This document shows, one piece after another, positions 1-64,000 of a DNA stretch of 64,000 nucleotides. This stretch comes from Hyphomonadaceae bacterium (GTDB taxonomy: Bacteria > Pseudomonadota > Alphaproteobacteria > Caulobacterales > Hyphomonadaceae), in the NCBI GenBank assembly GCA_022844475.1, contig JALHLR010000009.1:1-64000 (forward strand), written 5' to 3'. Numbering within the stretch: position 1 is the stretch's first letter; each line of letters opens with the position of its first letter. The notes below the pieces were generated by a model. That model was not told the DNA's origin and did no database searches. It saw nothing but the letters and a program-made list of their open reading frames with translations. The translations under genes and the position numbers were made by a program.

Positions 1-519
1 GCCCGACTCTGGGCGCCAGTGGCCGACGAGGCCGAGCACCAGCGTCATAGCAGCGATGCAGGACTTGGTTGCGGCGACGCTAGTCTCCGCCCCGGCCATA
101 AGCGGCAGCGTGACGTCCACGGCGGTCGTTAGCGGCGAAGCTACATCGTTGACCATGGCGATGCGCAGCACGTCAGGCCCCGTGGCGGCGCGGCAGAACC
201 CGACGAGGTCGGGGCTGCGACCCGACTGGGAGATGGCAAGCACGAGCGCTTTTTCAAGCTTGAGCTTCGCGCCGTAGATCGAGTGTACTGACGGTGCGAC
301 AGATACCGTTGGCAGGCCGAGGCGTGTCTCGAGGACATACTTGGCCAGCAGGGCCGCGGCATCGGAACTGCCGCGGCCGGCTGCCAGGATCAGGCGCGGT
401 TCGAGGGTACGGAGGCGGGTGCCGATTTCCGCAAGCTGCGCGCTGCAGAACTCCACCAGCCGCATCGCCACGGCCGGCGACTCCCGCGTTTCGCGCTCCA
501 TGAGGGTCATGTCGTTCAT
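1..519 (-). CDS. SIS-domain phosphosugar-binding protein (GlmS/AgaS-like), 3' end outside window
   Basis: Manual translation of the minus strand from ATG at 519 is open to base 1: MNDMTLMERETRESPAVAMRLVEFCSAQLAEIG...AAGRGSSDAAALLAKYVLETRLGLPTVS...AISQSGRSPDLVGFCRAA...AGAETSVAATKSCIAAMTLVLG; SIS motifs present. Missed by the ORF track because there is no in-window stop. Confidence 0.85.
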   Translation of the reverse strand, partial: MNDMTLMERETRESPAVAMRLVEFCSAQLAEIGTRLRTLEPRLILAAGRGSSDAAALLAKYVLETRLGLPTVSVAPSVHSIYGAKLKLEKALVLAISQSGRSPDLVGFCRAATGPDVLRIAMVNDVASPLTTAVDVTLPLMAGAETSVAATKSCIAAMTLVLGLVGHWRPESG

Positions 520-581
520 CAGGCGAGAGAATGGACCAATCCGCGCGAGGCGACAAATCCTCGTCCGCGCGCGCCGACCAG

Positions 582-1352
582 CTAGAGCGAGAACTGTTCG
601 CGAAGAATGCGTTCGTCGAGGGCGTGGCCTTCGTCGAAGAGCATGGTCATCGGCTTGCTGCGGTCCTCGCGGATGACCACATGGGCGACGTTGCGCACTT
701 CCTGCGTGTCGGCCGAGGCGGAGACGGGGCGGCGGTCCGCTTCCAGCACCTCTATCTCGACGCGTGCATCCGCGCTCACCAGCGCGCCGCGCCAGCGCCG
801 GGGACGGAAGGGAGAGATTGGCGTCAGCGCCATCACATTCGCGCCGATCGGCAGGATCGGGCCGTGCGCCGAGAGATTGTAGGCGGTCGATCCGGCAGGT
901 GTGGCGACCAAGGCGCCGTCGGCCGACAGCTCCGCAAGTCGTTCCTTCCCGTCGACCATGATCCGCAGTTTCGCGGTTTGTGGGCTCTGGCGCAGCAGTG
1001 AGACCTCGTTGATCGCCAGCTTGATCGCCGTGGTTCCATCGACGCCTGTGGCGCTCATTTCGAGCGGGTGGATCACCTGTTTCACAGCCGCGTTCAGCCG
1101 TTCGGGTAGGCCGCCCTCCGTGTATTCGTTCATCAGGAAGCCCACCGTTCCGCGGTGCATCCCGTAAACGGGCAGACGATCCGAGAAGCGTTCCCGCAGC
1201 GTGTCCAGCATCCAGCCATCGCCGCCCAGGGCAACCACAACGTCAGCCCCGTCGAGCGGGGCCTGGCCATAACGCCGGGTCATGGTCTCGAGGGCTGTCC
1301 GGGCCTCCGGTTTGCCTGAGGCGGCGAAGTGAATTCTGGGGTCGGCGCTCAT
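582..1352 (-). CDS. nadK: NAD kinase
   Basis: 256 aa; VVVALGGDGWMLDTLR, INEVSLLRQSP, SADGALVATPAGSTAYNLSAHGPIL motifs. Confidence 0.93.
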   Translation of the reverse strand: MSADPRIHFAASGKPEARTALETMTRRYGQAPLDGADVVVALGGDGWMLDTLRERFSDRLPVYGMHRGTVGFLMNEYTEGGLPERLNAAVKQVIHPLEMSATGVDGTTAIKLAINEVSLLRQSPQTAKLRIMVDGKERLAELSADGALVATPAGSTAYNLSAHGPILPIGANVMALTPISPFRPRRWRGALVSADARVEIEVLEADRRPVSASADTQEVRNVAHVVIREDRSKPMTMLFDEGHALDERILREQFSL

Positions 1353-1456
1353 GCAGGCTCCCGTTGGGCAGGACAGCTATATGCCCGATTTCCCCAAGGC
1401 GACAGAATGACTTTCGCCCTGAACCGGTCTAGGTTTCGCGCCACAGGAGACAACGC

Positions 1457-2227
1457 ATGGCAGACGATCTGAGAGCCGTGAGCATCAAGGACAGGTGCAG
1501 CGCTGAAGAATGGCAGGCCCGGGTGGAGCTTGCCGCCCTGTACCGGCTGGTCGCCCTCTATGGCTGGGACGACATGATCTTCACCCATATCTCGGCCCGC
1601 GTGCCGGGTCCGGAGCATCATTTCCTTATCAATCCTTACGGCTATTTCTTCAACGAGATCACAGCATCCTCGCTGGTGAAGATCGATCTTGACGGGAATG
1701 TCGTCGAGCCGACGGAGCACATGATCAATCCGGCGGGCTTCACGATCCACTCGGCTATCCACGCAGCGCGCGAGGATGCGAAGTTCGTGCTGCACGTCCA
1801 CACCGACGCGGGCATCGCCGTGGCTTCCACAAAGGAGGGCCTGCTTCCGATCAGCCAGCATGCGCTTATCGTTCTGCCGAACCTTGCCTATCATGATTAT
1901 GAGGGCATCGCGCTTGATCTTGATGAGCGTGAGCGGCTGGTTGCCGACCTTGGCGACAAGAACGCGATGATGCTTTGGAACCACGGCACGCTGGCCGTGG
2001 GGGCGACGGCCGCGCAATGCTGGACGCAGATCTTCTTCCTTGAGCGCGCGTGTCAGATCCAGGTCATGGCTTCGGCGCAGGGGCGCGAGCAGCTGCGTAT
2101 CGCTCCCGATCATGCGATCGAAACTGTGAAGCAGCAGCAGGCGATGGCTTCTGGCATGGGCGCGATGCTCGCCTGGCCGGGCTGCCTTCGGAAGCTTGAT
2201 CGCGAGTCACCAGGGTACGACAGCTAA
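1457..2227 (+). CDS. Class II aldolase/adducin family protein
   Basis: 256 aa; ALYRLVALYGWDDMIFTHISARVPGPEHHFLINPYGYFFNEITASSLVKID, HVHTDAGIAV, LWNHGTLAVG typical of the family. Confidence 0.9.
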   Translation: MADDLRAVSIKDRCSAEEWQARVELAALYRLVALYGWDDMIFTHISARVPGPEHHFLINPYGYFFNEITASSLVKIDLDGNVVEPTEHMINPAGFTIHSAIHAAREDAKFVLHVHTDAGIAVASTKEGLLPISQHALIVLPNLAYHDYEGIALDLDERERLVADLGDKNAMMLWNHGTLAVGATAAQCWTQIFFLERACQIQVMASAQGREQLRIAPDHAIETVKQQQAMASGMGAMLAWPGCLRKLDRESPGYDS

Positions 2228-2280
2228 GAGAGACGGACCGGGGGGGCAGGTTTCCAAGGCGCGCGCGGTGGCGCGGTGTC

Positions 2281-2832
2281 TTGCTTGTTGCAGCGGGTGG
2301 CAGGGTTGCGCCGAACGCTCATGCCGGAGCGCGGACGCTCGCCAGGGGCATGCAGAAATGGTTCGCGACGATCTCGCGCGAGGACGCGATATCGGGCATG
2401 CGCAGCGCACAGCTGATTTCAGCGATCGGGACCGCATTCAATGCGTGGGGTCGCGAGGGGTTGGTAAACTTCGAAGCTGGCCGGAGATCACGCGGCGGTT
2501 GTGACCGATCTGTACTTGAGATCTCCAGCGGCTACGAATTTGCGCCCTACTGCATGCTCAGGTTCAGGTCGTGGAGCGAAGGAGGGGCGGAAACCGGCAG
2601 CGCCAAGGCCGAAAGCATGCTGGACTACGACTTCGATATCGGTTCAGCCGGCGTCGGATGGAGCATGGAAGTCTCGGGGATTTCGACGAAAAGGTCTCGG
2701 TTCGGGTGGCCAGCGGTTCGTTCTGAAGGTCCCGCCAATGCCGACTTTGGAGACTTGCCGCCACACAGCCGTTTGTTAACATCCCTCGCGAAGGATGCGA
2801 ATCATTCGAGATATGACGCAAACTGTGCATGA
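2281..2832 (+). CDS. Doubtful hypothetical ORF (183 aa)
   Basis: Only sizeable forward ORF in the 600-bp gap between the aldolase and the Hpt gene; overlaps the next start by 4 nt; no family recognised. Confidence 0.25.
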   Translation: MLVAAGGRVAPNAHAGARTLARGMQKWFATISREDAISGMRSAQLISAIGTAFNAWGREGLVNFEAGRRSRGGCDRSVLEISSGYEFAPYCMLRFRSWSEGGAETGSAKAESMLDYDFDIGSAGVGWSMEVSGISTKRSRFGWPAVRSEGPANADFGDLPPHSRLLTSLAKDANHSRYDANCA

Positions 2833-3347
2833 ACGGGTGGGACATGGCCAGACAGAAGCCCATCGAAGTCATCACGCCCCCCAACGTGCTGAAAACGAAA
2901 ATCGGCGGCGCCTTGCCGGCGCTGGACCAGAAGGCGATCGCCCGCGCCGAAGCCGCGCTGGAGAAAATGTCGTCGCAATTTGCCGAGTGGATCAAGGAAG
3001 AACTAGAGCGTTTGCTGGAAGCCTGGGGCGCATATGAAGCGGCGCCAGGTACACCGGTCTCGCGCAATGAGCTTCATCGCCGCGCGCATGATCTCAAGGG
3101 CCTGGCTCCGACCTATGGCTATCCGCTGGTCGGCCGCATTTGCTCATCGCTGTGCAAGCTGACGGGCGACGAGTACGGCGAGATCCAAGCGCCTGACAAG
3201 CTGCTGAAGGCGCATGTGGATGCGGTGAAGGCGGCGGTGCTCGGCAAGATCATGGGCGCTGATCATCCGGTCGGCCTTGCACTGGCTGCCGAGCTTGAGG
3301 CGCAGAGCAAGGCTCTCATCGCTTCGCAGATCGAGCAGCAGGGCTGA
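2829..3347 (+). CDS. Hpt (histidine phosphotransfer) domain protein
   Basis: 172 aa helical protein with HRRAHDLKGLAPTYGYPLVGRICSSLCKL; contains the HxxKG phosphotransfer motif. Start may be at a downstream ATG. Confidence 0.75.
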   Translation: MNGWDMARQKPIEVITPPNVLKTKIGGALPALDQKAIARAEAALEKMSSQFAEWIKEELERLLEAWGAYEAAPGTPVSRNELHRRAHDLKGLAPTYGYPLVGRICSSLCKLTGDEYGEIQAPDKLLKAHVDAVKAAVLGKIMGADHPVGLALAAELEAQSKALIASQIEQQG

Positions 3348-3349
3348 AC

Positions 3350-4129
3350 TCAGCCCGCAACGTCCTTCATCCGTTCTTCGGTCAGCCCGTAGCCCGCCTC
3401 GGCCGGGATCACGAGGACCTTTCCGTCTGCGCGGTCGTGTACCTGCGGTTCGACTGTGACGACCGTGCGCGAGCGCGCCTGGGACTCGGCGTCGGCTGCG
3501 CTGGAAGCGCGGCCGAGGACTTCGAGGTTCAGCCGTGTCGGGAACATCAGCTTGGCCTGGCCTTCGCGTCGTCGGGCGAGCAGGACGTCGGGCGATACCC
3601 ATTCATGATCAACGGCCTCGCGGCCATCGTGGCGGACGATCTGCGCTGCAGGGCAACGAACGAGAAAGAAGTGCGTGTCGAAGCGGCGGGGTTCGAAGCC
3701 GGGCGTGATCCAGTGGGCGAAAGGGACGAGGCGGTCCAGGATCAGGCGCAGGCCGGCGTCGCGGACCAGAGAAAGAAAGCGTGCAGGGTCTGCCTCCACG
3801 TCGGCGCGAAGTGAATCAAAGGTTGAGAAGGCTTCTGCGTCGAGTTCGTCACCGGCCACTGTCGCCAGCAGAAGACCGGACTCCTCGAATACCTCGCGTG
3901 CCGCCGCGATACGTAGCGAACGCTGGTAATGATCGTAACTGCCGTCCGACAGCTCGTCCCAGAGCGGATCGGCGTCGGCGGGGGCGACCTTTCCGCCGGG
4001 AAACACCCAGGCGCTTGCGCCAAACGCCATCCCTGCGCTGCGGCGGACCATCAGGACCTCCAGATCGGGCGCATCCCGGACGATCAGCACGGTGGCGGCG
4101 GGTTTGGGGCGGTCGGCGCTGTCGCTCAT
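3350..4129 (-). CDS. NUDIX hydrolase (NUDT19-like, with insertion in the Nudix box)
   Basis: 259 aa; ASAWVFPGGKVAPADADPLW...AAAREVFEESGLLL. Confidence 0.88.
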   Translation of the reverse strand: MSDSADRPKPAATVLIVRDAPDLEVLMVRRSAGMAFGASAWVFPGGKVAPADADPLWDELSDGSYDHYQRSLRIAAAREVFEESGLLLATVAGDELDAEAFSTFDSLRADVEADPARFLSLVRDAGLRLILDRLVPFAHWITPGFEPRRFDTHFFLVRCPAAQIVRHDGREAVDHEWVSPDVLLARRREGQAKLMFPTRLNLEVLGRASSAADAESQARSRTVVTVEPQVHDRADGKVLVIPAEAGYGLTEERMKDVAG

Positions 4130-4255
4130 GAAGACTCCGTAAATCCTCGAAACTGCCGAACGATTTGATGAAAATTCACCGATCGCGTTTCGGCGGACCT
4201 TCAGGCTGGTCTGTTATCTAACGGGACAACTCAGCACCTCCAGCGAGACCCCGCA

Positions 4256-4954
4256 ATGACCACTGCACGCGCATCCCACCTGCGGCTTGTCGTGACCGAA
4301 CCGGTTGCCCCGGTCGAGCGCAAGCCCCGGCTGCGATTCCGTCCGGTCGTTCGACTTGCCGATGGCGAGGCGTTCGGCATGCAGGCCGAGGCTGACATCA
4401 GTTTCGAGGACACATTCCGGCCTCGCCACCTATCGGATGCGGCTCATCCGTCGGCGGCGGGCTGGCTCGGCGACCTGATCGAGCGCGCGGGACGTCTGGC
4501 TCAGGAGACCGGGGCCAATCACCGCCCGCTGTCGATCTCGGCCCCTATGGCGGCGCTGGCCGACACGGATGCGCCGATGGCTGCTGAAGCCGGGGCTGCC
4601 CGCGCTGGCATCCTGCCGCAGGAGATCCGGATCGATTTCTGCGATGCATCCGTATCGGCGCTCGACGATCTCGCGCTGGACCGGGTGGACTCTTTCCGCC
4701 GCAGGGGATTCCGCGTTGGCCTGGATGCTCGCAAATCATGGCGGACGCCGATGGGCGCCCGCGCTCGGATGACGTTCGAAGCCGTTCGCCTTGATCCGTC
4801 GCGCTGCGAGGCGCTCGACATTCCGATGTCGCGGCTGGAAGTGGCTGCGGCGGATGGCATCGCGCTGATCGCAGAGAATGTCCGCTGGCGCGACACCGAC
4901 AAGCTCGCCGAACTGGGCGTCAGCTTCGCGCTTGCTCCGCGCGCCGACAGCTAG
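4256..4954 (+). CDS. Degenerate EAL-domain-like protein
   Basis: 232 aa; RFRPVVRLADGEAFGMQAEADI, IRIDFCDASVSALDDLALDRVDSFRRRGFRVGLDARK, FEAVRLDPSRC follow EAL domain order without the canonical EAL/DDFG residues. Confidence 0.55.
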   Translation: MTTARASHLRLVVTEPVAPVERKPRLRFRPVVRLADGEAFGMQAEADISFEDTFRPRHLSDAAHPSAAGWLGDLIERAGRLAQETGANHRPLSISAPMAALADTDAPMAAEAGAARAGILPQEIRIDFCDASVSALDDLALDRVDSFRRRGFRVGLDARKSWRTPMGARARMTFEAVRLDPSRCEALDIPMSRLEVAAADGIALIAENVRWRDTDKLAELGVSFALAPRADS

Positions 4955-4967
4955 GCGCGGAGAAGCT

Positions 4968-5008
4968 ATCCCTGCCGCGGAGAGGCGGGGTTGGTGTGGT
5001 TGGTGTGC
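4968..5008 (+). repeat. Dispersed intergenic repeat, copy A
   Basis: atccctgccgcggagaggcggggttggtgtggttggtgtgc matches 49957-49997 at 35/41 ungapped positions. Confidence 0.55.
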
Positions 5009-5374
5009 ATGCACCGATTTGGCGGCCGCAGAATTTATCATGCCCCGTGCGGGCTGCCGGATCGCACATTCTGCACGATACTCAAGCACCGTTTCGATCC
5101 AGCGATCGAGAGGCGGCGGGGTCCTTACTTCGTATGATGCGGGGCGTGCTCGTCTCATGCGGCCGATAACGCGGCTGTACGCAAAAGGGCTGGACAGAGT
5201 GTTTTTCGCGAACTCCGTGTCCTGCACGTTTTTCGTATAGGGCTTTGAATTGTCTTGAGAGGCCGGGGTCCCTTTTTCCCAAAAAAGTGCGCGTCTCCGG
5301 GAGAGGTGCGGTTTCGTCAGAAGTGTTGCCTTGCCGACAAGTCCATTTCGTCATGTCAGCTGGCATGCGCTCAG

Positions 5375-5404
5375 CCTCTCCCGATCGCGTGGCGATCGAG
5401 AGAG
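5375..5404 (-). terminator. Stem-loop downstream of PQQ-ADH gene
   Basis: ctctcccgatcgc-gtg-gcgatcgagagag: 7 bp perfect plus 5 bp after one mismatch; no U-tract. Confidence 0.45.
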
Positions 5405-5432
5405 ACAAGCACGGAGGTGCGGCAAACTCAGG

Positions 5433-7619
5433 CTATGGCCTCGCGGCGGCTTCCTGCGCGGCCTTCTCGTCGTTGGCGCGCTTGATGACGTAGGCGAGGA
5501 TGGCGTCCGTCTGTTCCTCGGTAAGCGTCGCCTTGAAGCCAGGCATGCCGCGCTGGGCGCGGTCGCCCTCGCGCACGGCGCCGTTCCAGCCGCCGCGTGC
5601 GTTGAGCAGCGCGGAGTAGCGGAGGTCCGGCGCGATTGATCCGGCGGCGGGCACGGATTGGGCGCCGTGGCAGACGGCGCAGTTGGCGCCGTACAGCATC
5701 TCGCCGGACGCGACGGTCTCGTTGCTGGCGGTGAGCAGGGGCGGGTCGATTTTCACCTGCACGGGTGCGCCCGACGCTGTCGTCGTCGGCATCTCGGTGG
5801 GCAGGGCCGCTGCGCCGCCGATGCGGTAGACGAGGATACGGGAGTTGTTGGCGCTACTTGGGACAGTGCGCTTCTGGCCGACGGGGAGGCCGCGGGCACC
5901 GACGAGGATGGCGACCTGCTGCTGTCCATCGACGGTAAAGGTCGCAGGCGCGGCGACGACTTTCGCCTGCGTTGAAGCGCCCCAGAGTTTCTTGCCGGTG
6001 CGGGCGTCGTAGGCGTTGAACTCGCCGGCGTGGTTGCCGGAGAAGACGAGATTGCCCGATGTGGCCATCACGCCGGTGCCGCCGCGCGGGTCGGTGTTCT
6101 GGACGCGCCAGACTTCCTTGGCCGCGATCGGATCCCACGCGATGAGATAGGCTTCCGTGGTCGGCGCCTTGCCGGTGGCGATGACAGGGGTGACGCCAGA
6201 GGCGGCGTTGAAGCCGATGCCGGTGTTCCAGCCCTTGAGGTTCACTTCGAACTTATCGGGCGAGGCGTAGGTGGACGACGAGACGTGCACCGACAGGTAG
6301 ACATAGCCTGTCTCCGGGCTGAACGAGATCGGGTGCCAGTTGTGCATGCCGAGGGCGGCTGGCGCGACGATGGCTGGCTTGCCCGTGATGTCGAAGCGGG
6401 CTTCGGGGACCTCAACCGGGCGGCCGGTCTTCATGTCGACATGCGTCGCCCAGGTGAGCGGCGCGAACTTTTCGGCGCTGAGCAGTTTGCCCGTCTTTGC
6501 GTCGAGCACGTAGAAGAAGCCGTTCTTCGGCGCCTGCATCACGACGCGGCGCTTGCCTTCCGGATAGTTCAGGTCGGCGACCATGATCGGCTGCGTGGCC
6601 GTATAGTCCCAGGTCTCGCCCGGGGTGGTTTGATAGTGCCACTTGTACTTGCCGGTGTTCGGGTCGAGCGCGACGATCGAGGAGAGGAACAGGTTGTCGC
6701 CACCGCCGGGCGAGCGATACTTCTGGTTCCACGGCGTGCCGTTGCCTGTGCCGACATAAATGGTGTCGAGATCGGGATCGTAGGCCATGCCGTCCCACAA
6801 CGTGCCGCCGCCGCCGAGCTTCCAGAACTCGCCGTTCCAGGTCTTGCGAGCTTCCACGAGTTCGGGCTGTTCGTCGCCATTGGCCGGATCGCCGGGCACG
6901 GAATACCAGCGCCACGCCTGCTCACCAGTCTCTGCGTCGTAGGCGGTGATATAGCCGCGCACACGGTATTCGGCGCCACCATTGCCGATGATGACCTTGC
7001 CCTTCACCACGCGCGGTACGCCTGTGATCGTGTAGGGGAGCGAGGTGTCGGTGGTTTGCTTCTCCCAAACCACTTTGCCGGTCTTGCCATCAAGCGCGAT
7101 CAGGCGGCCGTCGAGGACGCCGACATAGATCTTGCCGTTCCAGGCTGCGACGCCGCGATTGACAACATCGCAGCAGGCATCAGCGCCCTTGGCGCGGTCG
7201 ATCTTCGGATCGTAGGCCCAGAGCTGCGAGCCGGTGCGGATGTCGTAGGCCTTCACCATCGACCATGCGGTAGTGAGGTACATCACGCCGTCGACGACGA
7301 CAGGGGTGGATTCCTGCCCGCGCTCAGTGTCGACGTCGGCATACCAGGCGAGGCCGAGTTTCGAGACGTTGGTGTCGTTGATCTGGTCGAGCGGGCTGAA
7401 GCGCTGTTCGCGATAGTCGCGCCCGGCCGCCAGCCACGAGCCCGGCTCGTTGTCGGCGTTGATCAGGCGCTGCGCAGTCACGGCGGCGGCGCCCATCTGG
7501 TTGACAGTGGCGGCTGATTCCATCGACCCGGATGGCGGGTTGGTGCAGCCAGCAATGCCCAGCAGCAGGGCGGGCGCAGCGACAGCCAGCGACAACAAGT
7601 GAGCGCGCATTCGGGACAT
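5433..7619 (-). CDS. PQQ-dependent quinohemoprotein alcohol dehydrogenase with C-terminal cytochrome c
   Basis: 728 aa lipoprotein; W-motif propeller repeats, vicinal Cys pair DACCDVVNRG, C-terminal CAVCH haem motif. Confidence 0.93.
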   Translation of the reverse strand: MSRMRAHLLSLAVAAPALLLGIAGCTNPPSGSMESAATVNQMGAAAVTAQRLINADNEPGSWLAAGRDYREQRFSPLDQINDTNVSKLGLAWYADVDTERGQESTPVVVDGVMYLTTAWSMVKAYDIRTGSQLWAYDPKIDRAKGADACCDVVNRGVAAWNGKIYVGVLDGRLIALDGKTGKVVWEKQTTDTSLPYTITGVPRVVKGKVIIGNGGAEYRVRGYITAYDAETGEQAWRWYSVPGDPANGDEQPELVEARKTWNGEFWKLGGGGTLWDGMAYDPDLDTIYVGTGNGTPWNQKYRSPGGGDNLFLSSIVALDPNTGKYKWHYQTTPGETWDYTATQPIMVADLNYPEGKRRVVMQAPKNGFFYVLDAKTGKLLSAEKFAPLTWATHVDMKTGRPVEVPEARFDITGKPAIVAPAALGMHNWHPISFSPETGYVYLSVHVSSSTYASPDKFEVNLKGWNTGIGFNAASGVTPVIATGKAPTTEAYLIAWDPIAAKEVWRVQNTDPRGGTGVMATSGNLVFSGNHAGEFNAYDARTGKKLWGASTQAKVVAAPATFTVDGQQQVAILVGARGLPVGQKRTVPSSANNSRILVYRIGGAAALPTEMPTTTASGAPVQVKIDPPLLTASNETVASGEMLYGANCAVCHGAQSVPAAGSIAPDLRYSALLNARGGWNGAVREGDRAQRGMPGFKATLTEEQTDAILAYVIKRANDEKAAQEAAARP

Positions 7620-7790
7620 CTCCTCCGCGGGCCTGTTTCGGCCCTTTTTGTTCTGCCTGAACGGAGCATCTCGTGGACACCCGACCCCGCCCGGCTACCC
7701 CCAAACTAGAAGGGCGCGCCGGATGCGGCAATACGCTAGAGTTTCCACGATGCCGCAGCGCAGCGGGCGGGCGCGGGCGAGGGGTACAGG

Positions 7791-8234
7791 ATGACCGGCC
7801 GTCTTGAGGCAATTGCGACCAAGGCGGCCAAGCGCGCGCCAATCGTCCAGGCGGATCGCGCAAACGTGTCCATCGCCACGGGCGTCGAGGGGGATTTCCG
7901 CGGCAGACAGAAGGCCCGACAGGTGACGGTGCTGTTCGCGGAGGACTGGGCGGCGGCCGTGGCGGGGCTGGATCCTGCCGCGCCGTGGACGGTCAGGCGG
8001 GCGACCCTGCTGGTGGCTGGGGTGCGCAATCCCCAGCGTGTCGGAGACGTGCTGGCGGTTGGCGATGTCCGTCTGGTGGTGACAGGCGAGACGCAGCCCT
8101 GCGTTCGCATGGACGAGCAGATGCCCGGCCTGTGGGCTGCGCTGCGCGCGGACTGGCGCGGCGGCGTAACGGCGCGGGTGATCGCTGGCGGTGATATCAG
8201 CGTCGGAGATTTGGCGAGGTGGGTGGAGGGGTGA
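7791..8234 (+). CDS. MOSC domain-containing protein
   Basis: 147 aa; GVEGDFRGRQKARQVTVLFAEDW...GDVRLVVTGETQPCVRMDE. Confidence 0.8.
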   Translation: MTGRLEAIATKAAKRAPIVQADRANVSIATGVEGDFRGRQKARQVTVLFAEDWAAAVAGLDPAAPWTVRRATLLVAGVRNPQRVGDVLAVGDVRLVVTGETQPCVRMDEQMPGLWAALRADWRGGVTARVIAGGDISVGDLARWVEG

Positions 8235-8246
8235 GGCGCGGAGGAC

Positions 8247-8930
8247 TTACGGCGTAAGGAACAGCGTCCTCTCTCGTGCGCGCCGGTTGGCCAGCGCTTT
8301 CATCACCACGCCGTTCATCCTGTTCCACAGCAGGAAGGCGTTTGCTGCGCCCGGGCGGTCGTCGCCATTGACGCGCTTCACGATGGATGAGCCGCGGGTC
8401 TTGCCTGAGCCGACATTGTAGCAGAACGCTACCATCGCGCTGAACTCGTTGAGCGTGACGGGGACTTTCACGTACCGCTCGATCGCTTCCTCGCACCAGT
8501 GCAGGTCATCGCGCAGGAAGGCGTCGGCTTCTTCCTCGGTGATCACATCCTTTTCGCCCTCGAGCATCAGGTGGCCATAGCCGATCAGCCACAAGCCGCC
8601 GAGCTCGTAAGCCTCGAGCTGCAGCGTCTCTTCTTCCTTGATGATCTGCACGGCCGTGTGGTTCGTGTTATAGTAGCGCGGCATGTTGTGAACCGGCTGG
8701 GGGTCGAGCGCGTCGAGGAAGTTCACCTCCCCCGTCAGCGGTACGAGTGGTATGCCGCCTGCGGTTGGAATCGTGTCGCTCTCGACATCAGGGACGAGTG
8801 TTTCCGGCGCTGGCGCGGCGCCGGCTTCTGCGGGTGCCGCTTCCGCGCCTGCGCTGCGCGTTGCCGGCGAGCATGATACGGTGAGACTCGCGCCCAGGAT
8901 CGCGGCAAGCAGTCCCCTTGTGATCCCCAC
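8247..8930 (-). CDS. Lipoprotein with degenerate GH24 (lysozyme/SpmX-like muramidase) domain
   Basis: From GTG at 8930: VGITRGLLAAILGASLTVSC (lipobox) then IIKEEETLQLEAYELGGLWLIGYGH...FSAMVAFCYNVG...ALANRRARERTLFLTP. Longer ORF-track start (9044) looks like a spurious extension. Confidence 0.8.
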   Translation of the reverse strand: MGITRGLLAAILGASLTVSCSPATRSAGAEAAPAEAGAAPAPETLVPDVESDTIPTAGGIPLVPLTGEVNFLDALDPQPVHNMPRYYNTNHTAVQIIKEEETLQLEAYELGGLWLIGYGHLMLEGEKDVITEEEADAFLRDDLHWCEEAIERYVKVPVTLNEFSAMVAFCYNVGSGKTRGSSIVKRVNGDDRPGAANAFLLWNRMNGVVMKALANRRARERTLFLTP

Positions 8931-9211
8931 GTCTGCGTCCTCCGTCCCGGCCGCCCGGCGGCAGACAAGCACAGGCGACGGCCAAGTAAAGCGCGCGGCG
9001 CCGTAGGCAGATCTGCAGGGTATACGGACGGTGCGAAGCAGCAATTCGAATGCTTCGTGTTTACTTCCTGATTACCGACGTGAACAAAGTAAACTCGCAC
9101 GAATACGAATAGAAAATTGCATCAAACTCGTTCGATTTAGCGATTGCTTAGTCAAGCGCGTGTATCTTCACACCATAAGCCGAGCAAATCGGCAAACAGA
9201 CAAAAACAACG

Positions 9212-9721
9212 ATGGTGGTGGTGATGACGAACGCAAAGGTCCGCGATATCGCGGCTGACGAGAACGTTGAGCAGTCTTTCCTGAAAGCGCTTTCGTTGCT
9301 GGAGCAGGCCCATCGCCGCCTCCACGACGTCGTGAAGGACAACCTGGAACGCAATGGCGAGCGCTCGCTCACCGGCGTCCAGGCTCTCCTGCTGTACGAG
9401 ATCGGCGAGAGCGAGACGCCTGCAAGCGCCCTGCGCGCCCGCGGCTCCTTCGCCGGCACGTCGATGTCGTACAATGTGAAGAAGCTCCAGGAAGGCGGCT
9501 ATCTGGTCCAGTCGCGCTCCAGCGACGACCGCCGCACCGTTCGTCTCAAGCTGACGCCGTCGGGAAAGGCCGTCCGCAACCGCGTCTCCTCCCTGTTCGA
9601 GAAGCAGTCCGCCTCGCTTGAACCGACCGCCTCGGTCCGCTCGGACGACCTGGACCAGCTCAACAAGTCGCTGGCCCGCCTTGAGCGCTTCTGGTCCGAC
9701 CAGATCCGCTACCAGCTCTGA
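9212..9721 (+). CDS. MarR-type winged-helix transcriptional regulator
   Basis: 169 aa; SLTGVQALLLYEIGE...GTSMSYNVKKLQEGGYLVQSRSSDDRRTVRLKLTPSGKAV. Confidence 0.85.
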   Translation: MVVVMTNAKVRDIAADENVEQSFLKALSLLEQAHRRLHDVVKDNLERNGERSLTGVQALLLYEIGESETPASALRARGSFAGTSMSYNVKKLQEGGYLVQSRSSDDRRTVRLKLTPSGKAVRNRVSSLFEKQSASLEPTASVRSDDLDQLNKSLARLERFWSDQIRYQL

Positions 9722-9825
9722 GTTTTGTGGGTGTGCAGACCCTGGCCTGATAGTTCGGGGCTGACAAACTAAGGGCGATGACGGCGGACTTGCCTTCAAC
9801 TGGCAACCCTACCTGACAACCCGAC

Positions 9826-9856
9826 GCCGCCGGCTTCGCAAGAGGCCGGCGGTTAT
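9826..9856. terminator. Rho-independent-like terminator between convergent genes
   Basis: CCGCCGGC (9827-9834) / GCCGGCGG (9845-9852), followed by ttatgtttt on the plus strand. Confidence 0.7.
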
Positions 9857-9860
9857 GTTT

Positions 9861-10829
9861 TCAGGGTTTCGGCTTGGGTGTCTCGGTCGTCTCCGTCCGC
9901 CGCGCGCCAAGCATCATGTGCAGGATCGAGTAGTTGCCCTCGTGGCACGCGGACTCAAGTACGGTGTGGTTCGTGCGGACGAGCGTGTACTGCACGCGCA
10001 TCGGCGCGCTCAGCATCGCGCTGTCTTCCAGCACGTCGTCGTAGCTTATCTGGTCGGGTGCGATCAGGCTGAAGCGTTCCGTGACGCGACGCTTCTGGTC
10101 GAAAGGCGGCGCGCCGGGCGGGGCAAGCTGGGAGCGAATCTGATCCGTGATGACGATCAGCGTGTCACCGTCCCAGCTCGCAATCGAGTCGCCTGCCAGG
10201 GAGGGCAGGCCTGCGGGTCGCGGCGCAGCGCCGATCCCGATCAGGCGGGCCACCATCTGGTCTTCAGTGTAGATCATCATGTGTCCCGCAGTCTGAACGA
10301 TCTGGCGGTACATGCTGCCGGGACTTATCCCGAGCGGCGCCCGGCCGTTCGCGCTCAGGCAGCGTTCGTCGTTCGAGAGGCCTTCCGGGTTTTCGGCTGC
10401 CTTGCGGATGTCGCGGAGCGTGGGGCCAAGATCCTTCGCGAGCTGGGTCTGAGGGCGTTTGCCGGTATCCGGCTCAACGATGAGTGACGTGCGGTAGGCG
10501 CCGTCGCCTGCTGGAAGCAGGCCCGCGAAATCGAAATCATCGTCTGGGTGCAGGGCGACGCCTTCGCCCTGGAGCGACTTGTTGCGGGCGGCGACATAGG
10601 CGGTTGCAGCATCGCCGGAGACCGTGGGCTCTGTCGTTCCGTCCATCCGCTCCAGCGGCGTGAGCCAGCGGCTTTCCCATACCCCATGAAAATCGGGACG
10701 TCCCTCCGCCGTGCGGGGGATGTCCGGGGTCTGTGCGTGTGCCCAAGCGCACGACCCGACCAGCGCAGCAAGGGCAAGCAGCCTCATCAACATTGTCCTG
10801 TCCCCACCTGATGAGGGCGTCGGGACCAT
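9861..10829 (-). CDS. Secreted protein of unknown function (TAEGRPDFHGVW family)
   Basis: Signal peptide MLMRLLALAALVGSCAWAHAQ then PDIPRTAEGRPDFHGVWESRWLTP; real start probably the internal MLMRL. Confidence 0.65.
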   Translation of the reverse strand: MVPTPSSGGDRTMLMRLLALAALVGSCAWAHAQTPDIPRTAEGRPDFHGVWESRWLTPLERMDGTTEPTVSGDAATAYVAARNKSLQGEGVALHPDDDFDFAGLLPAGDGAYRTSLIVEPDTGKRPQTQLAKDLGPTLRDIRKAAENPEGLSNDERCLSANGRAPLGISPGSMYRQIVQTAGHMMIYTEDQMVARLIGIGAAPRPAGLPSLAGDSIASWDGDTLIVITDQIRSQLAPPGAPPFDQKRRVTERFSLIAPDQISYDDVLEDSAMLSAPMRVQYTLVRTNHTVLESACHEGNYSILHMMLGARRTETTETPKPKP

Positions 10830-11114
10830 GAAGGAATTGCTGCAGTGCGTCGACAGCCGGCTGTCTGCTGCTCAGGCCCAACCAACCCCTGGGAGCGACC
10901 GCAGGCGCACGCACTCGCGCGTATGGCGCACCAATACAGACAGTCCCACCGCTGCGACCCCGCCCCCTTCACTTGAGAGCCAGTCGCAAAAAGGCCTGCG
11001 GCACAACGCTCAACACTGCGGGAGCGATTTGATCTGGGACTAGGAAACCGCCAATTTGGGCTCTAACAAAGTCTGGGGCGCCGAAGAAGCGCACGCGGAC
11101 AAGAGAAAACGCCG

Positions 11115-12338
11115 ATGAAACACCTCGCTGCTTTCGAGAACGCTCTTGAGGAAATCCGGTCCGAAGGCCGCTACCGCGTCTTCATCGATCTCAAGCGCTA
11201 TCGCGGCGAGTTTCCCAAAGCGTCCGTGCGCCACAATGATGGCAGCGAACAGGATGTCACGGTCTGGTGCTCCAACGACTATCTCGGCATGGGTCAGGAC
11301 CCGGACGTGATCGCCACGATGAAAGAGGCGGTCGATACATTTGGCGCGGGCTCCGGCGGCACGCGCAATATCTCGGGCACGACGCGCTATCATGTGGAGC
11401 TGGAGAAAGAGCTGGCCTCGCTGCACGGCAAGGAAGCGGCGCTGCTGTTCACGTCCGGCTATGTGTCGAACGAGGCGACGCTGTCGACGCTCGCCAAGAT
11501 CATGCCGAACGTGATCATCTATTCGGACGAACTGAACCACGCCTCGATGATCGAGGGGATCAAGCGCGCCAACTGCGCCAAGCGCATCTTCCGCCACAAC
11601 GACCTCGGCCATCTGCGTGCGCTGCTGGAAAACGATCCGGCCGATGCGCCGAAAGTGATCGCCTTCGAGTCGGTCTATTCGATGGATGGCGACGTGGCGC
11701 CGATGGAAGCCATGTGCGACCTCGCCGAAGAGTTCGACGCGATGACCTATCTCGACGAAGTCCACGCTGTCGGCATGTATGGCCATGAAGGCGCGGGCGT
11801 CGCCCAGCGCGACAATGTCATGCACCGCATCACGATCTGCGAAGGCACGCTGGCCAAGGCGTTCGGCGTCATGGGCGGCTACATCGCCTCGAAGACCGCG
11901 ATCTGCGACGCCATTCGTTCGATGGCGCCTGGATTCATCTTCTCGACCTCGACATGCCCGGTGCTGGCCGCCGGTGCGTTGACCTCGATCCGCAAGCTTC
12001 GTTCCGACTACGGTCGCGACCTGCGCAAGATTCACCAGGAAAAGGCGGAGCTTCTGCGCCAGAAGCTCATCGCCGCTAAACTGCCGGTGATGATGGCGGA
12101 CACGCATATCGTCCCGCTGCTCGTCGGCGACCCGGAGCGCTGCAAGGCGCTGTCTGACACGCTGCTGTTCGACTTCGGCATCTATGTGCAGCCGATCAAC
12201 TACCCGACTGTGCCCAAGGGTACGGAGCGCCTTCGCTTCACGCCGTCGCCGCAGCACACCGAAGCGATGATGGACGAGCTGGTCTCGGCGTTGCTCGCGA
12301 TCTGGAAGCAGCTCGGCCTCGACCAGCGAGCTGCCTGA
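11115..12338 (+). CDS. hemA: 5-aminolevulinate synthase
   Basis: 407 aa; [44 protein letters not shown]. Confidence 0.96.
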
Positions 12339-12345
12339 TCGTCAT

Positions 12346-12359
12346 CGCCAGGCTTGGCG
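12346..12359. terminator. Short hairpin between convergent hemA and SLT genes
   Basis: CGCCA-ggct-TGGCG lying between the two stop codons. Confidence 0.4.
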
Positions 12360-13088
12360 CTAGGCCTTGTCTTCCTGCAGGCCGAACAGCGCTGTCATCA
12401 GGCTGGACGTCATCGCCACCATGCCCATTTGCGCCTGCATAAGCGCGTCCGCATTCGTCACGGCCGGCGTTGTGCCGAACGAGGCCGGCGCAATCTTGGC
12501 GGCGTCTGCATCCGCGATCGTCGCGCCGGTCAGCTTCACATAGAGCTGCGCAACGGTAAGGTCCGCGCCATCCTTGCCGCGGAAGACGTTCTGGTTGGCG
12601 AGCGCGGCCCTCGGGAACATGTCGGCGGCATCGCCGGCCTTGTTGGCGCGGGCCGCCTGAATGAGCCGCCCCGCGTCCGATGGTCCCATGAAGTGTGCTG
12701 CATAGAGTTCAGCCGACGTCGCCGGACGCCCAAGCTTCTTCTCAAGAATCTTCGCGTTCTCGCCCGCTAGTTCGCCAGCCATCAGCGACGACAGTTTCGC
12801 GTCCTTGCGGAGCGCCAGCAGCTCTGTCCGCGATTGCCCCTCGACGCTTACGCCATGCTTCGCGCCATAGCGCTCCAGCATGCTCATCCATGTCGCATCG
12901 GTGAACTGGAACAGTCCCGTGGCGGAGGAGGTGCCTGCCTTCGCGTTGGGATCGAAATTGCTCTCGCGCTGCGCTGTCTTCACGAGATAGTCGAACCCGA
13001 CGCCGGTCGAGCGCGCAGCAGTCTTCAGCGCTGCCATGACTTCAGCGCGCTGGACGGCTTGCGGGGAGGCGCCGATGGAATCGGTCAA
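12360..13088 (-). CDS. Lytic transglycosylase (SLT) domain protein
   Basis: 242 aa; DYLVKTAQRESNFDPNAKAGTSSATGLFQFTDATW. Confidence 0.85.
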   Translation of the reverse strand: MTDSIGASPQAVQRAEVMAALKTAARSTGVGFDYLVKTAQRESNFDPNAKAGTSSATGLFQFTDATWMSMLERYGAKHGVSVEGQSRTELLALRKDAKLSSLMAGELAGENAKILEKKLGRPATSAELYAAHFMGPSDAGRLIQAARANKAGDAADMFPRAALANQNVFRGKDGADLTVAQLYVKLTGATIADADAAKIAPASFGTTPAVTNADALMQAQMGMVAMTSSLMTALFGLQEDKA

Positions 13089-13132
13089 GGGCAGGGTCCT
13101 GATAGTTCAGAGCCCACCACGCCGCGTTATGG

Positions 13133-13147
13133 TTAGCGAAGGGTTAA
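13133..13147 (-). promoter_or_regulatory. Possible CtrA box upstream of the SLT gene
   Basis: Minus strand TTAA-CCCTTCG-CTAA, 7/8 match to TTAA-N7-TTAA, ~45 bp upstream of ATG at 13088. Confidence 0.35.
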
Positions 13148-13157
13148 CGCGCGTGTT

Positions 13158-13901
13158 TCAGTCCCACAGCCAGCGATGTACCGTATGGCCCTTCCACCCG
13201 ATCTTCTTGAGCACAGCGCCGAGATATAGATCGACATAAAGGTCGTTCGCATCGCCATGGCCATCGAGCGCACGACCCGCCGGGATCAGCTCATCCCGCT
13301 TGCGCTCCGCCCAGGTGGCCTTGGCGCGCATCACACGTTCCTCGAGACCCATCGTCTGTGGACGCAGGCCCAGCAGCTGGAAATAGGTGTCGAAGATCCG
13401 GTCCGGCAGCCGCTCGGGTTCGGCCATGAACTTGTCCGTCATCGCGACCAGCGCTTCACTCGGAGGAGTATCTTGAAGCGCATGAACCAGCCGCGCCTGA
13501 TAGCAGTCCCAGCGTGACGCCTTGTAGGCGGCCTCGTTGCCAAACTCGATCCTCGCGCGACGATCAACCAGGAACATCGCTGCATAGACAAGCGGTATCT
13601 CGAAACTGCTTTTCAGCAATTTGTGCTGCTGCACGATCTCGTTCAGCTTCTGATAGGCGCGCGCAGCGCACTCGAAGTCCTCGCGTGGGTCAACGCCGCG
13701 CCGCCAGTGCAGCAGGCCCAGATCGACATATGCCTCGGCTGTGACCCTGCAGTTCTGTGCCGCCCACTCGAAATTGCTGATGGCCAGCAACTCGGTGATC
13801 ACATCCGGCCCGCGCGCGGTCAGGGCCTCGGCTTCCGCCACGCGGCTTTCGTATTGTTCGAGCCCGCCCACACTGCCTCGCGAGTCAGTTACCAGTCCCA
13901 C
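13158..13901 (-). CDS. Hypothetical protein (helical, TPR-like in appearance)
   Basis: 247 aa, followed at 13902 by the end of rnd on the same strand; no family recognised. Confidence 0.65.
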   Translation of the reverse strand: MGLVTDSRGSVGGLEQYESRVAEAEALTARGPDVITELLAISNFEWAAQNCRVTAEAYVDLGLLHWRRGVDPREDFECAARAYQKLNEIVQQHKLLKSSFEIPLVYAAMFLVDRRARIEFGNEAAYKASRWDCYQARLVHALQDTPPSEALVAMTDKFMAEPERLPDRIFDTYFQLLGLRPQTMGLEERVMRAKATWAERKRDELIPAGRALDGHGDANDLYVDLYLGAVLKKIGWKGHTVHRWLWD

Positions 13902-15074
13902 CTACAACTCGATGATCTTCACGCCCTTCGGGCTCGCTGCCAAGGCCAGCTTGCCGCTCTTCAGCTTCAGCGCCTTCTCCCCGAACAGCTCGCGCCGCCA
14001 GCCCTTCAGCGCCGCGATATCCGGCTCCTTCTCGCGCGCCAGCGATTCCACGTCCGCCGCATTCGCAATCAGCCGCGTCGCGACGCCAGCGTCATCAGAC
14101 ACCTGCTTGAGCAGCACTTTCAACAGCTCAACCATGGCGCCCGGAGGCGGTCCGGAGCGCTCGGGTTCGTCCACCTTCGGCGCATATGCATCGGGATCGT
14201 CCAGCGCCTGGTTGATAGCCTGCAGCAGACCCGCGCCATGCCGCGACTTGCCGAACCCCTGCTGCACCGCTCGCATCCGCTCCAGCGCCTCGAGCGTGCG
14301 CGGCTTCTGCTGCGCGATCTCCTGGATCGCGTCATCCTTCAGAATGCGCCCGCGTGGCTTGTCCGTCTCTTGCGCCACGCGCTCACGCCATCCTGCCACA
14401 TTGGCCAGCACGGCCAGATAGTCGTTGCGGTACTTCCGGATCTTCAGCCGCTTCCACGCCGTCGCCGGGTCGAACTGGTAGATCTCGGGATCGAGCAGGG
14501 CCGCATGCTCGTCCTCGATCCACTCCATGCGGTTCTGCTTCTCCAGCTTCCCGCGCAGGATCTTGTAGATCTCGCGCAGATAGAGGACGTCGCCGCGCGC
14601 GTAAGTCAGCTGCTTCTCGGTCAGCGGGCGTCGCACCCAGTCTGTAAACTGCGAGGACTTGTCGACCGTCCCGCGCACCACTTTCGAGACGAGGTTCTCG
14701 TACGAAATCGAATCTCCGAGCCCGCACGCCATCGCCGCGATCTGGGTGTCGAACACCGGCCCGGGCACATGCCCGATCAGCCGCGAGAAGATTTCGAGAT
14801 CCTGCCGCGCTGCGTGGAAAACCTTTGTCCGCGACGAGTCTGCCAGCAGCTTGTTGAGCGGGGCGAGGTCGATGCCCTTGGCCAGTGGATCCACGAGCAC
14901 ATCATGGTCCGACGACGCCACCTGGATCAGGCACACCTGCGGCCAATACGTCGTCTCGCGGTGGAACTCTGTGTCGACGGCCAGGAAGTCATCGCCCGAA
15001 AGCCGCTCGCACGCCTCTTCCAGCCCCGCCGTGTCGGTGATCAGGCGGATTTCGCCAGCCTCAGCGTCCTTCAA
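13902..15074 (-). CDS. rnd: Ribonuclease D
   Basis: 390 aa; LAVDTEFHRETTYWPQVCLIQ, KVFHAARQDLEIF, VFDTQIAAM (DEDD exonuclease) plus HRDC-like region. Confidence 0.95.
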   Translation of the reverse strand: MKDAEAGEIRLITDTAGLEEACERLSGDDFLAVDTEFHRETTYWPQVCLIQVASSDHDVLVDPLAKGIDLAPLNKLLADSSRTKVFHAARQDLEIFSRLIGHVPGPVFDTQIAAMACGLGDSISYENLVSKVVRGTVDKSSQFTDWVRRPLTEKQLTYARGDVLYLREIYKILRGKLEKQNRMEWIEDEHAALLDPEIYQFDPATAWKRLKIRKYRNDYLAVLANVAGWRERVAQETDKPRGRILKDDAIQEIAQQKPRTLEALERMRAVQQGFGKSRHGAGLLQAINQALDDPDAYAPKVDEPERSGPPPGAMVELLKVLLKQVSDDAGVATRLIANAADVESLAREKEPDIAALKGWRRELFGEKALKLKSGKLALAASPKGVKIIEL

Positions 15075-15222
15075 ATCCGTGATCTCCCGGATCGGGCCCA
15101 GCCCAGCACAGAATCAGACTAAGGGCGGATATTGACAATCTTGACGGCGACATGCGCTTGTCCGCCCGTTCGATCAAGCCAAATCCCCCGGATTCTGCGG
15201 GAAAAGCAGGAGTTTTGCCCCG

Positions 15223-17007
15223 ATGCATGCCTACAGGACGCATACCTGCGGCCAGCTGCGCGCGGAGCATGTCGGGAATACCGTCAAGCTGTCCGGCTGG
15301 GTCCACCGCAAACGGGACCTTGGCGGCCTGCTGTTCATCGACCTGCGCGACCATTATGGCATCACCCAGTGCGTCGTGACCCCGTCCAATCCGCACTTCC
15401 AGCGGCTTGAGCGTATCCGGGTCGAATCCGTCATCTGCCTCACAGGTGAGGTCGTGAAGCGCGACGCCAACACGATCAATGCGACGCTCGCCACCGGCGA
15501 GATCGACCTCAAGGTGCAGGACCTCACCGTCCTCTCCGAGTCCGAGGAATTGCCTCTGCCGGTCTTCGCCGAGCCGGAATATCCGGAAGACGTGCGCCTC
15601 AAATACCGCTTCCTCGACCTGCGCCGCGAGACGCTGCACGCCAACATCGTGACGCGCACTAAAGTCATTGCGTCCATGCGCCGCCGCATGCACGAAACCG
15701 GCTTCACCGAGTATTCGACGCCGATCCTCACCGCGTCCTCGCCCGAGGGCGCGCGCGACTTCCTCGTGCCCAGCCGTATCCATCAGGGAAAATTCTTCGC
15801 GCTGCCCCAGGCGCCGCAGCAGTACAAGCAGCTGTTGATGGTCGCCGGCTTCGACCGTTACTTCCAGATCGCCCCTTGTTTTCGCGACGAGGACCCGCGC
15901 GCTGACCGTCTCCCCGGCGAATTCTACCAGCTCGATCTCGAGATGAGCTTCGTCACGCAGGAAGACGTGTGGGATACGATGGAGCCCGTGCTTCGCGGCG
16001 TGTTCGAGGAATTCGGCAACGGCAAGCCCGTGACAAGGAAATTCCCGCGTATCCCTTACGACACGGCCATCCGCACCTATGGCTCGGACAAGCCCGACCT
16101 CCGGAATCCGATCGAGATGGGGAACGTCTCCGATCACTTTCGCGGCTCGGGTTTCAAGGTCTTCGCCGGGATGCTGGAGAAGGACGCGAAGAACGAAGTG
16201 TGGGGCATTCCCGCCAAGGGTGGCGGCAGCCGCGCCTTCTGCGACAAGATGAATTCGTGGGCGCAGCAACAGGGTCAGCCGGGCCTCGGCTACATCTTCT
16301 GGCGCGAGGGTGAAGAAGGTGGGGCAGGTCCGGTTGCCAAGAATATCGGCCCCGAGCGCACCGATGCCATCCGTCAGCAATTCGGGCTGAGCGTCGGCGA
16401 CGCTGTCTTCTTCACAGCCGGCCTCCCGGCAAGCTTCTACAAGTTCGCGGGAGAGGCGCGTAACCGCGTCGGCACGGAGCTGGGCCTCACCCAGCCTGAT
16501 CAGTTCGCATGCTGCTGGATCGTCGACTTCCCCTTCTATGAATGGAACGAGGACGATAAGCGCGTAGACTTCGCCCACAACCCGTTCTCCATGCCGCAGG
16601 GCGGCCTCGAAGCGCTCAACAGCGGCGCTGATCCGCTGAGCCTGAAGGCATTCCAGTACGACATGGTCTGCAACGGCTACGAGATTGCGTCCGGCTCCAT
16701 CCGTAACGCTAGCCCCGAGACGATGGTCCGCGCCTTCGAGATTACCGGCCTCACCAAGGCCGATGTGGAGTCGCAGTTCGGCGGCATGTACCGCGCCTTC
16801 CAGTTCGGCGCCCCGCCGCACGGCGGCATGGCAGCTGGCGTTGATCGCATCGTGATGCTTGTCTGTGGCGTGCAGAATCTTCGCGAGATCACGCTCTTCC
16901 CGATGAACCAGCAGGCGCAGGACCTTCTGATGGGCGCGCCGAGCGACGCGAGCCTCAAACAACTCCGCGAACTCGGCATCCGCATTCACGAGAAGCCGAA
17001 GGCGTAA
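15223..17007 (+). CDS. aspS: Aspartyl-tRNA synthetase
   Basis: 594 aa; [53 protein letters not shown]. Confidence 0.97.
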
Positions 17008-17294
17008 AGGGAGCCGTTTCTCCCCCAGGCGCGATGCATCTGAGGACAAGGTGCGTAACGAAGACGGCAGCCTCTGATTTGCGTTGGCGAGGCGAGCCCA
17101 TGCGCCGCAAGCTGGCTCTGCTCGCAATTCCCTGCCCGTGCCTGCCTCGGCGCACCGGCGCGGCAGGCAGCGTCTCACCATGCCTGCGATTAAAAAACCT
17201 GCTTCCGCAATCTCGCTAACGATCCCGCGCGCCGCCTGTGAAACCACGATTTTCCCTTGCAGCGCAGACCTTCGCGCACGCCGGCGCCGCACGC

Positions 17295-17320
17295 CCGTTA
17301 ACGTTCAAGTCTCTTAACGG
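17295..17320. promoter_or_regulatory. Inverted repeat upstream of parA-like gene
   Basis: CCGTTAA (17295-17301) - 12 nt - TTAACGG (17314-17320), ~115 bp before ATG 17437. Confidence 0.4.
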
Positions 17321-17436
17321 CGACCGGCGAAATCACCGCATCAACCTAAGTCTGCGTCAAAACGGCAGGGCGAGGCTGGTCATGTCCCGAGCCGCGCTCC
17401 TTGTCGCCGGATGGGATCAAGGGCCGGGAGTTGGAC

Positions 17437-18450
17437 ATGAACGACGGCGTTCGCGTGCTGGTGTTTGCCTCGCAGAAGGGCGGGTCCGGCAAGACCACGC
17501 TCTCCGGGCACATCGCCGTCGAGGCGGAGCGAAGGGGCGATGGGCCCGTCGCCCTTATCGACACTGATCCGCAGGGCTCACTGGCCAAATGGTGGAACGC
17601 ACGCGCAGCTTCAACGCCCGCCTTCGCCCAAGCCTCGCTCGAGGAACTCGACGCCTGTCTCAATCATCTGAAGTCGATCGGCTTCAAGCTGATCGTCATA
17701 GACACGCCGCCAGCCGTCACCCAGACGATCGCCCACGTTGTCCAGCGCGCCGATCTTGTCGTCGTGCCTACGCGCCCCAGCCCGCATGATCTCCGCGCCG
17801 TCGGCCCGACCGTCGACATTGCCGACACGCTCAACAAGCCACTCGTCTTTGTCGTCAACTCCGCTACCGCGCGTGCGCGCATCACCTCTGAGACGGCTGT
17901 CGCGCTGTCCCAGCATGGCGTCGTCGCCCCGGTGACGCTGCATCACCGCGTGGACTTCGCAGCCTCCATGATCGACGGCCGCACGGTCGGCGATATCCAG
18001 CCCGAATCCCGCTCGGCCCAGGAAGTCTCGCAGCTCTGGCTGTTCCTTCGCGGCCGACTCGCCAAGCTGTATGGGGGAACAGACGCACGCTGGGCCGAGA
18101 AGCCCCGCGCCGATTTCTCAACTGCCGTACTCACGCCGGAAACTCCGCTGCTCCCGGCCGCCGCCCTGTCTGACGACGAGGACGATGGCTGGGATGCGGA
18201 TCTTCCCACCTGGGCCAGCATCGCGATCGCCAACGCCACGGCCGTCGCGCCGCCGGTCGAGCGTCGCGCTGCCGGCGGACAGCCAAGGGCTGCACCGCCA
18301 CAGCAGATGCGTCGCGCCGATACCGACTTGCTCACGGTCCAGCGGCCCGAGGCGAGCCAGCTTGAGCGTCGCCGGTCCGACCGTGGGCCGCCCCCCGGTC
18401 AGCCTGACCGCCGGCAGCCGCGAAGCTTCGGCCGTCGTCCCACGCACTGA
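17437..18450 (+). CDS. ParA/MinD-family ATPase (orphan partition/positioning ATPase)
   Basis: VLVFASQKGGSGKTTLSGHIAVEAER (deviant Walker A), ALIDTDPQGSLAKWW, LIVIDTPPAVT; Pro/Arg-rich C-terminal tail. Confidence 0.9.
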   Translation: MNDGVRVLVFASQKGGSGKTTLSGHIAVEAERRGDGPVALIDTDPQGSLAKWWNARAASTPAFAQASLEELDACLNHLKSIGFKLIVIDTPPAVTQTIAHVVQRADLVVVPTRPSPHDLRAVGPTVDIADTLNKPLVFVVNSATARARITSETAVALSQHGVVAPVTLHHRVDFAASMIDGRTVGDIQPESRSAQEVSQLWLFLRGRLAKLYGGTDARWAEKPRADFSTAVLTPETPLLPAAALSDDEDDGWDADLPTWASIAIANATAVAPPVERRAAGGQPRAAPPQQMRRADTDLLTVQRPEASQLERRRSDRGPPPGQPDRRQPRSFGRRPTH

Positions 18451-18462
18451 GGGCAAAGCGCG

Positions 18463-19032
18463 ATGACCGCACCACAGTATGCATCGCTCACCGCCGGCCT
18501 GCTCGCCCGCAAGGGCGAAGCCGCGCCGTCGAAGGAGCCAAGCTTCGGCCACCGTCCATGGCAGCCGCCGGTAGGGCCCGTTCCCGCACCGACCCAGCCG
18601 CAGCCACAACGCATTGCGCCGCCGCAAGTCGTCTCGCCCGATGTTCCCAGGGCGCCTGATGCTCTGAAGGCGAAGGTCCGCCTGAACGATGTCTCGGCTG
18701 CCTGGCCTGCGCCGAGACATTCGCCATTGCCGCCTTCTGAAGATGCCGGTTGGGTGCCGAACAAGCCGCAGCAGGCACTTGCGCTTGGCAGTCTGGGCGT
18801 TCCCTTTAAGACGACGATCCGCTTGACGCACGCCCAGGCAAGGGCGGTCAAGCTTGCAGCGCTTATCCTCGACAAGCCGCAGCAGGACATCCTGACGGCT
18901 GGGCTGATCGAGCGGCTGGAAGCGCTGGCTTGTGCTGACCTCGCCAAGTGCTCATGCTTCAAGGCGGTGATCGAGGGATTGCGCACGCCGGAGCAAGCTG
19001 CGCCGGTGGAAGAACCGGCGCTCGCCTACTAG
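18463..19032 (+). CDS. Putative ParA partner: Pro-rich linker with C-terminal RHH-like domain
   Basis: 189 aa, 12 nt after parA; N-terminal SLTAGLLARKG, Pro-rich middle, C-terminal FKTTIRLTHAQARAVKLAALILDKPQQDILTAGLIERLEAL. Confidence 0.65.
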   Translation: MTAPQYASLTAGLLARKGEAAPSKEPSFGHRPWQPPVGPVPAPTQPQPQRIAPPQVVSPDVPRAPDALKAKVRLNDVSAAWPAPRHSPLPPSEDAGWVPNKPQQALALGSLGVPFKTTIRLTHAQARAVKLAALILDKPQQDILTAGLIERLEALACADLAKCSCFKAVIEGLRTPEQAAPVEEPALAY

Positions 19033-19556
19033 CTGTCGTTCTCGCAGGCGGGGAGGGAGAGGCCCATCGGCAGCCGTGTTTTGGCGTCGCCGCAGGCGGC
19101 GTTGAGTTGCGTCTGCGTCAGACCTGTCGCGGTCGAAAGGTCGGACCCGGAGAAATTCGCCTTCGCAAGGTTTGCGTTGTTGAACTTCGCGCCGTTGAAC
19201 GATCCGCCGACCAGCACGGCGTCTTCGAAGTTCACGTCGGAAAAGTCGGCATGGTCGGCGCGAATGCCGAAGCCGTTGACCACCGACATGTTGGCGCCAG
19301 CGAACTTCGATTTGTCGAAGGTGGAAAGGCTGAGGTTGGCCTGACGCAGGCGAGCGCCCGTCAGGTTGCGGCTCTCAAGTTCCTGGTATGACAGATCGAC
19401 CTGGAAGAGATCGCAATTCGTGCAAGCCGTCTCGCCCATGACCAGCCGCTCGGCGCTCGCCTTGCGGCTTGCTTCGTTCTGGTCCGGAGTTTGTGCGAAA
19501 GCGGTGAGGCTCATCGCCCCGATCGCCGCAACGGCGAGTACAATTCGAATGATCAT
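19029..19556 (-). CDS. Secreted pentapeptide-repeat protein
   Basis: Signal peptide MIIRIVLAVAAIGAMSLTAFA then LTGARLRQANLSLSTFDKSKFAGANMS...ADFSDVNFEDAVLVGGSFNGAKFNNANLAKANFSGSDLS. Confidence 0.88.
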   Translation of the reverse strand: MIIRIVLAVAAIGAMSLTAFAQTPDQNEASRKASAERLVMGETACTNCDLFQVDLSYQELESRNLTGARLRQANLSLSTFDKSKFAGANMSVVNGFGIRADHADFSDVNFEDAVLVGGSFNGAKFNNANLAKANFSGSDLSTATGLTQTQLNAACGDAKTRLPMGLSLPACENDS

Positions 19557-19622
19557 CTAAACCAGGACGGAGAGGCTCATCAGGCCGATGGCCATAACTG
19601 CGATTACGATGCGGCTTACCAT
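19557..19622 (-). CDS. 21-aa micro-ORF resembling a duplicated signal peptide
   Basis: atggtaagccgcatc...ctggtttag = MVSRIVIAVMAIGLMSLSVLV*, 12/21 identical to the signal peptide of the gene it abuts (TAG|ATG). Confidence 0.5.
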   Translation of the reverse strand: MVSRIVIAVMAIGLMSLSVLV

Positions 19623-19892
19623 TCAAGTCTCGTTCCAGGTTTTCTGCCGGATCACCCCGGTGGTTGCGCTAACCAACGCAGGCCGGAGAGAAGTGTTCAA
19701 TCGAGGCGGATTGCAGGCGTGATTCAGCGTGAATAGCGGTGTTTGCGTGTACGAAGCGTAAGGATTGCTTAGCCGGGTTACTGAAAGGCAAACGCATCTG
19801 CAGGCCAGCGCGCGGGGCTCTACGCCTCTGCCTGAAACAAAGCCAGAAGCCTCGGCGCCGCACCCGTCAGAATCCGGGCCGGCAGTTTTTGC

Positions 19893-22301
19893 CTAGCCCG
19901 TCTGGACCGTTGCGCCACAAGCCTCGCAGACGGCAACGCCGTCATCCGGGCGCAGCGTAAAGTGCCCGCAAGTCGGACAGGCGTCGGACAGGTAGTCCGG
20001 GCTTCTTTGCGGCGCGATCGCAGGTCCTTCGGCGGTTTCCAGCCGCTCCGCCACGCGCCGCGCCGTGAACGGTACGATGTTGTCGGGCATCACGCCGCGG
20101 CTGAAGCCCTTGGAGATCAGCTGCTCCGGCCGAACCGGCTGCACCGCAACCGTCGGCTCTTCGCCTTCGTTCGCGCCGCCGCCGAGCCCGTCATGGCTGA
20201 GATTGTCAACCTCAGCCAGATCGTCGCGGCCAAGGTAGGACACCGCGAGCTCGCGAAAAATGTAATCGAGGATCGATGTCGCCTTGCGAATCGAGTCGTT
20301 GCCGGTGACTTCGCCCGCCGGCTCGAACCGGGTGAAGACGAAGGCATCGACGAATTCCTCCAGCGGCACGCCATATTGCAGGCCGATCGAGATCGCGATG
20401 GCGAAGTTGTTCATCAGCGACCGGAAGGCGGCACCTTCCTTGTGCATGTCGATGAAGATCTCGCCAAGCTCGCCATCATCGAACTCGCCGGTATGCAGGT
20501 AGACCTTGTGGCCGCCTACGGTCGCCTTCTGGATGTACCCCTTGCGGCGATCCGGCAGCCGGCGACGCTCGGCAATGTAGACTTCATCGTGCTCCAGGAC
20601 AGGCGCGACTGGTGCTGGTGGGGCGTGCCGTTCGAACGTGGGCGCCTGCGTATCGGCATGCAGCGGCGCGCGGGCGCGTCGCTTGGCTTCCGAGATGCGC
20701 TGCTGCAGCTCCGAGTCGACAGCGGGGCGCCCCGCATCAATCCGCACGCCGAGCCCAGCGGCCATGGCTGCCCGCACCGAGGCATGCACGGTCATCCGCA
20801 TCGTGTCCGACTGCTCGCCGGTCGCGATGGTGATCACCGGCTGGCGGAAAAGGTGAGGGGCGACCGCCCTGGCCAGCCGCACGCGCGCCTCGGGCGTCAC
20901 GCCGTCTGACCGGGCGAGGATCTTCGCCAGCGGAGATTTCGGGTTCGAAACCGGCCGCCGGCGGCCCTGCACAGCCACCCGCGCCTCATCGATCTCGCGA
21001 GCCGAAATGCCCAGAGCCCGCAACAGGCTTTCGCCGTCGGTGTCGTACGCTTCCGGGTTAAGCCCCAGCCGCTTGCGGATAACCTCGTCGCCAACCACCC
21101 AGCGCGAGAAGGCTGCAGCAAGGCTCAGGCCTTCCTTCAATGCCTGTTCGATGCGGTCCAGCGCATCCTCCGGCATGCCGCGCGATTCAAGGCGATGCCG
21201 TTCCAGCCCGTCGATCTGGTCCAGCGTACGCGCGCCCAGAATGCGTAGCCGCACGTCCTGCGCCTCATCTTTGGAGGCCGCGCTGGTCAGCGCCGCCGAA
21301 ACGCATTGTGAAAGCTCCGGCGTCTGCTCGTCCTCGTGCGCCAGCAGGAGATCCACCGGGTCCGCCCCGCAGCTTTCGGCCGACAGCCACTGAATGCTAG
21401 CGGGTGAGAGATGATCGACAGTCAGGTTCGCTCCGGATGCGCGCGCCGCTGCGCAGATCTTTTCCGCAGCCGCCACGCCCGCCTCGGAGTCGTAGGCCAT
21501 GCCCTGGGACATCACCGCCGCCGCGAGCCCGGCCAGATGCACCGAGCATCCCGGCAGCATCGTCGAAATCGCAATCAGGTCCGTTGTCAGGAGCGGCAGG
21601 TCGCCTGTCGCCGCATAGCGCGCGACGTTGACCGCTACCGCTGGCGCGCTCGCATCTGAAGCCCCGCCGCCAATCCCGATGCGCACTGCCAGCCGTGTCC
21701 GGCTCACGCGTTCGATGGCCGACGCTACCTCGCCCGCTTCGATACCTGTCCACGCCGGGAGAACATAGGACTGCCGACCTGGCTCGCGCGCGCCCGTCGC
21801 TTGCCGCCGCAGGGTGATCGCTGCCGCACGCGGCCCGCCCGGCGTGCACAGTGCGATCTCGACCAGCTCCGCATCCGCCCCGGCCCGGAACGCATCGATC
21901 AGGGCGGACGTCGTCGGCCGCCCCTGGTCGTCCGTCTCGATGGTCAACGCCTCAAGGGCATCAGCCACTGCCACGAAGGCCTGCGTCGCCACGGCCCGCG
22001 CGGACGCGAGCGCCGTCGCGTCCGCAATTGCGGGCAGGAGCTGTCCCGGCTCGATCGCCGTCGCCGCACCCGCCTCGACCAGGCTGGCAGGCGCGATCGG
22101 CGTCACCCGGCGCGTCCGCACCGCTTCGCAGACCGCCTCGGCAGCCTCGCTTTCGCCTCCCAACGTCCGGATCGCGGCCAGGTGCGCATTGACCATCCGG
22201 GCCGGCGCCGTCTCGGCGTCGCCCTGGTCCAGCAGCGCCGCGCCCGTCTCCAGCACGCGGGCAAGGTGGCGGACAGACGACTTGGTTCGGGATTCGCCCA
22301 T
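19893..22301 (-). CDS. Degenerate class II ribonucleotide reductase-like protein (TSCPD domain, NrdJ paralogue, probably non-catalytic)
   Basis: ~803 aa from ATG at 22301. C-terminus [121 protein letters not shown]...CPTCGHFTL...CEACGATV matches NrdJ C-termini; catalytic-core motifs not found. Confidence 0.8.
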
Positions 22302-22518
22302 GGCATGCCTCCGCTGGCCGGCGCCCCGAGATTGAGGGGCCGAACCCGAATCGGACACATGATGAAGTGCTTCGGCCTTGCCTGCACACAGGAATTTGTC
22401 GCATAGCCGCGGTTCCGGGCCTGCTGGACCGGTTTGCATGAAGCCTTTATCTGGGGGGCGCCTTATTCGCGCCGCGCCAATCGTTCCTATCTATGCGCGA
22501 GTCCCAACGGGAGCCGAG

Positions 22519-22905
22519 ATGCTGAAGTCGATCTTCACCTGGTGGAACGGCGCCACGATTGGCGCGCGTTTCGACATCGGCCGTCGCGCGTCCTATGTAG
22601 GCGCGGACCAGACCGGCAACAAATACTATGAGGAGCGCAAGCCGAGCCTCGAAGGCCGCAAGCGCCGGTATGTGATCTACAACGGCTACGCCGAGCCCAG
22701 CAAAGTGCCCGCCGAATGGCATGGCTGGCTGCACCATACCTTCGAGAAGCCGCCGACCATCGATCCGCTGCTCCGCCGGTCTTGGGAAATCGACCACAAG
22801 CCGAACCTCACCGGCACGCTGGGCGCCTATCGCCCGCCGGGTTCGCTTGCGGAGGGCGGGGAGCGCGCGCCGAGCTCGGGCGACTATGAAGCCTGGAAAC
22901 CCTGA
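22519..22905 (+). CDS. NADH:ubiquinone oxidoreductase subunit NDUFA12-like (B17.2)
   Basis: MLKSIFTWWNGATIGARFDIGRRASYVGADQTGNKYYEERKP...RRYVIYNGYAEPSKVPAEWHGWLHHTFEKPPT. Confidence 0.93.
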   Translation: MLKSIFTWWNGATIGARFDIGRRASYVGADQTGNKYYEERKPSLEGRKRRYVIYNGYAEPSKVPAEWHGWLHHTFEKPPTIDPLLRRSWEIDHKPNLTGTLGAYRPPGSLAEGGERAPSSGDYEAWKP

Positions 22906-23405
22906 TGCGTGAATCGCTGTTCGAGACGCTGGTTGGCTTTGCCGTCGTTCTGGTTGCGGGCTTCTTCCTCGTCTTCTCGCTGTCGCAACAGTCCGGCGCG
23001 GCAACGGGCGACAGCTACGCCTTGCTCGCCAAGTTCGGCCGGGCAGACGGCGTCGGTCCCGGTACCGATGTCCGCGTGGCCGGCGTGAAGGTGGGCGCGG
23101 TCACGGGCGTCAATGTCGATCCCATGACGCTTCGGGCCGAGGTGAAGATGAACGTCCGCAAGGACATTCTCCTGCCGGCGGATTCCACCGCGCAGATCCA
23201 GTCCGACAGCCTGCTAGGCGGCAGCTACATTTTCGTTCTCGTCGGTGGCGACCCTGACGTGAACCTGCCCACCGACGGCACCGGTGTGTTCGATTACACC
23301 CGCGGGACCGTCGACATCATGAGCCTGCTGCTCGAAGCGGTTGGCAACGCCTCAGGCGGGGGCGATCAAGGGGGCGGTACAACGACCGAAGAGGCTCCCC
23401 TATGA
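22905..23405 (+). CDS. mlaD: MlaD/MCE-family lipid transport protein
   Basis: 166 aa; ETLVGFAVVLVAGFFLVFSLSQQSG...FGRADGVGPGTDVRVAGVKVGAVTGV...AQIQSDSLLGGSYIFV. Confidence 0.88.
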   Translation: MRESLFETLVGFAVVLVAGFFLVFSLSQQSGAATGDSYALLAKFGRADGVGPGTDVRVAGVKVGAVTGVNVDPMTLRAEVKMNVRKDILLPADSTAQIQSDSLLGGSYIFVLVGGDPDVNLPTDGTGVFDYTRGTVDIMSLLLEAVGNASGGGDQGGGTTTEEAPL

Positions 23406-23872
23406 AATTGCTCGCGGGTCTGCTGGTTAGCGGCGCAGCGGCCCTGGCGCTTGGCGCTGGCGCATTTGCGCAGGACGGCGAACCGGGCAATCGGCTGCAG
23501 CCGGCCGGCGCCGCAAAGCTGCGCGCGCTCGACAAGATCACTGGCAACTCGACCGACATCAGCGCCCGCGTCGGCCAGTCGATCGACCATGGCCGCCTGA
23601 AAGTCACCGTCCGCGCGTGCTACCAGTCCAGCCCGCAGGACGCGCCTGAAGCCGCCGCCTTCCTCGAGATCTACTCCACGGCCCCGCCGAAAGAGCACAA
23701 GACGCCCAACCCGATCGCCGACTCGAACATGCATCGAGGCGCGCAGCCGATCGGCGAGAACGGCCTGCTTTTCTCCGGCTGGATGTACGCGTCCTCGCCG
23801 GGCCTCAGCGCTCTTGAACACCCGACCTACGACGTCTGGGTGATCAGCTGCAGCGCCTCGGCACCGCAATAG
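23402..23872 (+). CDS. DUF2155 domain protein
   Basis: Signal peptide; [52 protein letters not shown]...[25 protein letters not shown]. Confidence 0.88.
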
Positions 23873-24501
23873 GTCTGGGTCCCGAACGTGGCCTCGTGCT
23901 GAAGCGCCTCGTGCAAGCGCCTGCGGAAGGGTTCTCGCGGCACTTCCTCGACGCCGAACGTTTCGAGATGCCCGGTCACGAACTGCGTATCGAGCAGGCG
24001 ATATCCGCCCGCCCTCAGCCGCGCGACCAGATGCGCCAGCGCAACCTTTGACGCGTCCGTTGCGCGCGAGAACATGCTCTCGCCGAAGAACGCGGCCTGG
24101 AGGCTCACGCCATAGAGTCCCCCTACCAGTTCGCCATCGCGCCACGCCTCGACGCTGTGCGCGTGGCCTGCGCGATGAAGCGAGCTGTAGAGATTCAGGA
24201 TCTGGGTGTTGATCCACGTCTGCGGCCTGGCCGACGCTGGTTCGGCGCATAGTTCCATCACGCGCGTGAATGCAGTGTCGATCCTGATCTCGAATACGTC
24301 CCGCCGGATCGTCTTGCGCAGACTCTTCGAGACGTGGAAGCCGTTGAGCGGCAGCACGCCGCGCAGGTCAGGATCCACGAGAAACAGCCGTGGATCATCG
24401 CGCGAATCCGCCATTGGAAAGACGCCGCGGCGATAGCAGTCGAGCAACTCGTTGGGGCCAAAGACCCGGCTCATGCGCGGAGGTCCCAATACACGAGCCA
24501 C
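23827..24501 (-). CDS. aat: Leucyl/phenylalanyl-tRNA--protein transferase
   Basis: [53 protein letters not shown]...[31 protein letters not shown]. Confidence 0.95.
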
Positions 24502-24524
24502 AACCGCATGCCCACGCCCAGAGC

Positions 24525-25868
24525 CTACTTCTTCATCCCGAGAAACTTCTCGAGCCAGTGGATGTCATAATCTCCCCTGGCGATGTCTGCGTTGTTGGCG
24601 AGCCGGCGATGCAGCGGCAACGTTGTCTCGACGCCGGAGACAACTGTTTCGTCCAGCGCACGGCGCAGGCGTGCGAGCGCTTCGGCGCGTGTGGGCGCAT
24701 AGACAATCAGCTTGCCGATCAGGCTGTCGTAATGTGGCGGTACGCGATAGCCGGAATAGGCCGCGCTATCGAGTCGAACCCCGAGGCCGCCTGGCGCGTG
24801 GAATTCCTGTATGAGACCCGGCGAGGGCGTAAAGGTTTCCGGGTTCTCCGCGTTGATGCGGCACTCGATGGCGTGGCCGCTGATCTTCACATCCTTCTGG
24901 GTCAGCGACAGCTTCTCTCCGAAGGCGATCCGGATCTGCTCCTGCACAAGATCGACGCCCGTGATCATCTCGGTGACCGGATGCTCGACCTGCAGGCGCG
25001 TGTTCATCTCGATGAAATAGAACTCGCCATTCTCGTAAAGGAACTCGATCGTGCCGACGCCGAGATAGCCCAGCTTCTTAATGGCGGTTGTCACGGTCTT
25101 GCCGATCGCGGCGCGGGCTGCCTCGTCGATCACGGGCGAGGGCGCTTCCTCGAACACCTTCTGGTGGCGGCGCTGAAGGGAGCAGTCGCGCTCGCCCAGA
25201 TGGATCACATTGCCATGGCTGTCTGCTACGACCTGGATCTCGATGTGTCGCGGCTTCTGGAGATACTTCTCCATATAGACGGCGTCATTGCCGAATGCGG
25301 TCTTGGCTTCGGTGCGCGCTGTGGTGAAAGCAAGTTCGAGCTCTTCGGGTGAATGCGCGACCTTCATGCCGCGGCCGCCGCCGCCAGCGGTTGCCTTGAT
25401 CAGGATCGGGTAGCCGATGCGCTTCGCGTTGGCCTTTGCGCTGTCGAGATCGACCACTTCGCCGTCCGAGCCGGGGACAACTGGCACGCCTGCTGTCTGG
25501 ATCGCTTCCTTGGCGGTGATCTTGTCACCCATCATGCGGATGTGTTCGGGCTTGGGGCCGATGAAGGTGATGCCGGACTTCTCGACTATCTCCGCGAACT
25601 TGGCGTTCTCGGACAGGAAGCCGTAGCCCGGGTGGATCGCCTGGGCGCCTGTGATCTTGGCGGCAGTGATGATCGCGGGAATATTCAGATAGGATTTCGC
25701 AGCCGACGCGGGCCCCACGCACACGCTTTCGTCGGCGAGCCGTACGTGCATGGCATTGCGGTCGGCTTCCGAATGGATGGCCACCGTGTGGATGCCCATC
25801 TCCTTGCACGCGCGATGTACGCGGAGAGCGATCTCGCCACGGTTTGCAATCAGGATTTTCTCGAACAT
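24525..25868 (-). CDS. accC: Acetyl-CoA carboxylase biotin carboxylase subunit
   Basis: 447 aa; [26 protein letters not shown]...[10 protein letters not shown]...[13 protein letters not shown]. Confidence 0.97.
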
Positions 25869-25872
25869 CGCG

Positions 25873-26370
25873 CTACTCGATGATGACGAGTGGTTCGCCG
25901 AATTCGACGGGCTGCTGGTTCTCGACGAGGATCTGCAGAACCTTGCCGCCGCGCGGGGCGGTAACGGGATTGAACGTCTTCATCGCCTCGACCAGCAAAA
26001 GTGTCGCGCCTGCGTTCACGGTGTCGCCTACCTTCACGAAGGTGGGCGAGCCTTCCTCGGCCTGCATGTACACGGTGCCGACCATGGGCGACTTTACCGC
26101 GCCGGGATGATCACGAAGCGAGGCCTTGGTTGTTGGGGCTGCCGTCGTGGCTGGCGATGCGGGTGCCGGCGCCGCAGCCGGGGCGGGGGCGTAAGCCTGC
26201 GCAACATGCACGGCCTTTGCTTCCGGCTTCACCACCTTGATGCGCATGCCGCCCTGCTCGATCTCGATCTCGCCGAGATCGGCTTCCCTCAGAATGGCCG
26301 CAAGCTCGCGGATGAGTCCGGTGTCGAACCTGCCACTCTTTTCGGGAGGCTTGTCGGCCATGATTGTCAA
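25873..26370 (-). CDS. accB: Acetyl-CoA carboxylase biotin carboxyl carrier protein
   Basis: 165 aa; Pro/Ala linker and biotinyl motif [20 protein letters not shown]. Confidence 0.95.
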
Positions 26371-26816
26371 ACTCTCTTCTGTTCAGCGAGGGCCGCGACA
26401 GCCTGAATGGCCAGTCGGTAGCCCAGGGGACCAAAGCCGGCGATGACGCCGGACGCTGCTGGAGACACGAGGCTCTTGTGCCTGAACTCTTCCCGATTCC
26501 CGGGGTTGCTGAGATGAACTTCCACGACCGGAATGGTCAACACCTTGAGCGCGTCGTGGATTGCGACCGAGGTGTGGGTATAGCCGCCCGCGTTTATGAT
26601 CAGCCCGCCTGCCTGTCTACGGGCTTCCTGTATCCAGTCCACCAGCTCGCCTTCGTGATTGGACTGGCGGAAGATCAGCTTCGCGTCAGCTTCATCGGCG
26701 GCGTCCCGCGTCAGTTTCTCCAGGTCGGCCAGCGTGCCCTTGCCATAGACGGCGGGCTCGCGCTCACCCAACAGGTTGAGGTTGGGGCCGTTCAGGCAGT
26801 AGATGGTCAGGCTCAT
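26367..26816 (-). CDS. aroQ: Type II 3-dehydroquinate dehydratase
   Basis: 149 aa; LNGPNLNLLGEREPAVYG, FRQSNHEGELVDWI, LIINAGGYTHTSVAI, VEVHLSNPGNREEFRH. Confidence 0.95.
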   Translation of the reverse strand: MSLTIYCLNGPNLNLLGEREPAVYGKGTLADLEKLTRDAADEADAKLIFRQSNHEGELVDWIQEARRQAGGLIINAGGYTHTSVAIHDALKVLTIPVVEVHLSNPGNREEFRHKSLVSPAASGVIAGFGPLGYRLAIQAVAALAEQKRV

Positions 26817-26929
26817 TGAGGACCTTTACCTGAGACCGGTTCGCACCCAGACGATCGGCCGGGCGGTGAGACTGAATAGGCGAATCCGGGTCCGGTTCAA
26901 ATGCCAGATTCAAGCGTTCGGACGATGAA

Positions 26930-27130
26930 ATGAACCTGTTTCTCAACGGCGAGGCGACCCAAGCCCCTGATGGCGCCACAGTCGGCGAGTTCCTGCGCCA
27001 GCTGGCCATGCCGGAAAAGGGCGTTGCCGTGGAACGCAATCGCGAGATCGTCCCTAAATCCCTATATGGAACGACCCGCCTCACCGAAGGTGATCGGATA
27101 GAGATCGTGCAGTTTGTTGGAGGTGGGTAA
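26930..27130 (+). CDS. thiS: Sulfur carrier protein ThiS
   Basis: 66 aa; MNLFLNGEATQAPDGATVGEFL...GDRIEIVQFVGGG, diglycine end. Confidence 0.9.
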   Translation: MNLFLNGEATQAPDGATVGEFLRQLAMPEKGVAVERNREIVPKSLYGTTRLTEGDRIEIVQFVGGG

Positions 27131-27400
27131 GCAATGCCGCAAGCGCTTCCCCGGGGCGCCCCGGAACAGCTTTGCGATGCATATTCATGCCTTGAGCCGT
27201 GTTGCCCGCGCACTCGCACCGGTGGGCGCACCAGGCTGGCGGCAATAGTCTGCTGCGCCCAATGGCGATGCAGGAAGTCCTGCAAAATGCATTCGCGATG
27301 AAGGCGGGGCTTGCCATGTTCACGGCAGGTGGCCGCAAGCTTGGCACGATTGCCGGAATGCCCTAGGGCGCTCGCGCCAAGTCATACATTGAAGTGAGAC

Positions 27401-28198
27401 ATGCCCGATCAAGCGCCGACCACCGCTACCGACGACGCCCTCATCATCGCCGGCAAGGCCTATAGCTCGCGCCTCATCGTGGGCACGGGCAAGTATGCCA
27501 GCTACGCCCAGAACGCCGAGGCGGCCGAGGCTGCGGGTGCGGAGATCGTCACTGTCGCCCTGCGCCGGGTAAACGTCGCCGACAAAGGCTCGGAGCGGCT
27601 GGTCGATCATCTCGACCCGAAGCGGTTCACATACCTGCCCAACACTGCGGGCTGCTACACGGCGGACGAGGCCGTGCGCACGCTGCGTCTTGCACGCGAG
27701 GCGGGCGGGTGGAATCTCGTGAAGCTTGAGGTGCTGGCCGACCAGAAGACCCTCTACCCGGACATGTCGGAAACGCTGATCGCCGCCAAGGCGCTGATCC
27801 AGGACGGTTTCGACGTGATGGTCTACTGCTCGGACGATCCTGTTTACGCGCGCAAGCTGGAGGACGCAGGGTGCTGCGCGATCATGCCGCTTGGCTCGCT
27901 GATCGGCTCGGGGCTCGGCGTGCAGAACCCGGTGAACATCCGGCTCATCGTCGAGCAGTGCAAAGTGCCCGTGATTGTCGATGCGGGCGTGGGTACGGCG
28001 TCAGACGCCGCCATTGCGATGGAGTTGGGTGTTGATGGCGTGCTGATGAACACTGCCATCGCGGCAGCAAAAGACCCTGTGCGCATGGCCCGGGCGATGA
28101 AGCACGCCGTGATCGCTGGCCGCGAAGCCTATCTCGCCGGGCGGATGGCGAAGAAGCGCTACGCCGATCCGTCTAGCCCGCTGGGTGGGTTGATCTAG
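27401..28198 (+). CDS. thiG: Thiazole synthase
   Basis: [13 protein letters not shown]...TVALRRVN...[22 protein letters not shown]...[32 protein letters not shown]. Confidence 0.95.
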
Positions 28199-28944
28199 CT
28201 GCGGATCTGCTGCCGCGTCGCCTCGATCAGTGACTCCAGCTCTTCCTGCCCGAAGCCGCCGACGAAGCGGCCGTTGATCAGGAAGGATGGGGTGCCCTGC
28301 AGGCCCGCCATGTCGAACTCTTCCACCGAGCGATCGACGCGCCTGATCAGGTTGGCGTCGGCCATGTCTTTCTTCCAGCGCGCCATGTCGAGCCCGACCG
28401 ACTGCGCGATCGCCTCGAGATTTGCTGGTGTATAGGCGTTCGCCGGCGCCTTCATCAGCGCGACATGCATCTCGCGATACTTGCCCTGGCTGTGCGCCGC
28501 CATCGCCGCGATCGCCGCCCGGCGCGAGTCCGCGCCGCGCACCGCCGACTCCTTGACGATCACCTTGATATCGCTGCGGCGGTCATCCACCTGCGCCATA
28601 ACCCACGGCACGGCGGCCTTGCACACGCCGCAGTCATAGTCGCTGAACTCGATGATGGTGATCGGCGCGTCTTTGCGGCCGATATAGGGGTCGTCCTTCG
28701 ATGAGGCGAGCAGCTTCTCCCACGCGCCCTCAGCGGCCAGCGTCTGCGTCGCAAGCTGGTTGCGCTGGAAAGCGGTCTGCATCTCGAACAGGATTTCCGG
28801 CTCGCGCAGGAGATACTCCTTCACGATCGCCTCGACCTGCGCCTTCTCAAGGCCGCCAACCGAGTCAGGGGCCTTTACCTCGCCGCCGGAACAGGCAGCA
28901 GCGCCGAGCGCGAGCAGGGCGGAAAGGGCGGTTGTCAGGCGCAT
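28195..28944 (-). CDS. DsbA-family thiol:disulfide oxidoreductase, lipoprotein
   Basis: Lipobox [25 protein letters not shown] (CxxC); [17 protein letters not shown]. Confidence 0.9.
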
Positions 28945-29037
28945 GTGCAGGTTCCTTCCGGGTCATCCTGCCCCCCAGTTCTTAAGGGAGGATGGCGGGT
29001 CTCTCGGGAAATGGGCGGTCGGGCCCGGATTTGAAGC

Positions 29038-30426
29038 TCAGTGCCGGTGCTCCAGCGCCAACTCGCTCAGATTGCGGCGCATGGCGCGCGGGTTGTTGCG
29101 TGGGTCGGACAGCGCCATGATGTCATCGGCACGCTGACCATTCGGCGTGTTCATGTCCAGCGCGTCGCGGGCCCTTCGCGCGAAGTTGAAGGCGCGGGCA
29201 AGGTCTCCGACGATGTAGGCCTCCTCCGCCGTGGCGAGGTTTGCGTCGCCGATGCGGTCCTGCTTGGCGTAGGCCACGGCCAGCTGGTTCCAGGCGAAGG
29301 CGTTGTCCGGCTCGAGCTGGACGGCGTCCATCAGCAGGCCTTCGGCCTCCTTGATCGCCGGATCCTGCTTGGTGCCGATCAGCGAGCGCGCAAGGTTCAC
29401 CTTCAGCAGGGCGTGCTTCGGGGCCAGTTCGACCGACTTGCGATGCGGCGCGACGGACTCCGCCGCCTTGCCGCTCTCGAACAGGACCTGGCCTTTCAGC
29501 TCATGGAAATAAGCGTTGTCCGGCTGTTCCGCGATCAGCGATTCGATCTGGGTGAGCGCGGCCTTGATGTCGACCGCGCGATAGGCTGCGATGGCGCGCG
29601 CATAGCGCGCCGGTATAGATTGATCGCTACCCGGATAGCGCGAAAGGACGCGGCTCGGCGGGCCGATGAAGCCGACAAGTTTGGCCTGCATCATCTTTAG
29701 CTGCATGATCTCTTCGGGTGTCTGCGGTCGCGCCTTGCCGGCGATCTCCTTGGCGCGGCGCGCCACGCTGCTGATGCGGTCGCTCGATATCGGATGCACG
29801 CGGAAGTAGGGATCGCGGCGCGATTCCGACATCAGTTCCTGATAGCGGAATTTCTCCATGAAGGAGACGTTTCCGTCCGCTGACTGTCCCGTTTTTTCCA
29901 TGAGTTCCACACCGAACAAGTCGCAGGCGGCTTCTTCCGAACGTGTGTGCTTGAAGAAGCTCAACATCCCGAACTGCGAGGCGGAACCGAACAGGGCAAG
30001 CGCCGCATCCGGGGCGCCGGCGAAGAGCGCGAGCGCGCCGAGGCCCATCGTGATCAGCGAAATGTTGCCGCTGCCTTGGGCCGCGACCTGGCGCGTGACG
30101 TTGTGGCCGAGGGCGATGTGCCCTGTCTCGTGCCCGATGACGCCTTTCAACTCCTCCGGAGTACGCGCCTCCATGATGAGGCCGGTGTGAAGGAACATGT
30201 TCTGGCCAGCGGCGACGAAGGCGTTCAGCGAGTCGTCCTGCACGATGTACATGTTCACGTCCGCGGGCTTCAGCCCCGCGGCCGCGAACAGTGGCTCCGA
30301 ATACTCGCGAAGGATCTGCTCGATTTCCGCGTCGCGGATCAGGCCCTGCGCTGTCGCGGTAAGCGGCAACGCAAGCGCGAGGACGGGCGCGGCGACGGCG
30401 CGGAGGAATTTCTGCATAACGCCCAT
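29038..30426 (-). CDS. Secreted M48-family metalloprotease with TPR-like C-terminus (BepA-like)
   Basis: Signal peptide; GVIGHETGHIALGHNVTRQ (HExxH); TPR-like C-terminal half. Confidence 0.92.
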   Translation of the reverse strand: MGVMQKFLRAVAAPVLALALPLTATAQGLIRDAEIEQILREYSEPLFAAAGLKPADVNMYIVQDDSLNAFVAAGQNMFLHTGLIMEARTPEELKGVIGHETGHIALGHNVTRQVAAQGSGNISLITMGLGALALFAGAPDAALALFGSASQFGMLSFFKHTRSEEAACDLFGVELMEKTGQSADGNVSFMEKFRYQELMSESRRDPYFRVHPISSDRISSVARRAKEIAGKARPQTPEEIMQLKMMQAKLVGFIGPPSRVLSRYPGSDQSIPARYARAIAAYRAVDIKAALTQIESLIAEQPDNAYFHELKGQVLFESGKAAESVAPHRKSVELAPKHALLKVNLARSLIGTKQDPAIKEAEGLLMDAVQLEPDNAFAWNQLAVAYAKQDRIGDANLATAEEAYIVGDLARAFNFARRARDALDMNTPNGQRADDIMALSDPRNNPRAMRRNLSELALEHRH

Positions 30427-30521
30427 GCGAACGCTCTCTTTCGATCCCGCCGACAGCCAAGCTAGCCATCGGGCCCGGATAGTCAAAGCCGCCGCGCTGT
30501 TCCGCTGCCTGTGTTAGCGGT

Positions 30522-33011
30522 TCAGCCTGTGCGGCGGCGGTTCCACCAGCCAGCTTTCCGGGGAGCCTCTCCGGACGGGGCCGGAACTTCAGGCTCGCCA
30601 TGGATGGCGTGGCGCCGGGCCTCAACCGTCTCGGCCGCAGGTGCGGCCGGTTCGTGCCTGGACCCGACTGGAGCAGGCTGCGGGGCAGATGCGGCGATTT
30701 CGTGGTCGGGCGCTGGCTCCGGCGCCGGTCTTGCGGCGACGGGTTGCGCCTGCGGCTCGGGCGCTGCGGCTACGGCTTCCGCCGGTTCGCTTTCCGCGGG
30801 AGCTTCGAACACCGGCGTTGGTTCGATCGGGGCAGCCGCGAGCGGTGCGGGTTCCGCGGCCGGTTCTTCAGGTTCCGGCGCGGTCTGGGCCACGAGGAAG
30901 GGGGCCGCCGCCAGGAAATCGAGCATCTCGCCGCCATCTGCGGCAATGTCCGGTGTGCGATTGCGCTCGCCGCGCTCGGGACGGTCGCCCCGGCCGCCAC
31001 GACGCCGGCGGCGTCCGCCACGGCCGCGACCGTCGTCGCGCTCGCCATCCTCGCGTGCAACGACTGGCTGCGCCTGTTCCGGCGTATCGCCGTCATCCGA
31101 GTCTGCGGTCTCGCGTCCGCGGTCTTTCCCGCCACGGCGGCGGCGGCCACCACGGCGGCCACGGCGTCCGCCGCGGTTGCGGTCGCGATCGCCATCCTCG
31201 TCTTCCGCGTCCGAGCTGGACTCTTCTTCTGACTCTTCGTCTTCCTCGTGATCGTGGCCTTCGTGCTCGTCATCGGACTCGTCCTCGGAGTCCTCGACGA
31301 TGTCATCGTCTTCCTCCTCGATCTCGTCAGGAGCCGGCGGCGGCAGGGGTTTAAGCCTCCGAAGGTCGATAGGCTGCATCGGCTTGGGCGCGACGACATT
31401 GCCGTCGGCGCGGCCCTCGATGTTGAATTCGCCGGCCTTCAGGTCTTCGTCGGCCTCGATGCGCACGAGCACGTGGTTGTCGGATTCAATCGCGGCGATC
31501 GACGAGCGCTTTTCGTTGAGCAGGTACAGCGCAACTTCGGCTGCGGCCTGGACATGCACCGTCTGTACGCGGTCGTCAGCGGCGCGGGCTTCGATCATGC
31601 GCAGTAGTTGGATCGCAGCGCTTTCGATTGAGCGCATGCGGCCAGTGCCGCCGCAATGATCGCAGGGCTCGGATGACAATTCCAGCACGCCGGCGCGACG
31701 GCGCTGGCGCGAGATTTCGAACAGGCCGAACTGCGAGATGCGGCCCGTCTGCACGCGGGCGCGGTCGATCTTCAGGCAGTCCTTCATCTTCTTTTCGACG
31801 GCCCGGTTGTTCTTCATGTCCTCCATGTCGATGAAGTCGATGACGATCAGGCCGGCGAGGTCGCGAAGACGCATCTGGCGAGAGGCTTCAGCCGCCGCTT
31901 CCAGGTTGGTTTTCAGCGCTGTGGCTTCGACATTACGCTCGCGCGTCGCCTTGCCGGAGTTGACGTCGATAGCGACGAGCGCCTCGGTCTGGTTGATCAC
32001 GATGTAGCCGCCGGAGGGCAGTTGGACGGTCGGCGCGTAGATGCCCTCGAGCTGATCCTCGACGCCGGTCATCACGAAAAGCGGGCCGTTGTCGTCATGA
32101 TGGACGACCTTCCGCGTATGTGACGGCATTAGCATTTTCACGAAGGTGCGCGCTTCGTTGTAGGCGTCCTCGCCCTCGACAATGATGCGCTCCACATCCT
32201 TGTCGTAGAGGTCGCGGACGGCGCGAAGAACCAGGTGGCCCTCCTCGTGGATGAGGGCGGGCGCCATGGATTCCATCGTCTTGCCGACGATCTGCTGCCA
32301 GAGCTTGGTGAGGTATTCGAAGTCGCGGCGCACTTCGTTCTTTGTGCGCTTGGCGCCTGCGGTGCGGACGATAAGCCCGGCGCCGCGGGGAATTTCAAAT
32401 TCCGACGTGATGGACTTCAGGCGCTTGCGATCAGCCGCGTTGGTGATCTTGCGGGAGATGCCGCCGCCGCGCGAGGTGTTGGGCATCAGCACGCAATAGC
32501 GGCCCGCGAGCGAGAGGTAGGTGGTCAGCGCCGCGCCCTTGTTGCCGCGCTCTTCCTTGACGACCTGCACCAGCATGACCTGCCGGCGGCGGATCACCTC
32601 CTGGATCTTGTATTTGCGCTGGAAGAGGGCATTGCGGCGGTTCTGCTTGCGCTCTTCCTCCTCGTCGGTGGCATCATCGCCGCCATTCTCGGTCGAGCTT
32701 TCGTCCTCGTCATCATCGCCTTCTTCTTCATCGGCTTCCGCAAGCAGCGCTTCCCGATCTTCCTTGGGGATCTGGTAGTAGTCGGGATGGATCTCTGCGA
32801 AAGCCAGAAAGCCGTGGCGGTTGCCGCCATAATCGACGAAGGCCGCCTGAAGAGACGGCTCGACGCGTGTTACCTTGGCGAGATAGATATTGCCGCGAAG
32901 CTGGCGCTTGTTGCGGGCTTCGAAATCAAAGTCTTCGATCTGACCGTCTGCGACGACGGCCACCCGGGTCTCCTCCGGGTGGGTGGCGTCGATCAACATG
33001 AGCTTGCTCAT
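30522..33011 (-). CDS. rne: Ribonuclease E
   Basis: 829 aa; MSKLMLIDATHPEETRVAVV, S1 region with acidic insert, ALVAIDVNSGKATRERNVEATALKTNLEAA, CDHCGGTG Zn-link, acidic and RG-rich disordered C-terminus ending KAGWWNRRRTG. Confidence 0.96.
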   Translation of the reverse strand: MSKLMLIDATHPEETRVAVVADGQIEDFDFEARNKRQLRGNIYLAKVTRVEPSLQAAFVDYGGNRHGFLAFAEIHPDYYQIPKEDREALLAEADEEEGDDDEDESSTENGGDDATDEEEERKQNRRNALFQRKYKIQEVIRRRQVMLVQVVKEERGNKGAALTTYLSLAGRYCVLMPNTSRGGGISRKITNAADRKRLKSITSEFEIPRGAGLIVRTAGAKRTKNEVRRDFEYLTKLWQQIVGKTMESMAPALIHEEGHLVLRAVRDLYDKDVERIIVEGEDAYNEARTFVKMLMPSHTRKVVHHDDNGPLFVMTGVEDQLEGIYAPTVQLPSGGYIVINQTEALVAIDVNSGKATRERNVEATALKTNLEAAAEASRQMRLRDLAGLIVIDFIDMEDMKNNRAVEKKMKDCLKIDRARVQTGRISQFGLFEISRQRRRAGVLELSSEPCDHCGGTGRMRSIESAAIQLLRMIEARAADDRVQTVHVQAAAEVALYLLNEKRSSIAAIESDNHVLVRIEADEDLKAGEFNIEGRADGNVVAPKPMQPIDLRRLKPLPPPAPDEIEEEDDDIVEDSEDESDDEHEGHDHEEDEESEEESSSDAEDEDGDRDRNRGGRRGRRGGRRRRGGKDRGRETADSDDGDTPEQAQPVVAREDGERDDGRGRGGRRRRRGGRGDRPERGERNRTPDIAADGGEMLDFLAAAPFLVAQTAPEPEEPAAEPAPLAAAPIEPTPVFEAPAESEPAEAVAAAPEPQAQPVAARPAPEPAPDHEIAASAPQPAPVGSRHEPAAPAAETVEARRHAIHGEPEVPAPSGEAPRKAGWWNRRRTG

Positions 33012-33330
33012 GGACTGGAACCTCGTGTGAAAAGCGGGCGGCGCGCAGATGCGCTGCCTTGGCCCGCGAATGGGTTGGGAGTGGAAGTGACGAGAGGGCT
33101 CGGCGTCCGGTCTGGCTGACTGAATCTCGCGAAGTCGCGTTCATAATGCCCTGACCATGGAGGCAGCGGGATCGCTGACCACCGAAACGCTCGAAGCCGT
33201 TTAGCGCCCTGTACTGGATAGGTTTTTTCTGAAAAACCGCCGCCAGGACGCGCAAGACATGTCGTTGGGACCGCCTTGTGACTCACCTATGCACGCATTG
33301 CGCTCAGAGGGGAAGCGTCGAATATCCCTT

Positions 33331-33807
33331 CTATTGTTGTGGACAAGGGCGGTTGTGAGCAATCACCCCAATGCGCTTGACGCGCCCGTCAACGTTGCCG
33401 GCCTCGAAATAGATGTCCCCATAGTCGTACATCGTGGTGTCCGGGCGGTTCTCAACGCAGCGCGGCTTGCCGAGGGTCGCGCGCGCAAAGATCTGCTCGG
33501 CGCCCGGACGGACCCCGCCATCGGTATGGAATCGGGCGTCTTCGGTGATGATCCAGTAGACCTTATCGTCGGCTCCCACCGTCAGGCCGTTGGGAAAGGA
33601 GTAGGTGGTGGCGTCTGTGCCGGGGATAGGCGCTGTCCGCACCGGAGCACCCTTGACCGCCAGCAGTGTCGCGAGCGGCATGCCGATCTCGATTTCGCCA
33701 ATCCTCTTGCCCCGGACGACAAGATCGTCGTTCAGGTTTGGCGGCGTACTGGCGCAGGCCGCCATAACCAGCGCCGCCAGCGGATAGCCAAAGTGGAGAG
33801 CCTTCAT
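33331..33807 (-). CDS. Hypothetical lipoprotein
   Basis: 158 aa; MKALHFGYPLAALVMAACAST lipobox. Confidence 0.65.
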   Translation of the reverse strand: MKALHFGYPLAALVMAACASTPPNLNDDLVVRGKRIGEIEIGMPLATLLAVKGAPVRTAPIPGTDATTYSFPNGLTVGADDKVYWIITEDARFHTDGGVRPGAEQIFARATLGKPRCVENRPDTTMYDYGDIYFEAGNVDGRVKRIGVIAHNRPCPQQ

Positions 33808-33960
33808 CGTCGATGAACTCGTCTCGTGCGCCCCCGCAGTTGCCGAACACTCCTGATAGCGCGCCTTCTGTCCAGCGTCAGTAGCGATCCCAACGAACAG
33901 TTAACGACACGGGGTTACTAATCAGCATCCGGGCCAGAATGGCCGGAAATTGCTATTGCG

Positions 33961-35169
33961 GTGGGTGCTGCGGACGTGCGGGCCTGGTTGCTGACCCTTG
34001 TGTCGCTTTTCGGCCTCGCCATGCTGGCGGGTGTTGGCGCGCAGGCTGCGCCTCCGGTGGAGCGCGTAACGGCCGTGCGTATCGGCGGCGAGGGGCTGGC
34101 GACCCGCGTGGTCGTCGAGTCTGACGCCCCGCTGAAGTACCACGTCTTCGTGCTGGCGGCGGGCAGCAGCCGAGTTGTGGTTGATCTTCCCCGCGTGCGC
34201 TGGTCCATCAACGGGCTGACCGCCGAGGCTGGGTCGGGGAAGGGAAGCGGGGTCGTTTCGGGCTATCGCTATGCCCACAACACGGCTTCCACCTCGCGTC
34301 TTGTGCTTGACCTGGCCAGGCCGGCTGTTGTCGCCCGCGAGTTCATGCTTTCACCAAAAACCTCTGGCGAGCGTCATAAACTCGTCCTCGATCTCGAACC
34401 CGCCACAGCCGAGGCTTTCGCTGCAGCAGCGGCTGACCCGGCGCCGGGACCACCGACTGTTCCGCGACAGGCCGCCCGCAATCCGCTGATCGTCATCGAC
34501 CCGGGCCATGGCGGGAAGGACCCTGGCGCGATTTCGAAATCGGGCTTGCTGGAAAAGGACGTAACGCTTGCGGCAGCATTCGCGCTGCGGGACGAACTTC
34601 TGAAATCCAAGCGCTACGATGTTGCCCTGACGCGCTCGACGGACCTCTTCATCGAGCTGGAGGACCGTGTCACCAAAGCGCGTAATCTGGGCGCCGACCT
34701 GTTCATCGCGCTGCACGCCGACGCCGGACCCAAGCCGTCAACCAGCGGCGCATCAGTCTACACGCTCTCTCAGGAGGGCGAAAAGCGCATCGACGGCGCT
34801 CGCAGGGCGAACGACTGGATTCTCGACGTGGAGGTCGACTCAGGCCGGCCCGCCGAGGTGAACAGAATCCTTGCCGACCTTGTCCAGCGCGAAACGAAGA
34901 ACCAGTCCGCACGCTTCGCCCAGATGCTTGCCGAGTCGATTGCGCAGACGGGATGGCCCACCCTTGAGAACACGCATCGTCAGAAGGGGTTTTTCGTTCT
35001 CCTGAGCCCGGACGTGCCGGCCGCGCTGCTGGAGATGGGGTTCATGACCAATGACAACGACGCCGCAGCGATGGTTTCGGAGACCAAACGGCGCAAGCTG
35101 GTTAACGGGGTCGTTGGGGCCATTGACCAGTTCTTCGAGAACCAGACGCGGCTGGTTGCCGCGCGTTGA
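33961..35169 (+). CDS. amiC: N-acetylmuramoyl-L-alanine amidase (AMIN + Amidase_3)
   Basis: 402 aa; AMIN-like N-terminus, VIDPGHGGKDPGAISKSGLLEKDVTLAAA, FIALHADA, LLEMGFMTND. Confidence 0.93.
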   Translation: MGAADVRAWLLTLVSLFGLAMLAGVGAQAAPPVERVTAVRIGGEGLATRVVVESDAPLKYHVFVLAAGSSRVVVDLPRVRWSINGLTAEAGSGKGSGVVSGYRYAHNTASTSRLVLDLARPAVVAREFMLSPKTSGERHKLVLDLEPATAEAFAAAAADPAPGPPTVPRQAARNPLIVIDPGHGGKDPGAISKSGLLEKDVTLAAAFALRDELLKSKRYDVALTRSTDLFIELEDRVTKARNLGADLFIALHADAGPKPSTSGASVYTLSQEGEKRIDGARRANDWILDVEVDSGRPAEVNRILADLVQRETKNQSARFAQMLAESIAQTGWPTLENTHRQKGFFVLLSPDVPAALLEMGFMTNDNDAAAMVSETKRRKLVNGVVGAIDQFFENQTRLVAAR

Positions 35170-35391
35170 TGCGCCGTTCCGCCTTGAGTCCCGCATGGTG
35201 CGGAATGCGCCTCGGCCGCTGTCGCTGGCATGCGGCAAGTATGTGCTGAGTTTAACTCTGCGCGGGCCTGTCCCCCGCGGGTTCCGCGCCTTAAAGTCAC
35301 CGCAAACATTGGTGATTCCGAACCATCAGGCGGATCGTCCCTCGCGGGCGGTCTCGCCCGTCTCTGGACTGCCCATTTCGGCCGGTGAGAA

Positions 35392-38052
35392 ATGCAACTG
35401 ACGATGTCCCGTTGGAACTGGAAGACGATACTGATCTCGATCGCATCCGTGATCGGGATGGCGATCGTGGCGTTCGTCGTCTGGTTCTTCATCGTCACGC
35501 AGAATCTTCCGTCCGAGGAGCAGCTGCGCAACTACGAGCCGCCGATCATGAGCCGCGTGCACGCAGGCGACGGCAAGCTGGTGGCGGAGTTTGCCACTGA
35601 ACACCGCGTGTACGTGCCCTCGGAAGAATTGCCCGAGCAACTCGTGCAGGCCTTCATCTCGGCCGAGGACAAGTCGTTCTTTGAACACTCGGGCATCGAC
35701 CTCTGGGGCATGTTCCGCGGCACCGTCCTGAACGCGCTGCAGGGCAAGCGCATGACAGGCGGCTCGACGATCACGCAGCAGGTCGTCAAGAACATGCTGA
35801 CCGGGGACGAGCGCTCGATCGATCGCAAGGTGCGCGAGGCGGTTCTCGCCATGCGCATCGAGGGGCAGCTCACCAAGGAGCAGATCCTCGAACTCTACAT
35901 GAACGAGATCTATCTCGGCGGCCGCTCGTACGGGGTCGGCGCCGCGGCGCTCAACTATTTCGGCAAGTCGCTGGGCCAGCTCACGCTCGCCGAGAGCGCG
36001 ATGCTTGCCGGCCTGCCGCAGGCGCCGGGCCGCGTGAACCCGCTGCTGAATCCCGAAGCGGCAACGAAGCGGCGCAACTATGTGATCGGGCGCATGTTTG
36101 AGAATGGTTTCATCGACAAAGCGGCTGCGGACGCTGCCTATGCCGAGCCCCTCAAGGTCGTCGATCGCCTCAACTCGGATGAGAACATCGCGTCGGCATA
36201 CTATGTTGAGGAGCTCCGTAAGGAGATCATGTCGCTCGGCGAGCAGAAGAAGCTCGAAGGCATCGACAGCCGTGAGAGTGCAAGCAAGGCGCTGCTCGGC
36301 GGCGGCCTCTCGATCCGCTCCACACTCGATTCAAACCTGCAGCTGATTGCGCAGACGGCTTTGCGCGCCGGTCTCGAAACCTATGACCGCCGTCATGGCT
36401 GGCGCGGTCCGATCGGCACGATCGAGGTCAGCGATACGTTCGGCGACGCGCTCAGGAAGTTTGCCAACGAAGAGAAGAACAAAGTTGTCGTCGGCGGGGC
36501 CGGCAATGATTGGCGGACCGCGGTCGTCCGTTCGGTGTCGCGCGAAAGCGTGCGGCTGGGGCTTGATGGCGGCGAGACGGGAACGCTGCACGCCGACGAT
36601 GTGAAGTGGGCTGCGAGCTTCAAGCGCAAGGAAGGCGGTACGGGCCTGAAGGCAGGCGACGTGATCTTCGTTGCGGGATCTCCGACGCCGGACATCACTG
36701 TCCAGCTGATCACTGAATACGGTGTTCCGAAAACTCGCGCTGCGAATGCGCCGTGGCGGCTGCGCCAGGTGCCGGCCGTGCAGGGTGCTCTGGTCGCCAT
36801 GGACCCGCATACGGGTCGCGTTCTTGCAATGAGCGGCGGCTACTCGTTCGTGTCGAGCAAGTTCAACCGCGCCATCCAGGCCAAGCGCCAGCCTGGCTCG
36901 TCGTTCAAGCCGTTCGTGTACGCGGCTGCGATGGAGACGCCTGATCCAGCTACGGGTCTGTACAAGTGGACGCCGTCCTACCGGGTTCTCGATACGCCCT
37001 ACGTGTCCTGCCAGACGATTGCTGGCGAGGAGACCTGCTACAAGCCGCAGAACTATTCGGAACAGTTCTATGGCCTGACGCCGCTGCGCATCGGCGTGGA
37101 AAAATCCCGCAATGCGATGACTGTGCGTCTCGCCTCGGAGATCGGTTTCGACAAGGTGTCCGCCATCGGCGAGCGCCTTGGGATTTACGACAAGCTGCCG
37201 CCCTATGAATCGATGGCGCTCGGCGCAGGCGATACGACACTGATGCGCATGGCCGTGGCCTATGCCGAGACAGTGAACGGAGGCAAGCAGGTTCGCCCGG
37301 TCATGTTCGACCGGATCCAGAACCGCTATGGCAAGACCGTCTTCCGCACCGACCAGCGCGCGTGCCAGAGCTGCACGACGGAATGGAAGGGCGGACTTGC
37401 GCCGCCGGTGCTGGCTGACGATCGCCAACAGGTCATGGATCCGATCACCGCCTATCAGGTTGTCTCGATCCTGGAGGGCGCGGTCCAGCGCGGCACTGGC
37501 AGCACGATCCGCTCGGTCGGCAAGCCCGTTGCGGCGAAGACCGGCACGACCAACGACCAGTTCGATGCGTGGACGATGGGTTTCAGCCCTGATCTTGTCG
37601 CCGGCGTCTGGATCGGTTTCGACTCGCCGCGCGACATGGGCACGGGCGAGAGCGGCGGCCGCGTTGCCGCGCCAGTCTTCCGCGACTTCATGCTTGCGGC
37701 GCTGAAGGATCGGCCGGCGGTGACCTTCCGCGTTCCCAATGGCGTCGAACATGTCGAGGTCGATGCCGATACCGGCTGCCAGCCGGGATCGGACACGCGT
37801 CTTATCATCACCGAGGCTTTCCGTCCGGGCTCTGCGCCGACGGACCGTTGCGAAGCGCCGGTGGGCGCCGATGGCTATCGCGTCGACTTCAGCAAGGTCG
37901 CCGCTGGAGATGAAACGGCGTCGGCGACCCGCGATGGGCAGGTAACATCACAGCCCGACCCGGGCCTGCCGGTCGATCCGAACAATATCCAGCCCCAGCC
38001 GGGCGAGCCGGTTGAGGACGAGGATTTGACTTTCGATGACGGCACCTTCTAG
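35392..38052 (+). CDS. mrcA: Penicillin-binding protein 1A
   Basis: 886 aa; AEDKSFFEHSGID, GGSTITQQVVKNM, KRQPGSSFKPFVY, AAKTGTTNDQFDAW. Confidence 0.95.
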   Translation: MQLTMSRWNWKTILISIASVIGMAIVAFVVWFFIVTQNLPSEEQLRNYEPPIMSRVHAGDGKLVAEFATEHRVYVPSEELPEQLVQAFISAEDKSFFEHSGIDLWGMFRGTVLNALQGKRMTGGSTITQQVVKNMLTGDERSIDRKVREAVLAMRIEGQLTKEQILELYMNEIYLGGRSYGVGAAALNYFGKSLGQLTLAESAMLAGLPQAPGRVNPLLNPEAATKRRNYVIGRMFENGFIDKAAADAAYAEPLKVVDRLNSDENIASAYYVEELRKEIMSLGEQKKLEGIDSRESASKALLGGGLSIRSTLDSNLQLIAQTALRAGLETYDRRHGWRGPIGTIEVSDTFGDALRKFANEEKNKVVVGGAGNDWRTAVVRSVSRESVRLGLDGGETGTLHADDVKWAASFKRKEGGTGLKAGDVIFVAGSPTPDITVQLITEYGVPKTRAANAPWRLRQVPAVQGALVAMDPHTGRVLAMSGGYSFVSSKFNRAIQAKRQPGSSFKPFVYAAAMETPDPATGLYKWTPSYRVLDTPYVSCQTIAGEETCYKPQNYSEQFYGLTPLRIGVEKSRNAMTVRLASEIGFDKVSAIGERLGIYDKLPPYESMALGAGDTTLMRMAVAYAETVNGGKQVRPVMFDRIQNRYGKTVFRTDQRACQSCTTEWKGGLAPPVLADDRQQVMDPITAYQVVSILEGAVQRGTGSTIRSVGKPVAAKTGTTNDQFDAWTMGFSPDLVAGVWIGFDSPRDMGTGESGGRVAAPVFRDFMLAALKDRPAVTFRVPNGVEHVEVDADTGCQPGSDTRLIITEAFRPGSAPTDRCEAPVGADGYRVDFSKVAAGDETASATRDGQVTSQPDPGLPVDPNNIQPQPGEPVEDEDLTFDDGTF

Positions 38053-38088
38053 ACGCTGCGTTCGAGAAGAGCGGATACAGAGCCAGCC

Positions 38089-39214
38089 ATGACGCCTGAA
38101 GTCGAAAACATGATCGAGACGATCCGGCAGTCGGTGAGCCTGCTCCGGAGGCGTCTTTGACTGGGGTTTCGCCGAGAAACGCCTTGCGGAGCTGAACGCT
38201 CTCTCCGAGCGTCCTGACTTCTGGAACGACCCCCAGAAAGCCCAGCCGATGATGCGGGAACGCAACCGCATCGAGTCAGCCATGAACGACATACGCATGC
38301 TGGAACGCGAGGCGGACGACGCAGTCGAGCTGTGGGACATGGCGGAGGACGAAGGCGACAAGGGCGCCCTTGCTGAGCTCGAGGCAAATGTCAGGGCGGC
38401 GCTGGGCAAGGCAAAGGACGCCGAGCTGAAGGCGCTGCTGTCCGGCGAGGTAGATGCGAACGACTGCTATATCGAGATCAACGCGGGGGCCGGCGGTACG
38501 GAGAGTCAGGACTGGGCGTCGATGCTTCGGCGCATGTATGTGCGTTATGCGAACGCCAAGGGCTGGAAGATCGAGGAGATCGACGACCACCCGGGCGAGA
38601 CGGCGGGGATCAAGTCCGCGACAATGCTGATCAAGGGCGAGTACGCCTATGGTTGGCTGAAGAGCGAGAGCGGCGTGCATCGTCTCGTGCGCATATCGCC
38701 CTACGACTCCAACGCGCGGCGCCATACAAGCTTTGCGAGCGTGTGGGTCTATCCGGTGATCGATGACACCATCGTTGTCGACATCAAGGAAAGCGATGTG
38801 CGCACGGACACGTATCGCGCCTCCGGCTCGGGCGGCCAGCACATCAACAAGACGGACTCAGCCGTGCGCCTCACACACGCGCCAACCGGCATTGTGGTCG
38901 CCGTGCAGGCTGAACGCTCCCAGCACAAGAACCGCGCCAAGGCATGGGACATGCTGCGTGCGCGCATCTACGAGATGGAGCTGAAGAAGCGGGAAGCTGC
39001 TGCGCAGGCCGAAGCCGACTCGAAGACCGAAATCGGCTGGGGCCGGCAGATCCGCTCCTACGTGCTGCAGCCATACCAGATGGTGAAGGACCTCCGGACG
39101 GGTGTCGAGACGTCGGATACCGGCGGCGTGCTCGATGGCGATCTCGACGCGTTTCTGCAGGCCTCGCTCAGCCACAAGCTGGGCCCGGAGACAGCAGTGC
39201 AGGACCTGGATTGA
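38089..39214 (+). CDS. prfB: Peptide chain release factor 2, with programmed +1 frameshift
   Basis: ATG 38089: [23 protein letters not shown] then TGA at 38158-38160 in CGT CTT TGA C; +1 shift continues [29 protein letters not shown] into the ORF-track frame; [19 protein letters not shown] motif. Confidence 0.95.
38147..38161 (+). promoter_or_regulatory. RF2 autoregulatory +1 frameshift site
   Basis: GGAGG-CGT-CTT-TGA-C: SD-like element 3 nt before the CUU slip codon. Confidence 0.9.
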
Positions 39215-39267
39215 GCGGGAAAAAGACGGCGCAAAGAACGATCTGACAAACCGGTTGCGAGTGGCAG

Positions 39268-39288
39268 ATTTATCGATTATCGATAAAT
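39268..39288. promoter_or_regulatory. Perfect 21-nt palindrome upstream of TonB-dependent receptor
   Basis: ATTTATCGAT-T-ATCGATAAAT, 45 bp before ATG 39334. Confidence 0.6.
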
Positions 39289-39333
39289 CAAGGTCAGGCG
39301 GTCGAATCCGCCATCGCGCGGAGCAGTTTCGTC

Positions 39334-41436
39334 ATGCCGAACTACTATCCATTTAGTTTGGCGTCAATTTTGGCGGTGGTGCTTGCCGCGCCGGTCTGCG
39401 CACAGGAGGCGGTCCAGCCGGCTCCGGAGCCCAGTACCCAACAGGGCGTGCTTTCGTACGTGCCGTCAGATTTTGCTGATGCACGGCCGAATACCGCTCT
39501 GGACATGATCGGCCGCCTTCCTGGATTTTCGTTCGACGGCGGCGACAGTGTGCGCGGCTTTGCGGGCGCTGCGGGCAATGTGCTGATCGACGGCCAGCGT
39601 CCCACGATCAAGACCGACTCGCTCGACGACACGCTGAACCGCATCACAATCGACCAGGTGGAACGCATCGACGTCATTCGCGGATCGGTGCCTGGCATCG
39701 ACATGCAGGGTCAGACGGTCGTCGCCAACGTTATCCGCAAGAAGGTCGATACATTCCAGCAGGTTTTCAGCGTCCGCAGCTTCCTGTTTTCGGAGACGGG
39801 CAAGACGATCCCCGGATGGAACTACGAGGCGACCCGCCGTGTGGGCGAACACCAGTTTGACCTCTCGGCCGGGCGCGGTATTGCGATGGACGACTCAGTC
39901 GGCTCGGGCTGGCGCACCACGGTAGATGCACAAACCGGAAACCTCGACCTGTTCGAGCGGTCGCAAACCGAAGGCGACGGCGTCGTTCACAGCCTGCGCG
40001 GCAGCTACAAGGGGCCACAGTTCGGGGGGACGCTCTCGCTGAATGGCGTGGTCTCGACAGACAAGTTCAGGAACGAGCAGCGCTTCCTGTCGGTCGTCAG
40101 CGACGAGAGCTTTGTCAGCCGGTCAGCCAACGACCGCGGCGAAGTCAGCGTCAACTACCTTACTGACCTGGGGCCTGACCTCGAATGGGAAACGCTCGGG
40201 CTTTTCAAGGCAGCAATCGGCAGTCTTGATGCAACGGGCCTGGAGCGGGATCCGGCAGGTGTCGATCCCGATTCATCCCAGCTTTTCCAGATCGAAGCCG
40301 AAGCGGGTGAGCGCATCGGCCGGACGATCCTGCGCTACACCATGTCGCCGGAACTCTCTTTTGAAGGGGGCGGAGAGGTTACCTACAACTATCGCGAACA
40401 ACAGGTTTCGCTTGCCGTTGATGGCGTGCCGGTTCCGCTGCCAGCGTCTGATGTTCTGGTCGATGAAACCCGCGGCGAGCTGTTTATCCAGAGCTCGTGG
40501 CGTCCTTCGCCGCAATGGACAATCGAGGGCGGCGTTCGCGTCGAGCAATCGACAATCACGCAGTCGGGGGACACGGACAAGGAGCGTTCCTTCACCTATC
40601 CCAAGCCGCGCGTCGTTGGCACCTGGTCGCCATCCGAGCACGACCAGCTGCGTTTGCGCATCGAGCGCCAGGTAGGACAGCTCAACTTCCAGGACTTTGC
40701 ATCGGAGGTTAATCTCAACAGCGGCCAGCAGAATACCGGCAACTCAGATCTCGAGCCCGACAAGTCGTGGGTCTATGAAGCGGCCTACGAGAAGCGCTTC
40801 TGGGAGGGCGCGGCAGCTGTTCTGACGCTTCGCCACGAGGATATCTCGGATGTCGTCGATCTGTTTCCGCGGCGGCTCCCGATCGACACTGACAATGACG
40901 GCGTCAACGACTCGACGAGGTTGGTTGAGGGGCCGGGAAACATCGGCGATGGCACGAATGACCTCGTAAGATTGAATGTGACCTTGCCGCTGGCCAATCT
41001 TGGCCTCAAGGGCGGGGAGGTGAAATTCGAAACGCAATGGCAGAACAGCGAGGTCACTGATCCGCTGACCGGAGAGAAGCGCCGCTTTTCGGGGCAGCGT
41101 CCCGAGGAGATCAACATCAACTTCCGGCAGGACCTGCCTGAGCAGAGCCTCACTTTCGGGTTCGGCTGGTTCCAGGGGTGGCGCGAGAGCTACTATCAGG
41201 GCACGAGCATCGAGGATCTGGAGATCCGGGACTTTTTCAGCTCGTTCATCGAGTGGAAGCCGAATGCGGGCTTCACGCTGCTGGGCGAACTGAACAATCT
41301 CGATCCGTTCAGCTTCAACATTGCGCGTCGGGTCTATCCAGGCGGCCGGGACAATGCCCCGCTGGATTTCACCGAAACGGAGCGTCGCAACTCGCAGATA
41401 CTGGCGATGGTTAGCGCCCGCTGGACGTTCAGCTAG
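39334..41436 (+). CDS. TonB-dependent receptor
   Basis: 700 aa; signal peptide, plug-like ALDMIGRLPGFSFDGGDSVRGFAGAAGNVLIDGQRP...ERIDVIRGSVPGIDMQGQTVVANVI, C-terminal aromatic SARWTFS. Confidence 0.9.
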   Translation: MPNYYPFSLASILAVVLAAPVCAQEAVQPAPEPSTQQGVLSYVPSDFADARPNTALDMIGRLPGFSFDGGDSVRGFAGAAGNVLIDGQRPTIKTDSLDDTLNRITIDQVERIDVIRGSVPGIDMQGQTVVANVIRKKVDTFQQVFSVRSFLFSETGKTIPGWNYEATRRVGEHQFDLSAGRGIAMDDSVGSGWRTTVDAQTGNLDLFERSQTEGDGVVHSLRGSYKGPQFGGTLSLNGVVSTDKFRNEQRFLSVVSDESFVSRSANDRGEVSVNYLTDLGPDLEWETLGLFKAAIGSLDATGLERDPAGVDPDSSQLFQIEAEAGERIGRTILRYTMSPELSFEGGGEVTYNYREQQVSLAVDGVPVPLPASDVLVDETRGELFIQSSWRPSPQWTIEGGVRVEQSTITQSGDTDKERSFTYPKPRVVGTWSPSEHDQLRLRIERQVGQLNFQDFASEVNLNSGQQNTGNSDLEPDKSWVYEAAYEKRFWEGAAAVLTLRHEDISDVVDLFPRRLPIDTDNDGVNDSTRLVEGPGNIGDGTNDLVRLNVTLPLANLGLKGGEVKFETQWQNSEVTDPLTGEKRRFSGQRPEEININFRQDLPEQSLTFGFGWFQGWRESYYQGTSIEDLEIRDFFSSFIEWKPNAGFTLLGELNNLDPFSFNIARRVYPGGRDNAPLDFTETERRNSQILAMVSARWTFS

Positions 41437-41681
41437 GCGGCCGCGGACCAGCAATTCAGGACCACCGATTCTGCGGATTTCCGGGCTGCAAATCCGGACA
41501 GGGGCCGTTCTGAAGCGCGTCATTGCCGCGACCAGACGTCCGGACGGGAAACCTGCCAGAAATCAGAGCCTAACGGCTGTGGATCAACCGCCGCAAACGT
41601 TTGTGTCGCGGTGCACAATTGGGCTAGAAGACGGGATCGAATCCCGGCTCCCGGGCCGCCCTCCGTCTGGACGTTTTCCGC

Positions 41682-44468
<2,787 letters not shown>

Positions 44469-45029
44469 ACCACGCCCCGTACGCGGCACGGCAGCGGCGC
44501 GGTCCGCGCTGGTCCGGCGGCCGACGAAGCGTATCGGGCTTTACCCCGGTACGTTCGATCCGATCACGAATGGTCACCTTGATATCATTGGCCGGGCTGT
44601 AAAGCTGGTCGACAAGCTGGTGATCGGCGTCGCGATCAACGACGGCAAGGGGCCGCTCTTCTCCCTTGAGGAGCGGACGGAGATGGTGCTGGAAGAGGCG
44701 CGCAAGCTTGCCAACGGCGTCGAGATCGAAGCCCGGCCTTTCGACAACCTGCTGATGCATTTCGCTGAGCAGTGCGGGGCTCAGGTGATCATCCGGGGGC
44801 TCCGGGCGGTGTCGGATTTCGAGTATGAATTCCAGATGGTCGCCATGAACCAGCAGATGAATGACGAGATCGAGACGGTCTTCCTGATGGCGGACCCGCA
44901 TCATCAGGCCGTTTCCTCGCGACTGGTAAAAGAGATTGCGCGTCTGGGTGGAAACGCCGATTTATTCGTCCCTGCAGCGGTCCATGCGCGGCTGCTCGCC
45001 AAGTTCGGCGTCAAGAAGGGCAAGTAGAC

Positions 45030-45908
45030 ATGCTTCGAAATCTGCTAATGGGGGCTGCTGCCGCGGCTTCGCTGGCCGTTGCCGGCGCCGCCTGGGCCGG
45101 GCCGGCTGACGATCCGGCCAACTGGCGCAAGGTGCCGGTGGAGAACCTGCTGCAGCTGACGATCAACGGCCAGGACGTGCTGGTCGAGCTGCGCCCCGAC
45201 GTAGCGCCGACACACGTCGCGCAGATCAAGAAGATCGCGCGGGCCGGCCATTTCGACAAAGTACCCTTCCATCGCGTGATCGACGATTTCATGGCGCAGG
45301 GCGGCGACACGTCGCTTGTCTATCCGCAGGTGGAGTACCCGATGCTCAAGGGTGAATTCACCTGGCAGCGCGATCCGGCAAAGCAGAAGGTCACGTGGAT
45401 CGGTACGACGCCTGATGGGTTCAGGCTGGGTTATCTCGATGGTGTGCTCGTGCAGGGCCAGCCGGACGAGCTGGCTATGATTTCCTACCCGGCCGTGGCG
45501 CGCACGTGGATGCTGCATTGTTCCGGCGTCACTTCGATGGCGCGCACGAATGATCCGAACAGCGCGACGACGCAATTCTTCCTGATGCGCCAGCCGCGCG
45601 TCGGGCCAGAGGGGCTCGACGCCAAGTACACGACATGGGGCTGGAGCGTTTCCGGGGTCGATACGATCCGCGGAATCAAGACCGGCGATGAGGGCGAGAA
45701 TGGCGTGCTGCCGCCGGGAACCGCCGACGTGCTCACCAAGGCGGTGATCGTTGCCGACCTGCCGAAAAGCAAGCAGTCCACAGTCTACGTGCGCCGCACG
45801 GATGGACCGGAATTCATGGCGAAGGCTGCCGAGATCAAGGTATCCGACCCGTTCGACGCGTGCTACCTGCCGCCCGTCGAAACCGTCATCGAAAGGCCGA
45901 ACCCGTGA
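45030..45908 (+). CDS. Secreted cyclophilin-type peptidylprolyl isomerase
   Basis: 292 aa; signal peptide; VPFHRVIDDFMAQGGD, CSGVTSMARTNDPNSATTQFFLM. Confidence 0.92.
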   Translation: MLRNLLMGAAAAASLAVAGAAWAGPADDPANWRKVPVENLLQLTINGQDVLVELRPDVAPTHVAQIKKIARAGHFDKVPFHRVIDDFMAQGGDTSLVYPQVEYPMLKGEFTWQRDPAKQKVTWIGTTPDGFRLGYLDGVLVQGQPDELAMISYPAVARTWMLHCSGVTSMARTNDPNSATTQFFLMRQPRVGPEGLDAKYTTWGWSVSGVDTIRGIKTGDEGENGVLPPGTADVLTKAVIVADLPKSKQSTVYVRRTDGPEFMAKAAEIKVSDPFDACYLPPVETVIERPNP

Positions 45909-46372
45909 GCGCTGACAAAGAGAACACCCTGATCCTCACGCTGGACACCGGCGTCGTCACGATCGAGCTGCTGCCGAACAAGGCGCCGGGCCATGTCGAG
46001 CGGATCAAGGAGCTGGCGCGTGAAGGCTTCTACGATGGCGTCGTGTTTCACCGCGTGATCGACGGCTTCATGGCGCAGGGCGGCGATCCCACCGGCTCTG
46101 GCATGGGTGGTTCGGAGAAGGACGACCTGCGCGCCGAGTTCAACGACGTCAGCCACCAGCGCGGCGTCTGCTCGATGGCGCGCTCCAACAGCCCCAACTC
46201 GGCCAACAGCCAGTTCTTCATCTGCCTCGACGATGCGTCTTTCCTCGACAGGAAATATACCGTCTGGGGCAATGTGGTCAGCGGCATGGACGCCGTCGAC
46301 GCGCTGCCGAAGGGCGAGCCGCCGCGCAAGCCCGGCAAGATCGTGACAGCCCGCGTCGCCGCGGACGCCTGA
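45905..46372 (+). CDS. Cyclophilin-type peptidylprolyl isomerase, cytosolic
   Basis: GTG start overlapping the upstream stop (GTGA); VVFHRVIDGFMAQGGDPTGSGMGG, CSMARSNSPNSANSQFFICLDD. Confidence 0.94.
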   Translation: MSADKENTLILTLDTGVVTIELLPNKAPGHVERIKELAREGFYDGVVFHRVIDGFMAQGGDPTGSGMGGSEKDDLRAEFNDVSHQRGVCSMARSNSPNSANSQFFICLDDASFLDRKYTVWGNVVSGMDAVDALPKGEPPRKPGKIVTARVAADA

Positions 46373-46438
46373 ACCGCGACGATTGATCTGGGGCCATGAT
46401 GACCCCGAATCAAGCGAGCATGCCGCCGGAGTGAAGCC

Positions 46439-47125
46439 ATGCCGGTGGACCAGCCATCGCCACAACCGCCCCGCAAGCCGAGCGGCGTGCTGACCCGTCT
46501 GAGGAACTGGTTCCTCGCTGGCGCCGTCGTTGCTGCGCCTCTGGCGATCACGCTCTGGCTGATGTGGAGCGTTGTCGTCCTTGTCGACACGCACATCGTG
46601 CCGCTGATCCCGCGGGCGTGGAATCCCGAGACGTATCTCAGCGTCGAGCTACCCGGGCTCGGCATCATCACGGCCGTGATTTTCCTCACGTTGATAGGCG
46701 CGCTGATCACCAACCTGGCGGGTCAGCAGGCCTTGCGGCTTGGCGAACTTCTGCTTGCGCGCGTGCCGCTCGTGCGATCGATTTATTCTATCCTGAAGCA
46801 GGTGGTCGAGACGATCGCGTCGAACGATTCATCGTCGTTCAAGGAAGCCGTGTTGGTTGAGTATCCCGGCAAGGGGCTCTGGGTGATCGGCTTCATCACG
46901 AGCCGGACGCCGGATGCTGAAGTTCTCGCGCAAGCGCCGGATGTGATCGGCGTCCTGGTGCCGTCTTCGCCCAACCCCGCGATGGGGCAACTTGTGTTCG
47001 TAACGCCCGAGCGGATCAGGCCGCTCAACATGCCGGTGGAGAAAGCCGCGAAGCTGGTCATCTCGTTCGGCATCCGCTCGGCTGATCAGGTCGAGGCCGG
47101 GCTGCGCGGCGTGCAAGGGAAGTAG
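46439..47125 (+). CDS. DUF502 family membrane protein
   Basis: 228 aa; LRNWFLAGAVVAAPLAITLWLMW...VPLVRSIYSILKQVVETI. Confidence 0.88.
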   Translation: MPVDQPSPQPPRKPSGVLTRLRNWFLAGAVVAAPLAITLWLMWSVVVLVDTHIVPLIPRAWNPETYLSVELPGLGIITAVIFLTLIGALITNLAGQQALRLGELLLARVPLVRSIYSILKQVVETIASNDSSSFKEAVLVEYPGKGLWVIGFITSRTPDAEVLAQAPDVIGVLVPSSPNPAMGQLVFVTPERIRPLNMPVEKAAKLVISFGIRSADQVEAGLRGVQGK

Positions 47126-47143
47126 GCGCTCAGAATGCGCCTA
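47123..47143. terminator. Bidirectional hairpin containing both stop codons of a convergent pair
   Basis: TAGGCGC-tcagaat-GCGCCTA perfect 7-bp arms. Confidence 0.65.
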
Positions 47144-47812
47144 AGTGTTCTTCAGCATCCAGTCGCGCGTCACGTCGAGGATCTCGTCGAGGACTTCCGT
47201 ATCCTTCCGGCCTGACTTTGCTGGCACGTGAAAGGAATGGTCGGCGTGGTCGACGAGATGCAGCCTCGCGCGTTTGCCAAGACCGGCGACGACCGGTTTC
47301 AGAAGGTGAGTCTCGGCCAGCGTATCTGCCGTTCCCTGAAGAAAGAGCATCGGCAGTTTCACTTTTGACAAGTGCTCCGCGCGGTCTGTACCCGGCTTCC
47401 CGGACGGGTGGAGCGGCCAGGCGAAGAAGACGAGGCCGCGGACATCTGGCAGCGGATCTTCGGCCTGCGCCTGTGACGTCATGCGTCCACCGAAGGAACG
47501 GCCACCGGTGAAGAGCGGAAGATCGCCTGCGAGCTTGCGGGCCTTGGCGACAGTTGCTCGGATCGCCGCGTGGGCGATGGCCGGACTGTCCGGACGTTTC
47601 GAGCCCTTCTCCATGTAGGGAAAGTTGAAACGTAGAACAGCGACGCCGCGTGTGGCGAGGCCTTCGGCGGTGGCGGACATGTGCTTGTGCGTCATGCCCG
47701 CGCCGGCGCCGTGGGCGAGGACCAGCAGGGCCTTTGCATCGCGCGTCTTGTCCAGCAGTGCGGAGACTTCGCCTGTGCCGTCGATGCGGATGGAGATGGG
47801 CTTGGCGGGCAT
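47141..47812 (-). CDS. Alpha/beta hydrolase family protein (KANL3/Tex30-like)
   Basis: 223 aa; LVLAHGAGAGMTHKHMSATAEGLATRGVAVLRFNFPYME, TGGRSFGGRM, DHADHSFHV. Confidence 0.87.
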   Translation of the reverse strand: MPAKPISIRIDGTGEVSALLDKTRDAKALLVLAHGAGAGMTHKHMSATAEGLATRGVAVLRFNFPYMEKGSKRPDSPAIAHAAIRATVAKARKLAGDLPLFTGGRSFGGRMTSQAQAEDPLPDVRGLVFFAWPLHPSGKPGTDRAEHLSKVKLPMLFLQGTADTLAETHLLKPVVAGLGKRARLHLVDHADHSFHVPAKSGRKDTEVLDEILDVTRDWMLKNT

Positions 47813-47828
47813 GCGGGCAAGGCTCCGG

Positions 47829-49904
47829 TCAGTCGCTCTCGGCCATCATGTCTGCGATGCGAGGCGCGAAAAGATCGCGCGCGCGGCGGACGGCGACGCC
47901 GCGTGCGCCGGCGAGGGTGGGATCTGCCATCAGGACTGACTTGGCGTCGGTGCGCGCGGTCTCGATCAGGTTGGCGTCGCGCGCGAGTTCGAGAACGCGG
48001 AAGGCCGGCAGGCCGGACTGGCGGAGGCCGAGCAGATCGCCGGGGCCGCGGAGGCGGAAGTCGGCTTCAGCGATCTCGAACCCGTCGGTGGTCCTGCGAA
48101 GGACGTCGAGGCGCTCCTTGCCGCTTTCGGTAAGTGGGGATTGGTAGAGCAGGAGGCAACTGGACGCTTTCTCGCCGCGGCCGACGCGGCCACGCAGCTG
48201 GTGAAGCTGGGCGAGGCCGAACTTCTCTGCGTGTTCGATCACCATGATGGTCGCTTCAGGGACATCGACGCCGACTTCGATGACGGTGGTGGCGACCAGG
48301 ATGGGTGCTTCGCCGGTGCGGAGTTTTTCGAGTGCTGCATCGCGATCGTGCGCTGGCATGCGGCCGTGGACGAGTTCGACAGGCGCGTTGATGTAGCCCG
48401 CAAGAACATCGCGACGCTGGATGGCGGAAGCGTCTCCTGCGTCTTCGCTGTCGACAGCGGGACAGATCCAGAAGGCGCGTTCACCGCGATCGACGGCGCG
48501 GGAGACGGCATGGATCACGTCGTCGATCCGCGTCTCTGGGACAGCCGCAGTGACGACTTCCTGTCGGTTGGCGGGCTTTTCGCCGATCACGGAGATGTCG
48601 AGATCGCCGTGGACGGCCAGCGCCATGGTGCGCGGGATCGGGGTTGCGCTCATGACCAGCATGTGGGGCGATGCGCCTTTGGCTGTGAGCTTGAGACGGT
48701 CGGCGACGCCGAAGCGATGCTGCTCGTCGATGACGACGAGCGAGAGTTCGGGCAGGTCGACGTCCGACTGGTAGAGCGCCTGCGTGCCGGAGAGGACCTG
48801 GATCTTGCCGGCGCGGACATCGTTGAGGATGGCTTCGCGCGCTGCGCCCTTGTCGCGGCCTGTAAGAGCCGCGACGCGGATGCCGACAGGGGCGAGGAAG
48901 CGGCCGATGGCTTCGGCTTGCTGGCGCGCGAGAATTTCGGTTGGCGACATGAAGGCCGTGATGCCGCCGTCGGCAGAGACCTGTGCTGCAGCGAGGGCAG
49001 CGACAAGCGTCTTGCCCGAGCCGACATCGCCCTGGATCATGCGGCGCATCGGGATGGGGCGGCCCATGTCGGCGGCAACGTCCTTGTAGGCATCCATCTG
49101 GGCGCGCGTCGGCTTGAAGGGAAGCGCGTCGACGATCTGCTTCTCGACGCCGACAGCGCGCGGGATCGGACGCGAATGGCGGCGTTCGCGGGCGAGGCGG
49201 GCCTGGCCCATCGCCATCTCACGGGCGAGGGCTTCGTCATAGGCGAGGCGCTGGCGTGCGGTTTCGAACCCGTCGGGATCGTAGACTTTTGGCTGGTGAA
49301 GCCGAAGCAGCGCTTGTTTGAAACCGGGCCAGTTGTTGCGCTTCATCAGGTGCGGATCGATCCACTCGTCGAGAGCGGGGATGCCTTCGAGCGCGGCCGA
49401 CATGAATTTGCGAATCTGCTTTGGCGTGATCGTCGCCGTCATCGGGTAGACGGGTTCGACTTCGGGGAGTTCGTCGTCCTTGTCCGGGCTGAGGACGTGA
49501 TCGGGGTGGACGATCTGGCGGCCGCCCTGGAAGTCGCCAATCTTTCCCGAGGCGATGACCGTCTTGCCGATCTCGAAGGTCTTTTCGAGCCACTGACGGT
49601 TGGCGTGGAAGTAGGTCAGCGTGATGAAGCCGGTGTCGTCGCGCAGGCGGATGCGGGCAGGGAATTTCATGCGGGCGTGATCGATCTTGTCGACCGCGCC
49701 GGTGATGGTGGCGATCTCGCCGACCTGGACTTCTTCGATGGTGGCCCGGTTGCGGCGATCGATCCAGCTGACGGGCAGGTGGAAGATCAGGTCGAGCCAT
49801 GTCTCGCCGCCGATCAGTCGGGCCAGAACGGGACGCAGTTTCGAGCCGACGCCGGGGAGGCTCGACAGGTCATTGTAGAAGGGGAAGAGGACGGGGTCGC
49901 GCAT
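47829..49904 (-). CDS. recG: ATP-dependent DNA helicase RecG
   Basis: From MRDPVLFPFYNDLSSLPGVGSKL; MIQGDVGSGKT, DEQHRFGV, TLATTVIEVGVDVP-like, QLRGRVGRG. Confidence 0.96.
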   Translation of the reverse strand: MRDPVLFPFYNDLSSLPGVGSKLRPVLARLIGGETWLDLIFHLPVSWIDRRNRATIEEVQVGEIATITGAVDKIDHARMKFPARIRLRDDTGFITLTYFHANRQWLEKTFEIGKTVIASGKIGDFQGGRQIVHPDHVLSPDKDDELPEVEPVYPMTATITPKQIRKFMSAALEGIPALDEWIDPHLMKRNNWPGFKQALLRLHQPKVYDPDGFETARQRLAYDEALAREMAMGQARLARERRHSRPIPRAVGVEKQIVDALPFKPTRAQMDAYKDVAADMGRPIPMRRMIQGDVGSGKTLVAALAAAQVSADGGITAFMSPTEILARQQAEAIGRFLAPVGIRVAALTGRDKGAAREAILNDVRAGKIQVLSGTQALYQSDVDLPELSLVVIDEQHRFGVADRLKLTAKGASPHMLVMSATPIPRTMALAVHGDLDISVIGEKPANRQEVVTAAVPETRIDDVIHAVSRAVDRGERAFWICPAVDSEDAGDASAIQRRDVLAGYINAPVELVHGRMPAHDRDAALEKLRTGEAPILVATTVIEVGVDVPEATIMVIEHAEKFGLAQLHQLRGRVGRGEKASSCLLLYQSPLTESGKERLDVLRRTTDGFEIAEADFRLRGPGDLLGLRQSGLPAFRVLELARDANLIETARTDAKSVLMADPTLAGARGVAVRRARDLFAPRIADMMAESD

Positions 49905-49956
49905 CTTCAAGGATGCTAGCTGTTTTGGCGCGCGAGGGGGAGGGCGCGCGTACGTG

Positions 49957-49997
49957 ATCCCTGCTGCGGGACGGCGGGGTTTGTGTGGTTGGGGTGC
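49957..49997 (+). repeat. Dispersed intergenic repeat, copy B
   Basis: atccctgctgcgggacggcggggtttgtgtggttggggtgc; see copy A at 4968-5008. Confidence 0.55.
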
Positions 49998-50034
49998 GCT
50001 GCTGGCTAGGCGTGCGCTGGGTTTGTCATCCCAC

Positions 50035-50061
50035 GTCCTTCGACAAGCGCAGGATGAACGG
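50035..50061. repeat. Short REP-like intergenic sequence
   Basis: gtccttcgacaagcgcaggatgaacgg; resembles the TTCGACAAGCTCAGGATGAACGG-type intergenic repeats of alphaproteobacteria, from memory. Confidence 0.4.
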
Positions 50062-50462
50062 GGGAGGCGCCGCGCCGACGGTGCGCGCTGCGGGCGCAGG
50101 TCAGGCGGGGGTCGTTTGCGAGCCCACGCGATGCGCCAACCGAGAGTCTCGGCACACGGCCGAGAGTGACTCCGTGAGTTCGGTGGTATTCCTTTTGGAG
50201 ATGATTGCCGGACGACGCCTGTGGCAGGTCTGCATGCATGCTTTCCATGGGCCAATCACGAGGAGTGCGGTTGAAGGCCGTCCCGGGCGTTCCACGGCGC
50301 CTTGCGCCAGGCTCACGACAAGCGTCAGCACCGCTTGCAGCAAGAGCTCTGGAGGCGGCAGGGTCACCACTGCGCATGAGGCGGTTCGTGGAGCTACCAT
50401 GTGGGGCAGCATGCGGTCGCAAACACCCCCGCCGATTTCACGCTGCTGTTTACCTCAAGTCT

Positions 50463-50513
50463 TTTGGGGAAATGTTTGAAATCGTGCGGGAAGATTTCTG
50501 ACTTTCCCCCAAA
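50463..50513. other. Nested inverted repeats (possible structured RNA)
   Basis: Outer TTTGGGGAAA/TTTCCCCCAAA (one-base bulge), inner GAAATC/GATTTC. Confidence 0.35.
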
Positions 50514-50595
50514 CCCGGCGCCATTCCGGACCGCGGCGCCGCTGTGCCAGGCGCTGGCGTGCGGAGAGGTTAAGTTTGCTACGGAGGGGCCTGAA

Positions 50596-50615
50596 CCGTG
50601 CTTTTATTTGCACGG
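50596..50615. other. Hairpin CCGTGC-ttttattt-GCACGG
   Basis: Perfect 6-bp inverted repeat in the region upstream of asd. Confidence 0.35.
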
Positions 50616-50654
50616 ATTGACCTTGGGGGGGGACCCGCGTAGAAGCTCGGCCCC

Positions 50655-50735
50655 ATGCAACGTTCGTTTTTCAAGCGCTATTGGAAGACCATTACCCCGA
50701 CGGGGCTGATGGCGCGCTTGGCTTTTACGAACTAG
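50655..50735 (+). CDS. 26-aa micro-ORF upstream of asd
   Basis: atgcaacgttcgtttttc...aactag = MQRSFFKRYWKTITPTGLMARLAFTN*. Confidence 0.25.
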   Translation: MQRSFFKRYWKTITPTGLMARLAFTN

Positions 50736-50817
50736 CCAGAAGCCCGCCGACCAGCCCCGCCGGACAACGGATGGGGCAGAGATCGCCCCGTCTCCCGGCT
50801 CAAGAGGAGACTACCCC

Positions 50818-51867
50818 GTGACCCAGGCCAGCCAGACCGCAGAGCGTAGCTCCAGCGCGGATGTTGGTACGAAGACCGTCGCCGTGGTTGGTGCGACAGG
50901 CGCTGTTGGCGCAGAGATGCTGCGCTGCCTCGAGGAGTCGCGCTTTCCGACGGGCACGCTGAAGGCGTTCGCGTCCGAGCGTTCGGCTGGCAAGCGGTTC
51001 AAGTTCCGCGGCAAGGACGTCGAGATGCAGGTGCTGACGGAGGATGCCTTCGCCGGCTGCGATGTCGTGTTGTTTGCCTCCGAGAGCGACATCTCCAAGC
51101 AGTATGTGCCGATCGCAGCACAGGCGGGGGCTTATGCCATCGACAACTCTTCGGCGTTCCGGATGGACGCTTCGGTGCCGCTGGTAGTGCCCGAGGTGAA
51201 TGGCGAACTGATCTCGCCGGCGCAGAAGGTCTACGCCAACCCGAACTGCGTTGCGGCGATCATGGTCATGGCGCTGTGGCCGCTGCACCAGGCAGGCAGG
51301 CTGATGCGCGTGATTGCGTCGACCTACCAGTCAGCTTCGGGCGCGGGGCGGCCAGCGATGGACGAGCTGGAGGAATCGACGCGCGCATACCTGAAAGGCG
51401 AGGCATATGCGCCGAAGGTTCTGCCGCATCCATATGCCTTCAACCTGTTCAGCCATAACACTGCCATCGGCGCGGACGGCTATAACGGCGAAGAGCAGAA
51501 GGTTGTGGCCGAGCTGCGCAAGATCATGGGGCTGCCGCAGCTGCGCGTTGGAGTGACCTGCGTGCGTGTGCCCGTGCTGCGGGCGCACTCGATGGCGATC
51601 ACGGCGGAGTTTGACTCGAAGGTGTCGGTGGATGCGGCGCGGGCGCTCCTGTCCGGGGCACCGGGTGTGAAGGTTGTCGACGATCGCGAGAAGAACCACT
51701 TCCCGATGCCGATTGAATCGGGCGGGCAGAATGATGTGCTGGTGGGACGGATCCGTGAGGATATCTCGGACCCGACAGGGCATTCGCTGGCCCTGTTCAT
51801 TTCAGGCGATCAGCTGCTGAAGGGCGCGGCCCTGAACGCGGTCCAGATCGCGGAACGTCTTGCTTAG
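50818..51867 (+). CDS. asd: Aspartate-semialdehyde dehydrogenase
   Basis: 349 aa, GTG start; VAVVGATGAVGAEMLRCLEESRFP, NPNCVAAIMVMALWPL, STYQSASGAGRPAMDEL. Confidence 0.96.
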   Translation: MTQASQTAERSSSADVGTKTVAVVGATGAVGAEMLRCLEESRFPTGTLKAFASERSAGKRFKFRGKDVEMQVLTEDAFAGCDVVLFASESDISKQYVPIAAQAGAYAIDNSSAFRMDASVPLVVPEVNGELISPAQKVYANPNCVAAIMVMALWPLHQAGRLMRVIASTYQSASGAGRPAMDELEESTRAYLKGEAYAPKVLPHPYAFNLFSHNTAIGADGYNGEEQKVVAELRKIMGLPQLRVGVTCVRVPVLRAHSMAITAEFDSKVSVDAARALLSGAPGVKVVDDREKNHFPMPIESGGQNDVLVGRIREDISDPTGHSLALFISGDQLLKGAALNAVQIAERLA

Positions 51868-51890
51868 GTTCGTAGAGTAGAGCGTGTGTT

Positions 51891-53348
51891 ATGCGTAACG
51901 ACCGGATTGATGCGGGCTTTGGCGATGTGCAGACACGCGCGGGTTCGATTGGAGCAGGCGGCGACATGAGCCCTTCGGATGGATCAAGCGTTGGGCCTGC
52001 TGGCTGGTCTCCCGATAGCTGGCGGCGGAAGCCAGCCATGCATATTCCAGCTGACTACCCGGACATGGACAAGCTGGCGGCTGTCGAGAAACAGCTGACC
52101 AGCTATCCGCCGCTGGTGTTTGCGGGCGAAGCCCGGACACTGATGGCGCGGCTGGGCGATGTTGCCGAGGGCAAGGCCTTCCTGTTGCAGGGCGGCGATT
52201 GTGCCGAGAGCTTCAAGGAGTTCCATCCGAACAATATCCGCGACACGTTCCGCCTGATCCTGCAGATGGCGGTGGTGCTGACATTCGCCGGTAAGAAATC
52301 GGTGGTGAAGGTCGGGCGGATTGCTGGGCAGTTCGCCAAGCCGCGTTCAGCGCCGACAGAGACGATCGATGGCGTGACGCTGCCGAGCTATCGCGGTGAC
52401 AATATCAACGGAATGGAATTCACGGCCGAGGCGCGGACGCCCGATCCGCAGCGCTTGCTTCAGGCCTATCTGCAATCTGCGGCCACTCTGAACCTGCTGC
52501 GCGCGTTTGCGCAGGGCGGCTACGCCAGCCTCGACAACATCCATCGCTGGATGCTGGGGTTTGTGGAAGCCTCCCCGACCGCCGACCGGTATCGCGCGAT
52601 GGCGGCGCGGATCACCGACGCGATGGAGTTCATGGAGTCGTGCGGCATCACGCCGGAGACGACGCCAGCGCTGTCGCAGACAGATTTCTACACTAGCCAC
52701 GAGGCGCTGCTGCTCGGCTACGAGCAGGCAATGACACGCGAGGATTCGACACGGCCGGGCGAGTTCTATGACACGTCGGCGCACATGATCTGGATCGGCG
52801 ACCGCACGCGGCAGCCGGATGGCGCGCATGTCGAGTTCTGTCGTGGCGTGCGCAATCCAATTGGCCTGAAGTGCGGGCCTAGCCTTCCGTCTGACGAACT
52901 GCTGCGACTGATCGACATTCTGAACCCGGACAACATTCCGGGGCGGCTGACGCTGATTGCGCGCTTCGGCTCGGACAAGGTTGCTGACGGTCTGCCCAAG
53001 CTGGTGCGCGCGGTCCAGGGCGGCGGGCGCAAGGTGGTGTGGTCGTCCGACCCCATGCACGGCAACATGGAAAAGACGGCGAGCGGTTACAAGACGCGGC
53101 CGTTCGAGCGCATCCTGAAGGAAGTGAACGACTTCATCGACGTCGTCGAAAGCGAAGGCGCGCATGCGGGCGGCATCCATCTCGAGATGACCGGGCAGGA
53201 CGTGACCGAATGCACCGGCGGCGGTCGCGAGATCACGGCGATGGAGCTGCAGGACCGCTATCACACGCATTGCGATCCGCGTCTCAACAACGAGCAGGCG
53301 CTGGAGCTGTCGTTCCAGCTGGCCGAGAAGCTGGCGGCGAAGCGGTAG
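51891..53348 (+). CDS. aroG: Class II 3-deoxy-7-phosphoheptulonate synthase
   Basis: 485 aa; [65 protein letters not shown]. Start uncertain. Confidence 0.95.
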
Positions 53349-53420
53349 GGGCGCCTGGTCGTCCACGCTCGTCGCGATCATCGTTAGGCCGAGCGGTCGC
53401 CCTTTGTGAAAGGCCAGCCT

Positions 53421-53783
53421 ATGCGTTGGGTCATTGGACCGTTGTTACTTGCATTCGCCGCCTGCGAAGAGCCGCCGCCACCGCCGACTCTGGTGGAAGT
53501 GCCCGCGCAATACCTTGGTGACTGGGACGAGAACGTCGGCGCTTGCGCTCAGGGCGGGCCCAATGCGGTCACGGTGACGCCGACTGAAGTTTTGATGGAA
53601 GACACGAAGGTGGCCGTCACCGGCGTGGCGCCGGATGGAGAGACTGCTGCGCGTGTGCTCGGGCGTTTCACCGGGCCGGGACAGGAATGGGACGGGTCGA
53701 TCCGCCTGGAGATTTCTGCCGACGGACGCGAACTGAACGTTGTCAGCGGTGCGATGATCGTGCCGCGCGTTAAGTGTCCGTAG
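53421..53783 (+). CDS. Small secreted lipoprotein of unknown function
   Basis: MRWVIGPLLLAFAACEEPPPPPT lipobox; ends VPRVKCP. Confidence 0.65.
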   Translation: MRWVIGPLLLAFAACEEPPPPPTLVEVPAQYLGDWDENVGACAQGGPNAVTVTPTEVLMEDTKVAVTGVAPDGETAARVLGRFTGPGQEWDGSIRLEISADGRELNVVSGAMIVPRVKCP

Positions 53784-53865
53784 GCCGTGATGTGGCGCGG
53801 TGGACTTGAGGGCCAGCCGGGCGTATGGCGGACACCGGTCAGGATGGTCTGCAGGAGCAGCGCGC

Positions 53866-54333
53866 ATGGTTCGGATTGCAATCGGGACGCTGGCGTTTGC
53901 TGTAGTCGCGGCGTGCAGCTCAGCCCCCACCGCGCAGACGTCGCAGCAGAAGATGGTCGGCAAATGGACCTGCGCGACGGACACCGACAATATCGTCATC
54001 AGCGGCGTGTTCGACTACCGCGCTGATGGGCTGGCGACGAGTTCCTCGAAAATCGAAGTGGACGCAGGCGCGGTGAAGATTTCGCTGACGTCGGACGCGG
54101 ATTCGACCTGGGGCTTCAACGCGGATGGGACGATGACCGAAAAGGTCACGGCGATGAAGCTGACGTCGGCCAAGATGGGCGGACAGGACATGGACAAGGA
54201 CATGGTCGACTCGCTGGTGCAGCCGATGATCGACGGCGTGGTGGGGGAGTCCTCGACGACGACGGTCACGTTTGGTGAGAATTCCTTCGTCTCGACCACC
54301 GAGGACGGCATCGTCACGACCTGCAAGCGCTAG
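53866..54333 (+). CDS. Small secreted lipoprotein of unknown function
   Basis: MVRIAIGTLAFAVVAACSSA lipobox; MVGKWTCATDTDNIVISGVFDYRADG...TTCKR. Confidence 0.7.
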   Translation: MVRIAIGTLAFAVVAACSSAPTAQTSQQKMVGKWTCATDTDNIVISGVFDYRADGLATSSSKIEVDAGAVKISLTSDADSTWGFNADGTMTEKVTAMKLTSAKMGGQDMDKDMVDSLVQPMIDGVVGESSTTTVTFGENSFVSTTEDGIVTTCKR

Positions 54334-54358
54334 GGACGATTTCAACGGGGACCAGGAA

Positions 54359-54811
54359 ATGCTGAAACTGTTCGCAACTGCGACGCTATCGTGCATGCTC
54401 GCCGGGGCGGCGTTTGCTCAGACGCCGTCGTCAGGCGCACAGCTAACCGGCGGAACCTGGGTGTGCAGCGCTGTAACTGATGGGCTGAACGTCATCTCCA
54501 AGCAGAGCTACGCGGCCGATGGAACGAGCACGATGATGCTGATGGTGTTCGGCGAGGCGGACGGTGCGAACATCAGGATTGTCGCGGAAGGCGTCGGTAC
54601 GTGGAATCTCGTCGGCGATCGTCTCGATGAGATCCTGTCGCGGATGACGGCGACCTATGCCGAGATTGGCGGCAACGGGGCATTGGAGATCGCGCAGAAC
54701 ATGCTCGACGGTTCGATGGTAAACGTCACGCTGACCAACACCGCCACTTTCGCTGGACCCACGCTGCATCTTGTCGATGTTGACAAGGTCGTGACGGACT
54801 GCGCGCGGTAG
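54359..54811 (+). CDS. Small secreted protein, paralogue-like to the preceding gene
   Basis: Signal peptide MLKLFATATLSCMLAGAAFAQ; LTGGTWVCSAVTDGLNVISKQSYAADG...VTDCAR. Confidence 0.7.
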   Translation: MLKLFATATLSCMLAGAAFAQTPSSGAQLTGGTWVCSAVTDGLNVISKQSYAADGTSTMMLMVFGEADGANIRIVAEGVGTWNLVGDRLDEILSRMTATYAEIGGNGALEIAQNMLDGSMVNVTLTNTATFAGPTLHLVDVDKVVTDCAR

Positions 54812-54815
54812 GTGT

Positions 54816-55193
54816 TTGGACAAGCCGCGCGTGGATGAGCTGATGGCCAAGAAGTTCAAGTTGAAGGCCGAGGACATCAAGCCGCTCGCCATGGGGCGCG
54901 GGGCGTGCATCGCCACCGACATGATCACGCGTCACGGCAAGCGCGTGGGCTTCATGTATCGCGAGAAACCGGAGACCGCGCAGGACAGCGGCTGGCGTTT
55001 CATGTCGGGCCTGGAGGACCAGGATTACATGGACGAGGCGGAAAACCACGGCATCTATGACGTGAACACGATTGCCAACTATGACCCTACGATAATTCCG
55101 CTGCTGGACGAGCCCCAGGGCGCGGCTTTTGAACGGGTGCCGGGCGCGGCGAGATTCCGGCCTGTTGACGACTGGGCGCCGTCGGAGGATTAA
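54816..55193 (+). CDS. DUF2185 (Imm33-like) protein
   Basis: 125 aa; GACIATDMITRHGKRVGFMYREKPETAQDSGWRFMSGLEDQDYMDEAENHGIYDVNTIANYDPTIIPLLDEPQGAAFER. Confidence 0.85.
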   Translation: MDKPRVDELMAKKFKLKAEDIKPLAMGRGACIATDMITRHGKRVGFMYREKPETAQDSGWRFMSGLEDQDYMDEAENHGIYDVNTIANYDPTIIPLLDEPQGAAFERVPGAARFRPVDDWAPSED

Positions 55194-55237
55194 GCGCTCC
55201 CCGGAAACGCGAACCAGACGCGCACGGAAGATGCGCG

Positions 55238-56683
55238 ATGGAGACCCCCATGACTCTCAAGGCGTCGATGAGCGCGCGCCTGCCTGCGTGGGCGCGGCCT
55301 AGCGAAATTCTCGACCTGACACGACTGGCTGTGCCGGTGGCGCTGTCGCGCGCATCCTTCATGCTGATGGGGCTGACGGACGCCGTCGTACTGGCGCAGC
55401 ACGCGCCCGGGCAGTTGCCGCTGGTGTTGAACGGCTGGCTGCCGAGCGGCGTTACCATGGGCTTTGGCATGGGGCTCATGCTCGGCGTGTCGGTCATGTC
55501 GGCCGAGCTGAGCGGGTCGGGCAAGGCGGAGGAGACAGGCCGTATCCTGCGCAGGGGCTTGTGGGTTGGCGCGCTGTACGGCCTGGTGGCGACAGTGATT
55601 GTGCTGATCATTGCCGAGCCGCTGTTGTGGGCGCTGGGCTTTGGCGAGGACCTCGTCGCGCCGATCAAGCAGACGACGGAGATTCTCGCCTACGGAACGG
55701 TTGGGCACATGCTGGCGATGGCGTGCTCGATGTATCTGGAGGCGTTGCGGAAGCCCAACCTTGTGACTGCCGTGTCGATGACGGCGGTGTTGCTGAATCT
55801 CGTGCTCGATCTGGTGCTGGTGCCGCAGTACGGCGCGGTCGGCGTTGCGTGGGCGACGACGGGGTCGCGCTTCTTCATGATGGCGTGCTTCCTCGTGATC
55901 ATCGCGCTGATGACGCCGGCTTTCAAACCTTCGCCGAAGGGGCCTCCGGGCGAGTTCATCCGGCAGAACAAGGTCGGGATCGGCACCGGTATCGCAAACG
56001 CTGCCGAGTGGGGCGCGTTCAACCTGACCTTCGTGATCGCGACGCTTGTGTCGATCGACGCTGGCACGGTCTACGGTCTCACTGTCCAGATGATGGGCGT
56101 CATCTTCATGATCTACATGGGCATGGGCACGGCGACGAGCGTGCGCGTCGCGGAGCGCTTTGGCCGCAAGGACGGGCTGGGCGTTCGCGAGGCGTCGAGG
56201 CTTGGCGTGGTTGCGGCGATTGCGGTGGGGCTGGTGCTGGCGGTGGTCCTCGTGGCGTCCAAGGATGTGGTCGCGCACTGGCTGTTGACCGGGCCAGAGG
56301 CACAGGCAAGCGGCGGGGCGCAGTCAACAAGCCTGATGCCGACGCTTGCGCTGATGCTGGCGTTCGCGGCGGCGGTGACACTGTTCGACGGTCTGCAGGT
56401 GGTGGGCGCGATGGGCCTGCGCGCGCAGGGCGTGGTGTGGCTGCCGACGCTCATCCATGTCGGGAGCTATATCGTGGTTATGCTTCCGCTTTGCGTGTGG
56501 CTGGCTTTCGGTCCTGAGAGTGTTCCAGGCGGGCTGGGCCTTGGCGTCTGGGGGGTGTTCATCGGCATCAGTGTGGCGTCAGTGGCGGCTGGCGTCGGGC
56601 AGGTTCTGGCTCTGGAGCTGAAGAGCCGCGATGCGGAACGGCGCGCTGAGGTAGAGGGCGTCGCAGCGGTGGTGGTGCATTAG
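55238..56683 (+). CDS. MATE family efflux transporter
   Basis: 481 aa polytopic; LAVPVALSRASFMLMGLTDAVVL, LEALRKPNLVTAVSMTAVLLNLVLDLVLV. Confidence 0.9.
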   Translation: METPMTLKASMSARLPAWARPSEILDLTRLAVPVALSRASFMLMGLTDAVVLAQHAPGQLPLVLNGWLPSGVTMGFGMGLMLGVSVMSAELSGSGKAEETGRILRRGLWVGALYGLVATVIVLIIAEPLLWALGFGEDLVAPIKQTTEILAYGTVGHMLAMACSMYLEALRKPNLVTAVSMTAVLLNLVLDLVLVPQYGAVGVAWATTGSRFFMMACFLVIIALMTPAFKPSPKGPPGEFIRQNKVGIGTGIANAAEWGAFNLTFVIATLVSIDAGTVYGLTVQMMGVIFMIYMGMGTATSVRVAERFGRKDGLGVREASRLGVVAAIAVGLVLAVVLVASKDVVAHWLLTGPEAQASGGAQSTSLMPTLALMLAFAAAVTLFDGLQVVGAMGLRAQGVVWLPTLIHVGSYIVVMLPLCVWLAFGPESVPGGLGLGVWGVFIGISVASVAAGVGQVLALELKSRDAERRAEVEGVAAVVVH

Positions 56684-56690
56684 CGCGCTG

Positions 56691-56729
56691 CCGTGCTTGC
56701 CCACGCGCTGCGCGCTGCGGCAAGCACGG
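56691..56729. terminator. Long perfect inverted repeat between convergent MATE and HU genes
   Basis: CCGTGCTTGCC (56691-56701) / GGCAAGCACGG (56719-56729), 11-bp arms. Confidence 0.6.
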
Positions 56730-56745
56730 GCCTGGCGGTCCAGCG

Positions 56746-57015
56746 CTACTTCAGATCCTTCATCGCAGCGGCTGGCTTGAACGCCGCCGCCGTTCGCGCC
56801 GGAATCTTGATCGTCGTACCGGTGGCCGGGTTGCGGCCGTCCCGCGCTGCGCGGGTTTTGGTCACGAATGTACCGAAGCCGGAGATCGCGACCTGTTCGC
56901 CGCGTTTGAGCTGCAGCGTGATCGTATCGAACACGGCATCAACCAGACGCGTTGCTTCGGTCAGCTTCAAGCCGTTGTTGTCGGCGATCAGCTTGATGAG
57001 GTCGGACTTGTTCAT
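56746..57015 (-). CDS. HU-family DNA-binding protein
   Basis: 89 aa; MNKSDLIKLIADNNGLKLTEATRLVDAVFDTI...GRNPATGTTIKIPARTAAAFKPAAAMKDLK. Confidence 0.95.
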   Translation of the reverse strand: MNKSDLIKLIADNNGLKLTEATRLVDAVFDTITLQLKRGEQVAISGFGTFVTKTRAARDGRNPATGTTIKIPARTAAAFKPAAAMKDLK

Positions 57016-57111
57016 GGACCCGCTCGCAGGTTTGAAGCCGCGACACAGCGGCCCGTGATCGGGCGCCGATAATCACGATTCTTCAAGACCGTACGTGAAC
57101 GGAAGGGATGA

Positions 57112-58020
57112 TTATATCCCCAGAATCCAGCCTTCCTCTTGCGTCACCGCGTCCTTCTGGGCGTCAGTGAGCTTGGCTTCCGTAGCGAAAATCTGGCCGA
57201 GCTTTCCGCTTGCGTCACGTTCGGCAAACCATTCCGCCATGGTCCGGACCTGGGCTTCGTCGCGGATTTCGCTGGCGCCGATCTGCTTGGCCACGAGCTG
57301 CGGATAGGTCTCGGCGACCACGATGCGCGTGCCGGTGAGGGTCTCTTCGTCGAGCTTCGCCAGCGGCAGTTCGAACGGCCAGATCTTCATCGCCGGGAAG
57401 TTTGTGCGCAGGCGTTCGACCGCGGGCAGGCCGGTGAGGGTCTGGCCGCCGACAGCGCCGGCGTAGGCGATCTTCCAAACCGGCTGCGGGCGCAGCTTGC
57501 GGGTTTCGGCAACGTGATCTTCGGTGACGCGGAACTCCGGGATGTCCTTCGGCCCGTGCTCACGCGTCTTCTTCATCGCGAGGGTGGTGAGCTCGTCCTT
57601 CTTGGAGCAGCCCCAGAACGGGAACGGCCCTTCGGAGATGAGACGGTTCATCCGCGCCGCGAGAGCGAAGCGGTTGTTCGAGTTGTCGGGCTTATCCTTC
57701 ATTTCCTTGAGCAGGAACTCGCGCGTCGCGCGCCAGGGCGCTTCGCCCTTCAGCTTGAGAGCCGAGGCAGTGCCGGCGGTGAAACCCATCGGGAAGTCCA
57801 TGCCGACGAGGACGCGATCGCCGCGTTTGAGGCAGCGGCCGAGCAGGTCCGTCAGTTCCTCGATCGCCTTGGCGCGCGTGGGCGGGTTCGACGCCTTGAA
57901 GGCCAGCTTCAGGCGCGAGTCCGGTGTGAGCGCGCCGATCCAGATGGAGTCAGCGCCGGTGGCGGGTTTGGAGGCGGCGCTCCAGTCCACCATCACATAG
58001 CTGTCGAACAGGCGGGCCAT
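57112..58020 (-). CDS. VDWSA-type conserved hypothetical protein (DUF429-like, RNase H-fold appearance)
   Basis: MARLFDSYVMVDWSAASKPATGADSIWIGAL...GDRVLVGMDFPMGFTAG...FPFWGC...RIVVAETYPQLV. Confidence 0.7.
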   Translation of the reverse strand: MARLFDSYVMVDWSAASKPATGADSIWIGALTPDSRLKLAFKASNPPTRAKAIEELTDLLGRCLKRGDRVLVGMDFPMGFTAGTASALKLKGEAPWRATREFLLKEMKDKPDNSNNRFALAARMNRLISEGPFPFWGCSKKDELTTLAMKKTREHGPKDIPEFRVTEDHVAETRKLRPQPVWKIAYAGAVGGQTLTGLPAVERLRTNFPAMKIWPFELPLAKLDEETLTGTRIVVAETYPQLVAKQIGASEIRDEAQVRTMAEWFAERDASGKLGQIFATEAKLTDAQKDAVTQEEGWILGI

Positions 58021-58138
58021 TGCTGGTCTTCTTTCAAACATGCAGCCGCGGTCAGCGCGGCAGGGGCGATTCACAAGAGGGAAGGCGAGAAGCCCTCGAA
58101 GTCCAAATCCTTGGGCTCTCGGGGGCTATATAGGCGAT

Positions 58139-59164
58139 CTAGCCGAGTTTCACGAGCATCTTGCCCGTGTTTCCGCCGCTGAACAGGGCGAGGAAGGCTT
58201 CAGGGGCCTTTTCGATGCCCGTCATGACGGTTTCCTCGTACTTGATGCTGCCCGAGGAGATCCAGCCGGCCATTTCCTGAACGAATTCGGAATAGGTGGC
58301 GGCGTAATCGGACACAATGAAGCCCTGTAGCTTGATGCGGCGGCCGATGAGGTTGGTCATGTTGTTGGGGCCGGGGACCGGTCCGGTGGCGTTGTAGAGC
58401 GAAATCATCCCGCAGATCGGCATGCGCGCATACATGTTGGCGCAGGCGATGGCGGCGGTGAGGTGGTCGCCGCCGACATTGTCGAAATAGACGTCGACGC
58501 CCCTGGGGGCGGCCTGCTGGAGCGCTTTTGTCAGGCCGCGGAGGTCGCCGGCGGCGCGGTAGTCGATCGCCTCGTCGAAGCCGATCGATTTCAGATAATC
58601 GCACTTGTCCTTGCCGCCGGCCGAACCGACGACGTGGCAGCCCCTGATCTTGGCGATCTGGCCGACGAGGGAGCCGACAGCGCCCGCAGCGCCGGACACG
58701 AAGACGGTCTCGCCCGGCTTGGGTTCGCCGATCTTGAGCAGCCCGGACCAGGCGGTATGGCCGGGCATGCCGGCGACGCCCAGATAGGCCTGGGTGGGCA
58801 GCTGGAGATTCGGCAGCTTGGCGAGGTTCACGGCGGCAGCCGGGGCGGTGAACGCCTCGCGCCAGCCGGCGAAGGAGGACACAAGGTCACCGGGTTTGAA
58901 ATTATCATCACGGGAGGCGACCACCTGGCCGATGGCGCCGCCGTTCATGGCCTGCCCCAGCTCGAAGGGAGCGGCATAGCTCTTGGCGTCATTCATGCGG
59001 CCACGCATGTACGGGTCGACCGTCATCCAGAGGTTGCGGACCTGCACCTGGCCCGGACCGGGCTCGGTTGATTCGACCGTAGCCAGTTCAAAGTCCGAGG
59101 GTTTCGGCTCGCCGACCGGGCGGGCCCGAAGGCGCCATTCACGGGATGTTACAGACGGCATCAC
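58139..59164 (-). CDS. NADP-dependent MDR oxidoreductase (CurA/leukotriene B4 dehydrogenase-like)
   Basis: 341 aa; VFVSGAAGAVGSLVGQIAKIRGCHVVGSAGG, DVYFDNVGGDHLTAAI, MTNLIGRRIKLQGFIV. Confidence 0.93.
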   Translation of the reverse strand: MMPSVTSREWRLRARPVGEPKPSDFELATVESTEPGPGQVQVRNLWMTVDPYMRGRMNDAKSYAAPFELGQAMNGGAIGQVVASRDDNFKPGDLVSSFAGWREAFTAPAAAVNLAKLPNLQLPTQAYLGVAGMPGHTAWSGLLKIGEPKPGETVFVSGAAGAVGSLVGQIAKIRGCHVVGSAGGKDKCDYLKSIGFDEAIDYRAAGDLRGLTKALQQAAPRGVDVYFDNVGGDHLTAAIACANMYARMPICGMISLYNATGPVPGPNNMTNLIGRRIKLQGFIVSDYAATYSEFVQEMAGWISSGSIKYEETVMTGIEKAPEAFLALFSGGNTGKMLVKLG

Positions 59165-59341
59165 GGCCTCCAGTTTGTCGCAGCGCGCTCATTGCGCCTT
59201 TGCACGGATTTTTCCAGTCTTTTCGGTCATTTACGCATTGAAAGATACTGTAACCAACCTTGATGCCCCGGCTCATTGTGCGCCTGCGTTATTCGCGTAT
59301 CTGCTGGCCTCACACCGAAGGGTGTGTCGGAGGGTAGCGTT

Positions 59342-60328
59342 TTGAAGCGTATTGAGAACCCGGCCAGAACGGCCACTGTCGTTGGCCGCCATGAGGGCAA
59401 GGTCAGGGTTGGCGTGGTCGGCGCGGGTGTTTTCGGTGGCTACCACGCGCAGAAGTTCGCCGCGAGCGAGCATGCAGAATTCGTAGGCGTCTTCGATCTC
59501 AACGCGGAAGCGGCCGGCAAGGTCGTCGCGAAGGTCGGCCAGGGCGCCGCCTTCACCTCGTTCGAAGCTCTGGCCGATGTTTGCGATGCACTGGTCATCG
59601 CGACGCCCGCTTCGTCGCACGCCGCGCTGACGCGCAAGGCGCTGGAAGCTGGCAAGCATGCGCTGGTCGAGAAGCCTCTGGCGCTGACGGGTGTCGAAGC
59701 CCGCGCGCTTGCCAAGCTGGCGCTTGAGCGTGATCTGGTTCTTTCGGTCGGCCATCAGGAGCGGCTGGTGTTCGAGGCGATGGGCCTTTTCGCCACGGGC
59801 GAACGTCCCAAGCGTATCGAAGCAGTTCGCAACGGTCCGGCTTCGCCGGAAGGTCGCTGTGAAGACGTGTCGGTCGTGTTCGACCTGATGATCCATGACC
59901 TCGACCTCACGGCTGAACTGTTTGGCGGTGAAGTGAAAGGCGCGGACGGCACGGGTTACTCGGCGCACACGCGCCTGCTGGACCACGCCTCCGCCGAACT
60001 GCACTTTGCCAATCAGGGCCATGCAAGGCTCACCGCGTCGCGTTGCGCCGAGAAGCGCGAGCGCTGGATGAAGATCGAGTACGCTTCGGGCGTGGTCGAG
60101 ATCGACTTCATTACCCGCGAAGTGAAGAACACCACGACGTTCGACATCCGCGCCGACGTGTCGGCGATCCTGCCGGACCCGCTGAAAGCTGCGGACGAGG
60201 CGTTCATTGCTGCCGTGCAAGGTCGGGCGGCCCCGGTGATCACCGGCGGTGTCGGCGCCCGTGCGGCGGCGATGGCCGAACTGGTCGAAGGCTGTGCGAT
60301 GTCCGAACAGTCGGTCGCTGCGGCGTAA
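59342..60328 (+). CDS. Gfo/Idh/MocA family oxidoreductase
   Basis: TTG start preceded by ggaggg; VGVVGAGVFGGYHAQKFA, VIATPASSHAALTRKALEAGKHALVEKPLAL. Confidence 0.9.
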   Translation: MKRIENPARTATVVGRHEGKVRVGVVGAGVFGGYHAQKFAASEHAEFVGVFDLNAEAAGKVVAKVGQGAAFTSFEALADVCDALVIATPASSHAALTRKALEAGKHALVEKPLALTGVEARALAKLALERDLVLSVGHQERLVFEAMGLFATGERPKRIEAVRNGPASPEGRCEDVSVVFDLMIHDLDLTAELFGGEVKGADGTGYSAHTRLLDHASAELHFANQGHARLTASRCAEKRERWMKIEYASGVVEIDFITREVKNTTTFDIRADVSAILPDPLKAADEAFIAAVQGRAAPVITGGVGARAAAMAELVEGCAMSEQSVAAA

Positions 60329-60449
60329 ACGACCTTTCAAAGCAGCTGTTTCTGCACTAGACGCGCCGCAGCTTGTCGCAGCACATTGCGATTGATGATG
60401 CCCGGCCCAGATCAGCCGCAGCCCCCAACCGAGCCCCGGAGACTGACAC

Positions 60450-60671
60450 ATGGCCAGGAAGCCGACGGCTCGCGCCGAATTCGTCTTTTTCAACGTCGTC
60501 TATGAAGACGGCAGCCAGAAGTCGAACCGCAAGGTTCCGGCCGATGTGCTGGAAGATCCCTATGACAAGGATGGCGCGATCAGGGCCGCTATCGAGGCCC
60601 AGGACAAGGCGATCTCCGAGCGCTCCGGCCTGCCGCCGCTCGGCATCAAGTCGATCACCCGAGCGAAGTAG
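60450..60671 (+). CDS. Small conserved-looking hypothetical protein
   Basis: 73 aa; MARKPTARAEFVFFNVVYEDGSQKSNRKVPADVLEDPYDKDGAIRAAIEAQDKAISERSG. Confidence 0.6.
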   Translation: MARKPTARAEFVFFNVVYEDGSQKSNRKVPADVLEDPYDKDGAIRAAIEAQDKAISERSGLPPLGIKSITRAK

Positions 60672-60767
60672 GGCGGTGGTGCGCCGCTACACGTCGCTGA
60701 GGCCCATGCGAGTTTCACGAGGGCAGAACAAGGCCTAGGCTCCCCGGCAAACCTCGGGGAGTCGCGT

Positions 60768-61106
60768 ATGCCGGATCTTGGTTCAATCGAAACCACCATG
60801 CTGTGGGCGAGCGCGCTGCTCGGCATCGTCTACCTGCTGGCCGCTGTGATCCCAAGCGTGCTGGCGCGTGGACTGCCTTGGGCTGCGGGCGCACGCGACG
60901 AGCCCGGCGTACCGCTCGGCAAGGTCGAGGCGCAGGTCCCGCAGGACGGCGACATCGCGGCCACGGGGGCGCAGCTGTATTTCTGGGGACGCGTCGCCTT
61001 CCTGCCGCTCTATGCGATTGGCGTGCCCTTCCTTCGTACAATCGCCTGGACAGCGGCGTTGGCTGGCATCGCAATGGTGCTGCTGGGCACCTTGCCGGGC
61101 ATCTAG
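60768..61106 (+). CDS. MAPEG family membrane protein
   Basis: 112 aa; four hydrophobic segments, ARDEPGVPLGKVEAQVPQ. Confidence 0.75.
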   Translation: MPDLGSIETTMLWASALLGIVYLLAAVIPSVLARGLPWAAGARDEPGVPLGKVEAQVPQDGDIAATGAQLYFWGRVAFLPLYAIGVPFLRTIAWTAALAGIAMVLLGTLPGI

Positions 61107-61191
61107 CGCCCCTTTCGGGGACTGACACATCGGTCTTGCCCCCGGACGTCGCGAGTATCATGCTGCAATCAGATATAGGTCGCCGTCAAAG

Positions 61192-62211
61192 GTGCCGGGC
61201 GGGAGGACGCCCATGATGGAGTTTTCGAGAAGATCCGTGCTGGGTGCGATCCCGGCGCTGGGCCTGCCGGCGCTCGGCGCAACAGGTGCCGCCATCGCGC
61301 AACCGCAGGAAGTTACAATCGCGCCGCCCGTCTCGAAGGCATACCTCAATCCTTCGTCTGATGGGGAGATCGACTACCTGCCCGACGCCTGGGTCGACAT
61401 GTATGGCCGCCCGACCGCCAAGGTAATGATCAACGGGCAGGGCCCGTTCCAATTCATGGTCGATACGGGGTCGACGACGACGGTGATCACCAACGGGCTT
61501 CTCGAGCGCCTCGGAACTACCTCGACCGGCATCGCCACGGTCGTCGGGACGACAGGCTCGGCAGACATGCCGGTCGCGCGACTCGACCTCGTGGATTGTG
61601 GGGTGGTGACCAAGGAGAAGCTGCGCGTCGCCGTCTTCCCGGAATCCGGCCTGTCGAGCGGCGACGGCATCCTGGGCGCCGACATGTTTGCTGGACGCAG
61701 GCTGATGTTCAACATTCGCCAGAAGCAGGTCCGGGTCGAGCCGACGCGGCGCAGTACGCGCAGGGCGATCGGCAACATGCGCGTACGTAAAGGCCTGCTG
61801 GCCGAGATCGATGGCAGGGTCGGTAATGTGAGTGCGCGCCTTATGCTCGACACGGGCGCGCAGACCTGCATCGCCAACATGGCGCTCAGCGATGCGTTGC
61901 GAAAGCATCACCCCCGCCTGCAGCGCGTGGACAATGTCCGCGTGTACGGCGTCACGGGGCATAAGGTGGTGGGCCAGTTCATCGCCATGCCCCGCGTCAA
62001 CCTGAAAGCGTTCCACGTCGACGATGCCGGGTGCGTTGCCGCGGACGCTTCGATTTTCGACGTGTGGGACCTCAACCGCGAGCCTGCGATGATCGTCGGC
62101 GTGAACCTGCTGTCGCGGCTCGACTCCTTCTCGATCGACTATGGCGCGCGCAGTTTCGAGGCGAGATTGATGTCCGATCTCATGGCGCGCAATGCGGCGG
62201 CGTTCGGCTAA
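61192..62211 (+). CDS. Bilobal retropepsin-like aspartic protease with Tat-type signal
   Basis: RRSVLGAIPALGLPALG...FQFMVDTGSTTTVI...DGILGADMF...ARLMLDTGAQTCIA...AMIVGVNLL: two D-T-G lobes. Confidence 0.85.
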   Translation: MPGGRTPMMEFSRRSVLGAIPALGLPALGATGAAIAQPQEVTIAPPVSKAYLNPSSDGEIDYLPDAWVDMYGRPTAKVMINGQGPFQFMVDTGSTTTVITNGLLERLGTTSTGIATVVGTTGSADMPVARLDLVDCGVVTKEKLRVAVFPESGLSSGDGILGADMFAGRRLMFNIRQKQVRVEPTRRSTRRAIGNMRVRKGLLAEIDGRVGNVSARLMLDTGAQTCIANMALSDALRKHHPRLQRVDNVRVYGVTGHKVVGQFIAMPRVNLKAFHVDDAGCVAADASIFDVWDLNREPAMIVGVNLLSRLDSFSIDYGARSFEARLMSDLMARNAAAFG

Positions 62212-62217
62212 GGGGCG

Positions 62218-62237
62218 GGCCGCTCGTCATCGCGGCC
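62218..62237. terminator. Hairpin between convergent genes
   Basis: GGCCGC-tcgtcatc-GCGGCC. Confidence 0.5.
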
Positions 62238-62243
62238 GACCCA

Positions 62244-62552
62244 CTACCTTCCGAAGAACTTGCCAAACATCCCCTTGGCCACGTTGGCGGCCTGATCCTT
62301 CACCGCACCCATCGCCTGGGTCCTCGCCTCCTCAAGAAGCTTGGTGATCATGGCTTCGAGCACGTCCTTGCCGATTCCGGTCTCTTCTGCGGCGGCGGCG
62401 ATCGCCTCGTCCTTGTTGCCATGGAAGTTCTTCGCGAGCGATTTTGCGGCCTTGACCGAAAGTTCGCGATCGAGGCCGAGTGGCTCGCCGACGTCGGCGA
62501 TGGTGTTCTCGCCAAGCGTGGTGACGATCTTTCCGAGGTCGATGTCCAGCAT
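62244..62552 (-). CDS. Hypothetical small helical protein
   Basis: 102 aa; MLDIDLGKIVTTLGENTIADVGEPLGLDRELSVKAAKSLAKNFHGNKDEAIAAAAEETG. Confidence 0.6.
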   Translation of the reverse strand: MLDIDLGKIVTTLGENTIADVGEPLGLDRELSVKAAKSLAKNFHGNKDEAIAAAAEETGIGKDVLEAMITKLLEEARTQAMGAVKDQAANVAKGMFGKFFGR

Positions 62553-62653
62553 TGCTGACTCCGAAAACTGGTGCTGTCGCGCCGGGTCTGTGGCGCAAGG
62601 CGAAGCTACCAGCGTTCGCGAGTCAGGATCGTGACATCTCGGAAATCTGAGCT

Positions 62654-64000
<1,347 letters not shown>

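Follow-up and report, generated by a model that had tools for sequence, protein, structure and literature searches.

The question raised by this locus is what a ParA-type ATPase does beside a partner that is not ParB. The window, by which we mean the whole stretch of 64,000 nucleotides analysed here, lies on contig C9 of a 3.17 Mb draft genome (78% complete). No parB was found near the parA/partner cassette. ParB_N (PF02195) matches of the genome fall on contigs C7 and C25, and the ParB on C7 adjoins a ParA of its own as a canonical ParAB pair; the cassette is therefore additional to the standard ParAB system of this genome. Its gene context is chromosomal, with aspS upstream both here and in a distant member of the genus (L083). 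The first-pass annotation had described a chromosomal ParA-type ATPase away from any parB, followed 12 nt later by a 189-aa protein, and our results agree with it. The features concerned are the following.

17295-17320, forward strand: CCGTTAA-N12-TTAACGG, exact, a candidate regulatory site ending 116 nt before the parA ATG
17437-18450, forward strand: parA (ATG at 17437, stop ending at 18450), 337 aa, a 215-aa ParF-like core plus a low-complexity tail of ~120 aa
17470-17499, forward strand: deviant Walker A motif SQKGGSGKTT, signature lysine present
17767-17805, forward strand: PTRPSPHDLRAVG element, counterpart of the ParF proline-rich segment/helix alpha-5 (Ser108, Asp111)
18079-18447, forward strand: C-terminal ParA tail of DRR/ERR repeats with an FGRR end (18427-18438), low pLDDT in the model
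18463-19032, forward strand: partner gene (ATG at 18463, stop ending at 19032), 189 aa
18481-18522, forward strand: N-terminal motif ASLTAGLLARKGEA (partner residues 7-20), the presumed ParA-contacting/activating tag
18529-18798, forward strand: proline-rich linker (residues 23-112)
18799-18933, forward strand: ribbon-helix-helix (RHH) domain, with a putative strand (113-121) and helices 123-136 and 140-157

Further along the window, an 848-aa protein is encoded on the reverse strand at 19893-22439. It combines a TSCPD domain with a zinc-ribbon-like CPTC...CEAC at its C-terminus and resembles a portion of a B12-dependent ribonucleotide reductase; L083 has a similar gene downstream of its cassette. 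Neighbour gene calls around the orthologous loci are rough.

The ATPase and its tagged partner

Pfam and NCBIfam place the window ParA in the ParA superfamily (PF13614, 44.9 bits). The NCBIfam equivalog NF041546, 'ParA family partition ATPase', scores 159.1 bits, below its curated cut-off of 180. When a profile of 35 aligned orthologues (A1) was compared with the PDB, the only near-full-length matches were ParF (4dzz) and the TP228 ParA (5u1g), at 78.8 bits; Soj, MipZ and McdA gave 30-44 bits over partial stretches only. The protein falls outside the MipZ family, since the best stretch of PF09140 covers profile positions 2-54 of 262 and the MipZ PDB match (34 bits) is confined to the P-loop part. 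The P-loop begins at ParA residue 12 and is invariant or nearly so in A1. Within the PTRPSPHDLRAVG element P109, R111-D116, R118, A119 and G121 are invariant in the same alignment. In ParF, the ParG tail docks beside Ser108 and Asp111, at the proline-rich segment and helix alpha-5 (PMC7308502; docking also PMC5393062).

The partner consists of a conserved tag, a long linker and a small folded domain. The tag, with consensus [FY]ASL-x2-GLLARKGEAxPA, is nearly invariant and the remainder of the protein diverges: R16, K17, G18 and A20 are the same in all 60 aligned partners, in which mean column identity is just 19%. No second LLARKG protein was found in the genome, where the partner carries the sole exact LLARKGxA-type site, and a relaxed tag pattern using AGR arginine codons only was likewise empty. 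The N-tail, including R16-K17, is modelled by AlphaFold2 at low confidence and as disordered, and the 90-residue linker (23% Pro) has pLDDT of about 60-73. The two C-terminal helices are predicted at pLDDT of about 90-96. Their nearest folds in Foldseek are the RHH proteins CopASO, CopG, AmrZ and TacA, at E >= 0.3 for what is a small domain. The window partner alone matches no Pfam or other family. The partner-family profile, however, matches the solved structures of ORF E73 (5e-4) and ParG (1p94, E 0.01), and many family members match RHH Pfams, ParG among them weakly. The short basic N-terminal motif, the proline-rich linker of ~90 residues and the RHH C-terminus reported in the first pass were thus all recovered. 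Just past the RHH helices (window 18934-18990) lies a CxC pair (KCSCF), which recurs in 52 of 120 partners and is possibly a metal or redox site.

Distribution, plasmid relatives and upstream DNA

In the genus, 12 of 15 genomes have both ParA and partner and the rest have neither; the closest sister species has a ParA 98% and a partner 93% identical. The order includes Maricaulis and Marinicaulis, as judged by partner sequences shared between L042/L093 and Marinicaulis flavus and between L030/L086 and Maricaulis parjimensis, so the genome belongs to a Caulobacterales-type alphaproteobacterium. The other sampled genera of the same family lack the ParA. Among 150 sampled genomes of the order, 38 have it at E <= 1e-30. 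Orthology is clear (E <= 1e-84) for 32 of them, which belong to two other families (f4, f5) and the genus itself. The remaining six are distant relatives in family f3, where three loci (L173-L175) carry another ParA-RHH cassette, distinguished by a separate tag at the N-terminus, MAKAPSLAARLAAVAAQP, and by a ParA about 38% identical. Sampling 337 alphaproteobacterial genomes gave about 60 orthologue places at about 48-69% identity, with frequent presence among sampled Sphingomonadaceae; orthologues at 55-70% identity are spread over the class. A second ParA population at 31-42% identity is separate from these orthologues and was kept as its own group; several of its members have untagged, other RHH partners. 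All 26 matches at E <= 1e-45 in a sample of 399 genomes from the phylum belong to Alphaproteobacteria, with none in other classes.

Conserved adjacency, on which the first-pass reading depended, was borne out by this co-presence and by the position of the tag, which is no more than 260 nt from the end of parA in 141 of the 147 orthologous loci with enough downstream sequence. Random stretches match the tag about 2% of the time, true sites among them. Of the six exceptions, three have a partner whose tag is a variant (AGMLARKGEA, AGMLVRKGDA). In one genome (G011) the ParA copy (L024, at C2:182878) has an internal stop and a partner (L015) lies at the end of contig C7, so that this split copy is either decayed or an assembly artefact. 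Distance to dnaA varies widely among complete genomes, which rules out an origin-linked location.

Plasmids of Comamonas, Deefgea, Methylomonas, Xanthomonas and E. coli encode ParA homologues about 55-63% identical, and mostly carry them beside resolvase and/or replication genes. Their partners adjoin parA and consist of a tag and an RHH domain in 80-115 aa. The tag reads SLSAGLIAKKGQAVPA, ASLTSGLVAKKGQAAPA and ATLSSGLVARKGAAVP on the plasmids of Comamonas, Deefgea and Methylomonas, and is degenerate (DLSGLVATKGAAAPV) on Xanthomonas pAG1 and the E. coli plasmid. Because small beta- and gammaproteobacterial plasmids have the same pair, the chromosomal module is an ancient relative of the type Ib systems that partition plasmids. 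In the ParA trees the clades of chromosomal sequences are consistent with taxon and largely track taxonomy. Two plasmid sequences are placed outside the chromosomal clades and three near a clade that contains SPOR-type loci (described below), a placement indicating that exchange between plasmids and chromosomes has occurred. Its direction was likely, if not provably, from plasmid to chromosome.

The first pass had also noted an inverted repeat upstream of parA. The repeat is present exactly as reported, with one match in the window (0.02 expected) and one exact match in the genome, but the outer CCG arm is missing from all genomes except this one and its nearest sister. Most of the genus retains an ATTnACrTTCA...TTAACG arrangement instead, and a conserved operator or centromere in the form of this inverted repeat is not supported. 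TAACG, counted on either strand, occurs four times in 17180-17436 against 0.13 expected from its density in the window. Apart from these scattered blocks, the region upstream of parA showed no conserved array of centromere-like repeats.

A different element occurs in Sphingomonadales, where TTAA-N7-TTAN lies 60-166 nt upstream of parA in 41 of 46 loci (L113-L162) against 0.24 expected from mononucleotide shuffles, an excess inflated by shared ancestry although the spacer sequences differ. The CtrA consensus is TTAA-N7-TTAA (PMC9437464; PMC7200025), and this CtrA-like site suggests that the cassette may be under cell-cycle control in Sphingomonadales. The genus studied here lacks this site, and a CtrA-type box (TTAA-N7-TTAA) was rejected for the window.

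Proposed function and swapped partner domains

We favour, at a probability of roughly 55%, a nucleoid-ParA positioning pair like ParF/ParG, with the N-tail of the partner as ParA activator and its RHH domain as DNA adaptor. ATP-bound ParA would attach to the nucleoid non-specifically. The RHH domain would dimerise the partner and hold a DNA site, either in its own promoter region or elsewhere on the chromosome, or both; a DNA site is the cargo we favour for the RHH type. The flexible LLARKG tail could then span the long linker to reach the cleft of the ParA dimer beside the PSPHD element, where R16 and/or K17 would stimulate ATP hydrolysis, and partner and cargo would be moved or spaced over the nucleoid.

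Several observations favour this assignment. ParF and the TP228 ParA are the only near-full-length structural matches, the partner has the ParG layout of a disordered basic N-tail and an RHH domain, and three of the plasmids bear the same tag and RHH pair. Four tag residues are invariant among otherwise divergent partners, the tag adjoins parA far more often than in random stretches, and the ParA clades largely track taxonomy. The type Ib-like reading of the first-pass annotation is supported. On the opposite side are the lack of a conserved upstream repeat array, the variable dnaA distance and the missed NF041546 cut-off. A fused single-chain prediction of ParA and partner also left the tag undocked (pLDDT about 40); it contained a single ParA copy, and the ParG site needs a dimer. 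Finally, DNA cargo is not obligatory, because some partners on the same ParA clade carry a different C-terminal domain.

The usual C-terminus is RHH, but it is HTH-like in one locus pair and a transmembrane (TM) segment plus SPOR domain in nine loci (L074, L187, L189, L191, L193, L195, L197, L198 and L199), all of which keep an LLxRKG-type tag. These nine come from genomes of five family groups and share one ParA clade with RHH types. Their hydrophobic segment has a mean hydropathy of 1.96-2.71 over 19 residues, and the SPOR domain exceeds the Pfam cut-off, at 30-55 bits, in the eight that were scanned (all except L199, a close copy of L191). In the HTH-like pair, L111 has a weak HTH_17 match below the cut-off and its homologue L072 has no Pfam match of its own; replacement of RHH by such a domain is consistent with DNA binding as the selected function there. 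The ParA tree requires two changes for SPOR and one for HTH. An FGRR-like ParA end accompanies 46 of 53 RHH-type, 2 of 2 HTH-type, 0 of 9 SPOR-type and 0 of 5 plasmid ParAs, counts that are not phylogenetically independent. This tail perhaps contacts DNA or the partner. Repeated DRR/ERR units with a terminal FGRR are also seen in the ParA tails of L021-L060.

This swap of the partner C-terminal domain on one ParA clade is new here. It implies that possible cargo is wider than DNA, and the first-pass reading was incomplete because the module is class-wide and the partner domain replaceable. We propose, tentatively and at rather less than even odds, a class-wide ParA platform with swappable adaptors, in which the LLARKG tag is joined to RHH/HTH or TM-SPOR domains and the system could position chromosomal DNA or division-site envelope proteins, depending on the lineage, and sometimes both in one cell.

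A rival reading, which we regard as unlikely, is that the main or ancestral job of the module in the class is to tie septal or envelope complexes to a gradient of ParA on the nucleoid. SPOR types would do so directly, with the tag in the cytoplasm, a TM helix and the SPOR domain on septal glycan; in RHH types the RHH domain would mainly dimerise and autoregulate, and the linker or neighbouring SPOR proteins would supply cargo. Besides the nine SPOR-type loci on the shared ParA clade, this is consistent with the examined Sphingomonadales, in which the RHH cassette is flanked by Sel1-SPOR (divergent) and TPR-SPOR (downstream) genes at these positions.

L156, 4891-5826, reverse strand: SPOR-domain gene by the RHH cassette
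L156, 7330-8709, forward strand: SPOR-domain gene by the RHH cassette
L118, 7198-8535, forward strand: SPOR-domain gene by the RHH cassette

However, only the RHH type was seen in the genus of the window, with no SPOR gene adjoining the cassette, and FGRR tails are confined to RHH and HTH types. Genomes with the SPOR type often retain an RHH-type copy as well (G402, G186 and G299), which suggests separate jobs.

Less probable again is a transcriptional regulator pair, in which the RHH protein would repress its own operon and other genes, with ParA as a mere modulator and nothing being positioned. RHH proteins are mostly repressors, and conserved blocks do occur in the upstream region. ParG also represses its own operon (PMC7308502). 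The tag, however, survives loss of the DNA-binding domain in the SPOR type, which points to ParA contact as the constant function, and ParA shows no variation at the residues of its ParG-docking element. That the cassette is a captured plasmid-maintenance relic, whose chromosomal role would stop at incompatibility or the stabilising of related plasmids, is very improbable: plasmids do bear the same cassette, but its distribution is class-wide and mostly vertical, its sequences are strongly constrained between sister species, its aspS-side position is kept in L083 and it is frequent among the sampled Sphingomonadaceae.

Many ParA/MinD ATPases are 'orphans' with partners too diverse to recognise (PMC10241942), and here a partner family is defined across a whole bacterial class by an 8-residue tag. 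The plasmid relatives suggest the mechanism, and the natural swaps distinguish the constant part (ParA contact) from the varying part (cargo). If correct, the proposal would give type Ib partition a counterpart on the chromosome and would offer a candidate for a direct link between nucleoid and division septum. A literature search, to which subscription papers were mostly inaccessible, returned no experimental study of this cassette.

Comparison with known systems

The chromosomal ParABS system and MipZ of Alphaproteobacteria share the Walker-type ATPase fold with the window ParA. The cassette differs from ParABS in having no adjacent ParB-type CTPase partner, ParB adjoining a different ParA on C7, and from MipZ in that the MipZ profile matches the P-loop part only. 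Closer in concept are Rhodobacter PpfA/TlpT (PpfA being likened by description) and carboxysome McdA/McdB, in which a ParA-type ATPase is paired with a non-ParB partner that has an activating tail and confers cargo specificity. Their cargo, in contrast, is a chemoreceptor cluster or a carboxysome. McdA gives a weak, partial profile match to the window ParA, and neither in the window nor in L083 do carboxysome or other organelle genes adjoin the cassette.

The cassettes of pZM22-2 (Comamonas), Deefgea piscis unnamed2 and Methylomonas sp. AM2-LC unnamed2 resemble ours in ParA sequence, N-terminal tag, RHH domain and gene adjacency, and that of Xanthomonas pAG1 is a degenerate version of the same ParA-RHH pair. 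Unlike the chromosomal form, these small-plasmid cassettes sit beside rep/resolvase genes and have shorter partners and a ParA without the FGRR tail.

ParF/ParG of TP228 (4dzz, 5u1g, 1p94) likewise has a small ParA core without an N-terminal HTH, the KGGSGKT motif, a conserved S/P/D element at the ParG-docking helix and a directly downstream partner with a disordered basic N-tail and a C-terminal RHH domain. By contrast, the cassette described here is chromosomal and class-wide rather than borne by a low-copy plasmid, its ParA has the extra C-terminal tail, and its partner carries LLARKG in place of the ParG sequence, followed by a linker of ~90 aa. No parH-like repeat array was found here, and the partner domain can be exchanged for TM-SPOR. 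A plain ParFG label would not suit the cassette, because it is chromosomal, has no centromere array that can be recognised and can accommodate a domain for cargo other than DNA.
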